Of a stretch of DNA of 62,422 nucleotides, positions 1 through 62,422 are shown one piece after another. Source of the stretch: Bacteroidaceae bacterium. Lineage in GTDB: Bacteria; Bacteroidota; Bacteroidia; Bacteroidales; Bacteroidaceae. The position numbers and the translations under genes were made by a program. The DNA is taken from NCBI GenBank assembly GCA_017516885.1, contig JAFXAR010000060.1, positions 1-62,422 on the forward strand. Reading direction: 5' to 3'. Under the pieces are notes generated by a model. That model was not told where the DNA came from and did not search any database. It worked only from the letters and a program-made list of their open reading frames with translations. How positions within the stretch are numbered: the first letter of the stretch is position 1; the number at the start of each line of letters is the position of its first letter.

Positions 1-1287
1 ATCAACGGCCACGAATATGTAGACCTTGGCTTGAGCGTAAAGTGGGCCACCTGCAACGTAGGCGCAAGCAAACCCGAAGAGTATGGCAACCACTACGCCT
101 GGGGCGAAACCTCTACCAAGAGCAGCTACACAAAAGACAACAGCGTAACCTACGGCAAGAACTTCAGCGACATAGGCGGCGACCCGCAATATGACGTAGC
201 CCGCAAGCAGTGGGGCAGCACCTGGCGCCTGCCCACCAAAGCCGAGTTTGAGGAACTGCGCAGCAACTGCACCTGGACCTGGACAAAACAGAAAGGAGTA
301 AACGGCTACAAGGTAACCAGCAAGAAGAACGGCAACAGCATCTTCCTGCCTGCTGCCGGTTGGCGTCTTGGTACGTCGCTTAACGGCCAGGGGACTCTCG
401 GTAACTACTGGAGTTCTACGCCTCATGAGAGTAATTCCAACTACGCGTACTACCTGCTCTTCTACAGTGGTGGCCATGGTACGAATTGGCTCGACCGTCT
501 CGGCGGCCTAAGCGTGCGCCCGGTCTCAGGTGGCATAGAAAACAAAACAGAGAAAATGTCTAATGCAAAACCGGAAAGCAACAAACTCTCAACCCGCACC
601 TTCAAAGCAAACGGCGTTGAATTCATCATGGTAGCCGTAGAGGGTGGAACATTCAGCATGGGCTCAAACGATGGCGGGAGTGACGAAGAACCCATACACC
701 AAGTAACCCTTGACAGCTACTGCATAGGCCAGACCGAAGTAACCCAGGCACTGTGGCAGGCAGTAATGGGCAGCAACCCCTCTTATTTCAAAGGAACAAG
801 CAATCCTGTAGAAAGTGTGGGATACTTCGACTGCATAGATTTCATCAACCAACTCAACACCCTGCTTAAAGACCAGCTTCCCCAAGGCCGCAAGTTCCGC
901 CTTCCCACAGAAGCTGAATGGGAATATGCAGCACGCGGCGGAAACAAGTCCAAAGGGTACGAATACAGCGGCAGCAACAGCATAAGCACCGTTGCATGGT
1001 ACGAAGGCAACAGCGTCAGCAGGACACACCCTGTAAAACAGAAGGCAAGCAATGAACTTGGCCTTTACGACATGAGCGGAAACGTAAGGGAATGGTGCAG
1101 TGACTGGTACGGAAGCAACTACTACTCATACTCCCCGCAGAATAACCCCAAAGGACCCGGCAGCGGCTCTCTCCTCGTGCTCCGCGGGGGCAGTTGGGGC
1201 GCCCTTGAGCAGTTCTGTCGTTCGGCGTTTCGCGACGGCAGCGACCCTGGCCGCAGCTACGCCTGCGGTCTGCGCCTCGCCTTCTAA
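1..1287 (+). CDS. FISUMP + SUMF1/FGE domain protein, 3' part (probable receptor kinase)
   Basis: The reading frame is open from base 1, so the 5' end lies outside the window; 428 residues are visible. Residues 2-180 are a FISUMP domain (Fibrobacter succinogenes major paralogous domain; ends with SVRPVSGG). Residues 200-428 are a formylglycine-generating-enzyme/SUMF1 domain (FIMVAVEGGTFSMG near its start, YDMSGNVREW, and the C-terminal GLRLAF). It is a close paralogue of the C-terminal two thirds of the gene at 30927-33320, from which I infer that the missing N-terminus is a kinase plus a membrane helix. Two windows, residues 123-170 and 391-421, differ from the paralogue at codon positions 1 and 2 almost exclusively, while the rest is highly similar; this resembles variable regions of a diversity-generating retroelement target. 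SUMF1 domains of this type usually bind ligand in a C-type-lectin fold rather than act as enzymes. Domain calls are confident; hypervariability is an inference from two copies. Confidence 0.85.
   Translation: MNGHEYVDLGLSVKWATCNVGASKPEEYGNHYAWGETSTKSSYTKDNSVTYGKNFSDIGGDPQYDVARKQWGSTWRLPTKAEFEELRSNCTWTWTKQKGVNGYKVTSKKNGNSIFLPAAGWRLGTSLNGQGTLGNYWSSTPHESNSNYAYYLLFYSGGHGTNWLDRLGGLSVRPVSGGIENKTEKMSNAKPESNKLSTRTFKANGVEFIMVAVEGGTFSMGSNDGGSDEEPIHQVTLDSYCIGQTEVTQALWQAVMGSNPSYFKGTSNPVESVGYFDCIDFINQLNTLLKDQLPQGRKFRLPTEAEWEYAARGGNKSKGYEYSGSNSISTVAWYEGNSVSRTHPVKQKASNELGLYDMSGNVREWCSDWYGSNYYSYSPQNNPKGPGSGSLLVLRGGSWGALEQFCRSAFRDGSDPGRSYACGLRLAF
367..510 (+). other. candidate DGR variable region VR1, copy 1 (FISUMP domain)
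   Basis: This 48-codon stretch inside the FISUMP domain aligns with 32403-32543, one codon shorter. Outside a short indel, 16 codons differ. Fifteen change at position 1, twelve at position 2 and only one at position 3, and nearly all are NNC or NNT codons. The conserved blocks between them (for example YWSSTPHES) are identical in DNA. This is the pattern produced when AAC/AAT template codons are randomised at their adenines. Confidence 0.7.
1171..1263 (+). other. candidate DGR variable region VR2, copy 1 (C-terminus of SUMF1 domain)
   Basis: The last 31 variable codons before the conserved C-terminal GC-rich segment (encoding CGLRLAF) align with 33201-33296. Eighteen codons differ: sixteen at position 1, ten at position 2 and one at position 3, plus a one-codon indel. 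The GC-rich invariant segment directly downstream is placed like the initiation-of-mutagenic-homing site of known DGR targets. Confidence 0.7.
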
Positions 1288-1318
1288 GTTTACAAAAAAC
1301 AGTTCAATTGCAAGCACT

Positions 1319-1391
1319 CGTTTTCTTTGCAACGGAAGCTTACAGGCCGTGTGGAACCGGCCGGTATAGCGCCACCGAAGCAAAGAAAACG
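1319..1391. repeat. inverted repeat (12-bp arms) downstream of variable gene, copy 1
   Basis: Arms CGTTTTCTTTGC (1319-1330) and GCAAAGAAAACG (1380-1391) are perfect reverse complements enclosing a GC-rich core that itself contains GGCCG...CGGCC. The whole 104 bp from the stop codon to the right arm differs from the copy after the second paralogue (33352-33424) at only two positions. It could be a terminator, an RNA structure or a DGR-associated hairpin. The arms begin 32 nt after the stop codon. Confidence 0.75.
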
Positions 1392-1398
1392 CCTGAAG

Positions 1399-1956
1399 TT
1401 TGAGTTCCCTCGCTTCTCCGCGGGATGAACATTTTGCGCCGGAAAAACATACTTAGTGCTCCTCATGCGAAGAGGAGCTGGCTTGCAACTATGTTGCAAG
1501 ACTGAGGAGTAGATGAATAATATGCATGTGATGACTGCCCAACTCCTCCGTCTTCAAAACTTCGTTTTGAATCCACCTCCTCTATGAACAGAGGAGGACT
1601 GAGATTTGATGTTCAAGTGACACGTTTTACTGTTGTTATTCATAGTCTTTGTCATTCCGACCATACCTTAATAAAATAAATCAAAAGAGATTCTCGATGA
1701 GCGCAGCGAAATAACAGCATGTGAGGAATCTCTTTTTTCGCAGTTTGAGTTCCCTCGCTTCGCCGCGGATGACAAGTGCGCGGAAAAAACATTCCAAGTG
1801 CTCCTCATGCGAAGAGGAGCTGGCTTGCAACATAGTTGCAAGACTGAGGAGTAGATGATTATATTCATGTGTTTAATGCCCAAACTCCTCCGTCTTCAAA
1901 ACTTCGTTTTGAATCCACCTACTCTGCGAGCAGAAGAGGACTGCGATTTGATGTTC
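1399..1956. repeat. two copies of a ~175-bp multi-hairpin repeat (A 1441-1613, B 1782-1956)
   Basis: This gene-free stretch holds two copies of a structured repeat, each preceded by a TTTGAGTTCCCTCGCTTC-type block. Each copy contains consecutive hairpins: GCTCCTC/GAGGAGC, CTTGCAAC/GTTGCAAG, TTCAAAAC/GTTTTGAA and CCTCCTCT/AGAGGAGG (the last degenerate in copy B). Loops vary (ATA versus TAT in the second hairpin) while stems are kept, which suggests selection on structure. Between the copies (about 1645-1740) is an imperfect GTCATTCCGA ... GGAATCTC block typical of Bacteroidales intergenic elements. The same arrangement follows the second paralogue at 33431-33936. Small antisense frames across it are not credible genes. 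Confidence 0.8.
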
Positions 1957-1974
1957 TAATGAAAAGCTTCTTAT

Positions 1975-2658
1975 TTACAGAATTCTTACTGAATATCCTA
2001 ACCTTACTGAAATTGTCTGGTTGGCGGAGCGGCCGAAGTCGTCGGTTTTTGAGTTGTTGAAAATATCGCTCAAACCGTAATAGTATCTGCCTTCGATGAA
2101 GAAATTTCCTGCCTTGGTTTTCAGTTCTACACCTAATCCGCCGGCAATGCCGTAGTCGAATGTGTTCTGCAGTTCCTTGCCGTAGACCGGTCTGATTGAT
2201 TCGGGGCGCTCTTCAATGCTCCAGCTGCCTTTGTAGCTTTCGCTGTCGCCAATGAAGAATCCGAACTGCGGGCCGCCGTTTATGAAGAACTGGAATCCGC
2301 GCTCTTCCTTGCCCCATGAGAGGTGGGCGAGCAGGGGAACTTCAATGTAGTTGAGTGTTCTTGTGTAGGTGTTGCCTGTGCCGTCGTCAAAATCCTCTTC
2401 CCAGCCGCGTTGCGCAAAGTTGACTTCAACTTGCGCTGCGCATATCATGCTGAAGTATTTTTCGCTTGTGTAGCGTATGCTTATGCCTCCGTTTGCTCCT
2501 TTGTAGAGGGCTTGCCTTATTGATGGCTGAAAGTCCATGCTGCTGAGGTTCAATCCGCCGGCAACGCCAATCTCCAGCACTCTGCGTGGCTGCTCAATCT
2601 GCGCTTTCGCGCCTGTTGCAAGCACAAGCAGCAGAATTATACTTAATACTCGTCGCAT
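1975..2658 (-). CDS. outer-membrane beta-barrel protein (PorT-like family)
   Basis: A 227-residue protein with a signal peptide (cleavage after about residue 19, TGAKAQ) and alternating amphipathic strands ending in an aromatic/hydrophobic C-terminus (LGYSVRIL), typical of a small outer-membrane barrel. It resembles the broad Bacteroidota family annotated PorT-like, but I do not claim it is the T9SS component PorT itself. Its start codon overlaps the stop of the upstream LysM gene by one base (position 2658), so the two are translationally coupled and probably act together in the envelope. Confidence 0.75.
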   Translation of the reverse strand: MRRVLSIILLLVLATGAKAQIEQPRRVLEIGVAGGLNLSSMDFQPSIRQALYKGANGGISIRYTSEKYFSMICAAQVEVNFAQRGWEEDFDDGTGNTYTRTLNYIEVPLLAHLSWGKEERGFQFFINGGPQFGFFIGDSESYKGSWSIEERPESIRPVYGKELQNTFDYGIAGGLGVELKTKAGNFFIEGRYYYGLSDIFNNSKTDDFGRSANQTISVRLGYSVRIL

Positions 2659-4901
2659 TATTCAACAATGATTTTTTCTGATTCGGGGTCAATTCTCTCT
2701 ATGGTCATTTCGGGGGTGTAGTGTATGAAGCTGACCTTTCTGTTGTAGCATCCGCCGTTCTCTCCGGCCTTCTCGAACTTGAATCCCATCTGCAGCGGGG
2801 TGAACTCAACGGTGTTGAGCGCGCCCTGCATGCCGTAGCCGTGCTTGCTCATGGTGTAAAGGAAGTGGTAGGCGGTGTCGTATCCCAGCATTCCGTATCG
2901 GGGGAAGTAGTTGAATAGGGTGCGTTTGTACCAGTGGTAGAACTCCTTCTCAAACTGGGCATTCTCCTTGAGCGAGTAGTGGCTGTAAAGGGTGGTGTAG
3001 AAATATGTATCGAGCACATACATGCTTTCGCTCGCGTCCTTTGCATAGATTTGCCACTCGGGGTAGCCGAATACCTTGTAGCCCGACATTGATGTGCTGT
3101 CGGTGTAGTACGCTTCGGCCAGCGCCGGGATTAGGGTGCTGAATGTGGCTCTTGACGATGACTCGGGAATAATGATGTTCTCTGCGCCATCTACTTTCAG
3201 CGCCTTTAGCGTTGAGGCTGCTGTCTCTTCATCGGTTAGGCGTGAAATGTCCACAGTGCCGTAGGTGATGTTTGTCTCGGCAAACTTTGAAATGAGGCTC
3301 TCCTTGAACTTGGGGTTGCTGCTCAATATTGTGTCCTGTACAAAAATTACATTGGCGTTGGGGAAGAACTTGACAAAGTTGCTTGTGGTTTCTTCGGTCT
3401 CAATGTCCTTGTCGGTGAGCACTATGTTTGCAAATGGGTTTTCCTTTACATACTTGAGGTTTCTTGAGAATGGGATGACAAGGGCTGTCTGTCTGCTGTT
3501 GGAATATTCGATAAGCTCGCGGCAGTGGTTGTCGTAGTATGCGCCGAAGATTATGTCCATATCATCAAGCGCTCTGCTTGAAATAAGGCTGTCGAGACTG
3601 TTCTCCTTGCTGCCCGAATCGTATACGTTTATTGTGAACGAGCAGCCCTGTTCCTTGAGCTTTTCAACTGCCATGAGGAATCCTTCGTAGTATTCCACCA
3701 TGCGCGCCTGAATGTCGGGCGTGTAGCGGTCAAGGAGGAACGGCAGGATTATTGCAACGTCTGTTACGCCGTCAAAATCCTTTTTCTTGTTCTTTATTTC
3801 GTTTATGTTTGAGAAAATCTCCTCGTAGTCGGTGCTGTCGGCAGCAGGCTTTTTCTCTTCAACCTGAATCTTTCTTTTCTCAGGGATATTTACTCTCATC
3901 CTGCGCTTTATGGGCTTTACACGGAGGGTTGGGTTCACGCGCATGAAGTCCTCGCGGCTTACGCCGTATTTGAGGCAGATGCTCTCAATAGTCTCGTTTT
4001 TCTTTACCTTGTGCTTGCGTACAATTTTAATTGTGTCCTTTTGTGCCGTGGCGTTCTTGCCCCCGATTATCAGCTCTTTATTGGTGTTGGGGGTCTCTGT
4101 CTTTACGCTCTCTTTGCCTGGGGTATCTGCACTCTTGCCATTGCTGTCGGGGGAGGGTATCACTATGGTTTCTCCCACGCAGAAATTGGATGCGGAAAGG
4201 CCGGGGTTTGCCGCCTTGATTGCTTCCTGGCTTACTCCGTACTTTTTGCTTATGCTGTAGAGTGTCTCATTGCGCTTGATTGTGTGCTTTTTGCTGTTGC
4301 CGCCGTTTTCGCTGACGCTCTCCCTTGTGTTTCCCTTTTTCTTTATTTTGAGCTTCTGCCCAACGGAAAGGCCTTTCTCGCATCCGGGGTTGAGCCTTTT
4401 GATTTCGTCCTGGCTCACGTTGTACATTTTGCTGATGCGGTAAAGTGTCTCCTTTTTCTGCACAGTGTGGTAAATGTATTCCGGATTCTGCGCAGGAGCA
4501 GGGGCGCTCTTTTTCCTGCCTTCCTTAATAAGCAGTTTCTGCCCAATGGACAGGCCTTTCCCGCAACCGGGGTTGAGCCTTTTGATTTCGTCCTGGCTCA
4601 CGTTATACATTTTGCTGATGCGGTAAAGGGTCTCCTTCTTCTGCACGGTGTGGTAGACCGCCCCTTCGCTCTTGCCGTTATTCTTGCTCTGTGGAATTAC
4701 AAGCTTTTGGCCAACTTCAAGCCCTTTTTTGCATTCCGGGTTGAGCTTTTTTATCTCTTCTATCTCAACGTCATAAATTTTGCTGATGCGGTAGAGTGTC
4801 TCTCCTTTAGTTACAACGTGGTATCTGTTGCTTTGTGCGTATGCTGCCGATGCAAGCATGATAAGCAGCAGTGCAAATATTGTGCGTACTTGTTTTTTCA
4901 T
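2658..4901 (-). CDS. LysM-repeat protein with periplasmic-binding-protein-like C-terminus
   Basis: A 747-residue secreted protein with a signal peptide (residues 1-22, ending AAYAQ). Five LysM peptidoglycan-binding domains lie at about residues 27-70, 83-125, 143-186, 205-249 and 297-340, separated by charged linkers. Residues 375-735 resemble a type-1 periplasmic binding protein fold (VAIILPFLLDR and later segments) as in branched-chain amino-acid receptors. LysM2 and LysM3 are almost identical in protein and DNA, indicating recent duplication. It probably anchors to the cell wall in the periplasm; no transporter genes are nearby, so the binding domain may sense or hold a ligand rather than feed an ABC importer. 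Co-transcribed with the barrel gene 1975-2658. Confidence 0.8.
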   Translation of the reverse strand: MKKQVRTIFALLLIMLASAAYAQSNRYHVVTKGETLYRISKIYDVEIEEIKKLNPECKKGLEVGQKLVIPQSKNNGKSEGAVYHTVQKKETLYRISKMYNVSQDEIKRLNPGCGKGLSIGQKLLIKEGRKKSAPAPAQNPEYIYHTVQKKETLYRISKMYNVSQDEIKRLNPGCEKGLSVGQKLKIKKKGNTRESVSENGGNSKKHTIKRNETLYSISKKYGVSQEAIKAANPGLSASNFCVGETIVIPSPDSNGKSADTPGKESVKTETPNTNKELIIGGKNATAQKDTIKIVRKHKVKKNETIESICLKYGVSREDFMRVNPTLRVKPIKRRMRVNIPEKRKIQVEEKKPAADSTDYEEIFSNINEIKNKKKDFDGVTDVAIILPFLLDRYTPDIQARMVEYYEGFLMAVEKLKEQGCSFTINVYDSGSKENSLDSLISSRALDDMDIIFGAYYDNHCRELIEYSNSRQTALVIPFSRNLKYVKENPFANIVLTDKDIETEETTSNFVKFFPNANVIFVQDTILSSNPKFKESLISKFAETNITYGTVDISRLTDEETAASTLKALKVDGAENIIIPESSSRATFSTLIPALAEAYYTDSTSMSGYKVFGYPEWQIYAKDASESMYVLDTYFYTTLYSHYSLKENAQFEKEFYHWYKRTLFNYFPRYGMLGYDTAYHFLYTMSKHGYGMQGALNTVEFTPLQMGFKFEKAGENGGCYNRKVSFIHYTPEMTIERIDPESEKIIVE

Positions 4902-5063
4902 GTTCGGTTATTGGAAACTTTATATTTTGGGCGCAGTGCCGATATTTTTGCGAAGATACAACTTAATTGGCAATTTTCGGCAGATATTTCAAAGAAATAA
5001 CACGCGTGCGCATTACTGTGTTATATTTTTATCATTCGTGGCTGTTGTTTCGGCCGGATTTAT

Positions 5064-5071
5064 TATTTTTG
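5064..5071 (+). promoter_or_regulatory. -7 promoter box TATTTTTG
   Basis: Matches the Bacteroidota housekeeping -7 consensus TAnnTTTG, about 30 bp before the start codon of the T9SS cargo gene at 5103. A TTG lies 19 bp upstream in the -33 position. Confidence 0.55.
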
Positions 5072-5102
5072 CATGATAGTTCAATTTGTTTAGAGACGGA
5101 TT

Positions 5103-5831
5103 ATGAGAATATATGTTTCATTGATGATTTTCCTTTCGGCGGCGCTTGGAGTGTATGCGCAGCAGAATATTGAAGCGCCGGAACCGCTTCTTAAGGTTAC
5201 CGACTCCAAAGGCGAGGTGACTGAACTCGCCGCCGGCGGCGAGTTCTCGGGCGAAGCGCCTGTGTCGCTTGCCCTTTTTGCCAATGCCGAAGAGGTTGAG
5301 GGCTATTCCCTGGTATGTTCGTGGGAGTTTACCAAAGAGGGCGAAACAGAGCCTTTCCTTGTGCGCTACGATGCCGATGTAACCTTTGACTTGCGTGAAA
5401 GCGGACTTACAGTCATTCAGCCAAAGATTGTCTACACAAGCACTGAGAACAGCGAGATTGTGTGGGAGTTCGGTGCTGAGGTATACGAACCGTTCAGGGT
5501 AGTGCTCTCTGAGTCGAGCCTTGAAGCGCCCAATGCATTTTCGCCAAACGGCGACGGAATAAATGACTATTACAATGTTTATAATGTGAAGTCGATAGTC
5601 TCCTTCAACGCTGCGATATATAACCGCTGGGGGCAGCAACTCTATTCATGGGGCATTGACGAAATTGATTGCGAGAGCTGCGGATGGGACGGCACTTACA
5701 AGGGAAATGATGTCAAGGCCGGTGTCTACTATGTGGTGATAAAGGCCAAGGGCGCCGATGGGGTAGATTATGAGATACGCCGCGATGTGAATCTCCTGCG
5801 CGGATATACCGAGGAGACTGCAGCGCCATAA
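5103..5831 (+). CDS. secreted protein with type-B T9SS C-terminal sorting domain (CHU_C/gliding-motility type)
   Basis: A 242-residue protein. A signal peptide ([20 protein letters not shown]) is followed by an Ig-like beta-rich region (about residues 25-145) and a C-terminal CHU_C domain (about 150-237) with the diagnostic segments [46 protein letters not shown]. This domain directs export by the type IX secretion system, implying that the organism has a T9SS. The protein is short for T9SS cargo. It ends 12 bp before uvrA, so the two may share a transcript. Confidence 0.85.
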
Positions 5832-5843
5832 ATTTGTGGAACG

Positions 5844-8678
5844 ATGAGTGTGAACGATGCTGAAAAAGGAAAGATTGAGGTTTTTGGCGCAAGGGTGCAC
5901 AACCTCAAGAACATAGACGTGGAGATTCCCCACGACTCGCTTACCGTTGTCACCGGATTGAGTGGCAGCGGAAAGTCCTCGCTGGCTTTTGATACGATAT
6001 TTGCCGAGGGGCAGCGCCGCTATCTTGAGACTTTCTCGGCCTATGCGCGCAACTTTCTTGGAGGGATGGAGCGCCCCGACGTTGACAAGATTACCGGCCT
6101 GAGCCCTGTAATATCCATTGAACAGAAGACTACAAACAAGAATCCCCGCTCAACAGTGGGGACTACAACTGAAATATATGACTATCTGCGTCTGCTCTTT
6201 TCGCGTGCTGCCGAGGCCTACTCCTACCTTTCGGGCGAGAAGATGGTGAAGTACACCGAGGAGCAGATTCTCGAGCTTCTGCTTAAGGAGTACGACGGCA
6301 AGAGAGTGTATATGCTTGCTCCGCTTGTAAAGGCGCGCAAGGGACACTACAAGGAACTTTTTGAGCAGATGATGCATAAGGGCTACCTGAATGTGCGCGT
6401 GGATGGCGAGCTGTGCGAAATGTATAGAGGCATGATGCTCGAGCGTTACAAAAACCATGATATTGAGGTGGTTGTCGACAAGCTCGCCGTTGATGCAAAG
6501 GATACCCAGCGCCTCAAGCAGAGCCTTGCAACTGCCATTGCGCAGGGCGACGGCCTTGTGATGATTATGGATTACGATACGGGCAAGGTGCGTCATTACA
6601 GCAAGCATCTTATGTGTCCCGAAACCGGGCTTTCGTACAAAGAGCCCGACCCGCATAACTTTTCGTTCAACTCCCCGCAGGGATTCTGCCCCAAGTGCAA
6701 GGGATTGGGCGTTGTAAGCAGGGTTGATGTGGAGAAGGTTGTCCCTGACCGTTCGCTGTCGGTTTACGACGGCGCGCTTGCCCCTCTTGGCAAATACCGC
6801 CGCTCCTCAATATTCCAGCAGATTGAGGCGGTGCTTGCACGCTACGATGCCGACCTTAAAACTCCGGTGGAGCAGCTCGATGACGAGGCTATTGACGAGA
6901 TTCTTTATGGTTCGCCTGTTCCGCTGAAACTAAATGACTCAAGCGATGTTTACTATGATACCTTTGCCACATACGACGGTCTTGTTAAGTACATCAGGCT
7001 TCAGAAGGAGACAAGCGTTTCGGCAAAGGAACTGCGCTGGGCCGAACAGTTCTCGGTGATGCAGGAGTGCCCCGAATGTGGCGGCGCGCGCCTGAACAGG
7101 GAGGCGCTGCATTTCCGCCTGGCCGGCAAGAATATCCACGAGCTTGCATCTATGGACCTTTCGCAGCTGCAGGAGTGGCTGAACGGAATTGATGCCCTGC
7201 TCGATGAGAAGCAGCGTGCAATCGCAGGCGAAATTGTAAAGGAGATACAGTCGCGCATAGGCTTTCTGCTTGATGTCGGCTTGGGCTATCTTTCCCTTAA
7301 CCGTGCATCGGCATCGCTGTCGGGCGGAGAAGGGCAGCGCATACGCCTTGCCACTCAGGTGGGTTCGCAGCTGGTGAATGTGTTCTACATTCTCGATGAA
7401 CCGAGCATAGGACTGCATCCGCGTGACAACGACAGGCTCATTGCTTCGCTTAAGAGCCTGCGCGATTTGGGAAATACGGTGATTGTTGTTGAACATGACC
7501 GTGATATAATGCTTGCTGCCGACTATGTGATTGACCTTGGCCCGAAGGCGGGACGCAAGGGCGGCGAGGTGGTTTTTGCAGGTACTCCCGAACAGATGCT
7601 CAAAGGCAATACCATGACGGCGCGCTTTCTCAACGGCGAGGAGAAAATTGAGATTCCTGCCAAGCGGCGCGAGGGCAATGGAAAGTCAATCAAGATATTC
7701 GGTGCAAGGGGCAACAACCTTAAGAATGTTGATGTTGAGTTCCCGCTCGGCAAGCTGATATGCGTTACCGGCGTTTCGGGCGGCGGAAAATCGTCGCTTG
7801 TGAATGATACCCTGCAGCCGATACTTGCAAAGCATTTCTACCGCGCCTTGCGCGAGCCGTTGCCGTATGACCGCATTGAGGGAATTGAGAATATTGACAA
7901 GATTGTGGATGTTGACCAGTCGCCGCTTGGACGCACCCCGCGCTCCAATCCTGCTACATATACCGGTGTATTTTCCGACATTCGCAACCTCTTTGTGGAA
8001 CTGCCCGAGGCAAAAATTCGCGGCTACAAGGCGGGGCGTTTCTCGTTCAATGTTAAGGGCGGCCGCTGCGAGGAGTGCGGCGGCAACGGCTACAAGACAC
8101 TTGAAATGAATTTCCTGCCCGATGTGATGGTCCCTTGCGAGGCATGCCACGGCAAGCGCTATAATAGGGAGACTTTGGAGGTGCGTTACAAGGGAAAGTC
8201 AATAGCCGATGTTCTTGACATGACAATAAACATGGCGGTGGAGTTCTTTGAGAATGTGCCTGCAATACTTAACAAGATAAAGGTGCTGCAGGAGGTGGGT
8301 TTGGGATACATTAAGCTCGGCCAGCCCTCAACAACCCTTTCGGGCGGCGAGAGCCAGCGTGTCAAGCTGGCTGCGGAACTCTCGAAGCGTGATACCGGCA
8401 AGACGCTTTATCTGCTTGACGAACCTACGACCGGCCTGCATTTTGAGGATATACGCGTGCTTATGAATGTGATAAACCGTCTTGTGGACAAAGGCAACAC
8501 TGTGGTTATAATAGAGCATAACCTTGATGTAGTGAAAATGGCCGACTATATTATAGATATGGGCCCTGAAGGCGGACGTGACGGCGGTGTAGTAATGGCA
8601 ACAGGAACTCCCGAAGAGGTTGCCGCAAAAGGAGTGGGGCACACCGCGCCTTATCTTGCCAAGGAACTGGAACGGTAA
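5844..8678 (+). CDS. uvrA: excinuclease ABC subunit A
   Basis: A 944-residue UvrA, full length. It is the DNA-damage recognition ATPase of nucleotide excision repair and works as a dimer with UvrB in the cytoplasm. Two ABC modules are visible: Walker [13 protein letters not shown] near residue 37 and [11 protein letters not shown] in the second half, and two signature motifs [12 protein letters not shown] and [12 protein letters not shown]. Zinc-binding CxxC pairs are present, including CEECGGNGY ... CEACHGKRY in module II. The start ATG follows the previous stop by 12 bp. Confidence 0.98.
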
Positions 8679-8743
8679 ATGTGTAACTTATATATTCAGT
8701 ATTTTTCTGAAAAAGAGCGTTGTATTGAAAGATTTTTTAAATA

Positions 8744-10003
8744 ATGAGTGTGATGAGTAGGATTCCGGTGGGGATTGTTTTTTTGTTTGTGCTGGTTATC
8801 TCTTCGTGCAGCAGCTTTGTGGCTATTGAGCGCAGCGAGCATGAGAGTTCCGATTCGGCGTTCGTGGAGTATATAAAGAGCGAGAATATACCTTATACCT
8901 CAAATAACAGGGTTACTATACTTAATGGCGCGCACATGAAGTTTGACAGCCTGCTTGCCGATATTGACAGGGCAAAGCACCATATTCATCTTGAGTATTT
9001 CAATTTCCGCAACGATTCGATAAACGAGGTTGTGATAGGCCGTCTTGTGAAAAAGGCGAACGAGGGTGTTGAGGTGCGTGTGATGTTCGATGCTTTCGGC
9101 AATATGTCAAACGACCGCCCGCTGAAGAAAAGGGACTTGGAGGCTATACGCACCCGCGGGGTGGAGATTATCAAGTTTGACCCGGTTACATTTCCCTGGA
9201 TAAACCATGCCTTTTCGCGAGACCACCGCAAAATTGTTGTCATTGACGGCAAGGTGGGGTATATTGGCGGAATAAATGTTGCCGATTACTACCTTGAGGG
9301 TCTTGAGGGGATAGGAGAGTGGCGCGACATGCACTCAAAGGTTACTGGAGAGGCTGTTAGTGAACTGCAGAAGATTTTCCTTGACATGTGGGAAGAAGAG
9401 GGCGGAGGGCGCATAGAAGGCGAGGCCTATTACCCCAAGCATGCTGAAACCGGCGGCGCTGATGTTGCTGTTGTCGACCGCTGGCCGCGAAGAACCCCGG
9501 AGCGCATGCGCCGCGCCTACGCCAACGCTATTCATGCGGCAAAGGACAGCATAGTGATTGCCAGTCCTTACTTTATGCCTATGCCAATTGTGCTTGATGC
9601 CATTGAAAAGGCCATTGACGACGGTGTGAAGGTTACTATAATACTGTCGGAGAAGGGCGATATTCCAATGATTCCCGATGGGGTGTGGCGTGCCGGATAC
9701 AGGCTGATGAAGCGCGGTGCGGAGGTATATATGTACACCGGCGGATTCAATCATTCAAAGGTTATGTGCGTTGACGGCAAGTTCTGTACAATTGGTTCGG
9801 CAAACCTCAACAGCCGAAGCCTTATGTACGACTATGAGACGAATCTGTTTATTTTTGGCAAGGAGGATACTGAGGAGCTCTACAGATGCATTGACCTTGA
9901 CAAGCAGAAGAGTTACAGGCTCACAAAGGAGATATACAGGAAGCGTTCGTGCTGGCGCAGATTCTGCGGCTGGCTTGTGACCCTTGTAACGCCGTTCATG
10001 TAG
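8744..10003 (+). CDS. phospholipase D-family cardiolipin synthase, lipoprotein-like N-terminus
   Basis: A 419-residue PLD-superfamily protein with two HKD motifs: HRKIVVID followed by GGIN near residue 165, and HSKVMCVD followed by GSANLNSRS near residue 340. Two HKD motifs and this length fit a bacterial cardiolipin synthase, which makes cardiolipin from phosphatidylglycerol at the membrane. The N-terminus (MSVMSRIPVGIVFLFVLV then ISSC) looks like a lipoprotein signal with a lipobox Cys near residue 22, unlike E. coli ClsA with its two transmembrane helices. An alternative start is the ATG at 8753. A Cls-type phosphodiesterase of other specificity is possible. Confidence 0.85.
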   Translation: MSVMSRIPVGIVFLFVLVISSCSSFVAIERSEHESSDSAFVEYIKSENIPYTSNNRVTILNGAHMKFDSLLADIDRAKHHIHLEYFNFRNDSINEVVIGRLVKKANEGVEVRVMFDAFGNMSNDRPLKKRDLEAIRTRGVEIIKFDPVTFPWINHAFSRDHRKIVVIDGKVGYIGGINVADYYLEGLEGIGEWRDMHSKVTGEAVSELQKIFLDMWEEEGGGRIEGEAYYPKHAETGGADVAVVDRWPRRTPERMRRAYANAIHAAKDSIVIASPYFMPMPIVLDAIEKAIDDGVKVTIILSEKGDIPMIPDGVWRAGYRLMKRGAEVYMYTGGFNHSKVMCVDGKFCTIGSANLNSRSLMYDYETNLFIFGKEDTEELYRCIDLDKQKSYRLTKEIYRKRSCWRRFCGWLVTLVTPFM

Positions 10004-10053
10004 CGGGGCCGGGGCTTCTCAAAACCTGCGCAGTGCAGTTTGCAGAACTTTCC

Positions 10054-11268
10054 TTAAGGCATTTCCCCGTTTACAATCAGATATTCAATGCAGCGCAAAA
10101 TATACTCCTGCTCGTTGCCTATGGGATATATGTGCTGAATCTCAGCAAGCTCGTCAAGAGGGTAGTCCGGCAGTATGCCTCCCTCTAATCCGTTCTCATC
10201 GGATGCTGACATTATTGCTGTAACCGGGTTTATTGCAAAGCCGAATGGCGATTCAATCCTCTTTGTCATAAGCCCCTCGCCGGCGCTGCTCTCTCCTATA
10301 AGCAGCACTTCGTGCCTGCCGCGCGATGCGTTTGCCGATGCTGCAAAAAGTTCGGCTGTGCCTCTTGTTCTCTTGCCGGTTACAATGTACAGTTTCTTGT
10401 CGCTGATGTTTGCTGTGGCACCGGTGTAGTTATATACAGTGTCGGCATGCAGGCTGTTTCCTTTGAGCGTTGCAAATGGAGTGCCTTTAAGGGTTGAGGG
10501 AACAAGCATGCTTGCTGCTTTTGCGGCATTTTCAATTGAACCGCCATTGCAGTAGCGCAGGTCGAGTATTATTTCTGTTGCGCTTTCGGCTTCAAATCCA
10601 AGCAGGGTGTTTTCAATGCGGCTTGCAAAGTCGGCGCCGTTGAAATTGTTCAGTGCTATGTAGCCTATTTTGCTTGAACGTACATTGAATATGGTATCGG
10701 TGTGTATTGCGTTGCTGCTGTATGTTGACGAGGGCTGGAGTGTGATGGTGTCGCCCGTTGTCCAGAAGTATTTCATGGCCTCGTCGTCAAAGTCAATTGT
10801 TTCAGTTGCTATAACTTTTGCTTCGCCTGATTTCAACTGATTGCCGCTTGACGATGAGAGGCTTTTGCCGTCAATGGCCGAAATCCATGTTCCGCGCTTT
10901 ATCCCTGATATTGCCGCCGGGGAGTTGTCGTCTGCGAAAAGTACAAGCGCGTAGTACTTGCTCGGCTTTTCTCCAAGCGGGTCGCGCATAATGGCGCAGG
11001 TGAGCCCATAAGAGCCGCTCTGCACGGTGTCGGTGAAATACGATACTTTGTCGCCCGCATTGAGCAGCGAGGCGAAAAACTTGCTCTCGCTGTCAAAGAA
11101 TGACTTGCGTTCGGGTGTCTTTATTTCATCGGCCCAAAGGTATTCTGCTTTCATTGTTGAGAATATCCATTGGTTCTCTTCAGTCTTTTCAAGATATTCG
11201 TATGTCCTGTCCTCTCCGCATGAAACAATGGAGAGTAGTGCGGCAACTGCAATAAGCGCTTTCTTCAT
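10054..11268 (-). CDS. S41 (C-terminal processing peptidase)-like lipoprotein, catalytic residues apparently missing
   Basis: A 404-residue protein with a lipoprotein signal (lipobox IVSC, Cys near residue 17). It shows the S41 layout: a Bacteroidota-type N-terminal helical segment, a PDZ-like region (about 120-190, GIKRGTWISAIDGKSL) and a protease core (EIILDLRYCNGG near residue 235). In active S41 enzymes the nucleophile lies in an SASE-type motif and the general-base Lys in GKG-type context about 25 residues later. Here the matching segments read GTAELF and SSAGEGL, so Ser is replaced by Ala and Lys by Glu. It is probably a catalytically dead peptide-binding homologue; a frameshift is unlikely because the frame is intact. 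Confidence 0.75.
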   Translation of the reverse strand: MKKALIAVAALLSIVSCGEDRTYEYLEKTEENQWIFSTMKAEYLWADEIKTPERKSFFDSESKFFASLLNAGDKVSYFTDTVQSGSYGLTCAIMRDPLGEKPSKYYALVLFADDNSPAAISGIKRGTWISAIDGKSLSSSSGNQLKSGEAKVIATETIDFDDEAMKYFWTTGDTITLQPSSTYSSNAIHTDTIFNVRSSKIGYIALNNFNGADFASRIENTLLGFEAESATEIILDLRYCNGGSIENAAKAASMLVPSTLKGTPFATLKGNSLHADTVYNYTGATANISDKKLYIVTGKRTRGTAELFAASANASRGRHEVLLIGESSAGEGLMTKRIESPFGFAINPVTAIMSASDENGLEGGILPDYPLDELAEIQHIYPIGNEQEYILRCIEYLIVNGEMP

Positions 11269-11422
11269 TTCTTCTTAGAGTCTGTTGAATTTATATCGCA
11301 AAGTTTTTTTACAGAGCAAAAATAGTCCAATTATTGCTATCGGCGAAACATTCGGCTTCAATAATAAGAATATTTTTTGGAAATTTAAGGAGCGTCTATG
11401 AGGATTCTTCAGTCCATTGACA

Positions 11423-11454
11423 GAAAAAGCGGGCAACCTTTCCGGTTGTCCGCT
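11423..11454 (-). terminator. rho-independent terminator of rpsP
   Basis: On the minus strand the stem GCGGACAACC / GGTTGCCCGC with loop GGAAA is followed by a T run (AAAAA at 11424-11428 on the plus strand). It lies about 40 bp after the rpsP stop codon. Confidence 0.8.
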
Positions 11455-11494
11455 TATCTTGTGCATTACTGCACCCCTTTGAGAGGGTAAAGGA

Positions 11495-12058
11495 TTAAGC
11501 CTCTGCAGGAGCTTCAGCAGCCTCCTCAGCGGGAGCCTCTGTTGCTTCAGCAGCCTCGGCAGCAGCTGCAGCCTCTGCCTCAGCCTTTGCAAGAGCCTCG
11601 GCAGCCTTCTTGTCTGCCACCTTCTTTGCAATAGCTGCATTAACCTCTTTCTCTGCCTCCAAACGTGCCTTCTTAGCGTCACGCTTAGCCTGCTCCTCGG
11701 TGCTCTTGATACCGTTGAGTGTGTTTGCCTTAGCTGTCTTCCAAGCATCGAACTTTGCCTGAGCTGCAGCCTCGTCAAATGCGCCCTTCTTAACGCCGCC
11801 CTGGAGGTGCTTCATAAGATAAACGCCCTCGCGTGAAAGGATGCCGCGTACTGTGTCAGTAGGAGTAGCACCGTTGTTAACCCACCACAATGCTCTTTCG
11901 AAGTTCAGCTCTACAGTAGCAGGGTTTGTGTTAGGGTTGTAAGTACCGATTTTCTCGGTGAACTTTCCATCACGTGGAGATCTCGAATCTGCAATCACGA
12001 TAGAGTAGAATGCGTAGTGCTTACGGCCTCTTCTCTGAAGTCTGATTTTTGTTGCCAT
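11495..12058 (-). CDS. rpsP: 30S ribosomal protein S16 with long Ala/Glu-rich tail
   Basis: A 187-residue protein. Residues 1-85 are a standard S16 ([34 protein letters not shown]), a 30S assembly protein. The remaining roughly 100 residues are a lysine- then Ala/Glu-rich, probably helical extension (ending [10 protein letters not shown]) absent from E. coli S16 (about 82 residues) but common in Bacteroidota. Monocistronic by its own -7 box (12118-12125) and terminator (11423-11454). Confidence 0.97.
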
Positions 12059-12117
12059 TTTCTAATTTTTTTAATGGATTAATGATTTGAGTTAGCCAAT
12101 ATCTCGTATTAGCGGCG

Positions 12118-12125
12118 CAAAGGTA
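12118..12125 (-). promoter_or_regulatory. -7 box TACCTTTG for rpsP
   Basis: CAAAGGTA on the plus strand reads TACCTTTG on the minus strand, a match to TAnnTTTG about 60 bp upstream of rpsP. The identical octamer precedes both tRNA genes in the window. Confidence 0.65.
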
Positions 12126-12198
12126 GTGATTTTTATTTGAATAAGAATGATTTTTGCCTCGTTTTTTATTGGACGGGGAACTTTTTTCTCAAATTTTC

Positions 12199-12870
12199 TT
12201 AAAAATTCACCTTCATGCCTAATCCCAAGCAGAAGAGGTCGCCTAAGTCGAGATATTTGCTGTTGGTGGCGTAGCTTACAATGTGAAAGTCGCATGTGCT
12301 CAGTTCGTAGTACAGGGAAAGGGACTTTATCTGCTCGCTGTACTTTTCGGGGAGAAGCAGGTCGAGGCGCTGGCCTATGTAGATGTTTGTCCTTACTCTT
12401 GTTGCGAATCCGTAATATCCGTCGGGGTATTTGCTTGGCGCTTTTACCCAGAACTCTCCGTTCATTATGGTGTTGAGGAACAGTCCGCACTCAAAGGGCT
12501 TGAATACAATATGCTCGTTAATGTCAATGGTGTATGGCGTGAAGCGCTGCTTGAGGGTTGTCGTTGCTTTGGAGCAGCTTGAATAGTAGCGCGGTATGCA
12601 GCCGAAGAGAATAGATGTTCCCCAGCGTCCGTTCTTGCCGTAACTCCATTCAACACCGGCCGAAACTGCTCCAATGTTGCCGGCATATTGCGCAACGATG
12701 CTTTTAGGGACAAGCGCACGGTACCATTTGCCTCTGTCCGCCTTTATGGTTTTATGCGCTTTGCTGCCACTCTTTTTCTCTGTCGTGTCCATGGCGCTCG
12801 CTGGCTGGGGGATAATGGCTAATAGCAGCAGCGCAAACGCAATTATGTGTTTAAAATCCCACTCTTTCAT
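12199..12870 (-). CDS. uncharacterised outer-membrane protein, probable beta-barrel
   Basis: A 223-residue protein with a signal peptide (hydrophobic residues 8-22, cleavage near PASA). The mature part alternates aromatic/hydrophobic and polar residues and ends LGLGMKVNF, a C-terminal Phe typical of outer-membrane barrels. It begins with a Lys-rich segment (residues 30-45). I do not recognise a named family. Its start overlaps the end of the phosphoesterase gene by 20 bp on the same strand, suggesting one operon. Confidence 0.65.
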   Translation of the reverse strand: MKEWDFKHIIAFALLLLAIIPQPASAMDTTEKKSGSKAHKTIKADRGKWYRALVPKSIVAQYAGNIGAVSAGVEWSYGKNGRWGTSILFGCIPRYYSSCSKATTTLKQRFTPYTIDINEHIVFKPFECGLFLNTIMNGEFWVKAPSKYPDGYYGFATRVRTNIYIGQRLDLLLPEKYSEQIKSLSLYYELSTCDFHIVSYATNSKYLDLGDLFCLGLGMKVNF

Positions 12871-13660
12871 AACTGTAGTTTCCGTTTGCTGCTGTGAATA
12901 TGAAGAATTCCCTTTTGTGTATGCAGGGGCACATTATATAATGTATGCTGTCGTTGAAAAGCGCCTCGTCGCGGTAGGTGTGTCCGTGTCCCGAAAGGCA
13001 GCATTGCAGTCCCGGGAATTTTTGTATGAAATTGTGAAACTGCTCTTTTACATTGTTGTTGAACTGCTCCGAACCCGGCTGGGCGTGTATCACCACGAAT
13101 GTGTTGTCAACATCATCGCGGTGCATGTCGAGCGCGTCCTGAAGGAATTTGAAGTCGGGCGCTTCGTCCATGTACTTCTCCTCCAGGGCATTTGTGTTAA
13201 GGCATACAAAGAGGGTTCTCCCTCCCTTGAATGTGAAGTTGAGGCTGCCGAATATCTCCTTGTATGCGCTTTCTCCTGTGCCAATCATGTCGTGATTGCC
13301 TATTATGCATATATAGGGCATCTTAAGGCGCTGCATAATATCGCGTTGCCACATGAATTCGTCGGTTGCGCCAAAATCGGACAGGTCGCCGCAGTTGATT
13401 ACAAATGATATTTCGCTGTGGCTGTTTATAGCCCGCACGGCATCGTTGAGGTCGTCATACCAGCGCTGGGTGTCGCTTATTACCGCAAAGCGCAGTGTGT
13501 CGCCGTACTCCTTTGCTTCAATCTTCTCAATGTTCTTGAGCGTCAAGCCGGTCTCGCCCTCAATCTTGCAGTCATAAGGGTGGTATCCGAGCATGTCGCA
13601 TCCGCTCAGGATTATGAGCGTAATTATAAGGTACAACAGTTTTATACGGCTTGTTTTCAT
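12851..13660 (-). CDS. calcineurin-like metallophosphoesterase lipoprotein
   Basis: A 269-residue protein from the ATG at 13660 (MKTSRIKLL), preferred over an upstream ATG at 13681 because it gives a compact lipoprotein signal with lipobox LSGC. Metallophosphoesterase motifs appear in order: VISDTQRW, NCGDLSDFG, IGNHDMIG, VIHAQPGS and LSGHGHTY, supplying the two-metal ligands. It is probably periplasmic or surface exposed with an unknown phosphate-ester substrate. It overlaps the downstream barrel gene by 20 bp. Confidence 0.85.
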   Translation of the reverse strand: MKTSRIKLLYLIITLIILSGCDMLGYHPYDCKIEGETGLTLKNIEKIEAKEYGDTLRFAVISDTQRWYDDLNDAVRAINSHSEISFVINCGDLSDFGATDEFMWQRDIMQRLKMPYICIIGNHDMIGTGESAYKEIFGSLNFTFKGGRTLFVCLNTNALEEKYMDEAPDFKFLQDALDMHRDDVDNTFVVIHAQPGSEQFNNNVKEQFHNFIQKFPGLQCCLSGHGHTYRDEALFNDSIHYIMCPCIHKREFFIFTAANGNYSYERVGF

Positions 13661-13800
13661 AGTAATTGTTAACCAATGCAAAATTATGAAATTATAATAT
13701 AGCTTTCATTACATATTCTATCGCGTATTTTCCATTTTCGCGGTAAAATTTGGTTTTGTATCTTTCTGTGTTTTAAATTTGTTTCCAAAATCAAATTGTT

Positions 13801-14658
13801 ATGAAACGTGCGAAAGAATTTTTGGCTGAGACAAATTCGGAAAAAATAGTGCTCGCTGATTTTGCAACAACTGACCCTTTGTTCAGTTCTCTGCGAAGCA
13901 ACCATGTTATAATTGCATTGTGTACTAGTGGCGAGATGGAGGTGGAGATAAACTATGTTGTGTACAAATTCAAAAAGAATTCAGTGCTGATTCTCAAGCC
14001 GCTGGATATTGTTACATTTATTGGCAAGAGTGATGACTTCAACGGCAAGGTGCTGCTGCTCACAAATAATGTGATTTCTCCAATGTTCGCGAATCTCAAT
14101 GCAAATATCTTCAAGAAAATGCAGGTGCTGCCGATTGTCTCTTACGATTCAGGCTATTTGGATATGATTGCCCAGTTCTTTGCAATGCTTGAGCAGGCTC
14201 AGGCCATTCTTGACTATGATAGCTTTGAGGAGTATACGGCTAAAATGGTTGCGGCGATGTTTGTGCTGCAGGAAAGCTATGTAAAGAATGTTCTTGGCGA
14301 CAAGGTTTCCATGCCCGGAGTGGTTATGAGGAAAAGGGAGCTCTTCCGCAAGTTTGTTGAAGCAATAATTGAGTCGTACATGGAGGCGCGTGAGGTGCTT
14401 TTCTACGCAAATGTTCTTGGGGTGAGCAGCGGTTATCTCAATGAGGTATGCAACGAGGTGTCGGGTCATTCGGCAAAGGAGATTATTGACCAGGCGGTGT
14501 CGTCAAGGCTGAAGGCGGAACTTTCATATACAAGCAAGACTATTCAGGAACTTGCCGACGAGTATAATTTCCCCAGCCAGTCCTATTTCAGCCGTTACTA
14601 CAAGCGCATGACAGGAATGACGCCAAGCGAATTTCGCAAGGAAAGGCTGAAAGAGTAG
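13801..14658 (+). CDS. AraC-family transcriptional regulator
   Basis: A 285-residue cytoplasmic protein. Residues 1-150 form a cupin-like sensing domain. The C-terminal about 100 residues hold two helix-turn-helix motifs of the AraC type, ending SYFSRYYKRMTGMTPSEFRKER, a good match to the family signature. It is divergent from the phosphoesterase/barrel operon, from which it is separated by an AT-rich 140-bp gap, so those genes are candidate targets; this is inference only. Confidence 0.9.
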   Translation: MKRAKEFLAETNSEKIVLADFATTDPLFSSLRSNHVIIALCTSGEMEVEINYVVYKFKKNSVLILKPLDIVTFIGKSDDFNGKVLLLTNNVISPMFANLNANIFKKMQVLPIVSYDSGYLDMIAQFFAMLEQAQAILDYDSFEEYTAKMVAAMFVLQESYVKNVLGDKVSMPGVVMRKRELFRKFVEAIIESYMEAREVLFYANVLGVSSGYLNEVCNEVSGHSAKEIIDQAVSSRLKAELSYTSKTIQELADEYNFPSQSYFSRYYKRMTGMTPSEFRKERLKE

Positions 14659-14704
14659 AGGCAGCCTGTTGGCAGGATACCGGAAAATCACTATCTTCGC
14701 GCTC

Positions 14705-15643
14705 ATGGAAGAACGCGGAGATTTTTTTTATTATAATGAGTTTGGGGCCTATCTGAAGAGCATTTTCGGCTGCAAGGTGCAGAAGATAACCCTTGACGGC
14801 GGATTCACCTGCCCTAACAGGGATGGCAAGGTGGGGCGTGGCGGATGCACTTACTGCAATAACCAGACATTCAATCCTGCCTATTGTCACAGGCATCTGC
14901 CGGTAAGGGAGCAGATGCTTGAAGGCATTTCGTTCTTTTCGCACAAGTATCCCGATATGCGTTATCTTGCCTACTTCCAGGCCTACACTAATACATACGA
15001 TTCCCTTGAAAATCTTAAAAGGCGCTACGAAGAGGCTCTTGCGGTGGAAGGCTGCTTGGGAATTGTCATAGGGACGCGCCCCGATTGCATGCCCGATGAG
15101 CTGCTCGACTACCTTGTGTCATTGCAGAAACGTGCTTTTGTGCTTGTGGAATACGGCATTGAGAGTGTGAACGACAAGACCCTGCTTCGCATTAACCGCG
15201 GACACAATTATGCATGTGCTGTTGATGCGGTGGAGCGTACAGCTGGGCGTGGCATTCCTGTGGGCGCTCACATTATCCTTGGATTGCCCGGGGAGAGCAG
15301 GGAGGAACTGATGACGCAGGCAAAAACCCTCTCCCGCTTGCCGCTGACGACATTGAAACTGCATCAGCTGCAGCTGATACGCGGTACGCGCATGGCGGAT
15401 GAATACAATGAGCGCCCCTGCGATTTTTCTCTGTTTGCCCTTGACGATTACATTGAGACTGTCATTGACTATGTAGAGCGCTTGCGTCCCGGCATTGTGC
15501 TTGAGCGCTTTGCATCGCAGTCGCCAAAGGAACTGCTCATTGCTCCCGACTGGGGGCTGAAGAACCATGAGCTTGTGGACAAGGTAAAGCGCCGCATGCG
15601 CGAGCGTAACACCTGGCAGGGCAGGCTCTACTGCGCGGAATAA
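14705..15643 (+). CDS. radical SAM protein, TIGR01212/YhcC family
   Basis: A 312-residue protein from the ATG at 14705 (MEERGDFFYYNEFG), preferred to the upstream 14669 start because family members begin here. The cluster motif is C-x9-C-x2-C (TCPNRDGKVGRGGCTYC), characteristic of TIGR01212 rather than canonical CX3CX2C. The family's function is unknown; E. coli YhcC is a member. A TATCTTCG sequence just before the start resembles a -7 box. Confidence 0.9.
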   Translation: MEERGDFFYYNEFGAYLKSIFGCKVQKITLDGGFTCPNRDGKVGRGGCTYCNNQTFNPAYCHRHLPVREQMLEGISFFSHKYPDMRYLAYFQAYTNTYDSLENLKRRYEEALAVEGCLGIVIGTRPDCMPDELLDYLVSLQKRAFVLVEYGIESVNDKTLLRINRGHNYACAVDAVERTAGRGIPVGAHIILGLPGESREELMTQAKTLSRLPLTTLKLHQLQLIRGTRMADEYNERPCDFSLFALDDYIETVIDYVERLRPGIVLERFASQSPKELLIAPDWGLKNHELVDKVKRRMRERNTWQGRLYCAE

Positions 15644-15687
15644 GGATAAAAAATAAAAAGAGAGAAACAAATGCTTCTCTCTTTGCG

Positions 15688-15762
15688 GGTGGTTGATGGG
15701 ATTCGAACCCACGACATTCAGAACCACAATCTGACGCTCTAACCAGCTGAACTACAACCACC
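15688..15762 (-). tRNA. tRNA-His (GTG)
   Basis: Minus-strand cloverleaf with acceptor GTGGTTG/CAACCAC, extra G at -1 opposite C73 as required for tRNA-His, anticodon loop TTGTGGT (anticodon GTG at 15725-15727 of the plus strand), and T-arm GTGGGTTCGAATCCCAT. CCA is not encoded. Confidence 0.97.
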
Positions 15763-15791
15763 ATGTTGCTGTTGGTTTCCCAAAAGCGATG

Positions 15792-15799
15792 CAAAGGTA
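15792..15799 (-). promoter_or_regulatory. -7 box TACCTTTG for tRNA-His
   Basis: Perfect TAnnTTTG match on the minus strand, 30 bp upstream of the mature tRNA 5' end. Confidence 0.65.
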
Positions 15800-15940
15800 G
15801 GAATATTCTTTTTTATTTCCAAGAAAACGGCGTGTTTTTTTATTTTTATTTTGATGGTTGTGCTAATTGTGGTAATTTTGCCGCGACGGTGAATATGTTT
15901 TGTGTTGAAATTTAAACAGCTTCTAAAATGAAATGATAAT

Positions 15941-16378
15941 ATGAAAAAAGTCCTTTTTCTGTTTGCAGCGCTGGTGTCGCTCTCTGTTGCATCGGTTTCA
16001 GCGCAGTCGCGCGACAAGATTGTTATGCCTGAATATCCCGGTGGAACTGCTGCCTTGCATAAATTTCTGCTTAGCGAACTCAACTACCCCGATGAGGCAA
16101 GGAAGAACCGTGAAATAGGCGAGGTGCTCATTGGCTTTACAGTGGGCATGGATGGCTATGTAAGCGGCGTCAGAGTGCTGCGCTCTGTGTCAAAGTCACT
16201 GGACGAGGAGGCAGTTCGCGTGGTTAAGAAGATGAAGTATTGGAAACCGGGCAAGCGTAACGGCAAGCCTGTTCCTGCTGAAATGTCAATTCCTATCAAC
16301 TTTAAGACTATTGTTGAGAGTGGAAAGTATATTGACGAGGGGGAATTCGGCGAGACTGAAAGAATCCTTACAGAATAG
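15941..16378 (+). CDS. periplasmic TonB C-terminal-domain protein
   Basis: A 145-residue protein: a signal peptide (residues 1-22, ending SVSAQ) and then an almost bare TonB C-terminal domain (LNYPDEARKNREIGEVLIGFTV ... VVKKMKYWKPGKRNGKPVPAEMSIPINF). Unlike classical TonB it has no proline-rich spacer and probably no retained N-terminal anchor, so it may not energise receptors on its own. An AAATTTAAACAGCTTCT motif lies just upstream (15908-15924). Confidence 0.8.
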   Translation: MKKVLFLFAALVSLSVASVSAQSRDKIVMPEYPGGTAALHKFLLSELNYPDEARKNREIGEVLIGFTVGMDGYVSGVRVLRSVSKSLDEEAVRVVKKMKYWKPGKRNGKPVPAEMSIPINFKTIVESGKYIDEGEFGETERILTE

Positions 16379-16393
16379 TTCCCGCGTGCGCTT

Positions 16394-17554
16394 GTGATAC
16401 TCCATCTGTTCAATCCCGAAAATGACCTTGCGCTTGCCGATGGCAATGCGAACTATTCTCCTCCGCCGGCAGCGGTGCGCATTGCTTATGACCTTGCTTC
16501 ACTCCCTCTTTGGTATGCAAGTGCCGATGATTATGTGTTCATTCCCGATGACAGGCATTTAAAGTATCATTCCGAAATGTCGGAACTCTTTCCTTTGCCA
16601 AAGGCATGCACCTCTGTTGGCTTCTTGCCGTTTGCGGAGTGCCGCCCTTGGGGCTGGAGCAGCCAGATGCTCAGGCGCTTTAAGGCAATGGGCGTAAATG
16701 AAAATATTCTGCCCGGTGACAGTGTTATTGGCAATGTTCGCCGTTTGTCAAACAGGCGGTCTTCAATAGCTATTCTTGGGGAACTTTCAAAAATGGGGGT
16801 TGATATTCCTGAGCTCCCCATCTATGCCACTTCTCCCGATGATGTTGCGGCTTTTGTCAGCAGCATGCCCCGCAGCGTTGTAAAAGCGCCGTGGTCGGGC
16901 AGCGGAAAGGGCATTGCATGGGGGCTTGGCCGGGTGGAAGTTCCGTTAGAGCATTTTTATAAAGGAGTAATAAGGCGTCAGGGCGGTGTTGTGTGCGAGC
17001 ATTTTCTTAATTCGGCAAGGGAGTTTGCCATGGAGTTTTTTGCCTCTGCCGATGAGGTTTCCTTTGTGGGATATTCGTTGTTTGAGGCGCAGAAGGGCTC
17101 TTATTCGGGCAATCTGCTGCTTTGTGACGAGGATATTGAACGAATCCTTTCGGCTTATTTGCCGGCCGGGACTGTTGAAAATGTAAGGACGCAGATGCAG
17201 AGGGTGCTCACGGGGCTGATTGCCGGCAGCGGTTACCGCGGCTATTTGGGCGTTGACATGATGATATATGACAGCGGCGGGGGTTGCCGCTTGAATCCGT
17301 GCGTGGAACTGAATTTAAGGATGAATATGGGTGTCGTATCGCGCATCTTCCATAATAAGTTTGCAGGGCCGGGAAAGACAGGCCGTTTCAATGTGGCTTA
17401 TTTCCGCAACAGGGGCGAAGCGCATGAACTTCATTGTGCAAACCGCGTGAAATATCCTCTTGTAGTGCGTGACGGCAAGATTGAGAAAGGCTATTTGAAC
17501 CTTTCGCCTGTTGATGCAGACAGCAGTTATATTGCTTTCGCCGTTGTGGAGTAA
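16394..17554 (+). CDS. uncharacterised ATP-grasp-like protein
   Basis: A 386-residue protein starting at a GTG 15 bp after the previous stop (MILHLFNPENDLALADGNANY). No signal peptide. ATP-grasp hints are the segment VVKAPWSGSGKGIAWG (a Lys plus glycine loop, residues 155-175) and the C-terminal GYLGVDMMIY and ELNLRMNMG, which would supply Mg-ATP ligands. Such proteins ligate a carboxylate to an amine or thiol; the substrate cannot be told. It may be co-transcribed with the TonB-domain gene. Confidence 0.6.
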   Translation: MILHLFNPENDLALADGNANYSPPPAAVRIAYDLASLPLWYASADDYVFIPDDRHLKYHSEMSELFPLPKACTSVGFLPFAECRPWGWSSQMLRRFKAMGVNENILPGDSVIGNVRRLSNRRSSIAILGELSKMGVDIPELPIYATSPDDVAAFVSSMPRSVVKAPWSGSGKGIAWGLGRVEVPLEHFYKGVIRRQGGVVCEHFLNSAREFAMEFFASADEVSFVGYSLFEAQKGSYSGNLLLCDEDIERILSAYLPAGTVENVRTQMQRVLTGLIAGSGYRGYLGVDMMIYDSGGGCRLNPCVELNLRMNMGVVSRIFHNKFAGPGKTGRFNVAYFRNRGEAHELHCANRVKYPLVVRDGKIEKGYLNLSPVDADSSYIAFAVVE

Positions 17555-17629
17555 GAAACATGAGAAACATATTAAGGGTTAGCGTGTGTTTTCATGCCCG
17601 GCGTGTATAGGTTTTCCGGTATTTTTTTC

Positions 17630-17637
17630 TAACTTTG
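17630..17637 (+). promoter_or_regulatory. -7 box TAACTTTG for nfo
   Basis: Perfect TAnnTTTG match 43 bp upstream of the nfo start codon. Confidence 0.6.
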
Positions 17638-17680
17638 CGCAGTTGTTTTTCCGGCATGCCGGTATGTTAGAATAAAAAAT

Positions 17681-18514
17681 ATGAAATATATTGGTCCTCA
17701 TGTTTCCGCCTCGGGCGGTGTGGAGAATGCTCCACTAAACGCTGCCGCTGTAGGTGCTAATGCGTTTGCTCTTTTTACAAAGAACCAGCGTCAGTGGGTC
17801 TCTGCGCCTCTCACTGCAAAAAGCATTGAACTTTTCAAGGAAAATTGCAAGAAAGGTCTTTTTGAGCCTGAATTCATTCTTCCGCATGACAGTTATCTTA
17901 TAAACTTGGGCAATCCCGATGATGAGGCGCAGCAGAAGTCGCGCGCTGCGTTCATCGATGAAATGAAGCGCTGTGAGCAGCTTGGCCTTAAAATGCTCAA
18001 TTTCCATCCCGGCAGCCATTTGAACAAGGTTTCTGTAGAACAGTGCCTTGATTCAATTGCAGCGAATATCAATTTGGCGCTCTCAATGACCGAAGGCGTT
18101 ACTGCAGTTATAGAGAATACTGCGGGGCAGGGCAGCAATGTGGGCAACAGGCTTGAGGAACTGCGTTATCTTATTGACCGCATTGACGACAAGAGCCGCG
18201 TTGGCGTCTGCATTGACACTTGCCACATTTATTCGGCGGGTTATGATATAGTTGCCGGTTATGATGCTGTGTTTGAGGAGTTTGAGCGGGTGGTGGGCTT
18301 TGAGTATCTGAAGGCTATTCATTTGAATGACACCAAGAAACCTCTTGCCTCGCGCGTTGACCGCCACGATAATGTAGGAATAGGGCTGCTTGGAATTGAT
18401 TTCTTCAAGAGATTCATGAAGGATTCGCGCTTCGATAATATGCCAATTATTCTTGAAACTCCCGATGAAACCCGCTGGGCCGAAGAAATAGCTCTTCTGC
18501 GCAGCTTTGAATGA
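17681..18514 (+). CDS. nfo: endonuclease IV (AP endonuclease)
   Basis: A 277-residue zinc-dependent AP endonuclease of base-excision repair. Family metal-ligand segments are all present: GPHVSASGG at the N-terminus, [45 protein letters not shown] and LETP. Full length. Its own -7 box (17630) suggests independent expression. Confidence 0.97.
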
Positions 18515-18587
18515 TTGAATAATGGCTTTTCTGCCCGCCGGCGGCAGATTTGCATGGCTGTTTGTGAAGCCTCTTAATATTTGAAAT

Positions 18588-19271
18588 ATGAACAAGGTAT
18601 CGGAAAACCCTTTCAAAAACCGAACAGGCGGCGATACGCCGCTGATGGTCGTAACGGCTCTTTTTGTGACGCTCTATCTGGTGTCGAATGTGATGGCCGT
18701 AAAAATTGTCTCTATTTTTGGCATCTTCTGTTTTGATGCGGGTACAATAACATTCCCTTTTGCATATATGCTTGGCGATGTGCTCACTGAAATTTGGGGC
18801 TATCGCACAGCGCGCAAGGTTATATGGATTACCTTTGTGTGCAATATTTGCATGGTAGTCTCCACCCAGGTGGGAGTGTGGATGCCTTCGCCCGATTATC
18901 TTGATGAAACGGCCAATGCCTATAATACTATATTTACATACGTTCCGCGCATTGTGATAGGCTCTTTGACCGGTTTCCTGCTTGGCGAGCTTTCCAATGC
19001 CTGGCTGATGGAGAGAATCAAGGAAAAGACACGAGGCCGCCGTCTTTGGGTGCGCACGATAGGCAGCTCTGCAGTGGGGTATCTGTTCGATACGCTGCCC
19101 TTTGTGCTCATAGCCTTTGCCGGTGTTGTGACTATGCACGACCTGCTGCTGATGATTGCTCTGCAGTATTTCATGAAGCTGTTTATAGAGGTGCTGTTCG
19201 GCACTCCCATGGCTTACGCGCTTATAGTGCTGCTCAAGCGAAAGATTCTTAATGAAAGGCATAATGGATAG
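18588..19271 (+). CDS. yhhQ: queuosine-precursor transporter, YhhQ/VUT family
   Basis: A 227-residue inner-membrane protein with six to seven hydrophobic segments. Family signatures include VSNVMAVKIV near residue 35, FPFAYMLGDVLTEIWGYRTAR near residue 60 and a late helix with SSAVGYLFDTLPFVLI. YhhQ imports the 7-deazaguanine precursors preQ0/preQ1 for queuosine in tRNA. The 3' end overlaps the next gene (radical SAM), implying translational coupling, and queA lies 9 kb downstream in the same window. Confidence 0.9.
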   Translation: MNKVSENPFKNRTGGDTPLMVVTALFVTLYLVSNVMAVKIVSIFGIFCFDAGTITFPFAYMLGDVLTEIWGYRTARKVIWITFVCNICMVVSTQVGVWMPSPDYLDETANAYNTIFTYVPRIVIGSLTGFLLGELSNAWLMERIKEKTRGRRLWVRTIGSSAVGYLFDTLPFVLIAFAGVVTMHDLLLMIALQYFMKLFIEVLFGTPMAYALIVLLKRKILNERHNG

Positions 19272-19947
19272 ATATTCTCTTATACATGCTAAAATGCCGC
19301 GCGAGTTCGTGCTTCTTCAGGGGCAGGGATGCCGGTGGCGCGGCTGCACATTCTGCGACTATCATGAGGATGTGGGCCCTGATTCTTTTGCGGTAAACAA
19401 GGCGGTGCTTGAGAGGGTGACAGGAGAGTATGGCGTGCTTGACATAATAAATTCGGGCTCGGCTATGGAACTTGACGAGCGTACGGTTGATTTTATAAAA
19501 GAGATTGTGCACTCAAAGGGAATACATACATTGTGGTTCGAGGCGCATTTTATGTACAGGAACAGGCTTGCTGATTTCGCATCCCGGTTTGCTCCTGCCG
19601 AAGTTAAATTCCGCTGCGGGATTGAAAGCTTTGACCCTGAGCAGCGCGCGCGGTGGAACAAGGGCGTGCCTTCTTGGGTGACGCCCGGGGATGTGGCGCA
19701 ATATTTCAGGGGCGTGTGCCTTCTTTGCTGCACCGATGATGACAGCAAGGAGCGTATTGTTGCTGATATTGCAACCGCCCGCCGCCATTTTGAATATTTC
19801 AGCGTTAATCTCTTCTGCAACAACGGCACAAAGGTGAAGCGCTCCGATGAACTTGCTGCCTGGTTTATGGATTCCGTCTATCCCGAAATAAAGGATATTC
19901 CCTCAATAGAGGTGCTTGTGGGGAATACTGACCTTGGTGTGGGGTAG
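19252..19947 (+). CDS. small radical SAM protein coupled to yhhQ (QueL-like candidate)
   Basis: A 231-residue protein. The likely Fe-S motif is C27-x4-C32-x2-C35 (GQGCRWRGCTFCDY), one residue longer than canonical CX3CX2C. Later segments SGSAMELD, IESFDPEQRARWNKG and a C-terminal NLFCNNGT fit a partial TIM barrel. The start overlaps yhhQ by 20 bp (or 8 bp from the alternative ATG at 19264). Known salvage of queuosine in Clostridioides difficile includes a radical SAM lyase, QueL, that returns queuine to a preQ1-type precursor; the gene coupling suggests this role here, but sequence alone does not prove it. Confidence 0.6.
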   Translation: MKGIMDRYSLIHAKMPREFVLLQGQGCRWRGCTFCDYHEDVGPDSFAVNKAVLERVTGEYGVLDIINSGSAMELDERTVDFIKEIVHSKGIHTLWFEAHFMYRNRLADFASRFAPAEVKFRCGIESFDPEQRARWNKGVPSWVTPGDVAQYFRGVCLLCCTDDDSKERIVADIATARRHFEYFSVNLFCNNGTKVKRSDELAAWFMDSVYPEIKDIPSIEVLVGNTDLGVG

Positions 19948-20160
19948 TCCTGCCGTTTTCCTTTAAAATGATAGGCATAAAAATAAGCAGTACCATAATA
20001 TTTTTGTCCTAAATCCTAATAAATTCTAAAAATAGTTGTATTTTTGTAATTTAAAAGTCTGTAGTTTCGCTTGCTGGCAGTGCTGTTTTGCCGGCAGGAA
20101 AGCAGGTGGCTGCCAGGCTCGCGCCAAACGTAATTTTGTAAATTATTAAAACTATATATC

Positions 20161-21435
20161 ATGCTAACATTGAAAATTATTGCCCAGGAGACAGAGAAGG
20201 TGCTCAAGGGTTTGGAGAAAAAGCATTTCAAGAATGCTAAGGAGACAATAGAAAAGGTTCTTGAACTTGACAAGGCGCGCCGTGCTGCCCAGCTTGAACT
20301 TGACAATATGCTTGCACAGAACAAGCAGCTTGCCGCAAAGGTGGGCCAGTTGATGAAGTCGCAGGCTGTAGATGAGGCTAATGCCGTTAAGGCTGAGGTT
20401 GCAGTTCTAAAGACAAAGGCTGCCGAGCTTCAGGCAAGAATGGATGCCGCAGCCGATGAGCTCCAGCAGCTGCTTTACACTATACCTAATATCCCATACG
20501 ACGAAGTTCCCGAGGGCGCGGTTGCCGAAGACAATGTTGTTGAGAAAACAGGCGGAACAGAGACTGTGCTTCCTGAGAATGCGCTTCCTCACTGGGAACT
20601 TGCAAAGAAGTACGACCTCATTGACTTTGACCTTGGCGTGAAGATTACCGGTGCAGGATTCCCTGTCTACAAAGGCAAGGGCGCTCAGCTGCAGCGCGCG
20701 CTCATCAACTTCTTCCTTGACGAGGCACGCAAGGCAGGATATGTTGAGATTATGCCTCCTACTGTTGTGAATGCAGCATCGGGCTATGGTACAGGCCAGC
20801 TCCCCGATAAGGAGGGTCAGATGTATCACTGCGACCTTGACGACCTCTATCTTATCCCTACAGCGGAAGTTCCTGTGACAAATATCTACCGCGATGTTAT
20901 CCTTGATGAGAAACAGCTCCCAATCAAGAACTGCGCATATACACAGTGCTTCCGTCGCGAGGCAGGTTCATACGGAAAGGATGTTCGCGGCTTGAACCGT
21001 CTGCACGAGTTCTCAAAGGTGGAGATTGTCCGCATTGACACTCCCGAGCACAGCAAGGAGTCGCACAAGGAGATGCTTGAGCATGTTGAGGGCTTGCTTA
21101 AGAAACTTGAGCTTCCTTACCGCATTCTCCGTCTTTGCGGCGGCGATATGAGCTTTACTGCTGCTCTCTGCTTTGACTTTGAGGTATATTCAGAGGCTCA
21201 GCAGCGCTGGCTTGAGGTTTCATCGGTTTCTAACTTCGACAGCTACCAGGCTAACCGCCTTAAGTGCCGTTACCGCAATGCCGACAAGAAAACCGAACTC
21301 TGCCACACTCTCAATGGCTCGGCTCTTGCTCTCCCGCGCATAGTTGCTGCGCTCCTTGAGAACAACCAGACGCCTGAGGGCATACGCATACCGGCAGCAT
21401 TGGTGCCATATTGCGGGTTTGAGATTATAGACTAA
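20161..21435 (+). CDS. serS: seryl-tRNA synthetase
   Basis: A 424-residue class II aminoacyl-tRNA synthetase. The N-terminal antiparallel coiled coil (about residues 10-105, rich in Lys/Glu/Ala) recognises tRNA-Ser. The catalytic domain shows motif 2 (CFRREAGSYGKDVRGLNRLHEFSKVE) and motif 3 (the segment near NGSALALPRIVAALLENNQ). Full length. A TATTTTTG box near 20040 could be its -7 element. Confidence 0.98.
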   Translation: MLTLKIIAQETEKVLKGLEKKHFKNAKETIEKVLELDKARRAAQLELDNMLAQNKQLAAKVGQLMKSQAVDEANAVKAEVAVLKTKAAELQARMDAAADELQQLLYTIPNIPYDEVPEGAVAEDNVVEKTGGTETVLPENALPHWELAKKYDLIDFDLGVKITGAGFPVYKGKGAQLQRALINFFLDEARKAGYVEIMPPTVVNAASGYGTGQLPDKEGQMYHCDLDDLYLIPTAEVPVTNIYRDVILDEKQLPIKNCAYTQCFRREAGSYGKDVRGLNRLHEFSKVEIVRIDTPEHSKESHKEMLEHVEGLLKKLELPYRILRLCGGDMSFTAALCFDFEVYSEAQQRWLEVSSVSNFDSYQANRLKCRYRNADKKTELCHTLNGSALALPRIVAALLENNQTPEGIRIPAALVPYCGFEIID

Positions 21436-21581
21436 GTCCATAAAAAGGTGATAACTGCGTTGCGCGGTAAGGCGTAAGTCCTCATTTGCGCTCAGCAAAC
21501 TCCGGTTTCCGCCTTTGCTGCAAGCCTTGTTATCCCACTTTTATTGAACTTTATATTGAATTTGTGGAAATTGGTAAAATT

Positions 21582-23873
21582 ATGTACAAGATAGTATCGA
21601 AAGAGCAGTTTTCGGAAAAGGTTTTCCGTCTGCGTGTTGAGGCTCCGCTCATTGCAAAGGCATACAGAGCCGGTAATTTTGTGATTCTCCGTGTTGGCGA
21701 GAAGGGCGAGCGCATTCCTCTTACCATTGCGCATGCCGACCCTGAAAAGGGGCTCATAACCTTGGTTATTCAAAAGGTGGGTCTCAGCTCAAGCCGTGTT
21801 TGCGACCTCAATGAGGGCGATTATATCACAGACGTTGTAGGCCCGCTTGGCCAGGCAACCCACATTGAGAAATTCGGTACTGTAGTATGCGCCGGAGGCG
21901 GTGTGGGCGTTGCGCCTATGCTCCCTATCGCGGCAGCGCTTAAAAAGGCCGGCAACCGTGTGATTTCGGTTCTTGCAGGCCGCTCAAAAGACCTTATCAT
22001 TCTTGAGAAGGAGGTGCGCGAGGTCTCTGACGAGGTTATCATAATGACCGATGACGGCTCGTACGGCGATAAGGGCCTTGTTACCGAAGGTATTGAGCGT
22101 GTTATCAAGCGCGAGAAGGTTGACCACTGCGTGGCTATCGGTCCTGCAATAATGATGAAGTTCGTCTGCAAGCTCACCAAACAGTACGAAATTCCTACCG
22201 TTGTTTCGCTGAACACTATTATGGTGGACGGTACCGGCATGTGCGGTGCCTGCCGCGTGACTGTTGGCGGAAAGACAAAGTTTGTTTGTGTTGACGGCCC
22301 GGAATTTGACGGTCATCAGGTTGATTTTGACGGCATGATGCAGCGCCTTGGCTCGTTCAAGACCGAAGAGGCGCACGAACTTGAGAAACTTGGCGCGGCG
22401 GAGGAGTGCGCAAGCGAATGCGACGACCTCACTAACCGCGATGCTGCATGGCGTGTGGAGCTCCGTGGCAAGATGAAGCCAAAGGAGCGCACTGCAATTG
22501 AGCGCTGTCCGATGCCGGAACTTGAACCGGCATACCGTGCCACAAAACTGCGCGAGGAGGTAAATACCGGCCTTACAAAGGAGATGGCTCTTGTAGAGGC
22601 GCAGCGTTGTCTTGACTGTCCGAAGCCTGCTTGTATGGAAGGCTGTCCGGTAAGCATAAAGATACCTTCATTCATTAAGAATATTGAGCGCGGCGAGTTT
22701 GTAAAGGCTGCCCAGGTGCTCAAGATGACAAGTTCGCTGCCGGCAGTGTGCGGCCGTGTATGTCCGCAGGAGAAGCAGTGCGAGAGCCAGTGCATCCACC
22801 TGAAGATGGGTCACAAGGCAGTTGCCATTGGTGCGCTTGAGCGCTTTGCTGCCGATTATGCACGCGAGAGCGGCGAGATGCCGGCTCCTCAGGTGGCAGC
22901 TTCAAACGGCAAGAAGGTTGCTGTTGTGGGTTCAGGCCCTGCGGGTCTTTCATTTGCCGGTGACATGGCAAAGCTCGGTTACAGCGTTACTGTGTTTGAG
23001 GCTCTGCATGAGATTGGCGGCGTGCTAAAGTATGGCATTCCCGAATTCCGCTTGCCAAACTCTATTGTTGAGCATGAGATTGAGAATCTGCGCGCAATGG
23101 GCGTTGAGTTTGTAAAGGACTGTGTAGTGGGCAAGACAATCTCTATTGCGCAGTTGCAGGACGAAGGCTATCAGGGCGTGTTTGTTGCATCGGGTGCAGG
23201 ATTGCCTAACTTCATGAATATCCCCGGCGAGAATTCAATCAACATTCTCTCTTCAAACGAGTATCTTACCCGCGTGAACCTGATGGATGCATCAAACCCC
23301 GAAACTGATACACCAATGCATATTGGCAAGCGTGTAGCAGTAATTGGCGGCGGAAATACTGCTATGGACTCAGTGCGCACAGCCCTGCGTCTTGGTGCTG
23401 AGAAGGCAATGATTATATATCGCCGCAGCGAGGCCGAAATGCCGGCGCGCCTTGAGGAGGTTAAGCATGCTAAGGAGGAGGGCGTGGAGTTCCTTACCCT
23501 GCATAATCCTATTGAGTATATAGCCGATGAAAAAGGCTGTGTCAAGCAGATTGTTCTGCAGAAGATGGAGCTTGGCGAGCCTGATGCATCAGGACGCCGT
23601 TCGCCTGTGCCGGTAGAGGGCGCAATAGAGACTATTGACATTGACATGGCTGTGGTTTCAGTGGGTGTAGCTCCTAATCCTCTTGTACCGACATCAGTTG
23701 AAGGGCTTGAGCTTGGCCGCAAGAACACTATTGCTGTAAATGAGAATATGCAGTCATCAATACCTTTCATTTATGCCGGAGGCGACATCGTGCGCGGTGG
23801 CGCAACGGTTATCCTTGCAATGGGTGACGGCCGTCGCGCAGCTGCGGCAATGCATGAGCAGCTTAGCAAGTAA
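21582..23873 (+). CDS. fused NfnA/NfnB-type NAD(P)H-ferredoxin oxidoreductase (SudBA/GltD-like)
   Basis: A 763-residue fusion from the ATG at 21582 (MYKIVSKEQFSEKVF); an upstream in-frame ATG at 21486 would add an unlikely Cys-rich leader. Residues 1-275 are a ferredoxin-NADP reductase-type FAD/NAD domain with a [2Fe-2S] site (GMCGACRVTVG ... FVCVDGPEF). Residues 300-763 resemble the glutamate-synthase small subunit with Cys clusters for [4Fe-4S] (CLDCPKPACMEGCP, CGRVCPQEKQCESQC) and two dinucleotide motifs (VGSGPAGLSFAG and VIGGGNTAMDSV). Databases often call this DHOD-B/GltD fusion; the domain pair matches Nfn, which bifurcates electrons between NADH, NADPH and ferredoxin. No glutamate-synthase large subunit is adjacent. 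Confidence 0.85.
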   Translation: MYKIVSKEQFSEKVFRLRVEAPLIAKAYRAGNFVILRVGEKGERIPLTIAHADPEKGLITLVIQKVGLSSSRVCDLNEGDYITDVVGPLGQATHIEKFGTVVCAGGGVGVAPMLPIAAALKKAGNRVISVLAGRSKDLIILEKEVREVSDEVIIMTDDGSYGDKGLVTEGIERVIKREKVDHCVAIGPAIMMKFVCKLTKQYEIPTVVSLNTIMVDGTGMCGACRVTVGGKTKFVCVDGPEFDGHQVDFDGMMQRLGSFKTEEAHELEKLGAAEECASECDDLTNRDAAWRVELRGKMKPKERTAIERCPMPELEPAYRATKLREEVNTGLTKEMALVEAQRCLDCPKPACMEGCPVSIKIPSFIKNIERGEFVKAAQVLKMTSSLPAVCGRVCPQEKQCESQCIHLKMGHKAVAIGALERFAADYARESGEMPAPQVAASNGKKVAVVGSGPAGLSFAGDMAKLGYSVTVFEALHEIGGVLKYGIPEFRLPNSIVEHEIENLRAMGVEFVKDCVVGKTISIAQLQDEGYQGVFVASGAGLPNFMNIPGENSINILSSNEYLTRVNLMDASNPETDTPMHIGKRVAVIGGGNTAMDSVRTALRLGAEKAMIIYRRSEAEMPARLEEVKHAKEEGVEFLTLHNPIEYIADEKGCVKQIVLQKMELGEPDASGRRSPVPVEGAIETIDIDMAVVSVGVAPNPLVPTSVEGLELGRKNTIAVNENMQSSIPFIYAGGDIVRGGATVILAMGDGRRAAAAMHEQLSK

Positions 23874-23876
23874 AAT

Positions 23877-23893
23877 AAATTCAAACAGCTTCT
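23877..23893 (+). repeat. 17-bp motif AAATTCAAACAGCTTCT
   Basis: Exact copies lie at 25395-25411 (inverted) and 25572-25588 (direct), and near matches at 15908-15924, 36392-36408 and 58318-58334. This copy sits just after the NfnAB-type gene, 28 bp before the kinase start. Role unknown. Confidence 0.6.
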
Positions 23894-23920
23894 TAAACAG
23901 AACTAAATCAATAGAATACT

Positions 23921-25396
23921 ATGATACTTAAACCGGGTTCTCTGTTGCAGAATGGCAGATACAGGATAGAAAAGGAGTTAGGCCAGGGCGGATTTGGCAT
24001 AACATATCTTGGCGTCCAGAGTGGGCTTGAGCGCAAAGTCGCTATCAAGGAGTTTTTCATGAAGAGCCTGTGCAACCGCGATTCTGACACTTCGGGCGTT
24101 TATACGCTATCCCAGTCAAGCTCAGCGATTGTGGAGCGCTTCCGCACAAAGTTTATTAAGGAAGCGCAAAGCATAGCAAAGCTGTCGCACAAGAATATAA
24201 TCTCCGTGATTGATATTTTTGAGGACAACAATACTGCCTATTATGTGATGGAATATCACGCGGGAGGCTCTCTTTCTGAAAAAGTAAGCAATAAGCCTCT
24301 TGCCGAAGAGGAGGCATTGGTTTATATACGCCAGCTGGCATCGGCTTTGGAGTATTTGCATTCAAGGAACATGATGCATCTTGATGTCAAGCCTGCTAAT
24401 GTGCTGCTTAATTCAGTTGGTGAGGCGGTTTTGATAGACTTTGGCCTCGCAAAGCAGTATGATGAAAAGGGCATGCAGACAAGTACCACTCCGGTGGGCA
24501 TAAGCCATGGATATGCGCCCCTTGAGCAATACACAAGCAATGGAGTAGGAAGTTTCTCTCCTGCAACTGATATTTACTCTCTCGGAGCGACTTTGTATAA
24601 GCTGCTTACTCGTCTTACACCGCCCGAGGCAAGTTTTGTTCATGACGAAGGGTTGCCCGAATTGCCCGATAATATATCAAAGCCGGTGCGTGAGGCAATA
24701 GTTGCAGCTATGCAGCCGCGCAAAAAGGACAGGCCGCAGAGCGTGGCTGAGTTCCTTAAGCTGCTGGACTGTAAAGAACCGCTGGAAGATAAAGAAACTG
24801 AGGTTGCTGTTGAGACTGTTGACACTGCTGAGACAACACGGATTTCAGCTTCCGAAAATAAAGTTTCACCTGATGAAAACAGGAGCGGAAGCGAAAGAAC
24901 TGTTGTAGAGCAGCCAGTTTGGAAAAAGCCGTTTGAAAAGAAAATGCCGGACTTATCCCATGTAAGGAAACAGTTGAAGAATGGTATAGCCGAGAACTCA
25001 AGGGCTCTTAAGATTCTGCTTGTTGCAGTTGTTGCTGCAGTTGTTCTCATTGGAGGCTTTTATTTAATAAGATGTCTTGTTGTTGATAACAGGGTGGAGG
25101 ATGCGGAAACAATGTACGAGGAGGCCGTAAATGAGTACTCTGATGTTGAGAAGCCGCTCCTTAAGATAACTTCAAACCCAAGCGGCGCTGAGGTGTATGT
25201 AGAGGATGACTATGTTGGAACAACTCCGTTGGAATATACATTAGAGCCAAATTCTTATAAGTCTGTCAGGATTATAAAATCGGGATATGAAGATGTGAAA
25301 TTTGATGATCATTTCATATCAGGGCCTTATAAGTTGAATGTTGAAATGAAAAAACGGAATAGTTCAGATTCGCAAAGCGATTATTACTGGTATTAG
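23921..25396 (+). CDS. transmembrane Ser/Thr protein kinase with PEGA domain
   Basis: A 491-residue protein. Residues 13-280 are a Hanks-type kinase: glycine loop GQGGFG (21-26), VAIK lysine K43, catalytic loop HLDVKPAN (a non-RD kinase, Leu before Asp) and DFGLAK. Residues 285-360 are an acidic linker, about 363-385 a single transmembrane helix (LLVAVVAAVVLIGGFYL), and 418-470 a PEGA domain (SNPSGAEVYVEDDYVGTTP), usually extracytoplasmic and surface-layer or wall associated. Predicted topology is kinase in the cytoplasm and PEGA outside. The kinase domain is clearly paralogous to that at 30927. Exact 17-bp repeats lie on both sides of the gene in inverted orientation. Confidence 0.92.
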   Translation: MILKPGSLLQNGRYRIEKELGQGGFGITYLGVQSGLERKVAIKEFFMKSLCNRDSDTSGVYTLSQSSSAIVERFRTKFIKEAQSIAKLSHKNIISVIDIFEDNNTAYYVMEYHAGGSLSEKVSNKPLAEEEALVYIRQLASALEYLHSRNMMHLDVKPANVLLNSVGEAVLIDFGLAKQYDEKGMQTSTTPVGISHGYAPLEQYTSNGVGSFSPATDIYSLGATLYKLLTRLTPPEASFVHDEGLPELPDNISKPVREAIVAAMQPRKKDRPQSVAEFLKLLDCKEPLEDKETEVAVETVDTAETTRISASENKVSPDENRSGSERTVVEQPVWKKPFEKKMPDLSHVRKQLKNGIAENSRALKILLVAVVAAVVLIGGFYLIRCLVVDNRVEDAETMYEEAVNEYSDVEKPLLKITSNPSGAEVYVEDDYVGTTPLEYTLEPNSYKSVRIIKSGYEDVKFDDHFISGPYKLNVEMKKRNSSDSQSDYYWY

Positions 25397-25664
25397 AAGC
25401 TGTTTGAATTTCTAAAAAATATTTTTCTTATTGAAGCCGCATTGTTTGTTTCGCCATTTTTTATATTCAAAAATGCCTGTTTTCTTTTTTTTTGCGGTTG
25501 CATAGCCCGCTATGCGCCCTTAAAAAATAAAAAAACATACTATTTTTGCTCTATAAAAAAATTGGCAATATAAATTCAAACAGCTTCTTAGCAAATAATT
25601 TAGAAGAAAAGTGTATTCCTTGCGTTGCGCAAGCCTTGAACTGCATCTTTTTATTCATCTCCAC
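25397..25664. other. AT-rich gap bounded by a 17-bp inverted repeat
   Basis: AGAAGCTGTTTGAATTT (25395-25411, starting inside the kinase stop codon) and its exact reverse complement (25572-25588) flank an AT-rich 160-bp segment with poly-T/poly-A runs. No credible coding frame or transposase is present. From 25627 a repeat shared with two other convergent intergenic gaps begins. Confidence 0.7.
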
Positions 25665-25702
25665 AACAACGAGGCTGCTAAATATTTAGCAGCCTCGTTG
25701 TT
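25627..25702. terminator. bidirectional terminator within a 3-copy dispersed repeat (copy 1)
   Basis: A conserved block (GCGCAAGCCTTGAACTGCAT, then T-rich, then TTCATCTCCA) is followed by the hairpin at 25665-25702 with a 19-bp perfect stem (AACGAGGCTGCTAAAT and complement). It lies between convergent genes. Related copies are at 44074-44152 and 46819-46907, each also between convergent genes. Confidence 0.8.
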
Positions 25703-25723
25703 AATCTTTCTTGCAGGAATTTC

Positions 25724-26482
25724 TTAGAATGCAATTCTCTTTAATGGGTCTGTGGCTATTAGGGCATTTATTGAATCGCGGTATTCATTTTGCCTGTTGT
25801 TGAACTTTTTCCAGTTCCGCTTTACTTTGTTTACAAATGAAAGCGTCTGCTTCCAGTCGCTGAACTTGCCGTTTCGGCATACACTGTCGGTGTAATATTC
25901 AGGCAGGCTTTTCTTGATTAGGAATGAATCAACGCTTGAGTGCCAGACGTGATGCTTGTGCCCATATTTGCGGGCAAGGCGCATTGCATCGTTTATATGT
26001 CCGTATCCGGCATTGTACGATGCCAGTACAAAATTTATAATCTCATCATAGTTCTTTATGTGCCGGTACATGTTAAAAAGCTGCTTGATGTATCTTGCCG
26101 ATGCGTGAATGTTTGAATGGTTGTCGGCATGGAGCGAATCGGGAACCTCGAGCCCTCTTAGCGTTACAGGCATCATCTGCATAACTCCGCGCGCTCCTAC
26201 GCCCGATACGGCAGTGCTGTCGAAGCGCGATTCGGTATATGCGATGGCTGCTATCAGTGTCCATTCGATGCCTATGCTGTCGGCAGCCATCCTGAAGTAG
26301 CCGTCATAATCGGATATTCTTGCATACGCAGAGATGTATTCGTATTCAGGCTGGGGAGTCTCATTTTCAATATCTGCGTGCTTTTCCGGCGGGGAGTATC
26401 CGAAAATGGCATTGCCTCCGGCTGTCATAAAGGCAAAGAGCAGCAGAAGCAGAGTGGGGTATATGAAGTCCCTTTTTCTCAT
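25724..26482 (-). CDS. lytic transglycosylase, SLT domain
   Basis: A 252-residue protein with an N-terminal hydrophobic signal/anchor (YPTLLLLLFAFMTAGGNAIFG). Residues 65-205 form an SLT lysozyme-like domain with catalytic Glu in YTESRFDS, followed by GARGVMQMMP and FVLASYNAGYGHINDA, the family pattern of MltF/Slt-type enzymes. It cleaves peptidoglycan glycan strands in the periplasm. It ends 4 bp upstream of udk on the same strand in the ORF sense udk then SLT, so udk and this gene are probably co-transcribed. Confidence 0.9.
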   Translation of the reverse strand: MRKRDFIYPTLLLLLFAFMTAGGNAIFGYSPPEKHADIENETPQPEYEYISAYARISDYDGYFRMAADSIGIEWTLIAAIAYTESRFDSTAVSGVGARGVMQMMPVTLRGLEVPDSLHADNHSNIHASARYIKQLFNMYRHIKNYDEIINFVLASYNAGYGHINDAMRLARKYGHKHHVWHSSVDSFLIKKSLPEYYTDSVCRNGKFSDWKQTLSFVNKVKRNWKKFNNRQNEYRDSINALIATDPLKRIAF

Positions 26483-26485
26483 TGG

Positions 26486-27094
26486 CTAATTAAGGAAGTA
26501 CTTTATTGACATTTGCAGCGCCTGGATAGCCTTTTCGTTGTTGCCGCCCTGAGGGATTATTATATCGGCAAACTTCTTTGTCGGTTCAATGAATTCCCAA
26601 TGCATCTGCTTTACAATGCGCTCATATCTTGATATTACAGTTTCCGGTGTGCGTCCGCGCTCAATGATGTCGCGCCTGATTAGGCGTATAAGGCGGTCGT
26701 CGGCATCGGCATCAACGAATATTTTCAGGTCCATGAGCTCGCGCAGCACAGGTTCTGCCAGAGCCATGATTCCCTCAATTATTATAACCTCTTTAGGCTC
26801 AATGTGCACTGTTTCGGGCTGGCGCGTGCATGTGATGTAGGAGTATGTTGGCTGCTCTATCGGCATGCCTTTGCGCAGCATAGCAATCTGCTCCACCAGC
26901 AGCTCCCAGTCAAAAGCGTCGGGGTGGTCAAAGTTTATGAACTGGCGCTCCTCTACGGGAACATGGCTGCTGTCCTTGTAGTATGAGTCCTGCGGTATCA
27001 CTGCCACCGACCCTTCGGGCAATGAATTTACAATTTCCTTTACAACTGTGGTTTTTCCTGATGCAGTTCCGCCTGCAATTCCAATGATATACAT
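26486..27094 (-). CDS. udk: uridine kinase
   Basis: A 202-residue P-loop kinase (GIAGGTASGKTTVV at residues 5-18) with uridine-kinase signatures QDSYYKDSSHVP, NFDHPDAFDW, EGIMAL and RRDIIERGRT. It phosphorylates uridine and cytidine in pyrimidine salvage. The SLT gene follows 3 bp after its stop. Confidence 0.95.
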   Translation of the reverse strand: MYIIGIAGGTASGKTTVVKEIVNSLPEGSVAVIPQDSYYKDSSHVPVEERQFINFDHPDAFDWELLVEQIAMLRKGMPIEQPTYSYITCTRQPETVHIEPKEVIIIEGIMALAEPVLRELMDLKIFVDADADDRLIRLIRRDIIERGRTPETVISRYERIVKQMHWEFIEPTKKFADIIIPQGGNNEKAIQALQMSIKYFLN

Positions 27095-27233
27095 AATATA
27101 TTGCTTTATCTGTTAGCTTAGGTCTATTTCTGCAAAAATAGTATTTTTAGGCAAAAACTGACGCCTGTGGCATGTAAATTTTTGCTATGCGTTTTTTTTT
27201 AGGGCAATATAGCGCTATAATGAAATAAATTAC

Positions 27234-27241
27234 TAAATTTG
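27234..27241 (+). promoter_or_regulatory. -7 box TAAATTTG for fba
   Basis: Perfect TAnnTTTG match about 63 bp before the aldolase start codon. Confidence 0.6.
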
Positions 27242-27303
27242 CAGAGAATTACCGTTTAGGTATAAAAAGCGGATGTTTAATTCATTATTTTAATACAATA
27301 ACT

Positions 27304-28302
27304 ATGGTAAATTACAAAGAATTAGGTCTTGTAAACACTAAGGAGATGTTTGCAAAGGCAATGAAGGGCGGTTATGCAATTCCTGCATTCAACTTCAACA
27401 ACATGGAGCAGCTCCAGGCTATCATCATGGCTGCTGTTGAGACAAAGTCTCCGGTTATCCTTCAGGTATCAAGCGGTGCCCGCAAGTATGCTAACCAGAC
27501 ACTTCTCCGTTACATGGCCGAGGGTGCAGTAGAGTACGCAAAGGAACTTGGCTGCACAAATCCTGAGATTGTTCTTCACCTTGACCACGGAAACTCTTTC
27601 GAGCTCTGCAAGTCATGTATCGACATGGGCTTCTCTTCAGTTATGATTGACGGTTCACACCTTCCATACGAGGAGAATGTTGCTCTCACAAAGAAGGTTG
27701 TTGAGTACGCTCACCAGTACGGTGTTACTGTTGAGGGAGAGCTCGGTATCCTTGCAGGTGTTGAGGATGACGTAGTTGCTGAGCATCACACTTATACACG
27801 TCCTGAGGAGGTTGTTGACTTCGTTACAAAGACCGGCTGCGACAGCTTGGCTATCTCAATCGGTACTTCTCACGGTGCAAACAAGTTCAAGCCCGAGCAG
27901 TGCACACGCAACGAGAAGGGTGTTCTTGTTCCTCCCCCATTGGCATTTGACGTGCTCGAGGGCTGTATGAAGGAGCTCCCCGGTTTCCCAATCGTTCTCC
28001 ACGGTTCTTCTTCAGTTCCACAGGAGGAGGTTGAGACAATCAACAAGTACGGCGGCGCATTGAAGGATGCTATCGGTATTCCTGAAGAGGAACTCCGCAA
28101 GGCTGCTTCTCTCGCAGTTTGCAAAATCAACATCGACAGCGACAGCCGTCTTGCAATGACTGCTGCTATCCGTGAGGTATTTGCAACAAATCCTGCTGAG
28201 TTTGACCCAAGAAAGTATCTCGGTCCTGCTCGCGAGAACATGAAGAAGCAGTACATTCACAAGATTGTGAACGTGCTTGGTTCTGATAACAAGCTTGCTT
28301 AA
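27304..28302 (+). CDS. fbaA: class II fructose-bisphosphate aldolase
   Basis: A 332-residue zinc-dependent aldolase that interconverts fructose 1,6-bisphosphate and triose phosphates in glycolysis/gluconeogenesis. Family motifs present: FNFNNMEQLQAI, the zinc-ligand segment HLDHG near residue 97, VMIDGSHLPYEEN, GELGILAGVEDD, and a second zinc His in SIGTSHGANKF and VLHGSSSVP. Full length. Codon use is strongly biased to C-ending and optimal codons, fitting high expression. Confidence 0.97.
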   Translation: MVNYKELGLVNTKEMFAKAMKGGYAIPAFNFNNMEQLQAIIMAAVETKSPVILQVSSGARKYANQTLLRYMAEGAVEYAKELGCTNPEIVLHLDHGNSFELCKSCIDMGFSSVMIDGSHLPYEENVALTKKVVEYAHQYGVTVEGELGILAGVEDDVVAEHHTYTRPEEVVDFVTKTGCDSLAISIGTSHGANKFKPEQCTRNEKGVLVPPPLAFDVLEGCMKELPGFPIVLHGSSSVPQEEVETINKYGGALKDAIGIPEEELRKAASLAVCKINIDSDSRLAMTAAIREVFATNPAEFDPRKYLGPARENMKKQYIHKIVNVLGSDNKLA

Positions 28303-28433
28303 TTTGTTTTTTAAAAAGGCATCTGCTGCGTTTTGCCCATTTTTGTAAACAGTCTTCAGGTCACTGAACTACTGTTCTCAAGAGTTTCGCGGGCCTTGCA
28401 TTTGCACTTTTCAAAATAACAAACAGCTAATAG

Positions 28434-28467
28434 ACAAGGACAGACCGCGGTCTGTCCTTGTTTTTTG
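28434..28467 (+). terminator. rho-independent terminator of fba
   Basis: Stem ACAAGGACAGACCGCGGTCTGTCCTTGT followed by a T6 run. Confidence 0.85.
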
Positions 28468-28573
28468 TATATGCTTAAATTAAATGTGAAAGATTTTTGT
28501 GGCTTATGTTGAGCCGAAGAATGCGCTTATTAGAGGTTTACCTCTGTTTGATGATGCTAAAATGCATAACTTT

Positions 28574-28615
28574 AACTATCTTTGCACAGTAGCGCACTAC
28601 TGTGCAAAGATAGTT
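28574..28615. promoter_or_regulatory. 19-bp perfect palindrome abutting queA start
   Basis: Left arm AACTATCTTTGCACAGTAG (28574-28592), loop CGCA, and the exact complementary right arm (28597-28615); the queA ATG begins at 28619. Each arm contains TATCTTTG, a perfect -7 box, one per strand. It could be an attenuator or terminator (T5 follows), a translation-blocking hairpin, or a dyad operator/divergent promoter. Confidence 0.8.
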
Positions 28616-28618
28616 TTT

Positions 28619-29836
28619 ATGATAAAGGAAATTCAGAATATAGCCATTGCGGATTATGATTATCCGCTGCCTGATGAGAGGATTGCTAAGTATCCGCTTG
28701 CTGAGCGTGATACATCTAAGCTGTTGCTTTACAATGGCGGCAGTGTAAGTGAGGATGTTTTTTCCGCTCTTCCGCGGTATATACCGCAGGGGGCGCTAAT
28801 GGTGTTCAATAATACCAAGGTAATTCAGGCGCGCCTTCGCTTCCGCAAGGAGACCGGTGCGCAGATTGAGGTGTTCTGCCTTGAACCGGAGCAGCCATGT
28901 GACTATCAGCAGATATTCCTTGAGACAAAGGAGTGTGTGTGGCAGTGCCTTGTTGGAAACTCCAATCGCTGGAAGGGTGGTGTGCTGTCGCAGAGAATTG
29001 AGGTGGCCGGCAAGGATATTACATTGTCGGTTGAGCGTGTAGGAGATGCTGCGGCAGTGAATCATGTGCGCTTTTCGTGGGACGGCGGGGTGTCGTTTGC
29101 CGAACTTCTTGAGGCTGCTGGAGAACTGCCCATTCCTCCCTATTTGAACAGAAAGACCGAAGAGAGCGATTCGCGTACTTATCAGACTGTCTATTCAAAG
29201 GTCAAGGGTTCTGTTGCCGCTCCCACAGCGGGGCTTCACTTTACTCCGGCTGTGCTTGATGCGCTTACAGCTGCCGGTGTCCAGCGCGAGGAGGTTACCC
29301 TGCATGTAGGCGCGGGAACTTTCAAGCCTGTGAAGAGCGAGCTTATTTCCGGTCACGACATGCATGAGGAGTATATTGAGGTGCGCAAGGAGCTTATAGA
29401 AAAGATTATTGCTACCGGAGGCTGCGCTGTTGCTGTTGGCACAACATCGGTGCGCACTCTTGAGAGCCTCTATTTCCTTGGCGAGCAGGTGGCCGAGAAT
29501 CCAGGTTTGCATCCCGATGAACTACATGTGGGGCAGTGGACGCCGTATAACCGCGAGCATTTGCTGAGCACGGTTGAGGCGCTTGGCGCACTTTCGGCAT
29601 GGATGGAGCGCAATGGACTTGACAGAGTGCATGCCCATACGCAGATAATGATTGCTCCTGGCTATAAGTTCCGCATAGTGAATGCCATTGTTACAAATTT
29701 CCATCAGCCCAAAAGCACACTGCTGCTGCTTGTGTCGGCCTTTGTAAATGGCAACTGGCGCAGTATATATGACTATGCGCTTGGGCACGATTTCCGTTTT
29801 TTGAGTTACGGCGACAGTTCGCTGCTTATTCCGTGA
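28619..29836 (+). CDS. queA: S-adenosylmethionine:tRNA ribosyltransferase-isomerase
   Basis: A 405-residue QueA starting at the ATG at 28619 (MIKEIQNIAIADYDYPLP); the longer frame from 28499 would include the palindrome. QueA adds the epoxycyclopentane unit from SAM to preQ1-modified tRNA, the step before queuosine. Motifs match the family: YPLAERDTSKLL, VFNNTKVIQARLRF, GSVAAPTAGLHFT, LHVGAGTFKPV, VGTTSVRTLESL, and NFHQPKSTLLLLVSAF. Bacteroidota QueA often carries extra length relative to E. coli (356 aa), as here. It complements the yhhQ transporter in the same window. Confidence 0.96.
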   Translation: MIKEIQNIAIADYDYPLPDERIAKYPLAERDTSKLLLYNGGSVSEDVFSALPRYIPQGALMVFNNTKVIQARLRFRKETGAQIEVFCLEPEQPCDYQQIFLETKECVWQCLVGNSNRWKGGVLSQRIEVAGKDITLSVERVGDAAAVNHVRFSWDGGVSFAELLEAAGELPIPPYLNRKTEESDSRTYQTVYSKVKGSVAAPTAGLHFTPAVLDALTAAGVQREEVTLHVGAGTFKPVKSELISGHDMHEEYIEVRKELIEKIIATGGCAVAVGTTSVRTLESLYFLGEQVAENPGLHPDELHVGQWTPYNREHLLSTVEALGALSAWMERNGLDRVHAHTQIMIAPGYKFRIVNAIVTNFHQPKSTLLLLVSAFVNGNWRSIYDYALGHDFRFLSYGDSSLLIP

Positions 29837-29840
29837 AAAT

Positions 29841-30875
29841 ATGATTACAGTTGTTGACAATATAACCTATCTGCTTGACAGTGCAAAAAAAAGCGCCACT
29901 GTCACTAAGAGCATTTTGCCCTATTCGGGCGATATCATAATACCGGCGGCAGTCAGTGCCGGTGGTGCAGAATATGCCGTCGTGGATATTCTTGACGAGG
30001 CTTTCAAGGATTGTACAGCGTTGCGTTCGGTGGTGCTTGGCGATAATATTGATTCCATTGGAATCAGTGCTTTTGAGGGGTGCGGCATGCTGTCATCCGT
30101 TAAATTCAATGACGCACTGCATGCAGTGGGAGTGCAGGCGTTCAAAGGGTGTACTTCACTTGTAGAGGTGGTTTTTCCGCCCAAGGTGCTGGTGATAGGC
30201 CGCTCTGCCTTTGCTGGTTGCACGGCACTTGAAAAGGCTTGTCTGCCCGATAATTTAATAAACATAGAGCCCTCTCTTTTTGACGGATGCAGTTCTCTTG
30301 AGAGAATTTCAATAGGCGCTCTTGTTGATACTATAGGCGAATATGCTTTCTGTGGCTGTTCGTCGCTTAAGGAGGCTGTTTTGCCCGATGGCTTGCTCTC
30401 CATAGAAGGATGGGCTTTCCGTGACTGCGCGTCGCTCGCTTCGGTTTCACTTCCCGGGAGTGTGGCCTCAGTGAAAAAGGGCGCGTTCTGGGGGTGTTCA
30501 TCGCTTGAGGAGTTTGAACTTCCCGGGGGAGTGAATATGCTTGACCAGGGTGTTCTCGCAAATTGCGCCTCGCTGAAAAAGGTTACACTGCACAATGGGG
30601 TGCTGAGTATTGGCTATGGCGCTTTCTATAACTGTTCCGCTATTGAAAGCATTGTCTTGCCGGCGGCAGTGGTTAACGTGGGCGACCAGGCCTTCCGCAG
30701 CTGCAGGGCGCTCAGGGAACTGCGTGTGCTTTGCGAGGCTGCTCCCATGTGCAGCGGTGATATTGCCGATGCCGATGTGTATGCGCGCACCCTTTTGCTT
30801 GTTCCCGCCGGCAAAGTGGGCGAATATGGCTTTGCACGGGGGTGGGACAGATTCGGGAATGTTGAGGAGATTTAG
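29841..30875 (+). CDS. BspA-type leucine-rich repeat protein (LRR_5)
   Basis: A 344-residue protein made almost wholly of about ten 23-residue BspA-type LRRs (pattern I..AF.GC..L..V.LP..., for example IGISAFEGCGMLSSVKF). There is no signal peptide, so it may be cytoplasmic, unlike most BspA surface proteins. It starts 4 bp after queA and ends 51 bp before the receptor-kinase gene, so co-transcription with either is possible. LRR_5 proteins mediate protein-protein binding; its partner is unknown. Confidence 0.9.
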   Translation: MITVVDNITYLLDSAKKSATVTKSILPYSGDIIIPAAVSAGGAEYAVVDILDEAFKDCTALRSVVLGDNIDSIGISAFEGCGMLSSVKFNDALHAVGVQAFKGCTSLVEVVFPPKVLVIGRSAFAGCTALEKACLPDNLINIEPSLFDGCSSLERISIGALVDTIGEYAFCGCSSLKEAVLPDGLLSIEGWAFRDCASLASVSLPGSVASVKKGAFWGCSSLEEFELPGGVNMLDQGVLANCASLKKVTLHNGVLSIGYGAFYNCSAIESIVLPAAVVNVGDQAFRSCRALRELRVLCEAAPMCSGDIADADVYARTLLLVPAGKVGEYGFARGWDRFGNVEEI

Positions 30876-30926
30876 GCAGTTTGTGAAACTTTTATTATTT
30901 TAGCGCAAGACAAAACAGAGCAAACT

Positions 30927-33320
30927 ATGCAACTTATAAAGGGAACAGAACTAAAAAGGGGCGATTACCGCATAATAGACGTTCTTGGACAGGGCGGTTT
31001 CGGCATAACGTATCTTGCCCAGCAGATTGGCCTCGGCCGCAAGGTGGCAATCAAGGAGTTCTTCATGAAAGACCTCTGCAACCGTGGCGATGACGGTTCG
31101 CAGGTGTCGGCAGGTTCAACTGGCAGCAAGGACTTGGTGGAGCGCTTCAAGCAGAAGTTTCTTAAAGAGGCCCGCCTGATAGCTTCATTCAATAATGCCC
31201 ACATTATACGCATCCACGATGTCTTTGAGGAGAACGGCACGGCCTACTATGTAATGGAGTACCTTGAGGGCGAGAGCCTTAAGGAGGTTGTTGACAATAA
31301 CGGCGCGCTGCCCGAAACCGTTGCTGTAAAATACATACTTCAGGTTGCCGATGCCCTTTCAGCAGTTCATGCCAATAATCTGCTGCACCTTGATGTCAAG
31401 CCCGCCAACATAATGCTCGACGAAAACTGCAATGCGGTGCTCATTGACTTTGGCGTCTCAAAGCACTACGACGAGAAGGGTGCTCAGACCAGCAGCGCCG
31501 GAGTAGGCCTCAGCGAAGGCTATGCGCCGCTTGAACAGTATGAGGCCGGTTCGCTAAAGGAGTTCACTCCCGCTACCGATATATATGCCCTTGGCGCAAC
31601 CCTTTTTATGTTGCTTACCGGTACACGTCCTCCCAAAGCCAGTGTTGTGAACGACGATGGCCTTCCCCCTATGCCCACAGCAATATCAGCGCCTGTTCGC
31701 AAGGCCGTTGAGAAAGCCATGCAGCCGCGCCGCAAGGACCGTCCGCAGAATATCGATGAATTTGTGAAATTGCTTAAGCTCCCAAACCCCAAGCCAAATA
31801 ACAACAAATGGCAGTGGATTGCTATTCTGCTGCTGATTATAATATGCGGAGCATTAGGCGGCTTTATGTTCATTGGCAGCGGAGGTAATGATGAATTAGC
31901 CGATACATCTGTCAAGCGCACTGAACAGACAACTGTAAAAACCGATACCGCCAATAAGGAAAATGATAAATTGGTAAAAAAGGAGAACGAAGAAGATAAG
32001 GTAAATACCGCCTTTGCGACCGGCAACATCATCAACGGCCACGAATATGTAGACTTGGGTTTGCCCAGCGGACTCAAGTGGGCCACCTGCAATGTAGGCG
32101 CAAGCAAACCCGAAGAGTCTGGCAACCACTACGCCTGGGGCGAAACCTCTACCAAGAGCAGCTACATAAAAGAGAACAGCGTAACCTGGGGCAAAAACTT
32201 CAGCGACATAAGCGGCAACCCCACTTACGACGTTGCCCGCAAGCAGTGGGGCAGAACCTGGCGCCTGCCCACCATAGCCGAATTTGAGGAACTGCTCAAC
32301 AACTGCACCTGGACCTGGACAGAGCAGAACGGTATAAACGGCTGCAAGGTAACCAGCAAGAAGAACGGCAACAGCATCTTCCTCCCTGCTGCCGGTTGGC
32401 GTGATGAGTCGCTTAACTACCAGGGGACTGGCGGTTACTACTGGAGTTCTACGCCTCATGAGAGTCTTTCCCTCGGCGCGTACAGCCTGTACTTCCGCAG
32501 TGGTCGCCATCGCACGAATTGGAACAACCGTGACTACGGCCAAAGCGTGCGCCCGGTCTCAGGTGGCATAGAAAACAAAACAGAGAAAACGTCTAATGCA
32601 AAACCGGCAAGCAACAAACTCTCAACCCGCACCTTCAAAGTAAAGGACGTGGAATTTACCATGGTAGCCGTAGAGGGCGGCACATTCAGCATGGGCTTAA
32701 ATGTTGGCCGTGATGACGAAAAACCGATACACCAAGTAACCCTTGACAGCTACTTTATTGGCGAAACCGAAGTAACCCAGGCACTATGGCAGGCAGTAAT
32801 GGGCAGCAACCCCTCTTATTTCAAAGGAACAAGCAATCCAGTGGAACAAGTAAACTACAACGACTGCATAGATTTCATCAACCAACTCAACACCCTGCTT
32901 GAAGACCAGCTCCCCCATGGCCGCAAGTTCCGCCTCCCCACAGAGGCTGAATGGGAATATGCAGCCCGCGGAGGCAACAAGTCAAAAGGCTACAAATACA
33001 GCGGCAGCAACAGCATAAGCACCGTTGCATGGTACGGTGACTACGGCGGCACGACACATCCTGTAAAACAGAAGGCAGGCAACGAACTCGGCCTTTACGA
33101 CATGAGCGGAAACGTATACGAATTGTGCAGTGACTGGTACGGAAGCAACTACTACTCATCCTCCCCGCAGAATAACCCCAAAGGACCCGGCAGCGGCTCT
33201 AAACGCGTGTTCCGCGGGGGCTGTTGGAACCACAATGAGTGGGTCTGTCGTTCGGCGCGTCGCAGCTGCGGCGGCCCTGGCAGCCGCGGCAGCACCTGCG
33301 GTCTGCGCCTCGCCTTCTAA
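30927..33320 (+). CDS. Ser/Thr kinase - TM - FISUMP - SUMF1 receptor with two variable regions
   Basis: A 797-residue modular protein. Residues 13-285 are a Hanks-type kinase (glycine loop GQGGFG 21-26, K43, HLDVKPAN at 154-161 with D156, DFG at 174-176; non-RD). About 295-316 is a transmembrane helix (IAILLLIIICGALGGFMFI). 320-365 is a charged linker. 366-545 is a FISUMP domain, and 575-797 a SUMF1/FGE-like domain ending GLRLAF. Predicted topology is kinase inside and FISUMP/SUMF1 outside. Residues 493-539 and 759-790 are windows that differ from the left-edge paralogue almost only at codon positions 1 and 2, as in DGR targets with C-type-lectin folds. All kinase active-site motifs are present, so a ligand-responsive receptor kinase is a fair inference. 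It follows the LRR gene by 51 bp. Confidence 0.92.
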   Translation: MQLIKGTELKRGDYRIIDVLGQGGFGITYLAQQIGLGRKVAIKEFFMKDLCNRGDDGSQVSAGSTGSKDLVERFKQKFLKEARLIASFNNAHIIRIHDVFEENGTAYYVMEYLEGESLKEVVDNNGALPETVAVKYILQVADALSAVHANNLLHLDVKPANIMLDENCNAVLIDFGVSKHYDEKGAQTSSAGVGLSEGYAPLEQYEAGSLKEFTPATDIYALGATLFMLLTGTRPPKASVVNDDGLPPMPTAISAPVRKAVEKAMQPRRKDRPQNIDEFVKLLKLPNPKPNNNKWQWIAILLLIIICGALGGFMFIGSGGNDELADTSVKRTEQTTVKTDTANKENDKLVKKENEEDKVNTAFATGNIINGHEYVDLGLPSGLKWATCNVGASKPEESGNHYAWGETSTKSSYIKENSVTWGKNFSDISGNPTYDVARKQWGRTWRLPTIAEFEELLNNCTWTWTEQNGINGCKVTSKKNGNSIFLPAAGWRDESLNYQGTGGYYWSSTPHESLSLGAYSLYFRSGRHRTNWNNRDYGQSVRPVSGGIENKTEKTSNAKPASNKLSTRTFKVKDVEFTMVAVEGGTFSMGLNVGRDDEKPIHQVTLDSYFIGETEVTQALWQAVMGSNPSYFKGTSNPVEQVNYNDCIDFINQLNTLLEDQLPHGRKFRLPTEAEWEYAARGGNKSKGYKYSGSNSISTVAWYGDYGGTTHPVKQKAGNELGLYDMSGNVYELCSDWYGSNYYSSSPQNNPKGPGSGSKRVFRGGCWNHNEWVCRSARRSCGGPGSRGSTCGLRLAF
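32403..32543 (+). other. candidate DGR variable region VR1, copy 2 (FISUMP domain)
   Basis: Partner of 367-510. Codons at the variable sites read TAC, GGC, TAC, CTT, CTC, GGC, AGC, TAC, CGC, CGC, CGC, AAC, AAC, GAC, TAC and CAA, nearly all NNY. Two adjacent AAC codons may be unmutated template codons. The invariant GC-rich flank encoding SVRPVSGG follows. Confidence 0.7.
33201..33296 (+). other. candidate DGR variable region VR2, copy 2 (C-terminus)
   Basis: Partner of 1171-1263, one codon longer. Variable codons include AAC, CAC and AAT in a row opposite GGC, GCC and CTT in the other copy, with identical third bases. Invariant DNA encoding CGLRLAF plus the stop and 104 bp of shared non-coding DNA follow. 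Confidence 0.7.
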
Positions 33321-33351
33321 GTTTACAAAAAACACTTCAATTGCAAGCACT

Positions 33352-33424
33352 CGTTTTCTTTGCAACGGAAGCTTACAGGCCGTGTGGAGCCGGCCGGTAT
33401 AGCGCCACCGAAGCAAAGAAAACG
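33352..33424. repeat. inverted repeat (12-bp arms) downstream of variable gene, copy 2
   Basis: Same arms as 1319-1391 (33352-33363 and 33413-33424), same spacing. Only two substitutions separate 33321-33424 from 1288-1391. Confidence 0.75.
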
Positions 33425-33430
33425 CCTAAA

Positions 33431-33936
33431 GTTTGAGATCCCTCGCTTCGCTGTGGAATGCACAGCGCGCGGAAAAAACATTCCAAGTGCTCCTCATGAT
33501 AAGAGGAGCTGGCTTGCAACATAGTTGCAAGACTGAGGAGTAGATGATTGTATGCATGTGATGACTGCCCAAACTCCTCCGTCTTCAAAACTTCGTTTTG
33601 AATCCACCTCCTCTATGGGATAGAGGAGAACTGAGATTTTATGTTCAAGTGACACGTTTTGCTGTTGTTATTCATAGTCTTTGTCATTCCGAACCAAAGG
33701 GAGGTATCTCTTATTTCGCTGTCTGAGATCCCTCCTGTCGTCGTGATGAACATTTTGCGCGGAAAAACATTCCAAGTGCTCCTCATGCGAAGAGGAGCTG
33801 GCTTGCAACATAGTTGCAAGACTGAGGAGTAGATGATTGTATGCATGTGTTTAATGCCCCAACTCCTCCGTCTTCAAAACTTCGTTTTGAATCCACCTCC
33901 TCTATGGGATAAGAGGAGGACTGAGATTTGATGTTT
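33431..33936. repeat. two more copies of the multi-hairpin repeat (C 33471-33648, D 33762-33936)
   Basis: Same four consecutive hairpins as copies A and B near the left edge, with the same lead-in block (TTTGAGATCCCTCGCTTCG in C). Loops differ between copies while stems are mostly kept. The A-spacer-B and C-spacer-D order, including ATTCATAGTCTTTGTCATTC between them, is conserved, so the whole tail was duplicated with the gene. No credible coding frame exists; the remaining bases to 34040 hold nothing I recognise except a TATCTTCG -7-like box near 34012. Confidence 0.8.
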
Positions 33937-34040
33937 TCACAACCACAATCCACAACCCACGCGTAAACTTTAACTCTGATGTTCTGCATTTGCTCCTTTC
34001 GTTTTTTATCACTATCTTCGCATGTTAAAGATTTTTCAAA

Positions 34041-35132
34041 ATGAAGATAGGCGATAAGGTACGTTTTATATATGAGAAAGGCGGGGGAGTGGTGACTGGC
34101 TTTCGCGGCAAGGATATTGTTCTTGTTGAGGATGCCGATGGCTTTGAAATCCCCATGCAGGTGCGTGAGTGTGTGGCCGTTAATACAAATGAATATAATT
34201 TTGAGAAAAAGACGGTTGCGCCAAAGGAGAATGACAAGGCTGTCAAGCGGAATGCGCCAATTCCGGCAAAACCGGCTGGCGATGATGACGACGTGCCTTT
34301 TGAGCCTGTTGTTACATACCGCCCGATGGAGCGTCCCGAAGGCGAGCGCCTGAACGTGCATTTGGCCTTTTTGCCGTTAGATGAAAAATCGCTCAGCAAT
34401 TCACGCTTTGAGGCCTATTTGATAAATGACAGCAACTATGTGCTTTCGTTTACCTATCTGTCGGCATCGGGCCGAAGCTGGTCGGTTCGTGCAAACGGAA
34501 TTCTTGAACCCAATTCAAAGATGTTTCTTGAGGAGTTCGGGCGCGAGGAGCTTAACGACATTGAGCATGTGTGCGTGCAGCTTCTTCCCTTTAAGGAGAA
34601 GAAACCTTTTGCACTTAAGCCGGCAATGAACATTGAACGCCGCATTGACACGGTGAAGTTCTACAAGCTGCATCTGTTCCGCGAGAACCCTTTCTTTGAC
34701 GAAGGTGCGCTGCTGTATGACCTTGTTGTCGATGACAAGCCTGTAAAGGAGATTTTTACCGATGCCGAGGAGGTTCAGAAGATAATACTTGAAAAGAAAA
34801 AGGGCGATGCCCAGCCAAGGCCGCAGCAGCAGAAAATTACAAAAGGCAGCGATATTCTTGAGGTTGACCTGCATATTAACGAACTGCTTGAGACAACTGC
34901 AGGGATGAACAGTTTTGACATGCTCAACTATCAGCTCGACGTGGTAAGGAAAACAATGGACGAGAACCTGAAGTACAAAGGGAAGAAGATTGTCTTTATA
35001 CACGGTAAGGGCGAGGGTGTGCTCAGGAATGCAATCTCCCAGGAGATACGGCGCAAGTATCCGCGCTGCCTCTCTCAGGACGCATCGTTCCAGAAGTATG
35101 GCTTTGGCGCAACAATGGTAATAATAAAATAA
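34041..35132 (+). CDS. DUF2027 / Smr-domain protein
   Basis: A 363-residue cytoplasmic protein. Residues 1-60 are a small N-terminal beta-barrel-like segment ([19 protein letters not shown]), the middle a DUF2027 region, and the C-terminus (about 275-363) an Smr domain with DLHINELLE and [14 protein letters not shown]. Smr domains are found in MutS2 and act as nicking or RNA-cleaving endonucleases, including on stalled ribosomes' mRNA; the substrate here is unknown. It sits 7 bp upstream of pepT, suggesting an operon. Confidence 0.9.
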
Positions 35133-35139
35133 ATTAAAT

Positions 35140-36384
35140 ATGAGTGAATTTAAAGACAGTATGATGCAGCGCTTCTTGAAGTATGTGACATTTGACACCG
35201 AGTCGAACGACGCTGCCACAGTAGTCCCTACAACTGAGGGGCAGTTTGTTTTTGCACGCTTCCTTGAACAGGAACTCAAGGCAATGGGCTTGAGCGATAT
35301 TGTTCTTGATGAAAAGGGCTACCTCTATGCAACGCTTCCTGCAAACACTGAAAAGGAACTGCCTGTAATTGGCTTTATTGCGCATCTTGACACAAGCCCC
35401 GACATGAGCGGCCGTGACGTTAAGCCGCGCGTTGTGAACTACAAGGGAGGGGATATTGTGCTCTGTTCAAAGGACAGCATTGTGCTTAGCCCTTCCGATT
35501 TCCCTGAACTGGCCGATTACATTGGTCATGAGCTTGTGGTTACCGATGGACATACATTGCTTGGCGCTGACGACAAGGCGGGTGTTGCCGAGATTGTGAC
35601 TGCTATTGAATATCTGCAGGCGCATCCCGAAATTGAGCACGGCAAGATACGCATAGCGTTTAATCCCGACGAGGAGATTGGCCGCGGTGCGCACAATTTC
35701 AACGTGCCTCACTTTGGCTGCGACTGGGCGTATACAGTTGACGGCGGTGCTGAGGGAGAGCTTGAATTCGAGAACTTCAATGCCGGCAGCGCGCTGTTCT
35801 CTATTCAGGGACGCAATGTTCATCCCGGTTATGCAAAGGACAGAATGCTGAACGCCCTGCGTGTGGCAACAGCCATTGTTGCTGCAATCCCGGCAGCTGA
35901 ATCGCCTGAATGCACTGAAGGGTATCAGGGATTCTACCATTTAATGGGTATCAACGGCGGCGTTGACCATGCCGAGGTTTCATATATCATACGCGATCAC
36001 AACAGTGAAATATTTGCCAAGCGAATGGAATTTATGCGCACTGTGGAAAAGGCAATGTGCGAGAAATACGGCAACGGTGTTGTTTCGCTTGAACTCAAGG
36101 AGCAGTACCGCAATATGCGCGAGCAGGTAGAGCCTAAGATGCATATTATTGAGCTTGCCAAAAAGGCGATGATTGATGCGGACGTTGTTCCTCATGTGAA
36201 GCCTATCCGTGGCGGAACTGATGGCGCGCAGCTGTCGTTCATGGGGCTTCCCTGTCCGAATATGTTTGCCGGCGGCATAAATTTCCACAGCCGCTATGAA
36301 TTTGTTTCGCTTCAGGTTATGCAGAAGGCTGTGATGACCATAGTGAACATTGCAGCGGGAGTAAAGGAACTCTATTTGAAGTAA
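35140..36384 (+). CDS. pepT: peptidase T (tripeptide aminopeptidase)
   Basis: A 414-residue M20-family di-zinc peptidase that removes the N-terminal residue of tripeptides. Metal and catalytic segments are visible: [11 protein letters not shown] (His ligand, catalytic Asp), [20 protein letters not shown] (catalytic Glu-Glu), VDGG and a late [20 protein letters not shown] (His ligand). Full length. Confidence 0.96.
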
Positions 36385-36409
36385 GAGGCATCTTTAAACA
36401 GCATCTGAA

Positions 36410-37156
36410 ATGAAGGTTACTGTAATACAGGAGGACATTGTGTGGAAGGATGTGGCTGCCAATATAAGCCGCATTGAGAGACTGCTTGACGAGGCTGAGC
36501 GTTCCGACATTTATCTTCTGCCCGAAATGTGCACAACAGGATTCTGCATGCAGCCGCAAGGCGTTGCCGAGGAGGGTAACGGCAGCCTTTCGGTAGAGGC
36601 AATAAGGAAAAAGGCTGTTGAACTTGATGCTGCAATAGCATTGCCGGTGATGACGCACATTGACGGCAAGTTCTATAACCGCATCTATTTTATAACCCCC
36701 GAAGGGGTCGGCGGGCATTACGATAAATGCAATCTCTTTGAATACAGTGGCGAGGACAAGGTCTTTGAGGCAGGCAAGGCAAGGCCGGTATGGGAATGGC
36801 GCGGCATACGCATACGCCCGGCAATATGCTACGACTTGCGTTTCCCTGTGTTCCTTTACAATAGCGGCGAGTATGACCTGCTGCTTATTGCCGCCAATTT
36901 CCCCGACAGCAGGCTGCTTGCATGGGATACGCTTGTGAGAGCCCGCGCCATTGAGAATATATGCTACGTTGCTGCGGCAAACAGAACCGGCGCAGATGAG
37001 TACGGAACATATAAGGGGCACAGTGTAATACTATCTCCATACGGACAGACAATTGCTTCATGCCGCGACAATGAGCAGGGATGTGCCACTGCCGAATTGG
37101 ACGATGAGATGATTGTAAAGGCAAGGGCCATGAGGGTGTACAACAGGCGTGACTGA
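36410..37156 (+). CDS. nitrilase-superfamily amidohydrolase (omega-amidase/YafV type)
   Basis: A 248-residue carbon-nitrogen hydrolase with the Glu-Lys-Cys triad: Glu in LLPEMCTTGF, Lys in HYDKCNLFEY and Cys in RPAICYDLRFPVF. It resembles YafV/Nit2-type omega-amidases that hydrolyse alpha-ketoglutaramate, a metabolite-repair reaction. An AAACAGCATCT motif lies just before the start. Confidence 0.88.
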   Translation: MKVTVIQEDIVWKDVAANISRIERLLDEAERSDIYLLPEMCTTGFCMQPQGVAEEGNGSLSVEAIRKKAVELDAAIALPVMTHIDGKFYNRIYFITPEGVGGHYDKCNLFEYSGEDKVFEAGKARPVWEWRGIRIRPAICYDLRFPVFLYNSGEYDLLLIAANFPDSRLLAWDTLVRARAIENICYVAAANRTGADEYGTYKGHSVILSPYGQTIASCRDNEQGCATAELDDEMIVKARAMRVYNRRD

Positions 37157-37217
37157 GAGGAAAAAACAAGACTCAGAACCTGCATGGTCTAATTTGCAGC
37201 CGCTAAATGCAGCAAAT

Positions 37218-37256
37218 ATTACGGCGGCGATTGCTTTGGGCAATCGCCGCCGTAAT
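37218..37256. terminator. bidirectional terminator between convergent genes
   Basis: 17-bp perfect stem ATTACGGCGGCGATTGC / complement with a 5-nt loop, located between the amidase (+) and the phoR-like gene (-). Confidence 0.85.
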
Positions 37257-37262
37257 GTTTAT

Positions 37263-38543
37263 CTATCCCTTGTTGCCTTTGCTAAGGGTGAAGTCAAATC
37301 TTAATCCGCCGCCGGGGCGGTTGGTTGCAGTGATTGCTCCACCGTGGAATTGTACGGCATGTTTTACTATGGCAAGGCCAAGGCCCGTGCCGCCTTTCTG
37401 GCGTGAGCGCCCCTTGTCCACGCGGTAGAACCGCTCAAAGAGATGGGGCAGCTGCTCATGCTTAACGCCCTTGCCGTCATCCTCGAAACGAATGCGGCAT
37501 GCCTTATCGTTATTCTCAAGCAAGGATATATAGATATTCTTTCCCTCGGAGTATGCTATGGCGTTTTCAGTCAGGTTGCGGAATATTGAGCCAATCAGGA
37601 ATGAGTTTCCAATAACGGCAACCTCGTTGTTGAAATCTGCATGAAGCGTAAGGCGTTCACTGTCGGGCATTATGCTCAGTTCCTCAGCAATCTCGGTTAT
37701 TATTTCGTTGATTATAACTTTTTCCCTGCTGATTAGGGAACTTCCATCCTCAAGCCGTGTAATGAGTGACACATCGCCAAGCAGCCGCCTTAGGCGTTCA
37801 TTATGCATATAGCACCGTTCAACCAGCTCCTGCCGTTTCTCGTCGCTTAAGCTTATGCCGGATAGCAGGGTCTCAAGACACACTTGAATAGAGGCAACAG
37901 GGGTTTTCAGCTCGTGGTTGATATTGTTTGTAAGCTGTCGCTTGATACGGTTTTTTTCCTGTTCTGCTTCGTAGTGATTGACACGCTCAATGTCCTTGCC
38001 AAGCTTTCGGGTGGTAAAATAGGCTATGACACTCATTGCAAGCGCTATTGAAATCATTACCACAAGGAACGACCAGTCGGCTTCAAGAAGGTCGTTCAGC
38101 GTGTTTGAATAGGGGATGGCAGTGCGGACAATTACACGCTTTCCTCGCGTTGCCGAGTAGAAATATTCGCGTCCGTCGCTTGCTGACTGCCGCCCGATAT
38201 GATACCCCGAACCATGCTGCAAGGCATCGGCAATTTCGGGGCGGCTGCGGTGATTGTCAAGCGAGTCGGCTGAGATTGTATTGTCATAAACCACTGAGCC
38301 TGAGAGAGCGATAAGCGTTACGCGAAGGTCGTCAAACGGCTTTTCGTGCGATGCAATATACTCCTCGTATGATTCTCCATCCTCAACGGCTGCAAGCAGA
38401 TGGCTGTTATACTGTTGCAGCTGAGCGCTCAGGAACTCCGATTTATACTCTTTCTCCCGTATGTACTGATAGCCGATAAAGCAGAGCGCCATTACCCATG
38501 AAAAAGCAATAAGCTGCAGAAACAGCTGCTTGTGAAATGACAT
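37263..38543 (-). CDS. sensor histidine kinase, PhoR-like
   Basis: A 426-residue membrane kinase from the ATG at 38543 (MSFHKQLFLQLIAFSW), one base after the response-regulator stop. Two transmembrane helices (residues 10-30 and about 155-175) flank an extracytoplasmic sensor of about 120 residues. HisKA H-box NHELKTPV, N-box NLTENAIAYS, G1 DDGKGV, F-box FERFYRVDKGRS and G2 GGTGLGLAIV are all intact. Its gene pair is divergent from porin-pstSCAB, so it most likely senses phosphate status, though PhoR of proteobacteria lacks such a large periplasmic domain. Confidence 0.9.
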   Translation of the reverse strand: MSFHKQLFLQLIAFSWVMALCFIGYQYIREKEYKSEFLSAQLQQYNSHLLAAVEDGESYEEYIASHEKPFDDLRVTLIALSGSVVYDNTISADSLDNHRSRPEIADALQHGSGYHIGRQSASDGREYFYSATRGKRVIVRTAIPYSNTLNDLLEADWSFLVVMISIALAMSVIAYFTTRKLGKDIERVNHYEAEQEKNRIKRQLTNNINHELKTPVASIQVCLETLLSGISLSDEKRQELVERCYMHNERLRRLLGDVSLITRLEDGSSLISREKVIINEIITEIAEELSIMPDSERLTLHADFNNEVAVIGNSFLIGSIFRNLTENAIAYSEGKNIYISLLENNDKACRIRFEDDGKGVKHEQLPHLFERFYRVDKGRSRQKGGTGLGLAIVKHAVQFHGGAITATNRPGGGLRFDFTLSKGNKG

Positions 38544-38544
38544 T

Positions 38545-39243
38545 TTAGTCGCGGAAGCCATAGCCAAAGCCTGAACGGGTTACTATATATGAACCGTATG
38601 CGCCAATCTTTGAACGCAGGCGGGTAATGTTTACATCAATAGTGCGGTCGAGCACTACAATTTCATTGCTCCAGACTCTGCTGAGAATCTGCTCGCGGGA
38701 GCATATTTTGCCTCTGTGCTGTATAAGGTAGGCTAACAGTTCAAATTCCTTTCGTGTCAGCTTGACCTCCTCGCCATCCACCGTGCAGCGCTTGAACTCT
38801 AAATCAAGGCATAGGCCTTCAACAGTCAGCAGGGTTGGCCTTTCCACTGAAATATTGCTTGTCTTGTGGGTAGCTGTGCGGCGCAGAACGCTTTTAACTC
38901 TTGCTATGACATTGCGTATGGTGTAGGGTTTCATAATATAGTCGTCAGCACCAATGTTGAGCCCCATAATCATATCATCCTCAGTGTCGCGTGCTGTGCA
39001 GAATATTATGGGAATATCGGCTGTTGCAACGTCTGCCTTAAGCATCTTGGCCATTTTTATACCGCTTATCTCGCCCATCATAATATCGAGCAGGATAAGT
39101 GAATACTCCTTTAAATTATAGCCGAGTGCCTGCTCGGCGCTGAAGGCTATATCAACATCATAACCCTCGTTCTCGAGATTTAGCTTCAGGACTTCGCATA
39201 GTGTCTCCTCGTCGTCCACTATCAATATACGATTTGCCGTCAT
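38545..39243 (-). CDS. OmpR/PhoB-family response regulator
   Basis: A 232-residue protein. The receiver domain (1-120) has phospho-acceptor Asp in LILLDIMMGEISG and the Lys in KPYTIRNV. The C-terminal winged helix (about 135-230) carries KLTRKEFELLAYL and RSKIGAYGSYIVTRSGFGYGF. Its 5' end faces the phosphate porin-pst operon across a 180-bp gap with a Pho-box-like repeat, making it the probable PhoB. It is co-transcribed with the histidine-kinase gene. Confidence 0.92.
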   Translation of the reverse strand: MTANRILIVDDEETLCEVLKLNLENEGYDVDIAFSAEQALGYNLKEYSLILLDIMMGEISGIKMAKMLKADVATADIPIIFCTARDTEDDMIMGLNIGADDYIMKPYTIRNVIARVKSVLRRTATHKTSNISVERPTLLTVEGLCLDLEFKRCTVDGEEVKLTRKEFELLAYLIQHRGKICSREQILSRVWSNEIVVLDRTIDVNITRLRSKIGAYGSYIVTRSGFGYGFRD

Positions 39244-39266
39244 ATACCTTAATAATTATTGCTATG

Positions 39267-39274
39267 CAAAAGTA
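39267..39274 (-). promoter_or_regulatory. -7 box TACTTTTG for the response-regulator operon
   Basis: Perfect TAnnTTTG on the minus strand, about 24 bp upstream of the response-regulator start; the identical octamer is used on the plus strand for the porin gene (39396). Confidence 0.6.
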
Positions 39275-39367
39275 CGGAGATTTGGCGAACAGCGAAATAA
39301 CCGAAACAAGATTTAATAAAAATGTAACATTTTGCTTTTGCCGGCATTTCACGAAAGTCTAATTTTT

Positions 39368-39403
39368 TTGAAACATTCTTGAAACATCCTGACATTACTT
39401 TTG
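39368..39403 (+). promoter_or_regulatory. Pho-box-like direct repeats abutting -7 box of porin-pst operon
   Basis: TTGAAAC at 39368-39374 and 39379-39385 (11-bp period, 4-bp spacers ATTC and ATCC), then TGACATT at 39390-39396. Two 7-bp half-sites with 4-bp spacing is the geometry of PhoB boxes. The -7 box TACTTTTG starts at 39396, so the repeats occupy the -33 position, as expected for a class-II activator site. Confidence 0.7.
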
Positions 39404-39425
39404 CAGTGTCAAAATTTAAAGACAA

Positions 39426-40412
39426 ATGAAAATGAAGACAAAAGTAATGTTGGCAGGACTATTGGCCTGCATCGGCATCAGCGCACAGGCGCAGGATGCC
39501 AAAACGGAGAATCCCAAGGGTAAGGCGATTGTACAGGTGTTTGGAAACTTCCACACGGGCTTTGGCGCTGAAAATGATGACCGTGGCTTTGAACTTGAGC
39601 GCAGTTATCTGGGATATGAATACAACTTTGGCAATGGACTTTCGGCCAAGGCGGTAATGGATGTTGGAAAATCAAGTGATGTGTCCGACTATCATCGCAT
39701 TGCCTACATCAAAAATGCAATGGTCTCCTGGAAAAAGGGCCGATTGACAATCAATGGCGGTTTGATTCCTGCTACGCAATTCAACTTTCAGGAGAAGTTC
39801 TGGGGATACCGTTATGTATTGAAGTCGTTTCAGGATGAATATAAGTTTGGAAGCAGTGCCGATTTAGGCTTGTCTGTGGCTTATAAATTTGCCGATTGGG
39901 TAAGCGCCGATGCTATAGTTGTTAACGGAGAGGGCTACAAGAAGATTCAGAAAAACGATGGTCTCAATTACGGCTTGGGCGTAACGCTGACTCCTGTCAG
40001 CGGTTTTCAGATTCGCCTCTACGGCGGGCTGAACGAGAGTGGCGAAGAGGGCAAGAAGGATATTGCCAATATTGCAGCATTTGTAGGGTATAAGCACGAA
40101 AAATTCTCTATTGGTGCAGAGTATAATCAAATGTGGAATGCTTCGTATAAGGATGGTGCAGACCAAAACGGCTACTCGGTTTTTGCTTCGGCTAAACTTT
40201 CCAAGGTTACAGAACTCTATGCACGGTTTGATGACCTGTACTCTAAGAATGACTGGAATATCGCAAAAGACGAGGCGGCAGCAATTATTGGCGCGCAGTT
40301 CAAGCTGGGCAAGTATGTAAAGATAGCCCCAAATTTCAGAATGAGCATGCCAAAAGCAGACGGTGCCAAGAATGGCTGCTCGGCATATATTAACTGCTAT
40401 TTCGGACTTTAA
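39426..40412 (+). CDS. outer-membrane porin, probably phosphate-selective (OprO/OprP-like)
   Basis: A 328-residue protein with a signal peptide (ending ISAQAQ), beta-strand-rich throughout, ending AYINCYFGL. Segments such as FELERSYLGYEYNFGNGLSAKAVMDVG and WKKGRLTINGGLIPATQF resemble the phosphate-selective porin O/P family. It lies 39 bp upstream of pstS and behind the Pho box, so it probably provides outer-membrane phosphate uptake for the Pst system. Confidence 0.85.
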   Translation: MKMKTKVMLAGLLACIGISAQAQDAKTENPKGKAIVQVFGNFHTGFGAENDDRGFELERSYLGYEYNFGNGLSAKAVMDVGKSSDVSDYHRIAYIKNAMVSWKKGRLTINGGLIPATQFNFQEKFWGYRYVLKSFQDEYKFGSSADLGLSVAYKFADWVSADAIVVNGEGYKKIQKNDGLNYGLGVTLTPVSGFQIRLYGGLNESGEEGKKDIANIAAFVGYKHEKFSIGAEYNQMWNASYKDGADQNGYSVFASAKLSKVTELYARFDDLYSKNDWNIAKDEAAAIIGAQFKLGKYVKIAPNFRMSMPKADGAKNGCSAYINCYFGL

Positions 40413-40451
40413 AGTCAGAAACTTCCTAAATTATAACCATTTAAATACAAT

Positions 40452-41519
40452 ATGAATATGAAGAAGATTTTTCAGTCAGTAATGACACTTGCCATTGCCG
40501 TTGCAATGGCTGCCTGTGGCGGCAATTCAAAAAGCGGTGCAAGGGAGGCTCAGGAACTTGCCGGCGCCGGTGCAACATTCCCTCTTCCTTTCTACAATGT
40601 GGTTTTTGAACAGTTTGGACAAGTAAATGGCGACCTTGTGGCGTACGGTGGCATAGGCTCAGGCGGCGGCGTGCGCAACTTGCGTGACAAAATTGTTGAT
40701 TTTGCAGGCAGTGATGCTTATCTTACCGACAGGGAAATGGCTGGAATGCCGGCTGTGGTGCATGTTCCCACTTGTATGGGCGCTGTAGTTCTTGCCTATA
40801 ACCTTGATGGCGTTAAGGATTTGAATTTGTCGGGCGAAGTTATTGCAGATATTTTTGCCGGCAAGATTAGGATGTGGAACGATGAGCGTTTGGCTGCGCT
40901 TAACCCTAATGTGAAGCTTCCGTCGGAGGCAATTATTCCTGTTTATCGTTCAGACGGCTCGGGCACTACATTCGTGTTCACAGACTATCTTGCAAAAGTC
41001 AGTACAAATTGGGCTGAAAAGTATGGTGCCGGCAAGTCAGTGAACTTTCCATCGGGACAGGCTGCAAAGGGCAACCCGGGAGTGGCCGGAGTAATCAAGC
41101 AGACAAGGAATTCTATCGGTTATGTGGGCTCGGAGTATGCCTTTGCCCAGAAGATACCTTTTGCCCGCATAATGAACAGGCAAGGCGAGCTTATCCTTCC
41201 TTCCCCAGCATCTATCTCTGCTGCAGCATCGGGTGAAATTCCCTCTGACACCCGCTGCTCAATTACAGATTCTGATGCATCAGGAGCTTATCCCATTTCA
41301 ACCTTTACCTGGATAATTGTCTATAAGGAGCAGAATTATTCCGGCCGCTCAAAGGAGCAGGCTGTGGCAACGCTTGACCTGTTGAAGTATATTCTTTCGG
41401 ATGAGGCGCAGCGAATTACCTCGGAGGTGCATTATGCTCCGCTGCCCGCCAAGGCTAAAGAACTGGGTATGGCAAATCTGAAAACTGTTACATACGACGG
41501 AGTTTCAATATTGCAATAA
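40452..41519 (+). CDS. pstS: phosphate ABC transporter substrate-binding lipoprotein
   Basis: A 355-residue PstS. It has a lipoprotein signal (lipobox MAAC, then GGNSKSG). Phosphate-binding segments include GAGATFPLPFYN, GSGGGVRNLRDKIVDFAGSDA, VYRSDGSGTTFVFTDYLAK and NSIGYVGSEYA. It binds periplasmic phosphate for the PstCAB importer. First gene of pstSCAB after the porin. Confidence 0.96.
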   Translation: MNMKKIFQSVMTLAIAVAMAACGGNSKSGAREAQELAGAGATFPLPFYNVVFEQFGQVNGDLVAYGGIGSGGGVRNLRDKIVDFAGSDAYLTDREMAGMPAVVHVPTCMGAVVLAYNLDGVKDLNLSGEVIADIFAGKIRMWNDERLAALNPNVKLPSEAIIPVYRSDGSGTTFVFTDYLAKVSTNWAEKYGAGKSVNFPSGQAAKGNPGVAGVIKQTRNSIGYVGSEYAFAQKIPFARIMNRQGELILPSPASISAAASGEIPSDTRCSITDSDASGAYPISTFTWIIVYKEQNYSGRSKEQAVATLDLLKYILSDEAQRITSEVHYAPLPAKAKELGMANLKTVTYDGVSILQ

Positions 41520-41528
41520 CAAAACTGT

Positions 41529-42386
41529 ATGAACGATAAGTTTTATAAAATACTGTTGTTTTCAGCAGCATTGATAATGCCAATAGTGTGCGGGGGCGTG
41601 GTCTACGCCCTCGTCACTGACGCGTACGATGCATTTGAGCATTTTGGGTTCTTCAAGTTCCTTACTTCCTCCCAGTGGAGTTATACCGATGGGGCAGAGC
41701 AGTATGGCGCATTGCCGTTCATTACAGGCACGCTGATGACAACTCTGTTGGCTCTTGTTTTTTGCATTCCTTTTTCCCTGCCTGTCGCGCTGTTTGTTGG
41801 AGAATATTTCAAGGGTACACGCATTGCTGCCGTATTGAGCACTGTAACAGATTTGCTGGCGGGCATTCCCTCAATTATCTATGGATTATGGGGATTTTAC
41901 ACTCTGCGTCCGCTCATTATAAATTTTGACATTTCGCCGCAGGGCTCGGGCATTCTTACTGCCTCATTGGTGCTGGCCGTTATGATTGTGCCTTACGCAG
42001 CTTCGTTGAGCGCTGAGTTTATTAAGATGGTCCCTAATGATTTGAAGGAGGGCGCATACAGCTTGGGTGCAACCCGTGCCGAGGTTATTCGCAAGGTGGT
42101 GTTCCCTGTTGCCGGTTCAGGTATCTTCTCGTCTTATATCCTGGCCATCGGCCGCGCACTTGGCGAGACAATGACAGTAACTATGCTGATTGGAAATACC
42201 AATAACGTTCCCGATTCAATTACATCAACAGGAAACTCAATGGCGTCTATTATTGCCAACCAATTCGGCGAGGCTGATGATTTGCGCCTCTCTTCGCTGA
42301 TAGCCATTGGCCTGATACTGTTCCTGATTACGGCATTTATCAATTTGATAGGCAAAATAATGATTAAACGCGCAAGAATTGCATGA
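41529..42386 (+). CDS. pstC: phosphate ABC transporter permease PstC
   Basis: A 285-residue integral membrane protein with about six helices and the permease EAA-type loop (KMVPNDLKEGAYSLGATRAEVIRKVVFPVA). It follows pstS by 9 bp and overlaps pstA by 4 bp (ATGA). Confidence 0.96.
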   Translation: MNDKFYKILLFSAALIMPIVCGGVVYALVTDAYDAFEHFGFFKFLTSSQWSYTDGAEQYGALPFITGTLMTTLLALVFCIPFSLPVALFVGEYFKGTRIAAVLSTVTDLLAGIPSIIYGLWGFYTLRPLIINFDISPQGSGILTASLVLAVMIVPYAASLSAEFIKMVPNDLKEGAYSLGATRAEVIRKVVFPVAGSGIFSSYILAIGRALGETMTVTMLIGNTNNVPDSITSTGNSMASIIANQFGEADDLRLSSLIAIGLILFLITAFINLIGKIMIKRARIA

Positions 42387-43255
42387 TTATGGATAAGTTG
42401 AAAATTAGAAATCGTTTGGCAAAGGATAAGGCTGTGCTGTGGACTGTATGTCTCTTTGCCGCTCTTACAGCAGTTCCTCTTTTTGCCATTTTGGGAGAGG
42501 TGCTTTTGCGTGGATACGACCAGCTTTCGTGGTCTTTCTTTACTGAGCCGACCCCAACTGCATATAAGGCAATGAAGGCAATTGCGGCGGGCGAGCCAAT
42601 TCCCGGCGGTATTGCCAATGGTATTGTCGGAACGCTGCTGATGCTTTCAATGGCAACGCTTATTGCTGTTCCGTCAGGTATTCTATGCGGTGCTTTCCTT
42701 GCTGAGAATCCCAAAAGCAGATTTGCTCAGACAGTGAGTTATCTTACCGACTTGCTGCAGGGAACTCCATCGGTTATTATTGGCATTGTAGTTTATATTT
42801 GGGTTGTTGTTCCAATGAAAGGCTATTCGGCCATCGCCGGCAGCGTTGCGCTTTTTATAATGATGCTGCCGCTGATTATCCGTTCAACGGAGGAGACTTT
42901 GAAAATATTGCCGGCATCGCTCAAGGAAGCGGGTCTGGCGCTTGGCGGCAACCGTGCCCGCGTAATGCTGAAAGTTCAGCTTCCTGCAGCTTTTGGGGGT
43001 GTCTTTACCGGTGTTTTGCTCGCTATCTCGCGTGTGATTGGCGAAACTGCACCGCTTATGTTTACGGCATTAGGCTGCTCTTTCATCAGGTTTGCGGTTG
43101 ACAAGCCAATATCGGCTGTGCCCCTGCTTATTTGGGAGTTCTTCAACGACCCGAATCTTCAGGAACTGATTTGGGGAGCATCGCTCTTCCTGTTGTTATT
43201 TGTTCTTACTTTAAACATTATAGCTAAATATCTTGCAAAGAAATGGAATCACTGA
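42383..43255 (+). CDS. pstA: phosphate ABC transporter permease PstA
   Basis: A 290-residue membrane permease with about six helices and the EAA loop ILPASLKEAGLALGGNRARVMLKVQLPAAF. Overlaps pstC by 4 bp and pstB by 13 bp, showing tight translational coupling of the transporter subunits. Confidence 0.96.
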   Translation: MIMDKLKIRNRLAKDKAVLWTVCLFAALTAVPLFAILGEVLLRGYDQLSWSFFTEPTPTAYKAMKAIAAGEPIPGGIANGIVGTLLMLSMATLIAVPSGILCGAFLAENPKSRFAQTVSYLTDLLQGTPSVIIGIVVYIWVVVPMKGYSAIAGSVALFIMMLPLIIRSTEETLKILPASLKEAGLALGGNRARVMLKVQLPAAFGGVFTGVLLAISRVIGETAPLMFTALGCSFIRFAVDKPISAVPLLIWEFFNDPNLQELIWGASLFLLLFVLTLNIIAKYLAKKWNH

Positions 43256-44010
43256 AACCTATACTTGAATTCAAGAATACTTGTGTATCGTACACCAAGC
43301 AGACAATGGCCGTAAAATATGTTTCGGCGGCTATTGACAGAAATACCATAACTGCAATCATGGGGCCTTCGGGCTGTGGCAAATCAACTCTGTTGCGTGC
43401 CGTTAACCTTATGCATAGCCTTTATCCAAATATCCGTGTCAATGGCGAAATACTGCTAAACGGCGAAAATATACTCTCTATGGAGCCTATTGATGTGCGC
43501 CGGCGGGTTGGTATGGTCTTTCAGCGTCCTGCGCCATTCCCCACTATGAGCATTTACGACAACGTGCTTTCGGGATATGCTCTCAATGGAATACGCTTGT
43601 CCAAAACAGAGAAAGATGCCACAGTTGAACGCTGTTTGAAAAGCGTGGCGCTATGGGATGAGGTAAAAGATGTGTTAAACAAGAAGGGTACGTTTCTGTC
43701 AGGTGGCCAGCAGCAGCGATTGTGCATTGCCCGTGCGCTGGCTATGAAGCCCGATGTGCTGCTTATGGATGAACCTACATCGGCGCTTGACCCCATTGCA
43801 ACGGCGCATATTGAGGAACTGATGAAGGAACTTCAAAAAGAGGTTACAATACTAATTGTTACTCATAATATGGGGCAGGCTATGCGTATATCGTCAAAAT
43901 CCATGTTTATGTATTTAGGCGAACTGGTGGAGTATGGCGATACTGCCGCAATGTTCTCCAACCCTTCGGACGAGCGTACCAAAGCCTATCTTACCGGTAA
44001 AATGGGCTGA
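43243..44010 (+). CDS. pstB: phosphate ABC transporter ATPase
   Basis: A 255-residue ATPase: Walker A GPSGCGKSTLL near residue 46, Q-loop VFQRPAPFP, signature LSGGQQQRLCIARAL, Walker B VLLMDEPTSALDP and H-loop VTHNMGQA. It energises PstCA. It is the last gene of the operon; phoU, often next, is absent, as the next gene is convergent. Confidence 0.97.
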   Translation: MESLKPILEFKNTCVSYTKQTMAVKYVSAAIDRNTITAIMGPSGCGKSTLLRAVNLMHSLYPNIRVNGEILLNGENILSMEPIDVRRRVGMVFQRPAPFPTMSIYDNVLSGYALNGIRLSKTEKDATVERCLKSVALWDEVKDVLNKKGTFLSGGQQQRLCIARALAMKPDVLLMDEPTSALDPIATAHIEELMKELQKEVTILIVTHNMGQAMRISSKSMFMYLGELVEYGDTAAMFSNPSDERTKAYLTGKMG

Positions 44011-44073
44011 TGGCATTCTGCGCGGCCTGCTGTAGCTTGAGGGATGTTCGTGCTTCCCCTGAGTTTTAAGGCT

Positions 44074-44152
44074 GCGCAAGCCTTGAACTGCATATTTTAT
44101 TCATCTCCAAAAACATGAGGCTGCTAAAAAAAGAACTTTTAGCAGCCTCATG
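44074..44152. terminator. bidirectional terminator within a 3-copy dispersed repeat (copy 2)
   Basis: GCGCAAGCCTTGAACTGCAT block, then TTCATCTCCA, then hairpin with 16-bp stem CATGAGGCTGCTAAAA / complement (44114-44152), between convergent pstB and the HsdR_N gene. Confidence 0.8.
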
Positions 44153-44154
44153 TT

Positions 44155-44604
44155 TCATATTGCGCTGTATTGGGGTATTTCTGCAAGGAATTCGTAGCTG
44201 TTGCTTTCGTTGTTCATTCTGCAGCAGTAGTGCTGCAGCCCGTTGCTTACAATGAGGTATCTTACTTTTAGGGTAAGGTTGTAGCGTGCTATTTGCGCAA
44301 ATACCTCTTTGGTTATTTTTACGCTTGGCGCTTTGTATTCAATTATTGCTATTGGATTCAGGCTGTTGTCGTAAACCACTGTGTCGCAGCGGCGCTTCAT
44401 GCCATTTAGCGTTATTTGAACCTCGTTGGCCATAAGCGCTGCAGGGAAACTCTTGCAGTTTACAAGATAGTGTACAAAATGCTGCCTTACCCACTCCTCG
44501 GGGGTAAGGGCAACGTAATTCTTGCGCAAGATGTCAAAAATAACTCTTTTGCCATCCTGCTCGCTTATTTTTGTTTCGTATTGAGGTAAATTTAATGATA
44601 GCAT
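44155..44604 (-). CDS. HsdR N-terminal-type PD-(D/E)XK domain protein
   Basis: A 149-residue protein with the N-terminal nuclease domain of type I restriction R subunits only. The nuclease core is visible: D in RRCDTVVYD and E-x-K in IAIIEYKAP. No helicase part and no hsdM/hsdS are nearby, so it is a stand-alone housekeeping-type protein rather than part of a restriction system. This small protein is commonly found beside holA in Bacteroidales. Function unknown, possibly DNA repair. Confidence 0.85.
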   Translation of the reverse strand: MLSLNLPQYETKISEQDGKRVIFDILRKNYVALTPEEWVRQHFVHYLVNCKSFPAALMANEVQITLNGMKRRCDTVVYDNSLNPIAIIEYKAPSVKITKEVFAQIARYNLTLKVRYLIVSNGLQHYCCRMNNESNSYEFLAEIPQYSAI

Positions 44605-44958
44605 TTTGTGTCTTAAATAAAATACTTTCGTTCGCTTTGAAAAATATTCAAGCGAGCTTGATATTTATGCTTTCAGCGAAGTTTAGCTGCGCTCATTGCG
44701 TGTAAAAATAAATTTTTACCCATTAACTATGTTGAATTCTCGTTCGCTCGCTGTATAACATCAAATAAATTTGTGTTATGCTCGCTTTATTGAGAATTTC
44801 GCTTGCGCAACTTTCGCTCACTTATTCGTATCTTTAAATAAAATACTTTCGTTCGCTTTGAAAAATATTCAAGCGAGCTTGATATTTCTCGCTCACTTAT
44901 TCGTATCTTTGCAGTTAATCGCAAATATACGAATGTTTTGGTGTAAATAAAAATATGT
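44605..44958. repeat. gap with a 53-bp direct repeat upstream of holA
   Basis: The 53-bp sequence beginning TTAAATAAAATACTTTCG is exactly repeated at about 44613-44666 and 44834-44886, separated by 167 bp. A second repeat, CGCTCACTTATTCGTATCTTT, occurs near 44815 and 44890. No coding frame is supported. Confidence 0.8.
44904..44911 (+). promoter_or_regulatory. -7 box TATCTTTG for holA
   Basis: Perfect TAnnTTTG match about 48 bp before the holA start, in the second copy of a short repeat whose first copy lacks the final G. Confidence 0.6.
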
Positions 44959-45972
44959 ATGGCAAAATATACCTATGACTCAATAATGCAGGAACTCAGG
45001 AGCGGTATCTACCGTCCCGTATATTACCTTATGGGCGAGGAGGGATATTTTACCGACAAGATAACCGGGTATATCCTTGACAATGCTCTGTCTGAAACAG
45101 AGAGGGATTTTAACCAGACTGTGCTGTACGGCCTTGAGACTAATATTGAAACCGTAATTAACACGGCAAAGCGTTTCCCTATGATGTCCGAACGTCAGGT
45201 GGTTGTGGTAAAGGAGGCGCAGGCGCTCAAGAATATTGACCCGCTGGTGTTTTATCTTCAGAATCCGCAGCAGAGTACAGTGCTTGTGTTTGCGCACAAG
45301 AATGGCTCTCTTGACAAGCGCAAGAAGGTAACAACTGAACTCGACCGTTGCGGTGTTGTGCTTGAGACAAAAAAGTTCAAGGAGGATGCGCTGCCGTCGT
45401 TCATTTCGGGCTGTTTGCGTGAAAAGGGACTTTCGGCCGATACAAAATCGGTGCTTATGCTGCGCGAGTCAATAGGCGCTGACCTATCGCGCATTGCCGG
45501 CGAGATTGACAAGCTTGCCATTGCATTGCCCCAAGGCGTAAAGGCGGTTACTCCCGAACTTGTAGAGGAGCATATTGGCATAAGCAAGGAGTATAACAAC
45601 TTTGAACTTCAGAATGCCATAATAAATAAGGATGTCTATAAGGCTAATAAAATAATAAACTATTTTGCGCAGAATCCCAAGAAGAATCCAATTCAGATGA
45701 CACTTGCCCTTTTGTTCAGCTTCTTTTCAAACCTTATGATGTGCTATTATGCGCCCGAAAAGAGTGAGCGTGGAATTGCAGCCTTTCTTGGCTTGAAAAG
45801 CACTTGGGGAGTGAGCGGCTATATTGCGGCTATGAGGAATTACCGTGCCGTGCATGTGATGGAGGTGCTTCACATGATTCGTCTTGCCGACGCGCAGTCA
45901 AAAGGCGCTGAAGGCGCTCAAGTGCCCGATGGCGAGATTATGCGGGAATTGCTGTACAGGATAATGCATTAA
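44959..45972 (+). CDS. holA: DNA polymerase III delta subunit
   Basis: A 337-residue clamp-loader subunit. Family hallmarks are the N-terminal RPVYYLMGEEGYFTDKI, KRFPMMSERQVVVVKEAQAL, and the C-terminal helical domain with NKDVYKANKIINYF. It opens the sliding clamp in the clamp loader. Length is typical. Neighbouring an HsdR_N gene divergently. Confidence 0.93.
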   Translation: MAKYTYDSIMQELRSGIYRPVYYLMGEEGYFTDKITGYILDNALSETERDFNQTVLYGLETNIETVINTAKRFPMMSERQVVVVKEAQALKNIDPLVFYLQNPQQSTVLVFAHKNGSLDKRKKVTTELDRCGVVLETKKFKEDALPSFISGCLREKGLSADTKSVLMLRESIGADLSRIAGEIDKLAIALPQGVKAVTPELVEEHIGISKEYNNFELQNAIINKDVYKANKIINYFAQNPKKNPIQMTLALLFSFFSNLMMCYYAPEKSERGIAAFLGLKSTWGVSGYIAAMRNYRAVHVMEVLHMIRLADAQSKGAEGAQVPDGEIMRELLYRIMH

Positions 45973-46005
45973 GCAGTTTCAAATAGTTAAGATAAATAAT
46001 ATGCT

Positions 46006-46800
46006 ATGACAAATATAAATTTGAACGGTTCTGAGATTTCATTTGAGCAGGATGGCAAATTGCAGTTCAATGAGGCGGAACATATCTATTCAATTCCAGG
46101 GATTGGAACATTCAAGTCTGTGAGCCATGTTGTTTCAATGTTCTTCAGGGAGTTTGATGCATTGGGCATTAGCCTTAAAAAATGCAACTATAACGAGGTT
46201 GAGGCCGCAAAGCTCCGTGAGGCGTGGGAGTCAAAGGGCTGCGTGGCAAGCCAGGCCGGGACTTTCCTTCACAAGCAGATTGAGGATTACCTCAATGGCA
46301 AGGAGATTCCTGAGCTGCTGTGCGATGTCTCTTATCAAGGGGAGTATGTGAAAATGAACGAAAGGGTAGATATTTCGCGCGAGTGGAGCTATTTCAAGGC
46401 TTTTGAAAGAAATACGCGTTTTACTCCTTTCAGGACTGAGTGGAGGGTGTATGATGCCGATACTCTTATGGCCGGTACGCTTGACTTTGTTTGCGAGTGC
46501 CCCGATGGCACTTATGAGATTTATGACTGGAAGCGCAGCAATAAGATTGACCCGGCTGAAAGAAATCCCTGGGCTAATGGATTCAACGGCCTTGAACATT
46601 TGACCGATACTTCGTACAGCCATTATTGTCTGCAGCAGAATCTTTACCGTTATATGCTTCAGAAGAATTACGGAATAAAGGTGAGCCGCATGAATCTTGT
46701 TGTGCTGCATCCCGATTTGCCTGCATACAGGGTTGTTCCCATTCCGCCAATGGAGCGTGAGGTTGATATTATAATAAAGAAGCTTAAGGCACAGCTGTAA
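46006..46800 (+). CDS. RecB/Cas4-like PD-(D/E)XK nuclease-fold protein
   Basis: A 264-residue protein with the RecB-family nuclease pattern: the H motif in GTFLHKQIEDYLNG (near residue 88), the first metal ligand in MAGTLDFVCE (near 150), E/D-x-K in YEIYDWKRS (near 165), and a downstream Gln/Tyr motif in YSHYCLQQNLYRYML (near 207). It probably is a DNA exonuclease or a nuclease-fold binding protein. It begins 33 bp after holA. The cellular role is not evident. Confidence 0.75.
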   Translation: MTNINLNGSEISFEQDGKLQFNEAEHIYSIPGIGTFKSVSHVVSMFFREFDALGISLKKCNYNEVEAAKLREAWESKGCVASQAGTFLHKQIEDYLNGKEIPELLCDVSYQGEYVKMNERVDISREWSYFKAFERNTRFTPFRTEWRVYDADTLMAGTLDFVCECPDGTYEIYDWKRSNKIDPAERNPWANGFNGLEHLTDTSYSHYCLQQNLYRYMLQKNYGIKVSRMNLVVLHPDLPAYRVVPIPPMEREVDIIIKKLKAQL

Positions 46801-46818
46801 ACTGCGGTTTTGAAGACT

Positions 46819-46907
46819 GCGCAAGCCTTGAACTGCATCTTTTGGTTCATCTCCACAAATACACAAAAATGAGGCTGCTAAAAATTGCTTTTTAGTCAGC
46901 CTCTCTT
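46819..46907. terminator. bidirectional terminator within a 3-copy dispersed repeat (copy 3)
   Basis: Same lead-in block as the copies at 25627 and 44074, then hairpin GAGGCTGCTAAAAA / TTTTTAGTCAGCCTC with a one-base bulge, between convergent genes. Confidence 0.75.
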
Positions 46908-46928
46908 TTCTATGTTTTAACTGTTTTC

Positions 46929-47615
46929 TTATTTTTTGGCCGCGTGGTTAAGGAATGTGCTGAGGTTAAAATATACTCTGCGCGCCTGGAACTCTTTTGT
47001 GGGTTCTACCACAACTATGTTGCATAGGGTTTCGGGGTCTAATTCATGCGAAACCTCATTCTCTATGTTCAAGGCAAAAAGCACATGCCTCTGGTCGCTG
47101 GGGTGGATAATGTAGAATGCGGTTTCAGCGCTTTTGCCATCGCCGTACTCTGTTATCATCCTTACTACGTTCTGGTATTTGTTTATGTATGAAAGGTACT
47201 CCTCCTGCTCCTTGCCTATGGTCTTTGCCGAAAGGTATGCAAAGAACAGGGCATCAAGGTTTGTCGGGTTATACTTGAGTATCTTGTTTGCCGTTTCATA
47301 CATTTTAGGATAGTTGTCTTCCTGATAGTATTTGTTCATGGCAACCACATTCTCGTCCTTTCCGGTGTTGTATGTGGGAAGGTATGCCTGTCCGTAGTAT
47401 ACAAGGGCAATATCGTCCATTCTAATGTATGGGTCATCTGTCTGGAACACTTCAACAATCTGCTTGAAGTAGTTCTGCTCATTTTTGACTGTCTCCTCAA
47501 TAATACCCAAGTCAAGTTTCTTCTGCGCGCCGGCGGTTGATGCCATGGCAAGGAACAGTGCCGTAAGGAACAGATTTTTTGCAATGCTCTGTACTCTTTT
47601 GATAGGATTTTTCAT
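46929..47615 (-). CDS. DUF4919-like secreted protein
   Basis: A 228-residue protein with a signal peptide (LFLTALFLAMASTAGAQ). The mature part resembles DUF4919, a Bacteroidota family: early segment DDPYIRMDDIALVYYGQAY, then a TPR-like helix region (YPKMYETANKILKYNPTNLDALFFAYLSA). Function unknown. It starts 5 bp after the GH13 stop and is the last gene of an apparent fabD-GH13-DUF4919 operon. Confidence 0.75.
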   Translation of the reverse strand: MKNPIKRVQSIAKNLFLTALFLAMASTAGAQKKLDLGIIEETVKNEQNYFKQIVEVFQTDDPYIRMDDIALVYYGQAYLPTYNTGKDENVVAMNKYYQEDNYPKMYETANKILKYNPTNLDALFFAYLSAKTIGKEQEEYLSYINKYQNVVRMITEYGDGKSAETAFYIIHPSDQRHVLFALNIENEVSHELDPETLCNIVVVEPTKEFQARRVYFNLSTFLNHAAKK

Positions 47616-47620
47616 ATTTA

Positions 47621-49306
47621 TCAGATATTGAATTTCAGAATTGCTCCACTGTTTGCCGGTACGTTTATGCTTATTGCCTCTTGTGGAGAGAGCGGGTATT
47701 TTGCGGTTTTCCCGCTAAGCAGTTCGGTGGCTTTTTGTGGTTTGTTGCTGTGGGTGATGCCAAAGAATGCCAATGCCTCTTCGGGTATTGTTACGCTGCA
47801 TTCCTTGTCGCTGTCGCTGAAGTTTGCAACTATTAGCAGAAGCTCTTTCTCTGTTCCGCGGAGGAATGAGAAAATGTGGTTGCTGTCATACTTATCGCTA
47901 TGCGGGTTTGCATATTGCAGACCATAATACTGGCCGCTTGAAAGCGCTTCCTCGCTGTTGCAGAGATTGAGCAGATGCGAGTAGAAGGATTGAAGGCTTT
48001 TCTCCTCTTCGCTCAGCTGCTCGCCAGTGTAATTTCCGTTGCCCTTCCAGCGGCGGAGAGTGTCAACGCTCCAGTAGTCAAATATTGTGGTGCGGCCGTC
48101 AACACCGCTGTAGCCTTCCTTGTCCATTCCGCGCTCGCCCAGTTCCTGGCCGGCATACAGCATGAACGGCTGGGTGTCAACTGTTGCCGATACGATGAGG
48201 GCTGCAAGTGCACGTCGGGCATTTGCGGCAAAGAAATCCGATGCTATGCGCTGCTCATCGTGGTTTTCAAGGAATGTGAGCATGTTGTGGCGAATGTCGG
48301 CAGTGCCTTGCAGTGTGCAGCTGATGTCGTTAGCCGATGTCTGTCCGTTCATTACTCCTCGCAGGGTGTCGTAAAGGCCTACTTTGTCGTAAAGGTAGTC
48401 AAAACCGCCCTCCTTTATGAATGAACGGTAGATATGGGGCTGGTAAATTTCGCCAATGAATATAATTCCGGGGAACTCCTCCTTTATTTTGGGAACAGCC
48501 CATGCCCAGAATTCAACCGGGGTCATCTCCACCATGTCGCAGCGGAAACCGTCAATGCCTTGTGATGCCCAGTAGCGGAGTATCTTGAGCATTTTCACCC
48601 AAGTGTTGGGCACTGGTGAAAACTGGCGGTTGCCGGTGCGGTAGTCTATGCCGTAGTTGAGTTTCACGGTGTCGTACCAGTCGTTGCGTGAAGGGCTTCC
48701 GAAACAGTCGTTTCCTGTTGCACGCAGAGGATTTTCGCTGTATTCCTCTTCGGCGCAGTCTTTTGCGTCAATGTTGCATCCAAACGGCTGCGCTCCAAGA
48801 TAATAGAAGTTATTGTGTCCGGCAAAGAATGTCTCCTTGTCGTCAAATGCGCCGAATGGGAATGTTCCGGCAGGAGTGTTGTCGCTGTTGTAGTTGCGTG
48901 CTACATGGTTGGGGATAAAGTCCATTATCACCTTCAGGCCGGCCTTGTGAGTGCGCTCTACAAGCGCCCGGAACTCTTCGCGGCGCTTGCTCACGTTTAC
49001 GGCAAGGTCGGGGTCAATGTCGTAGTAGTCCTTTATTGCATAGGGCGAACCGGCCTCTCCTTTCACTGTTGCGGGGTGGTCTGTCGCAATGCCGTACTGA
49101 GCGTAGCTGGTGCGGGTTGTGTGTTCTATTACTCCTGTATACCATACATGGGTTGCTCCAAGGCTGCGTATTGCACGGAGTGCCTTGGGGGTTATGTCGT
49201 TGAACTTGCCGCAACCGTTCTGTTGGATTGTGCCGTTGGCAACACATGTTTCGGTGCTGTTGCTAAAGAGGCGCGGCAGTAGCTGATATATTATTATGCG
49301 TGACAT
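47621..49306 (-). CDS. GH13 alpha-amylase-family glycosidase, cytoplasmic
   Basis: A 561-residue protein from the ATG at 49306 (MSRIIIYQLLPRLFSN), 8 bp after the fabD stop; the longer frame to 49528 runs into fabD. GH13 motifs: region I MDFIPNHV, region II GFRCDMVEM (nucleophile Asp), region III FIGEIY (acid Glu) and region IV FLENHDEQR. No signal peptide, so it acts on intracellular alpha-glucans or maltodextrins. Exact specificity is unknown. Confidence 0.9.
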   Translation of the reverse strand: MSRIIIYQLLPRLFSNSTETCVANGTIQQNGCGKFNDITPKALRAIRSLGATHVWYTGVIEHTTRTSYAQYGIATDHPATVKGEAGSPYAIKDYYDIDPDLAVNVSKRREEFRALVERTHKAGLKVIMDFIPNHVARNYNSDNTPAGTFPFGAFDDKETFFAGHNNFYYLGAQPFGCNIDAKDCAEEEYSENPLRATGNDCFGSPSRNDWYDTVKLNYGIDYRTGNRQFSPVPNTWVKMLKILRYWASQGIDGFRCDMVEMTPVEFWAWAVPKIKEEFPGIIFIGEIYQPHIYRSFIKEGGFDYLYDKVGLYDTLRGVMNGQTSANDISCTLQGTADIRHNMLTFLENHDEQRIASDFFAANARRALAALIVSATVDTQPFMLYAGQELGERGMDKEGYSGVDGRTTIFDYWSVDTLRRWKGNGNYTGEQLSEEEKSLQSFYSHLLNLCNSEEALSSGQYYGLQYANPHSDKYDSNHIFSFLRGTEKELLLIVANFSDSDKECSVTIPEEALAFFGITHSNKPQKATELLSGKTAKYPLSPQEAISINVPANSGAILKFNI

Positions 49307-49314
49307 GCTGTGCT

Positions 49315-50193
49315 TTATTTTGTTTCTATGGCTTTTCTGATTTTGCTTATAAGGCCCTGCTGTACATTTCCCGGACCGCACTCTGTGAATTCTGTTGCAC
49401 CGTCCTTTATCATGTTGGTTATGGTGGAGGTCCAGCGCACCGGAGAAGTCAGCTGTGCTATGAGATTTGCCTTGATTTCCTCGGGTGATGTGTGCGGCAT
49501 TGCATCTACATTCTGGTATACTGGGCATATTGGCGTTTTGAACTCGGTTTCGCTTATTGCTTTTTCAAGCTCGTCCTTTGCCGGCTGCATGAGAGGGGAG
49601 TGGAATGCTCCGCTAACGCTGAGCGGCAATGCGCGTTTTGCGCCGGCTTCCTTGAGGAGCATGCAGGCTTTTTCTACGCCTTCGATGCTTCCCGAAATGA
49701 CTATCTGCCCCGGGCAGTTGTAGTTTGCTGCAACTACGGTGTCTCCTTCGCTGTTTACGCGGCAGCATATCTGTTCAACTGTTTCGTCGTCAAGGCCTAT
49801 TATGGCTGCCATTGTGGATTTCTGCATTTCGCAGGCCTTCTGCATTGCCATGGCGCGCTTGTAAACCAGTCTGAGACCGTCTTCAAAACTGAGCGCGCCG
49901 GCTGCAGTCAGCGCCGAGAATTCTCCCAATGAGTGTCCTGCTGCCATTGAAGGGCGGAACTCCTCGCCAAGAACTATTGTCTGTATCACTGAGTGCAGGA
50001 ATACTGCCGGCTGGGTTACCTTTGTCTGTCTCAGCTCTTCGTCAGTGCCGCTGAACATTATGTCTGTAATGCGGAAACCTAATATCTCGTTTGCTTTCTC
50101 AAAATATTCCTTTGCTATAGGGCTGTTGTCATAGAGTTCCTTTCCCATTCCGCAGAACTGGGCCCCCTGACCTGTAAAAACGTATGCTTTCAT
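49315..50193 (-). CDS. fabD: malonyl-CoA:ACP transacylase
   Basis: A 292-residue enzyme that loads malonate onto acyl carrier protein for fatty acid synthesis. Motifs: FTGQGAQFCGMG at the N-terminus, catalytic Ser in AGHSLGEFSAL and His in GAFHSPLM. No other fab genes are adjacent; instead the GH13 gene follows. Confidence 0.96.
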   Translation of the reverse strand: MKAYVFTGQGAQFCGMGKELYDNSPIAKEYFEKANEILGFRITDIMFSGTDEELRQTKVTQPAVFLHSVIQTIVLGEEFRPSMAAGHSLGEFSALTAAGALSFEDGLRLVYKRAMAMQKACEMQKSTMAAIIGLDDETVEQICCRVNSEGDTVVAANYNCPGQIVISGSIEGVEKACMLLKEAGAKRALPLSVSGAFHSPLMQPAKDELEKAISETEFKTPICPVYQNVDAMPHTSPEEIKANLIAQLTSPVRWTSTITNMIKDGATEFTECGPGNVQQGLISKIRKAIETK

Positions 50194-50537
50194 GTGATGT
50201 TCTCTTTTGTTTCAGGCTGCTGCAGCCTTGTTATAAGGTGTTTTTTACACTCATGTATTCCGCCGCAGCTGCTTCTTATATTTTCCGGCAAAATTAACTC
50301 TTTTTTTTCGTACTAACTTGTCAAATTATTATATATAATGTTATTGTTTCTAAATTTATGCCCATTTTTATACTTTATGTTTAAAATTCATCGGTGCAGG
50401 CGATAGTTGCTATTGGTTATTTAGATAATTGCCGGCCTGTTATGAACAGATTTGGTTGTAATTTTGTATGATTTTTGATAAATTGACACATGATAACATC
50501 TGTAAAAATAATTTAATAATCAAATAATCAATTAGTT
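50194..50537. other. divergent promoter region between fabD and DASS transporter
   Basis: AT-rich gap without a credible gene. It has a minus-strand -7 box TAATTTTG at 50289-50296 for fabD and a plus-strand TAATTTTG at 50459-50466 for the transporter. Confidence 0.6.
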
Positions 50538-52301
50538 ATGTTTAAAAATTTCCCGGGTTACAAGGTTCTTGAGAAAATTCAGAAGAACAAATCCCACAAG
50601 AGAGAGAGGAAATTGCCTCTGAACTCAATCAAGCTTATTTTCATTGTGGCAGTTACTTTGGTAATTGCTATGTTGCCTACAGAGGCATTTGGCATTGATG
50701 GACTTACGGCTGTTCACCAGCGCATCATTGCCTTGTTTGTTTTTGCGGCGCTCATGTGGCTTACTGAGACGATGCCTTCATGGGTGACTTCAATGATTGT
50801 TGTTTCTGTGATGCTGCTTACGGTGTCCACAAGTGCGTTCAAGCCTCTCAGAACTGAGAGCACAACTAAAACCGAGGCTATGCAGATTGCCTGCGACAGG
50901 GCTTTGGCTGCAGAAATCAAGGCAAAGCATGTTGTTGACTCATTGGTACAGATTCCTGTGGGAAAACGTGATGCGGCAGTTTTCAACAGCGCTGTACAGG
51001 AATACAACAATGCGCACATGAAGGCTGAGAATATGAACAGGCTCAGAGAGTACAGTGACATTACAATAGCTGAGGCTAAGAAGAAGGACGCTGAATACAA
51101 GGAGAAGAAGTTTACTCCGTATGTTCCTTTCAAGGATATTATGGGCTGTTTTGCCAACCCTACAATCATGCTTTTCATTGGCGGTTTTGTGCTTGCTATC
51201 GGCTTGACAAAGGTTAAGCTCGATGTGGCTCTTGCACGCGTGCTGCTCAAGCCTTTTGGCACTCGCTCCGAAATTGTGCTGCTTGGCTTCATCCTTGTTA
51301 CAGCAATATTCTCGGCGTTTGTCAGCAACACTGCAACTGCAGCCATGATGCTTGCGTTCCTCACCCCGGTGCTCCGCTCTCTGCCGGCTGACGGCAAGGG
51401 CCGCATTGCTCTTGCGCTTGCAATTCCCGTAGGTGCTAACTTGGGCGGCATGATGACTCCTATCGGCACACCTCCTAACATGATTGCGCTTGATTATCTT
51501 GCATCAATAGGCCAGGGTATCAGCTTTGTCGACTGGACAATAAAGATGGCTCCGTTTGTTATTGTTCTTCTTGTTCTTGCATGGCTGCTGCTCCGCGTGC
51601 TCTTCCCATTCAAGCAGAAGAATATCAAGATTGAGATTGAGGGTGAGATTAAGTGGGACTACAAGACATGGTCTGTTGTTGCTGCATTCGTGATAACAAT
51701 ATTCATGTGGATGTTCGGTACTGATCTTTGGAACATTGACACTAATGTTGTTGCAATGATTCCTATTGCAATTTTCTGTGCAACAGGCATTCTTACACGC
51801 CGTGACCTTGAGGAAATCAACTGGAGCGTTCTGTGGATGGTTGCCGGTGGTTTCGCGCTTGGCGTTGCGCTCAACTACAAGGTGACTGACCCTGAGACAG
51901 GCGAGCTCCTTTACAACAGCTTGAGCAGTGTGATTGTAGGCTCTGTGCCTTTCAACAGCTTCGAGCCTCTTGTAGTGATGATACTTGCCGGACTTATCTG
52001 CTTCGGTTTCTCAAACTTCATCTCTCACTCTGCAGCAACATCGCTGCTCGTTCCGGTGCTTGGCGTTGTTGCCATTGGTCTCGGCGATTCGCTTGGCAGT
52101 GTAGGCGGTTCACAGGCTATGCTTGTGGGCATTGCGATAGCATCATCTGTGTCAATGGTGCTTCCTATCAGTACTCCTCCGAATGCAATTGCGCACTCAA
52201 CCGGTTTCATAGAGCAGAAGGATATGATGAAGGTTGGTATTATCATTGGTCTCTTGGGCATTGTGCTCGGTTACGGAATGCTTATCTTCATCGGTTTCTG
52301 A
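50538..52301 (+). CDS. DASS/SLC13-family sodium-anion symporter with soluble insertion
   Basis: A 587-residue membrane transporter with about 11 helices, of the divalent anion:sodium symporter family (succinate, other dicarboxylates or sulfate). The first SNT-type ion motif is seen in VSNTATAAMMLAFLTPVL; the second half has SHSAATSLLVPVL instead of SNT. Residues about 95-205 form a hydrophilic, Lys/Glu-rich insertion, probably coiled coil, before FANPTIMLFIGGFVLAIG. Divergent from fabD and followed by a LysR regulator gene. Confidence 0.88.
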   Translation: MFKNFPGYKVLEKIQKNKSHKRERKLPLNSIKLIFIVAVTLVIAMLPTEAFGIDGLTAVHQRIIALFVFAALMWLTETMPSWVTSMIVVSVMLLTVSTSAFKPLRTESTTKTEAMQIACDRALAAEIKAKHVVDSLVQIPVGKRDAAVFNSAVQEYNNAHMKAENMNRLREYSDITIAEAKKKDAEYKEKKFTPYVPFKDIMGCFANPTIMLFIGGFVLAIGLTKVKLDVALARVLLKPFGTRSEIVLLGFILVTAIFSAFVSNTATAAMMLAFLTPVLRSLPADGKGRIALALAIPVGANLGGMMTPIGTPPNMIALDYLASIGQGISFVDWTIKMAPFVIVLLVLAWLLLRVLFPFKQKNIKIEIEGEIKWDYKTWSVVAAFVITIFMWMFGTDLWNIDTNVVAMIPIAIFCATGILTRRDLEEINWSVLWMVAGGFALGVALNYKVTDPETGELLYNSLSSVIVGSVPFNSFEPLVVMILAGLICFGFSNFISHSAATSLLVPVLGVVAIGLGDSLGSVGGSQAMLVGIAIASSVSMVLPISTPPNAIAHSTGFIEQKDMMKVGIIIGLLGIVLGYGMLIFIGF

Positions 52302-52420
52302 TAACTGCACGAAATAACATAATATTATAACATTTCTGTCTCACAGACCTCATTTTTTACAAGAATGACGGTTTTGTGAGACAGATTTATTATATTAGCG
52401 GCCGATTTCTAATAAACATA

Positions 52421-53326
52421 ATGGAACTTAGGCAACTGAAATATTTTGTAAAAAGTGCAGAGTGTCTTAACTTCTCTGTTGCGGCAAAGCATCTGTATAT
52501 TACTCAGAGTACGCTCTCGCAGCAGATAAAGCAGCTTGAGTTTGAACTGGGCTTTGAACTGTTCTCGCGAAGCAGCAGGCATGTCTCTCTGACAGAGGCG
52601 GGCGAGGAGTTTCTCCCTTTTGCGCGCAGGACATTGCAGGATGCTGAGGATGGCGTGCAGCGTCTGTACGACTTGCAGCATGTAAAGGCCGGGCGCTTGA
52701 GGGTGGGGGTTACCTACAGCTTGAGCACAGTGCTTACCGAAGGGCTGCTGCAGTTCATGAAGGAGTTCCCCGATATAAGGCTTGAAATCTGTTACAAGAC
52801 AGTAAACGAGCTTCTGGCGCTGCTAAAGGAGCATAAATTGGATTTTATTCTCTCTTACAAGCCTTTGTTTGATGCTCCCGAAGTGGAGTCTATGCCTCTG
52901 TTTGAGAATGCCCTTGCGTTGGTTGTCTCCAAAGACCATAGGCTTGCTTCACGCAGAAGCATTAAGCTTTCCGACTTGAAGAACCTGCCTCTTGTTCTTC
53001 CTTCGCACGGACTGCAGGCGCGCATGATGCTTGAAAGGCTTCTGCAGGGGAAGGGTATAGAGCTTGTGTCAAAGCTTGAGCTCAATGAAACGAACATTCT
53101 TTTGCAGCTGGTTTCTACCGGTGCTCATGCAACAATTCTTTCAACGTCGGCTGTTTTTGGCAATGCGCGTTTCAGGGCTATCCCTATTGATGAACCTGGA
53201 AATACAATGGAGGCCTCTTTGCTTAGTCTTAAAGGTTCTTACCAAAAGGCTGCCGCGCGCGAGTTTATCAAGATTCTGCTTGATACCGAGGCAGTAAAGA
53301 GGCGTCTTGTGAGTTGGTTTAACTGA
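52421..53326 (+). CDS. LysR-family transcriptional regulator
   Basis: A 301-residue regulator from the ATG at 52421 (MELRQLKYFVKSAECLNF), the conserved family start; the upstream frame to 52376 is unlikely. Residues 1-60 hold the winged helix-turn-helix (FSVAAKHLYITQSTLSQQIKQLE), and 90-300 a substrate-binding-like effector domain. CynR/IciA-type length. It follows the DASS transporter by 119 bp and may regulate it; the acyl-ACP thioesterase gene follows by 28 bp. Confidence 0.93.
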   Translation: MELRQLKYFVKSAECLNFSVAAKHLYITQSTLSQQIKQLEFELGFELFSRSSRHVSLTEAGEEFLPFARRTLQDAEDGVQRLYDLQHVKAGRLRVGVTYSLSTVLTEGLLQFMKEFPDIRLEICYKTVNELLALLKEHKLDFILSYKPLFDAPEVESMPLFENALALVVSKDHRLASRRSIKLSDLKNLPLVLPSHGLQARMMLERLLQGKGIELVSKLELNETNILLQLVSTGAHATILSTSAVFGNARFRAIPIDEPGNTMEASLLSLKGSYQKAAAREFIKILLDTEAVKRRLVSWFN

Positions 53327-53354
53327 TAGTAACGTACAAAAATAATTATTTGCT

Positions 53355-54101
53355 ATGGTAGAGAAATACAGTGCTGTAAAAAGAATTCCGAGTTTTGATG
53401 TTGACATGTCGTCAACGCTTAAACCGGCATCGTTCCTTAATTACGCGCAGGAGGCTGCAAATATTCATGCCGATTATATTGGTGTGGGTTATGATTCTAT
53501 GCAGGTTACACGCAAGGGATGGGTACTGGCAAGAATGCATGTGAAATTCCACCGTCTGCCTATGTGGCGCGACAACATAAATATTCAGTCGTGGCACAAG
53601 GGTGCAAGCGGTTTCCAGTTTCTGCGTGATTTTGTTGTGTTTGACAATGCTACTGGAGAGAAGCTGATTTCTGCAACGACATCGTGGCTGGTAATTGATA
53701 TTGATACGCGCCGTCTTTCAAAATTCCCTGAACTTGTGGAGAATGAGGAGAAGTGCATCAAAGAGGATGTGATAGCTGAACAGGCTCCAAAGATTGCTAT
53801 GCCAAAGGATGTTGCTGCCGAATGTGTGGCAGTGCGTGATGTGGCATATTCCGACCTTGACATGCTTGGCCATGTAAACAATGTTAAATATACAGAGTGG
53901 GCAATGAATGCTGTGGAGCTTGACGTGACAATGAACAGGCGTCTTAAGGAACTTGCAATAAACTTTAATAATGAAATTAAGCCTGGTGACAAGGTTGAGC
54001 TTTACCGCTATTGCGAGAATGGCGAGGACGGTTCGTTGGTATATTACATTGAGGGCAGGGTGGAGAACAAGGTTTCGTTTATCGAGAAGCTTGTGTTCTG
54101 A
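53355..54101 (+). CDS. acyl-ACP thioesterase
   Basis: A 248-residue double hot-dog protein. The first hot-dog covers about residues 1-125 (LNYAQEAANIHADYIGVGYD), the second about 150-248, with DLDMLGHVNNVKYTEW in the N-x-Y/H catalytic region. It releases free fatty acids from acyl carrier protein. Bacteroidales use such enzymes, for example for outer-membrane and signalling lipids; the product chain length is unknown. Confidence 0.92.
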   Translation: MVEKYSAVKRIPSFDVDMSSTLKPASFLNYAQEAANIHADYIGVGYDSMQVTRKGWVLARMHVKFHRLPMWRDNINIQSWHKGASGFQFLRDFVVFDNATGEKLISATTSWLVIDIDTRRLSKFPELVENEEKCIKEDVIAEQAPKIAMPKDVAAECVAVRDVAYSDLDMLGHVNNVKYTEWAMNAVELDVTMNRRLKELAINFNNEIKPGDKVELYRYCENGEDGSLVYYIEGRVENKVSFIEKLVF

Positions 54102-54137
54102 TTCTGTTGCGGCAATTGAAATGTTCGGCACATATAT

Positions 54138-54175
54138 AAAAGTGCAGTCCCAAAACACCTTGGGACTGCACTTTT
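54138..54175 (+). terminator. rho-independent terminator of thioesterase gene
   Basis: 15-bp stem AAAAGTGCAGTCCCA / complement ending in a T run. Confidence 0.85.
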
Positions 54176-54370
54176 ATTGTGGGCTCTTGTCGGGTTTAGT
54201 CCAACACAGTTTTTATTGAGCCCGATAACATTTTTATATCATCCGCCCAACTTTGCAGATGAGCCCATTAGGCTTGTCGTCGTTGCCGCGTGCCGCCAGT
54301 TTTTCAATAAAGCAAAAAGAGAAAAGTTGTTTTCGGTAACTCGGGGTTATCTCAACATCTTTTCTCTTTG

Positions 54371-54443
54371 TACGCCGTCAGGGACTCGAACCCTGGACCC
54401 ATTGATTAAGAGTCAATTGCTCTACCAACTGAGCTAACAGCGC
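54371..54443 (-). tRNA. tRNA-Lys (CTT)
   Basis: Minus-strand cloverleaf: acceptor GCGCTGT with ACGGCGT, D-arm TAGCTCAGTTGGTAGAGCA, anticodon stem ATTGA/TCAAT with loop CTCTTAA (anticodon CTT), T-arm CAGGGTTCGAGTCCCTG, discriminator A. CCA not encoded. Confidence 0.96.
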
Positions 54444-54460
54444 ATTGCCTTAACGCGTTG

Positions 54461-54468
54461 CAAAGGTA
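54461..54468 (-). promoter_or_regulatory. -7 box TACCTTTG for tRNA-Lys
   Basis: Identical octamer to the tRNA-His and rpsP promoters, 18 bp upstream of the mature tRNA. Confidence 0.6.
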
Positions 54469-54614
54469 CTATTTTATTTTTACCCTGCAAACTTTTTTCG
54501 TATTTTTTTTAAAACTTTTTTTGCCTGAAAAAACAAGACGTTGATTATTAGGCAAGTAATGTGGAATTATTTTTTGTTATTTTTTGCCTGTATTTTTGAA
54601 TTAGGATGCCGGCG

Positions 54615-55025
54615 TTACCAGAACCACCCTTTTTTCTTTTTCTTGGGTTCTTCAGGTTGCTCAGAATATACGTTTCGCCAGTTCTTGCCCTCCTTAATCA
54701 TTGTGTATATAACACCCCAGTCGGGAAGTCCGCCAAGGTTCAGGTCGTCAATGAAGAGGTCGGCGTTGACTTTGTTGTATGCCTCTGAGTTTTCAATCTC
54801 CTCCTCGGGGTAGCTTTTGTTCACTGCAAAGAACTCGACACCGCGTTCGCGGCACCATGCTACAGCCTCTTCAAGTTCCTTGTCGCGGCGCACAGTCCAC
54901 AGGATTAGCTGGTGGCGGTCCTCAATGAGCTTGCGCAGCGTGTATGTCGCAAAAGGCTTCTCTTTTCCAATTTTGGGGTAATCGTGCTCAACGATTGTTC
55001 CGTCAAAGTCAACTGCTATTTTCAT
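54615..55025 (-). CDS. small HAD-like phosphatase
   Basis: A 136-residue protein from ATG 55025 (MKIAVDFDGTIVEHDYP). It has the HAD motif I DFDGT, motif II-like LWTVRR and a late motif FIDDLN. It matches small Bacteroidales HAD-like proteins (the BT0820 type). A short Lys-rich tail ends GWFW. Substrate unknown. Confidence 0.8.
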   Translation of the reverse strand: MKIAVDFDGTIVEHDYPKIGKEKPFATYTLRKLIEDRHQLILWTVRRDKELEEAVAWCRERGVEFFAVNKSYPEEEIENSEAYNKVNADLFIDDLNLGGLPDWGVIYTMIKEGKNWRNVYSEQPEEPKKKKKGWFW

Positions 55026-55031
55026 AAGCAA

Positions 55032-55501
55032 TAAAGTGTTAATTCTTTGCTAATGTAATGTTTTTTTGATAAGTGTGCAATTATTTGCTTGAAAATTAAA
55101 GGCAGTTGCTTTATTTAAAGCTGAAAGCTGAGCCGGAGGCGAAGTTTAGACAACGCTGGCAGCAATTAGTCGCACGAAGCACAGACGCAGTTTGTGCCGT
55201 GCGGGTTGCGATTAGACAGCGTTGTCAAAGCTGAAAGCTGAAAGATGCAACCAGCATCTTCGGCAATGCGAGCAGCGATGGGTCAAGCGCAGCATCGCAG
55301 AATGTGATGCCGCTTGGGTCGCAAAAAGCGAGTGTTGCCAAAGGTGAGAACTGAAAACTGAAAACTGAAAGCTGAGCCGGAGGCGAAGTTTAGACAGCGC
55401 TGGCAGCAATTAGTCGCACGAAGCACAGACGCAGTTTGTGCCGTGCGGGTTGCGATTAGGCAGCGTTGGCAAAGCTGAGAACTGAATGCTGAAGCGGTTT
55501 C
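55032..55501. repeat. gap with two copies of a 112-bp structured repeat and GCTGAAA heptamers
   Basis: Unit 1 (about 55123-55234) and unit 2 (about 55367-55478) are almost identical. Each has nested inverted repeats, for example GACAACGCTG/CAGCGTTGTC in unit 1 and CGCACG ... CGTGCG inside. They are separated by a different hairpin-rich sequence and by tandem GCTGAAA/ACTGAAA heptamers. No coding frame is supported. Confidence 0.8.
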
Positions 55502-56194
55502 TTATATCCACCATTCAAAGAGTATGGCTGCGCCAACTGTCATGCATCCGGCAACGGCAATTGAAAGACTGCTCATCGCTCCCTCAATCTCTCCAATCTC
55601 CATGGCTTTTGATGTGCCCATGACGTGGGTTGAAGTGCCAATGGCAATTCCTTTTGCTATGGGGTGCTTTATGCGAAGAAGGCGGCAGAGCAGGCCACCG
55701 GCAATGTTTCCTATTAGTCCGGTGATTATAATGGACGATACCGTTATTGCTATGTAGCCGTTGAGCTCGGCCGAAAGGCTTATTCCTATTGCGGTGGTTA
55801 TTGACTTTGGCAATAAGGTCACATATTGCGTGTGGTTTAGGCTGAAGGCAAGCGACATGAGGAAAATTGAGAGACTGCTTGTGAGCACTCCTGATGCAAT
55901 TCCGGCGATTATTGCTGTAAGGTTCTTGCGCAGCAGCGATATTTGCTCGTACAAGGGGATTGCAAGCGCTACGGTTGCCGGAGTGAGCAGGTAGGTGATG
56001 TACTTTGCGCTGTTGTTGTATTCGCTGTACTCTATGCCTAAAATGAGCAGCACCGATATTGTTGCGGTTATTGAGAGAAGCAGCGGGTTAAAAAGAAAGA
56101 AGTTCCATCTTCTCTTTATCAGTACGCCTAATATGTATGTGCCTATGCTGAGTGCCGCTCCAAAGAACATGGAGTCCTGCAGTGCCTCTTTCAT
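55502..56194 (-). CDS. lrgB: LrgB/CidB-family membrane protein
   Basis: A 230-residue integral membrane protein from ATG 56194, with about six helices and family segments (IGTSTHVMGTSKAMEIGEIEGAMSSL). LrgB and its partner LrgA are holin/antiholin-like proteins that affect murein hydrolase activity or act as small-metabolite (e.g. pyruvate, glycolate) transporters. Overlaps lrgA by 4 bp (ATGA). Confidence 0.92.
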   Translation of the reverse strand: MKEALQDSMFFGAALSIGTYILGVLIKRRWNFFLFNPLLLSITATISVLLILGIEYSEYNNSAKYITYLLTPATVALAIPLYEQISLLRKNLTAIIAGIASGVLTSSLSIFLMSLAFSLNHTQYVTLLPKSITTAIGISLSAELNGYIAITVSSIIITGLIGNIAGGLLCRLLRIKHPIAKGIAIGTSTHVMGTSKAMEIGEIEGAMSSLSIAVAGCMTVGAAILFEWWI

Positions 56195-56553
56195 TTTTTG
56201 TCCTCCTTTCCTTTGTGCTTTATAATAAGTTGGGTTATGTGTCCGGCTGCTGCAGCTACAAGCACTGTTGAAATTGCTGAAATTACCAGCAGGGCAACAA
56301 TGAATTCCTGCATTGTGCTCCACGATTCAATCAGTCCGGTTGCAGGGGCAATGAACATTAGCGGCATTATAAGGATTAGGAATTTGCCGGTTTCCTTTAC
56401 TTGCGATAATTTTATTGTTTTGGTGCATAGGGCTGTGAATAGTATGGCCATGCCGTATATGCTTGCCGGTATTGGCAAGGGAATTGCTCTGTTTAGCAGT
56501 TCTCCAATGAGGGAGATTGCTATAATTATGCCGAATTGTGCAATGTATTTCAT
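56191..56553 (-). CDS. lrgA: LrgA/CidA-family membrane protein
   Basis: A 120-residue protein with four predicted helices; family signature LNRAIPLPIPASIYGMAILF. Partner of the overlapping lrgB gene. First gene of the pair. Confidence 0.92.
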   Translation of the reverse strand: MKYIAQFGIIIAISLIGELLNRAIPLPIPASIYGMAILFTALCTKTIKLSQVKETGKFLILIMPLMFIAPATGLIESWSTMQEFIVALLVISAISTVLVAAAAGHITQLIIKHKGKEDKK

Positions 56554-56703
56554 GCTTTGCGCTTGTGTTGTAAGCCGATGGTTGTGTGCACCGGTTATTT
56601 TGCCGCAAAGATACGAATTTATTGCAGAATCTCCTTGCGCTTGTTTGCGATAATTGCTGTTGTGAAGCCGTTGCCGTAAAAAAGTGCAGATGAAATACAG
56701 GCT

Positions 56704-57228
56704 TTAAAAGTGATAGTGGAAACTGAACGAGAGGTCGTGGCTGAAACTGAGCCCTAATCCGGGTTCATGCCGGGGGTGGGGCACTTCTCTCTCCCGGTGG
56801 CGGTAACCGATGAATCCAAGGTAGGCCGAAACGCTGAAATGTCTGCTGAGTTTGTAGCTTATGCCGGGCGAAGCGCCTATTCCAAGGCAATAGCCGCTGC
56901 GTCCCTTGCTTGGGTCAATATAGCAAAACTCAAGCATTGCGTTCCAGAAAATCTCCAATCCATTGCTTGTGTAAAGATAATGCCTCAAGTATGGTGTTGC
57001 GGAGTATATATTGCTGCGCGAGCCATTCTCTTTGCTGTATTCGTATCCCAGCTGTGCGCCGAATGCAAACCGTTTGCTTGCGCGGTATCCCACCTCGGGC
57101 GTAAATGAGATTGTAGTGCGCTTGTCGTCGTTGTTGTCCCAAAAACGTATTCCTCCTCCTATGTACACTTGTGCCCCGGCACTTGCGCTCAGCGTTGCAA
57201 TTACTGCTGTAAATACAAACTTTTTCAT
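56704..57228 (-). CDS. small outer-membrane beta-barrel protein
   Basis: A 174-residue protein with a signal peptide (FTAVIATLSASAGAQ) and about eight strands, ending LSFSFHYHF with C-terminal Phe. It is paralogous to the next gene (57365-57871), sharing VYIGGGI near the N-terminus, a G-Y-C/W-GIG-PGI-Y segment and the ending. OmpX/opacity-like barrel; function unknown. Confidence 0.75.
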   Translation of the reverse strand: MKKFVFTAVIATLSASAGAQVYIGGGIRFWDNNDDKRTTISFTPEVGYRASKRFAFGAQLGYEYSKENGSRSNIYSATPYLRHYLYTSNGLEIFWNAMLEFCYIDPSKGRSGYCLGIGASPGISYKLSRHFSVSAYLGFIGYRHREREVPHPRHEPGLGLSFSHDLSFSFHYHF

Positions 57229-57297
57229 TACAATATGTTTTTGTATTTAAACAATGGTAATCCGCTTTTTGCAGTCCCGGAGGTGGAGTTTAAGGTT

Positions 57298-57347
57298 ACT
57301 TTAACCAAAACGGCCATGGCATGAGCCATGGCCGTTTTGGTTAAAGT
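57298..57347. repeat. 23-bp perfect palindrome between two barrel genes
   Basis: ACTTTAACCAAAACGGCCAT begins the left arm (57298-57320), loop ATGA, exact complement 57325-57347. It lacks a T run on either side, so it is not a classical terminator, though it lies 18 bp after a stop codon on the minus strand. Confidence 0.8.
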
Positions 57348-57364
57348 AGTATTAGGATAAATCT

Positions 57365-57871
57365 TTAGAAACTGTAATAAACGCTGAATGAGAGGTCGTT
57401 CCCATTTATTGAAATTGCGGTCTCTTCTCCTAAATCGTCATAGCTTCTGTGTCCAAGCCAACCTATGTGTGCTGCAATAGATAAATGTTCTGTGAAATTG
57501 TAGCCAATACCTGGTTTTACGCCTATGCCCCAACAGAATTGTGAATCGCCTTCATCGGGTTTTATTGTTCCTAATTCCAAGCAACCGTCTGCAAAGAAAG
57601 AGAAACTGCCTGTTTTGAAAAATGTGTAGCGGGCGTATGGATTTATGGCAAACGCGGTATGAGTGTCCTTTGCCCAGTCAACCTCAAGCGTTGCGCCGAC
57701 TGTCCAATTGTCATTGATGCTGTATCCTGCTTCTGGGGTCAAGACGAACTGCGTTGTCTCTACTTTGTTTATTTCGGATTTACCGAAACCAATGCCGCCG
57801 CCAACGTAGAACTGTGCACTTGCAACCATTGTGGTTACCATGAATGCTAAAGTTAATAATACCTTTTTCAT
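57365..57871 (-). CDS. small outer-membrane beta-barrel protein, paralogue
   Basis: A 168-residue protein with a signal peptide (TLAFMVTTMVASAQ), glycine/aromatic-rich strands and terminal YYSF. Paralogue of 56704-57228; both have FYVGGGIGFG-type starts. Function unknown; possibly a small surface barrel. Confidence 0.75.
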   Translation of the reverse strand: MKKVLLTLAFMVTTMVASAQFYVGGGIGFGKSEINKVETTQFVLTPEAGYSINDNWTVGATLEVDWAKDTHTAFAINPYARYTFFKTGSFSFFADGCLELGTIKPDEGDSQFCWGIGVKPGIGYNFTEHLSIAAHIGWLGHRSYDDLGEETAISINGNDLSFSVYYSF

Positions 57872-58367
57872 AGTTTTGTGTTTTAGTTATTTGCCGGAGT
57901 TTATATATGCTGTCTGTCGGTCCGGTGCCAGCAGGCTGTGGCAAATGTATTAAAAAATATTATTACTTGATACCTTTAGCGTATGATTTTTTGATTGATT
58001 TTGTTTTTGTGAGGATGGCGCACAGCTGACTATGTAACTGGCGGGCAAATATAAAAGCGGCAAAAAGGGCGCTATAATAATCAAACAATAACACTTTATC
58101 CATTAACAAAATGATGCAGCTTATTTTTTATATGTCACTTAACTCTTTTGCGCAAATTTTCTGCGTTACGCTTGCCTTCAAAATTCTCGTTTACGCTTAG
58201 TAAATAAACCCATTGATGGATTTTCCTGAAGTGTTGTCTGATATATACGCAGTGCATAATAAGCTGCTTCCTGTTTGTTCTAAAGCAACTGCTGCGTTTG
58301 TTTGAAAATTTATTGGAATCTCAAACAGTTTCTTAATTTGTCCGCTAAATGATGATGTAATTATAAT
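57872..58367. other. gap without recognisable genes
   Basis: AT-rich, with one antisense 66-residue frame (58197-58397) that runs through a terminator hairpin and has no homology signature I recognise. Near 58318-58334 is a CAAACAGTTTCTTA motif like that at 23877. Nothing else is seen. Confidence 0.6.
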
Positions 58368-58402
58368 AAAAGGTGCGCCATTGTTATGCTGGCACACCTT
58401 TT
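58368..58402 (-). terminator. rho-independent terminator of the ECF-sigma operon
   Basis: Minus-strand stem AAAAGGTGTGCCA / TGGCGCACCTTTT (one mismatch) with T run, 15 bp after the stop of the last operon gene. Confidence 0.75.
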
Positions 58403-58417
58403 TAAAAGAATTCAGAC

Positions 58418-58972
58418 TTATTGTTTCTTTTCGTTTTTATCTTTTGGGCTTTGCTTGCGCATCATCTTTTTCATGAGGTCGCGCTGGAATGACATTTCTG
58501 CACGCTGCACTCGCAGAATTTTGCATGCCGGAAGCACTTCAAGGAATTTTTGCGTATATTCCTTTTCAAGCTTGGCTACTTCTATTTTGGCATCGGCCAT
58601 GTTGTTAACTAATTTCCTGCACTGCTCCTCAGTCATCTTTTCGTGGCGTTTCTTGTTGATGTCCTTGTGGGCGTTGCGTTCAATTTCAAACTTTTTCTTC
58701 TGCTTTTCAAAGAAAAGCGGGAAGAATGCATCGGCCTCCTCTTGCGTCAGACCGGCTTTTTCCTTTATGTATTCTTTTTGCTTGGCCTGGAACTCTTCGG
58801 GAGAGAAATGTCTCCTTGGCTTCTTCTCTTTCTGCTCCTGGGCAAAAATGCCAGGGGTTATGGCAAGGATAAAAAACAGTGCAGTTAAAATCCTTATTGC
58901 CGATGATGCCGTTCTTTTTGGCATTGTCATGCCTTTTACAGACTTTTCCATTTTATTCCTTATTTTATTCAT
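58418..58972 (-). CDS. Spy/CpxP-like periplasmic protein
   Basis: A 184-residue protein with an internal signal sequence (AIRILTALFFILAITPGIFAQ) and a basic, helical mature part. LTQEEADAFFPLFFEKQKKKF resembles the LTxxQ-type repeat of Spy/CpxP periplasmic chaperones; KKK-rich tail. Start overlaps the previous gene by 8 bp; an internal ATG at 58951 is possible. Position downstream of an ECF sigma and anti-sigma candidate suggests an envelope stress response. Confidence 0.7.
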   Translation of the reverse strand: MNKIRNKMEKSVKGMTMPKRTASSAIRILTALFFILAITPGIFAQEQKEKKPRRHFSPEEFQAKQKEYIKEKAGLTQEEADAFFPLFFEKQKKKFEIERNAHKDINKKRHEKMTEEQCRKLVNNMADAKIEVAKLEKEYTQKFLEVLPACKILRVQRAEMSFQRDLMKKMMRKQSPKDKNEKKQ

Positions 58973-59342
58973 CTTCGGTTAGATAGCAGTAGAATGCGTA
59001 TTCGCTTATCTGGTAGTTGTCGAATACGTTGTCAATGTATTCGCTCTCATTTTCCCTGTCGCTGTTGTTTTGTGCAATTTCCCGCGATGATGCGCTGCGT
59101 GCGGTTGCAGGGCGGTTGTCGTTCGTGTCGGGAACTGGCATAGTGTGGACAGCAATGCCTATTATGATAGCGAACATGGCTGCGTAGCTAAAGTATGAGG
59201 CGTACTTATGTATGCGGCGCGGGCTGGTGGGGACTGCCTTTGGCTCTCCGCATGTAACCTCCTTTATTCTTGAATTCAGTGTCTCAAAATATCCTTTGGG
59301 GACAGTGAATTGCTTTCTGTTCTTGTAGTCTTCTAACTTCAT
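58965..59342 (-). CDS. membrane protein, probable anti-sigma-like regulator
   Basis: A 125-residue protein. The N-terminal about 48 residues are cytoplasmic, followed by one transmembrane helix (ASYFSYAAMFAIIIGIAVHTM), and an acidic periplasmic tail ending in DE. The N-terminal VPKGYFETLNSRI is typical of the small membrane proteins found next to ECF sigma genes in Bacteroidales. No zinc (ZAS) motif is seen, so the inhibitory mode is unclear. Overlaps the Spy-like gene by 8 bp. Confidence 0.65.
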   Translation of the reverse strand: MKLEDYKNRKQFTVPKGYFETLNSRIKEVTCGEPKAVPTSPRRIHKYASYFSYAAMFAIIIGIAVHTMPVPDTNDNRPATARSASSREIAQNNSDRENESEYIDNVFDNYQISEYAFYCYLTEDE

Positions 59343-59386
59343 CTTTTCGCTATTCCTTTTATTTGATAGTGCTATGGGTTAAAAGT

Positions 59387-59941
59387 TTAATCCTTGCCGT
59401 TTAAATATTCTTCTATCTTTTTTGTTGCTATGTGGTACGACGCCTTTAGAGCGCCTACGCTTGTTCCAAGTATTTCTGACATATCTTCGTATTTCATCTC
59501 CTCAAAATACCTCATGTTGAATGTGAGGCGCTGCTTTTCGGGCAGGCGGCTTACTGCTTCCTGGAAAAGTTTGTCGGCCTCTTCTCCATTGAAATATGCA
59601 TCGCTTTCAAGCTGGTCGGCCACTTCGCCCTCGGGGCTGCTAAGTGACACATGCTCGTGCTTGTTCTTGTTCAGCCAGGTGAGCGTTTCGTTTATTGCTA
59701 TGCGGTAGAGCCAGGTTGATATTTGTGACTCTCCGCGGAATTTGTCAATGTTCATCCATGCCTTGACAAAGGTGTTTTGTACAAGGTCGTCGGCATCATC
59801 GTGCGAGAGTACCATGCGCCTTATGTGCCAGTAAATCTTTTGGCTGTACTGCTCAACAATGGCCGAAAAGGCATCGGCCTGAAGGTTCTTCTCCTTCAAG
59901 CACTCTATAATCTCTTTCTCGTTGTATGCTTTCTTTGCCAT
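59387..59941 (-). CDS. ECF-type RNA polymerase sigma factor
   Basis: A 184-residue sigma-70 family member with region 2 (DDADDLVQNTFVKAWMNIDKF, STWLYRIAINETLTW) and region 4 (LPEKQRLTFNMRYFEEMKYEDMSEILG). No region 1/3. First gene of the sigma/anti-sigma/Spy-like operon. Confidence 0.93.
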   Translation of the reverse strand: MAKKAYNEKEIIECLKEKNLQADAFSAIVEQYSQKIYWHIRRMVLSHDDADDLVQNTFVKAWMNIDKFRGESQISTWLYRIAINETLTWLNKNKHEHVSLSSPEGEVADQLESDAYFNGEEADKLFQEAVSRLPEKQRLTFNMRYFEEMKYEDMSEILGTSVGALKASYHIATKKIEEYLNGKD

Positions 59942-60018
59942 TGTCAGTCTAATGATTTAGACTCATTTTTGCTTGAAAGGTTTAGAAGCTGTTGCTATAA
60001 AAAATCCTATGCACGGCA

Positions 60019-60936
60019 TTATGCTATACTGAACACCTTGCCTTCGTCGGCGCTCTCGGTGTTGGGGAATATTTCAGCAGCTTCGGCGCGCAGTTCCTCT
60101 GTACTGTCGTAGCGCGATGAATAGTGTCCTATTATAAGTCTTTTTGCATTTGCGCCCAAGGCTATCTCAGCGGCCTGTCTTGCTGTGCTGTGGTGGGTTG
60201 TTGCCGCGCGGCCTTTTTCGCTTTCGGCGAATGTGGCTTCGTGATATAGCATGTCAACATCCTTCAGGTATATGTTATTTTCGGGGCAGGGCAGTGTGTC
60301 GCTGCAATATGCGTAGCTGCGTGACGGGTCGGCATCTTTTGTAAGGCGGCTGTTGGGTATTGTTTCGCCCTCGGGGGTAGTGTAGTCGGCGCCGTCCTTT
60401 ATTGTCTGGCGCATGTAAGTGGGGATATTGTAATAGTTCACAGCATCTCCAATAAGATGCCTCTTTTTGGGCTTTTCCCTGAAGAGGAATCCGCAGCATG
60501 GAATACGGTGTTTCAGCGGGAGTGTTTCCACTGTAATGGTGTTGTCCTCATAGATTGTGGCATGCTCAGCGGCGTTTATGTTGTGAAAGATTATTGGGAA
60601 TACAATTCCTTTGCCAAAGTATTCAATCTGTGGCTTCATGAGCCGTTCAAGTTCCTTTTCGGCATATATGTGGAGCGGGGCGGTGCGCCCGAGCAGTCCG
60701 AATGTGGAAATCAGTCCTATGAGCCCGAAGCAGTGGTCGCCGTGAAGATGCGATATGAATATGTGGTTTATGAAGGAGAAGTGTATGTGGTTTTTGCGCA
60801 GCTGAAGCTGTGTCCCTTCTCCACAGTCAATCATAAAGAGCTTGTTGCCAATTTTAACAATTTGCGAACTGGCATTGTGGCGTGTGGTTGGCAGCGCCGA
60901 ACCGCAACCCAAAATATGTACTTCAAATGATTCCAT
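60019..60936 (-). CDS. rnz: ribonuclease Z
   Basis: A 305-residue tRNA 3' endonuclease, from ATG 60936 (MESFEVHILGCGSALPT). The metallo-beta-lactamase HLHGDHCFGL (HxHxDH) near residue 63, YHEATF near 211 and GHYSSRYDS near 270 mark the zinc site and the rnz domain. It processes the CCA-less tRNA precursors in this organism. A perfect -7 box (TAAATTTG, 60943-60950) lies immediately before the start codon. Confidence 0.95.
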   Translation of the reverse strand: MESFEVHILGCGSALPTTRHNASSQIVKIGNKLFMIDCGEGTQLQLRKNHIHFSFINHIFISHLHGDHCFGLIGLISTFGLLGRTAPLHIYAEKELERLMKPQIEYFGKGIVFPIIFHNINAAEHATIYEDNTITVETLPLKHRIPCCGFLFREKPKKRHLIGDAVNYYNIPTYMRQTIKDGADYTTPEGETIPNSRLTKDADPSRSYAYCSDTLPCPENNIYLKDVDMLYHEATFAESEKGRAATTHHSTARQAAEIALGANAKRLIIGHYSSRYDSTEELRAEAAEIFPNTESADEGKVFSIA

Positions 60937-60942
60937 GCATTG

Positions 60943-60950
60943 CAAATTTA
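60943..60950 (-). promoter_or_regulatory. -7 box TAAATTTG directly upstream of rnz
   Basis: Perfect TAnnTTTG match on the minus strand ending 7 bp before the ATG at 60936, consistent with a leaderless or near-leaderless transcript; a second copy of the octamer is at 60971-60978. Confidence 0.55.
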
Positions 60951-61014
60951 CTCATTTGCAATATATAATGCAAATTTATAATGAAACATTCCTCTGTCCC
61001 GGTTGCGTTATAGA

Positions 61015-61047
61015 AATAGGGCGACTTTTTTTTGAAGTCGCCCTATT
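61015..61047 (-). terminator. rho-independent terminator of rpsA
   Basis: Minus-strand stem AATAGGGCGACTT / AAGTCGCCCTATT with an A-rich loop; T-rich flank. 28 bp after the rpsA stop. Confidence 0.8.
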
Positions 61048-61074
61048 CCAGTTATTTGTTGAATAATTGTATTA

Positions 61075-62422
61075 TTATTCGCCAGCCTCGAGCTTGCTCT
61101 TGAGTGCAGCAAGTGCATCAATGTCGCCAAGTGTTGTAGAAGCGGCCTGGTTCTGGATAGCAGGTGTCTGCTCCTCAGCAGCCTTCTTGCTCTTGCGAGC
61201 TGCAGCTGCAGCCTTCTTCTCAGCCTTCTCCTCCTCCTTAGCAGCATCCTCGAAAATGCGGCTGTGTGACAGGATGATTCTCTTAGCCTCCTTGTTGAAC
61301 TCGATTACCTTGAACTGGAGCTTCTCCTCAGCAGCAGCCTGTGTGCCGTCCTCCTTAACGAGGTGCTTAGGAGTAGCGAAGCCCTCAACGCCGTAAGGCA
61401 ATGATACTACTGCGCCCTTGTCGATGAGCTCTGTGATAACGCCCTCGTGGATTGAGCCAACTGTAAATACTGTCTCAAATACATCCCATGGGTTCTCCTC
61501 GAGCTGCTTGTGGCCAAGGCTCAGACGGCGGTTCTCCTTGTCAATTTCAAGTACCTGAACATCGATAGCCTCGCCAATCTGTGTGAACTCAGATGGGTGC
61601 TTAACCTTCTTTGTCCAAGAGAGGTCGCTGATGTGGATAAGGCCGTCAACACCCTCCTCAATCTCAACAAAGATACCGAAGTTTGTGAAGTTGCGTACCT
61701 TAGCTGTGTGCTTTGAACCGATAGGATACTTCTCGTCAATGTTTGTCCAGGGATCTTCCTTGAGCTGCTTGATACCTAGTGACATCTTGCGCTCGTCGCG
61801 GTCGAGTGTGAGGATAACTGCCTCTACCTCTTCGCCAACCTTCATGAAGTCCTGAGCTGAACGCAGGTGCTGGTTCCAAGACATCTCTGAAACGTGGATA
61901 AGGCCCTCAACGCCCGGAGCAATCTCAATGAATGCGCCGTAGTCTGCCATAACAACAACCTTGCCCTTAACAACGTCGCCAACCTTGAGGTCTGCATCAA
62001 TTGCATCCCATGGGTGTGGAGTAAGCTGCTTCAAGCCGAGAGCGATGCGCTTCTTCTCGTCATCGAAGTCAAGGATAACAACATTGATCTTCTGGTCAAG
62101 CGCAACAACCTCTGTAGGATCGTTTACGCGGCCCCAAGAGAGGTCTGTGATGTGGATAAGACCGTCAACACCGCCGAGGTCGATGAATACACCGTAAGAT
62201 GTGATGTTCTTAACTGTACCCTCAAGTACCTGACCCTTCTCAAGTGTGCTGATAATCTTCTTCTTCTGCTCCTCAAGCTCAGCCTCGATGAGTGCCTTGT
62301 GAGAAACAACAACGTTTTTGAATTCCTGATTGATCTTGACAATCTTGAAGTCTTCTGTCTGGCCAACGTATGCATCGTAGTCACGGATAGGCTTAACGTC
62401 AATCTGTGAGCCTGGCAAGAAT
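61075..62422 (-). CDS. rpsA: 30S ribosomal protein S1, 3' part
   Basis: The frame continues to the window edge, so the N-terminus is outside; about 449 residues are visible. Four complete S1/OB domains are seen (beginning VLEGTVKNITSYGVFIDLGG, VVKGKVVVMADYGAFIEI, TAKVRNFTNFGIFVEIEE and HEGVITELIDKGAVVSLPYG), then a Lys/Ala-rich C-terminal tail. S1 binds mRNA on the 30S subunit. Codon use is strongly biased, fitting high expression. Confidence 0.96.
   Translation of the reverse strand, partial: FLPGSQIDVKPIRDYDAYVGQTEDFKIVKINQEFKNVVVSHKALIEAELEEQKKKIISTLEKGQVLEGTVKNITSYGVFIDLGGVDGLIHITDLSWGRVNDPTEVVALDQKINVVILDFDDEKKRIALGLKQLTPHPWDAIDADLKVGDVVKGKVVVMADYGAFIEIAPGVEGLIHVSEMSWNQHLRSAQDFMKVGEEVEAVILTLDRDERKMSLGIKQLKEDPWTNIDEKYPIGSKHTAKVRNFTNFGIFVEIEEGVDGLIHISDLSWTKKVKHPSEFTQIGEAIDVQVLEIDKENRRLSLGHKQLEENPWDVFETVFTVGSIHEGVITELIDKGAVVSLPYGVEGFATPKHLVKEDGTQAAAEEKLQFKVIEFNKEAKRIILSHSRIFEDAAKEEEKAEKKAAAAARKSKKAAEEQTPAIQNQAASTTLGDIDALAALKSKLEAGE

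Follow-up and report, generated by a model that had tools for sequence, protein, structure and literature searches.

Predicted membrane receptor kinases with lectin-type domains as probable targets of a diversity-generating retroelement in a Bacteroidaceae genome

Results

The window, i.e., the whole stretch of DNA analyzed here, is the 62,422-nucleotide contig JAFXAR010000060.1 (C58) of a Bacteroidaceae bacterium, whose assembly (GCA_017516885.1) comprises 2.31 Mb in 75 contigs and is 86.8% complete. At 30927-33320 it carries a gene in which, as the original prediction had it, a Hanks-type kinase, a transmembrane (TM) helix, and two lectin-type domains are joined in one frame, the first of these two domains matching its profiles below their cut-offs (Table 1). 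The kinase motifs GQGGFG, VAIK, HLDVKPAN, and DFG are present, with HLD replacing HRD. The Lcl_C match covers residues 381-544 at about 32 bits (Pfam cut-off 34.9), and the TIGR02145 FISUMP match of 23.5 bits lies under the curated cut-off of 41.65; "FISUMP-like" is therefore the safe name. When the FISUMP profile was compared with the PDB, HbP1 was the best match, with an E-value of 0.003 that we do not take as proof of fold, and a single-sequence search of the PDB gave 0 matches up to E 1.

Table 1. Features of the window that are considered in this study
Feature	Position	Strand	Basis or remark
Diversity-generating retroelement (DGR) variable protein, kinase - TM - FISUMP-like - FGE	30927..33320	+	single ORF, 797 aa
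Hanks-type Ser/Thr kinase domain, residues 14-243	30966..31655	+	Pfam Pkinase E 7e-37
Single transmembrane helix, residues 298-316	31818..31874	+	mean hydropathy 2.87 over 19 residues
FISUMP-like / Lcl_C-like domain	32022..32570	+	Lcl_C 31.9 bits, TIGR02145 23.5 bits, both below cut-off
VR1, homologous to the G019 template repeat	32386..32559	+	variable codons about 32404-32542
FGE/SUMF1-type domain, residues 578-796	32658..33314	+	Pfam FGE-sulfatase E 5e-47; PDB 2y3c E 2.5e-40
VR2, variable codons of the FGE domain	33201..33299	+	codon pattern, L138 template repeat comparison
Second FISUMP-FGE gene (C58a), both variable regions	1..1287	+	contig start truncates 5' end

Each lectin-type domain contains one variable region (VR); the stretches pointed out originally, 32403-32543 and 33201-33296, fall within VR1 and VR2, respectively. 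VR1 is located at the 3' end of the gene in paralogs without an FGE domain, and VR2 at the 3' end of the FGE domain. The 3' end of VR1 (AGCGTGCGCCC) is almost constant among copies, and that of VR2 (CTGCGCCTCGCC) is identical across six copies.

In the protein encoded at 30927-33320, lysines precede the lone TM helix and the first stretch of acidic residues follows it. By eye, signal-peptide-like N-termini were seen in a paralog on contig C16 and in two proteins with the same variable domain from a genome of the same genus (G019). The single helix, the charge pattern, and these relatives favor a predicted placement of the FISUMP/FGE part outside the cytoplasm. The extracytoplasmic sensor that had been proposed is favored for this protein. 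A TM helix is found in nine of the ten kinase genes and is lacking in the copy on C49.

Two copies of a 149-base intergenic repeat lie behind each FISUMP-FGE gene of the window (1443-1933 and 33474-33911). They are 77-96% identical to the reference copy, an arrangement that might be expected if each gene had been duplicated along with its tail. A further ORF with kinase motifs and a TM helix, and with no FISUMP or FGE match, is located at 23918-25393.

What had been described as a single receptor gene keeps its architecture but is really a member of a family, with 13 close copies of the FISUMP window in the genome, ten of which are in genes with a kinase. A BLAST search of the genome with the VR1 window gave these 13 matches of at least 150 bits, among 28 at E up to 10, and the VR2 window gave six copies among 11 matches, all six of which enter the VR2 counts. 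The 13-VR set corresponds to 17 FISUMP windows found by pattern, minus five divergent windows (two each in L015 and L021 and one in L019), plus L008, which the pattern had missed; L017 and L020 fall outside the set. Nine of the kinase genes are uncut and all nine retain the HxD-KPxN and DFG motifs, and one (C7) is cut by the contig end. Between the TM helix and the FISUMP domain, the paralogs have repeats that we take, from their look, to be PEGA-like or Sel1-like, or none. The C16 and C1c proteins are of a PEGA-like-FISUMP-FGE type with no visible kinase, C1c being cut by the contig end. Both VRs occur in five genes (C58b, C58a, C16, C1b, and C1c). An additional contig-cut kinase gene on C8 has VR2 and lacks a VR1 resembling the template repeat (TR).

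The DGR used for comparison is that of G019, on a contig (C47) identical to JAFTRV010000087.1 from a Bacteroidaceae MAG of roe deer cecum. It consists of a FISUMP VR, a MutS-I-like ORF, an Avd-like ORF (47.8 bits against the DGR Avd model, cut-off 80), and a reverse transcriptase (RT) with GLPIGNLSSQ and YVDD motifs, with the TR lying within the RT reading frame. Four G019 VRs differ from their own TR at 17-28 of 58 adenines and at 0-1 of 122 other positions. At L089 (contig C65 of G019), a caspase-like protein (283-1146) with SGHG and DACHSG motifs, as judged by eye, adjoins a FISUMP target. A DGR accessory ORF at 592-1119 of L087 matches MutS domain I with 20.8 bits (cut-off 20.6).

Codon alignment of the paralogs shows that the variable codons of VR1 are of the form NNC or NNT, with the third base almost fixed. 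Third-position divergence is 0.076 inside VR1 versus 0.273 just upstream. When the five two-domain paralogs are compared in pairs, they differ on average by 0.29/0.22/0.04 (codon positions 1/2/3) in VR1 and by 0.16/0.12/0.30 in the constant part of the FISUMP domain. The same comparison gives 0.37/0.27/0.11 for VR2 and 0.07/0.09/0.15 for the linker with the constant part of the FGE domain, and variation is thus concentrated in both windows and spares third codon positions, in line with what had been foreseen.

Adenine bias was measured against TRs from other sources, namely that of the congener G019 for VR1 and that of L138 for VR2, the latter an unrelated IMG/VR contig on which a DGR-type RT and an FGE-type TR accompany an FGE VR. 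When the 13 VR1s are set against the G019 TR, three or more bases occur at 37 of 57 adenine sites versus 3 of 120 others (Fisher p 4e-20), and at 36/53 versus 2/65 when only codon positions 1 and 2 are counted. The constant part of the FISUMP domain, taken as a control, is flat, with 19/84 adenine and 44/207 other sites (p 0.88), or 13/69 and 14/125 (p 0.19) when third positions are left out. For the six VR2 copies, three or more bases are found at 20 of 29 adenine sites of the L138 TR versus 2 of 70 others (p 4e-12), and leaving out third positions gives 20/28 versus 2/38. Both windows therefore bear the DGR signature that had been predicted for them. With VR2 as the query, 44 genomes of the genus yielded one weak match (G036:C80, E 6e-4) besides the six copies of the genome studied here.

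The 13 VR1s agree on 17 bases that are not those of the G019 TR, no site having more than two exceptions, and 14 of these bases are at third positions. This agreement implies that the lineage had a template of its own. Ten of the 13 VR1s deviate from the VR majority at just 1-4 of 118-120 non-adenine sites, and these ten carry a non-A base at 22-31 of 55-57 adenine sites. The VR1s of C48, C56, and C7 show 15, 8, and 7 non-adenine differences from the VR majority, and some copies may be decaying. Because non-adenine differences are few and third-position divergence is low inside VR1, rewriting appears recent relative to the divergence of the genes, and the simplest reading of these alignments would be that the VR1s were recently copied from one lineage-specific template.

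None of the components of such a DGR (RT, TR, Avd, or MutS-like accessory) was found in the 86.8%-complete assembly. The only RVT_1 match of the genome, on contig C41, was rejected as a DGR RT, being a UG27-type DRT (434 bits); this UG27-type defense-associated reverse transcriptase occupies 1276-2985 of L001 and has an ORF upstream. RTs of the genus with GLRSSQ or GLRTSQ motifs (L050, L051, L053, L054, and L057) were not taken as the source, nor were two phage-like DGRs (L095 and L096), whose RTs are only 32-33% identical to that of G019. These two loci, in G064 and G004 of the same genus, are phage-looking in that a variable target is accompanied by an ORF that is lysozyme-like by eye. In viral contigs, the TR-like pattern gave 0 matches, no G019 RT was confirmed, and FISUMP had one weak relative (L120).

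DGR loci with kinase targets were found elsewhere in the order. L119 (JAFUDQ010000005.1, a Bacteroidales MAG of roe deer omasum) has FHA, PP2C, and caspase genes, followed by a kinase-TM-Big_2-FISUMP gene, an Avd-like ORF (20.8 bits, cut-off 40), and an RT with TR; the VR of its kinase gene mismatches the TR at 21/53 adenines and 2/139 other positions. In L240, from a genome of completeness 100 (G384), two kinase-TM-FISUMP genes adjoin an RT, together with FHA and PP2C genes and two caspase genes; mismatches of the two kinase targets are at 24/57 adenines versus 2/151 others and 24/58 versus 4/152. RTs matching the search profile (E up to 1e-40) occur in 21 of 344 order genomes. According to a motif scan, kinase-FISUMP targets are present at these two of 24 fetched DGR-RT loci, which are made up of 4 plus 20, the 20 being from 30 RT places in the order scan, and several of which are contig-cut. 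The kinase-FISUMP DGR design thus recurs in further families of the order and looks uncommon.

At L117, the outer FISUMP copies mismatch at 12/39 adenines versus 3/80 other positions and at 13/40 versus 1/80, and the middle copy (18/38 versus 38/77) was rejected as a target. The VR of L118 has a diverged 5' half (19/52 adenine versus 20/121 other mismatches). L154 was rejected as a kinase-bearing locus, since the translation of the frame with its pattern match does not look like a kinase. At L092 (contig C40 of G063), the kinase part is encoded in one frame and the FISUMP part in another that overlaps it, and the gene looks broken. An ORF at 6838-7617 of L119 has an N-terminus resembling the MutS-I-like accessory, by eye, fused to an Avd-like part.

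Discussion

In our view, held with a probability of roughly 0.8, a DGR acts in trans in this lineage, or did so until recently, on at least 13 targets, of which ten are kinases and the gene at 30927-33320 is one. If the enzymology is that of known DGRs, an error-prone reverse transcriptase would copy a TR RNA and make its errors at adenines, and the cDNA would replace the VR of each target. The sequences show the resulting pattern, in which roughly half of the template-adenine positions are altered in each copy and the remainder is fixed. VR2 would be served by a second, FGE-type template. The most likely location of the protein is the inner membrane, its kinase lying inside and its two variable domains in the periplasm or beyond, where a ligand, once bound by the variable face, would switch the kinase. 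In the relatives L119 and L240, kinases of this kind adjoin PP2C, FHA, and caspase genes, which suggests that they take part in a phosphorylation circuit whose output is proteolytic and may serve suicide or defense; such genes were not seen beside 30927-33320 in the window.

The original prediction had counted the lack of an RT and a template in the genome against itself, and none is in the assembly, but the 13 windows share a lineage-specific template signature. Since the assembly is incomplete and this signature is shared, our reading is that RT and TR went missing with a contig or were lost recently. Loss in assembly or binning is likely, as contigs C58, C1, C7, and C8 end inside a family gene, C48 and C56 end within about 350 bases of one, and the G019 cassette stands alone on a 3.4-kb contig. 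The same features count against a fossil repertoire, in which the receptors were diversified by a DGR whose RT and TR have since disappeared, leaving them fixed. An assembly with no RT, Avd, accessory, or TR is what that history would leave, and the non-adenine changes in C48, C56, and C7 fit it too, but ten of the 13 VRs are nearly clean at non-adenine sites and the third positions of VR1 have diverged far less than those upstream. We regard this special case of DGR action as unlikely.

A role as surface adhesins or phage parts, to which the kinase would be incidental, seems improbable. Phage-looking DGRs do exist in the genus, and FISUMP targets without a kinase are found in G019 and on C16. 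Nevertheless, the neighbors of the target in the window resemble ordinary chromosomal genes, as judged from their sequences, the RTs of the phage-like loci are distant from that of G019, and the kinase is kept in most targets with its motifs intact in every uncut copy. Ordinary paralog divergence, positive selection, or gene conversion of lectin-type domains with no retroelement involved could draw on many paralogs in one genome and on repeats able to recombine, but is very hard to reconcile with variation that tracks the adenines of independent templates, with third bases that hardly change, with a flat control, and with the finding that DGRs elsewhere have proteins of this kind as their cognate targets.

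With the DGR reading preferred, we can tentatively extend it to gut Bacteroidales, although with somewhat less than even confidence: in an anticipatory system, the ten or more membrane receptor kinases of a genome, presenting one or two independently retro-mutated lectin-type faces apiece, might feed a kinase-PP2C-FHA-caspase circuit for immune or social recognition at the surface.

The closest solved chain to the FGE part is TvpA (Treponema denticola variable protein 1, 2y3c; E 2.5e-40). Both belong to the same domain family, and the variable C-terminus of the FGE domain aligns with the C-terminus of TvpA, which is presumably the variable stretch of TvpA. Unlike the protein studied here, the 294-residue solved chain has no kinase, and it matches the FGE part along 29-291. 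Receptor kinases of the PASTA/PknB type have an N-terminal kinase, one TM helix, and a sensor beyond it. The layout here is the same, with an NF033483 match of 162.8 bits (cut-off 450), but the sensor is a retroelement-varied lectin-type domain instead of PASTA. TvpA is itself a DGR target, according to part of PMC7159879.

The original prediction called a transmembrane kinase with two variable windows unusual or undescribed. "Undescribed" is too strong, as sections of PMC7517822 report cyanobacterial DGR targets with a Ser/Thr kinase and a C-terminal CLec, which have remote paralogs and are mostly predicted to be cytosolic, with some TM localization mentioned. The present family is a variant of these published kinase-lectin targets, with which it has in common the N-terminal kinase, the DGR-varied lectin-type C-terminus, the remote targets, and the hypothesis of a ligand-switched kinase. 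It differs from them, as far as those sections describe them, in that it belongs to Bacteroidales, nine of ten kinase targets have a TM helix that precedes the variable part, the varied domain is FISUMP-like, and FISUMP and FGE VRs are combined in one chain. The novelty of two windows is likewise reduced, given that a target set with several VRs (15 targets, 21 VRs) is described in part of PMC10907252. Putative conflict sensors of multicellular bacteria, in the portions of PMC10907252 and PMC7159879 that treat them, resemble our family in having lectin/FGE VRs on signaling proteins and several targets and VRs per genome; they are largely STAND and MoxR-vWA proteins, whereas here receptor-type kinases of Bacteroidales are concerned, with PP2C, FHA, and caspase genes in two relatives.

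The word "kinase" is absent from the main-text portion of Roux et al. (PMC8144416) and from the review PMC10053308, and FISUMP was not found together with "diversity-generating" in open-access PMC papers. No title on Bacteroidales receptor kinases appeared among the open-access PMC matches listed, a scope outside which most subscription papers, preprints, and supplements lie.

By joining a DGR to a one-pass receptor kinase, the ligand sensed could change and the signal sent could stay unchanged. Thirteen sibling genes rewritten from one template constitute a natural experiment, and the readable output of a kinase makes the role of the DGR testable, be it phage sensing, neighbor recognition, or glycan sensing. 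DGR action can moreover be demonstrated with the template of a relative where the genome's own cassette is missing from the assembly.

At L013 (contig C7), a 51-base in-frame imperfect tandem duplication is present at the 5' edge of the VR (PAAGWR...PAAGWR), perhaps the product of a faulty homing event.
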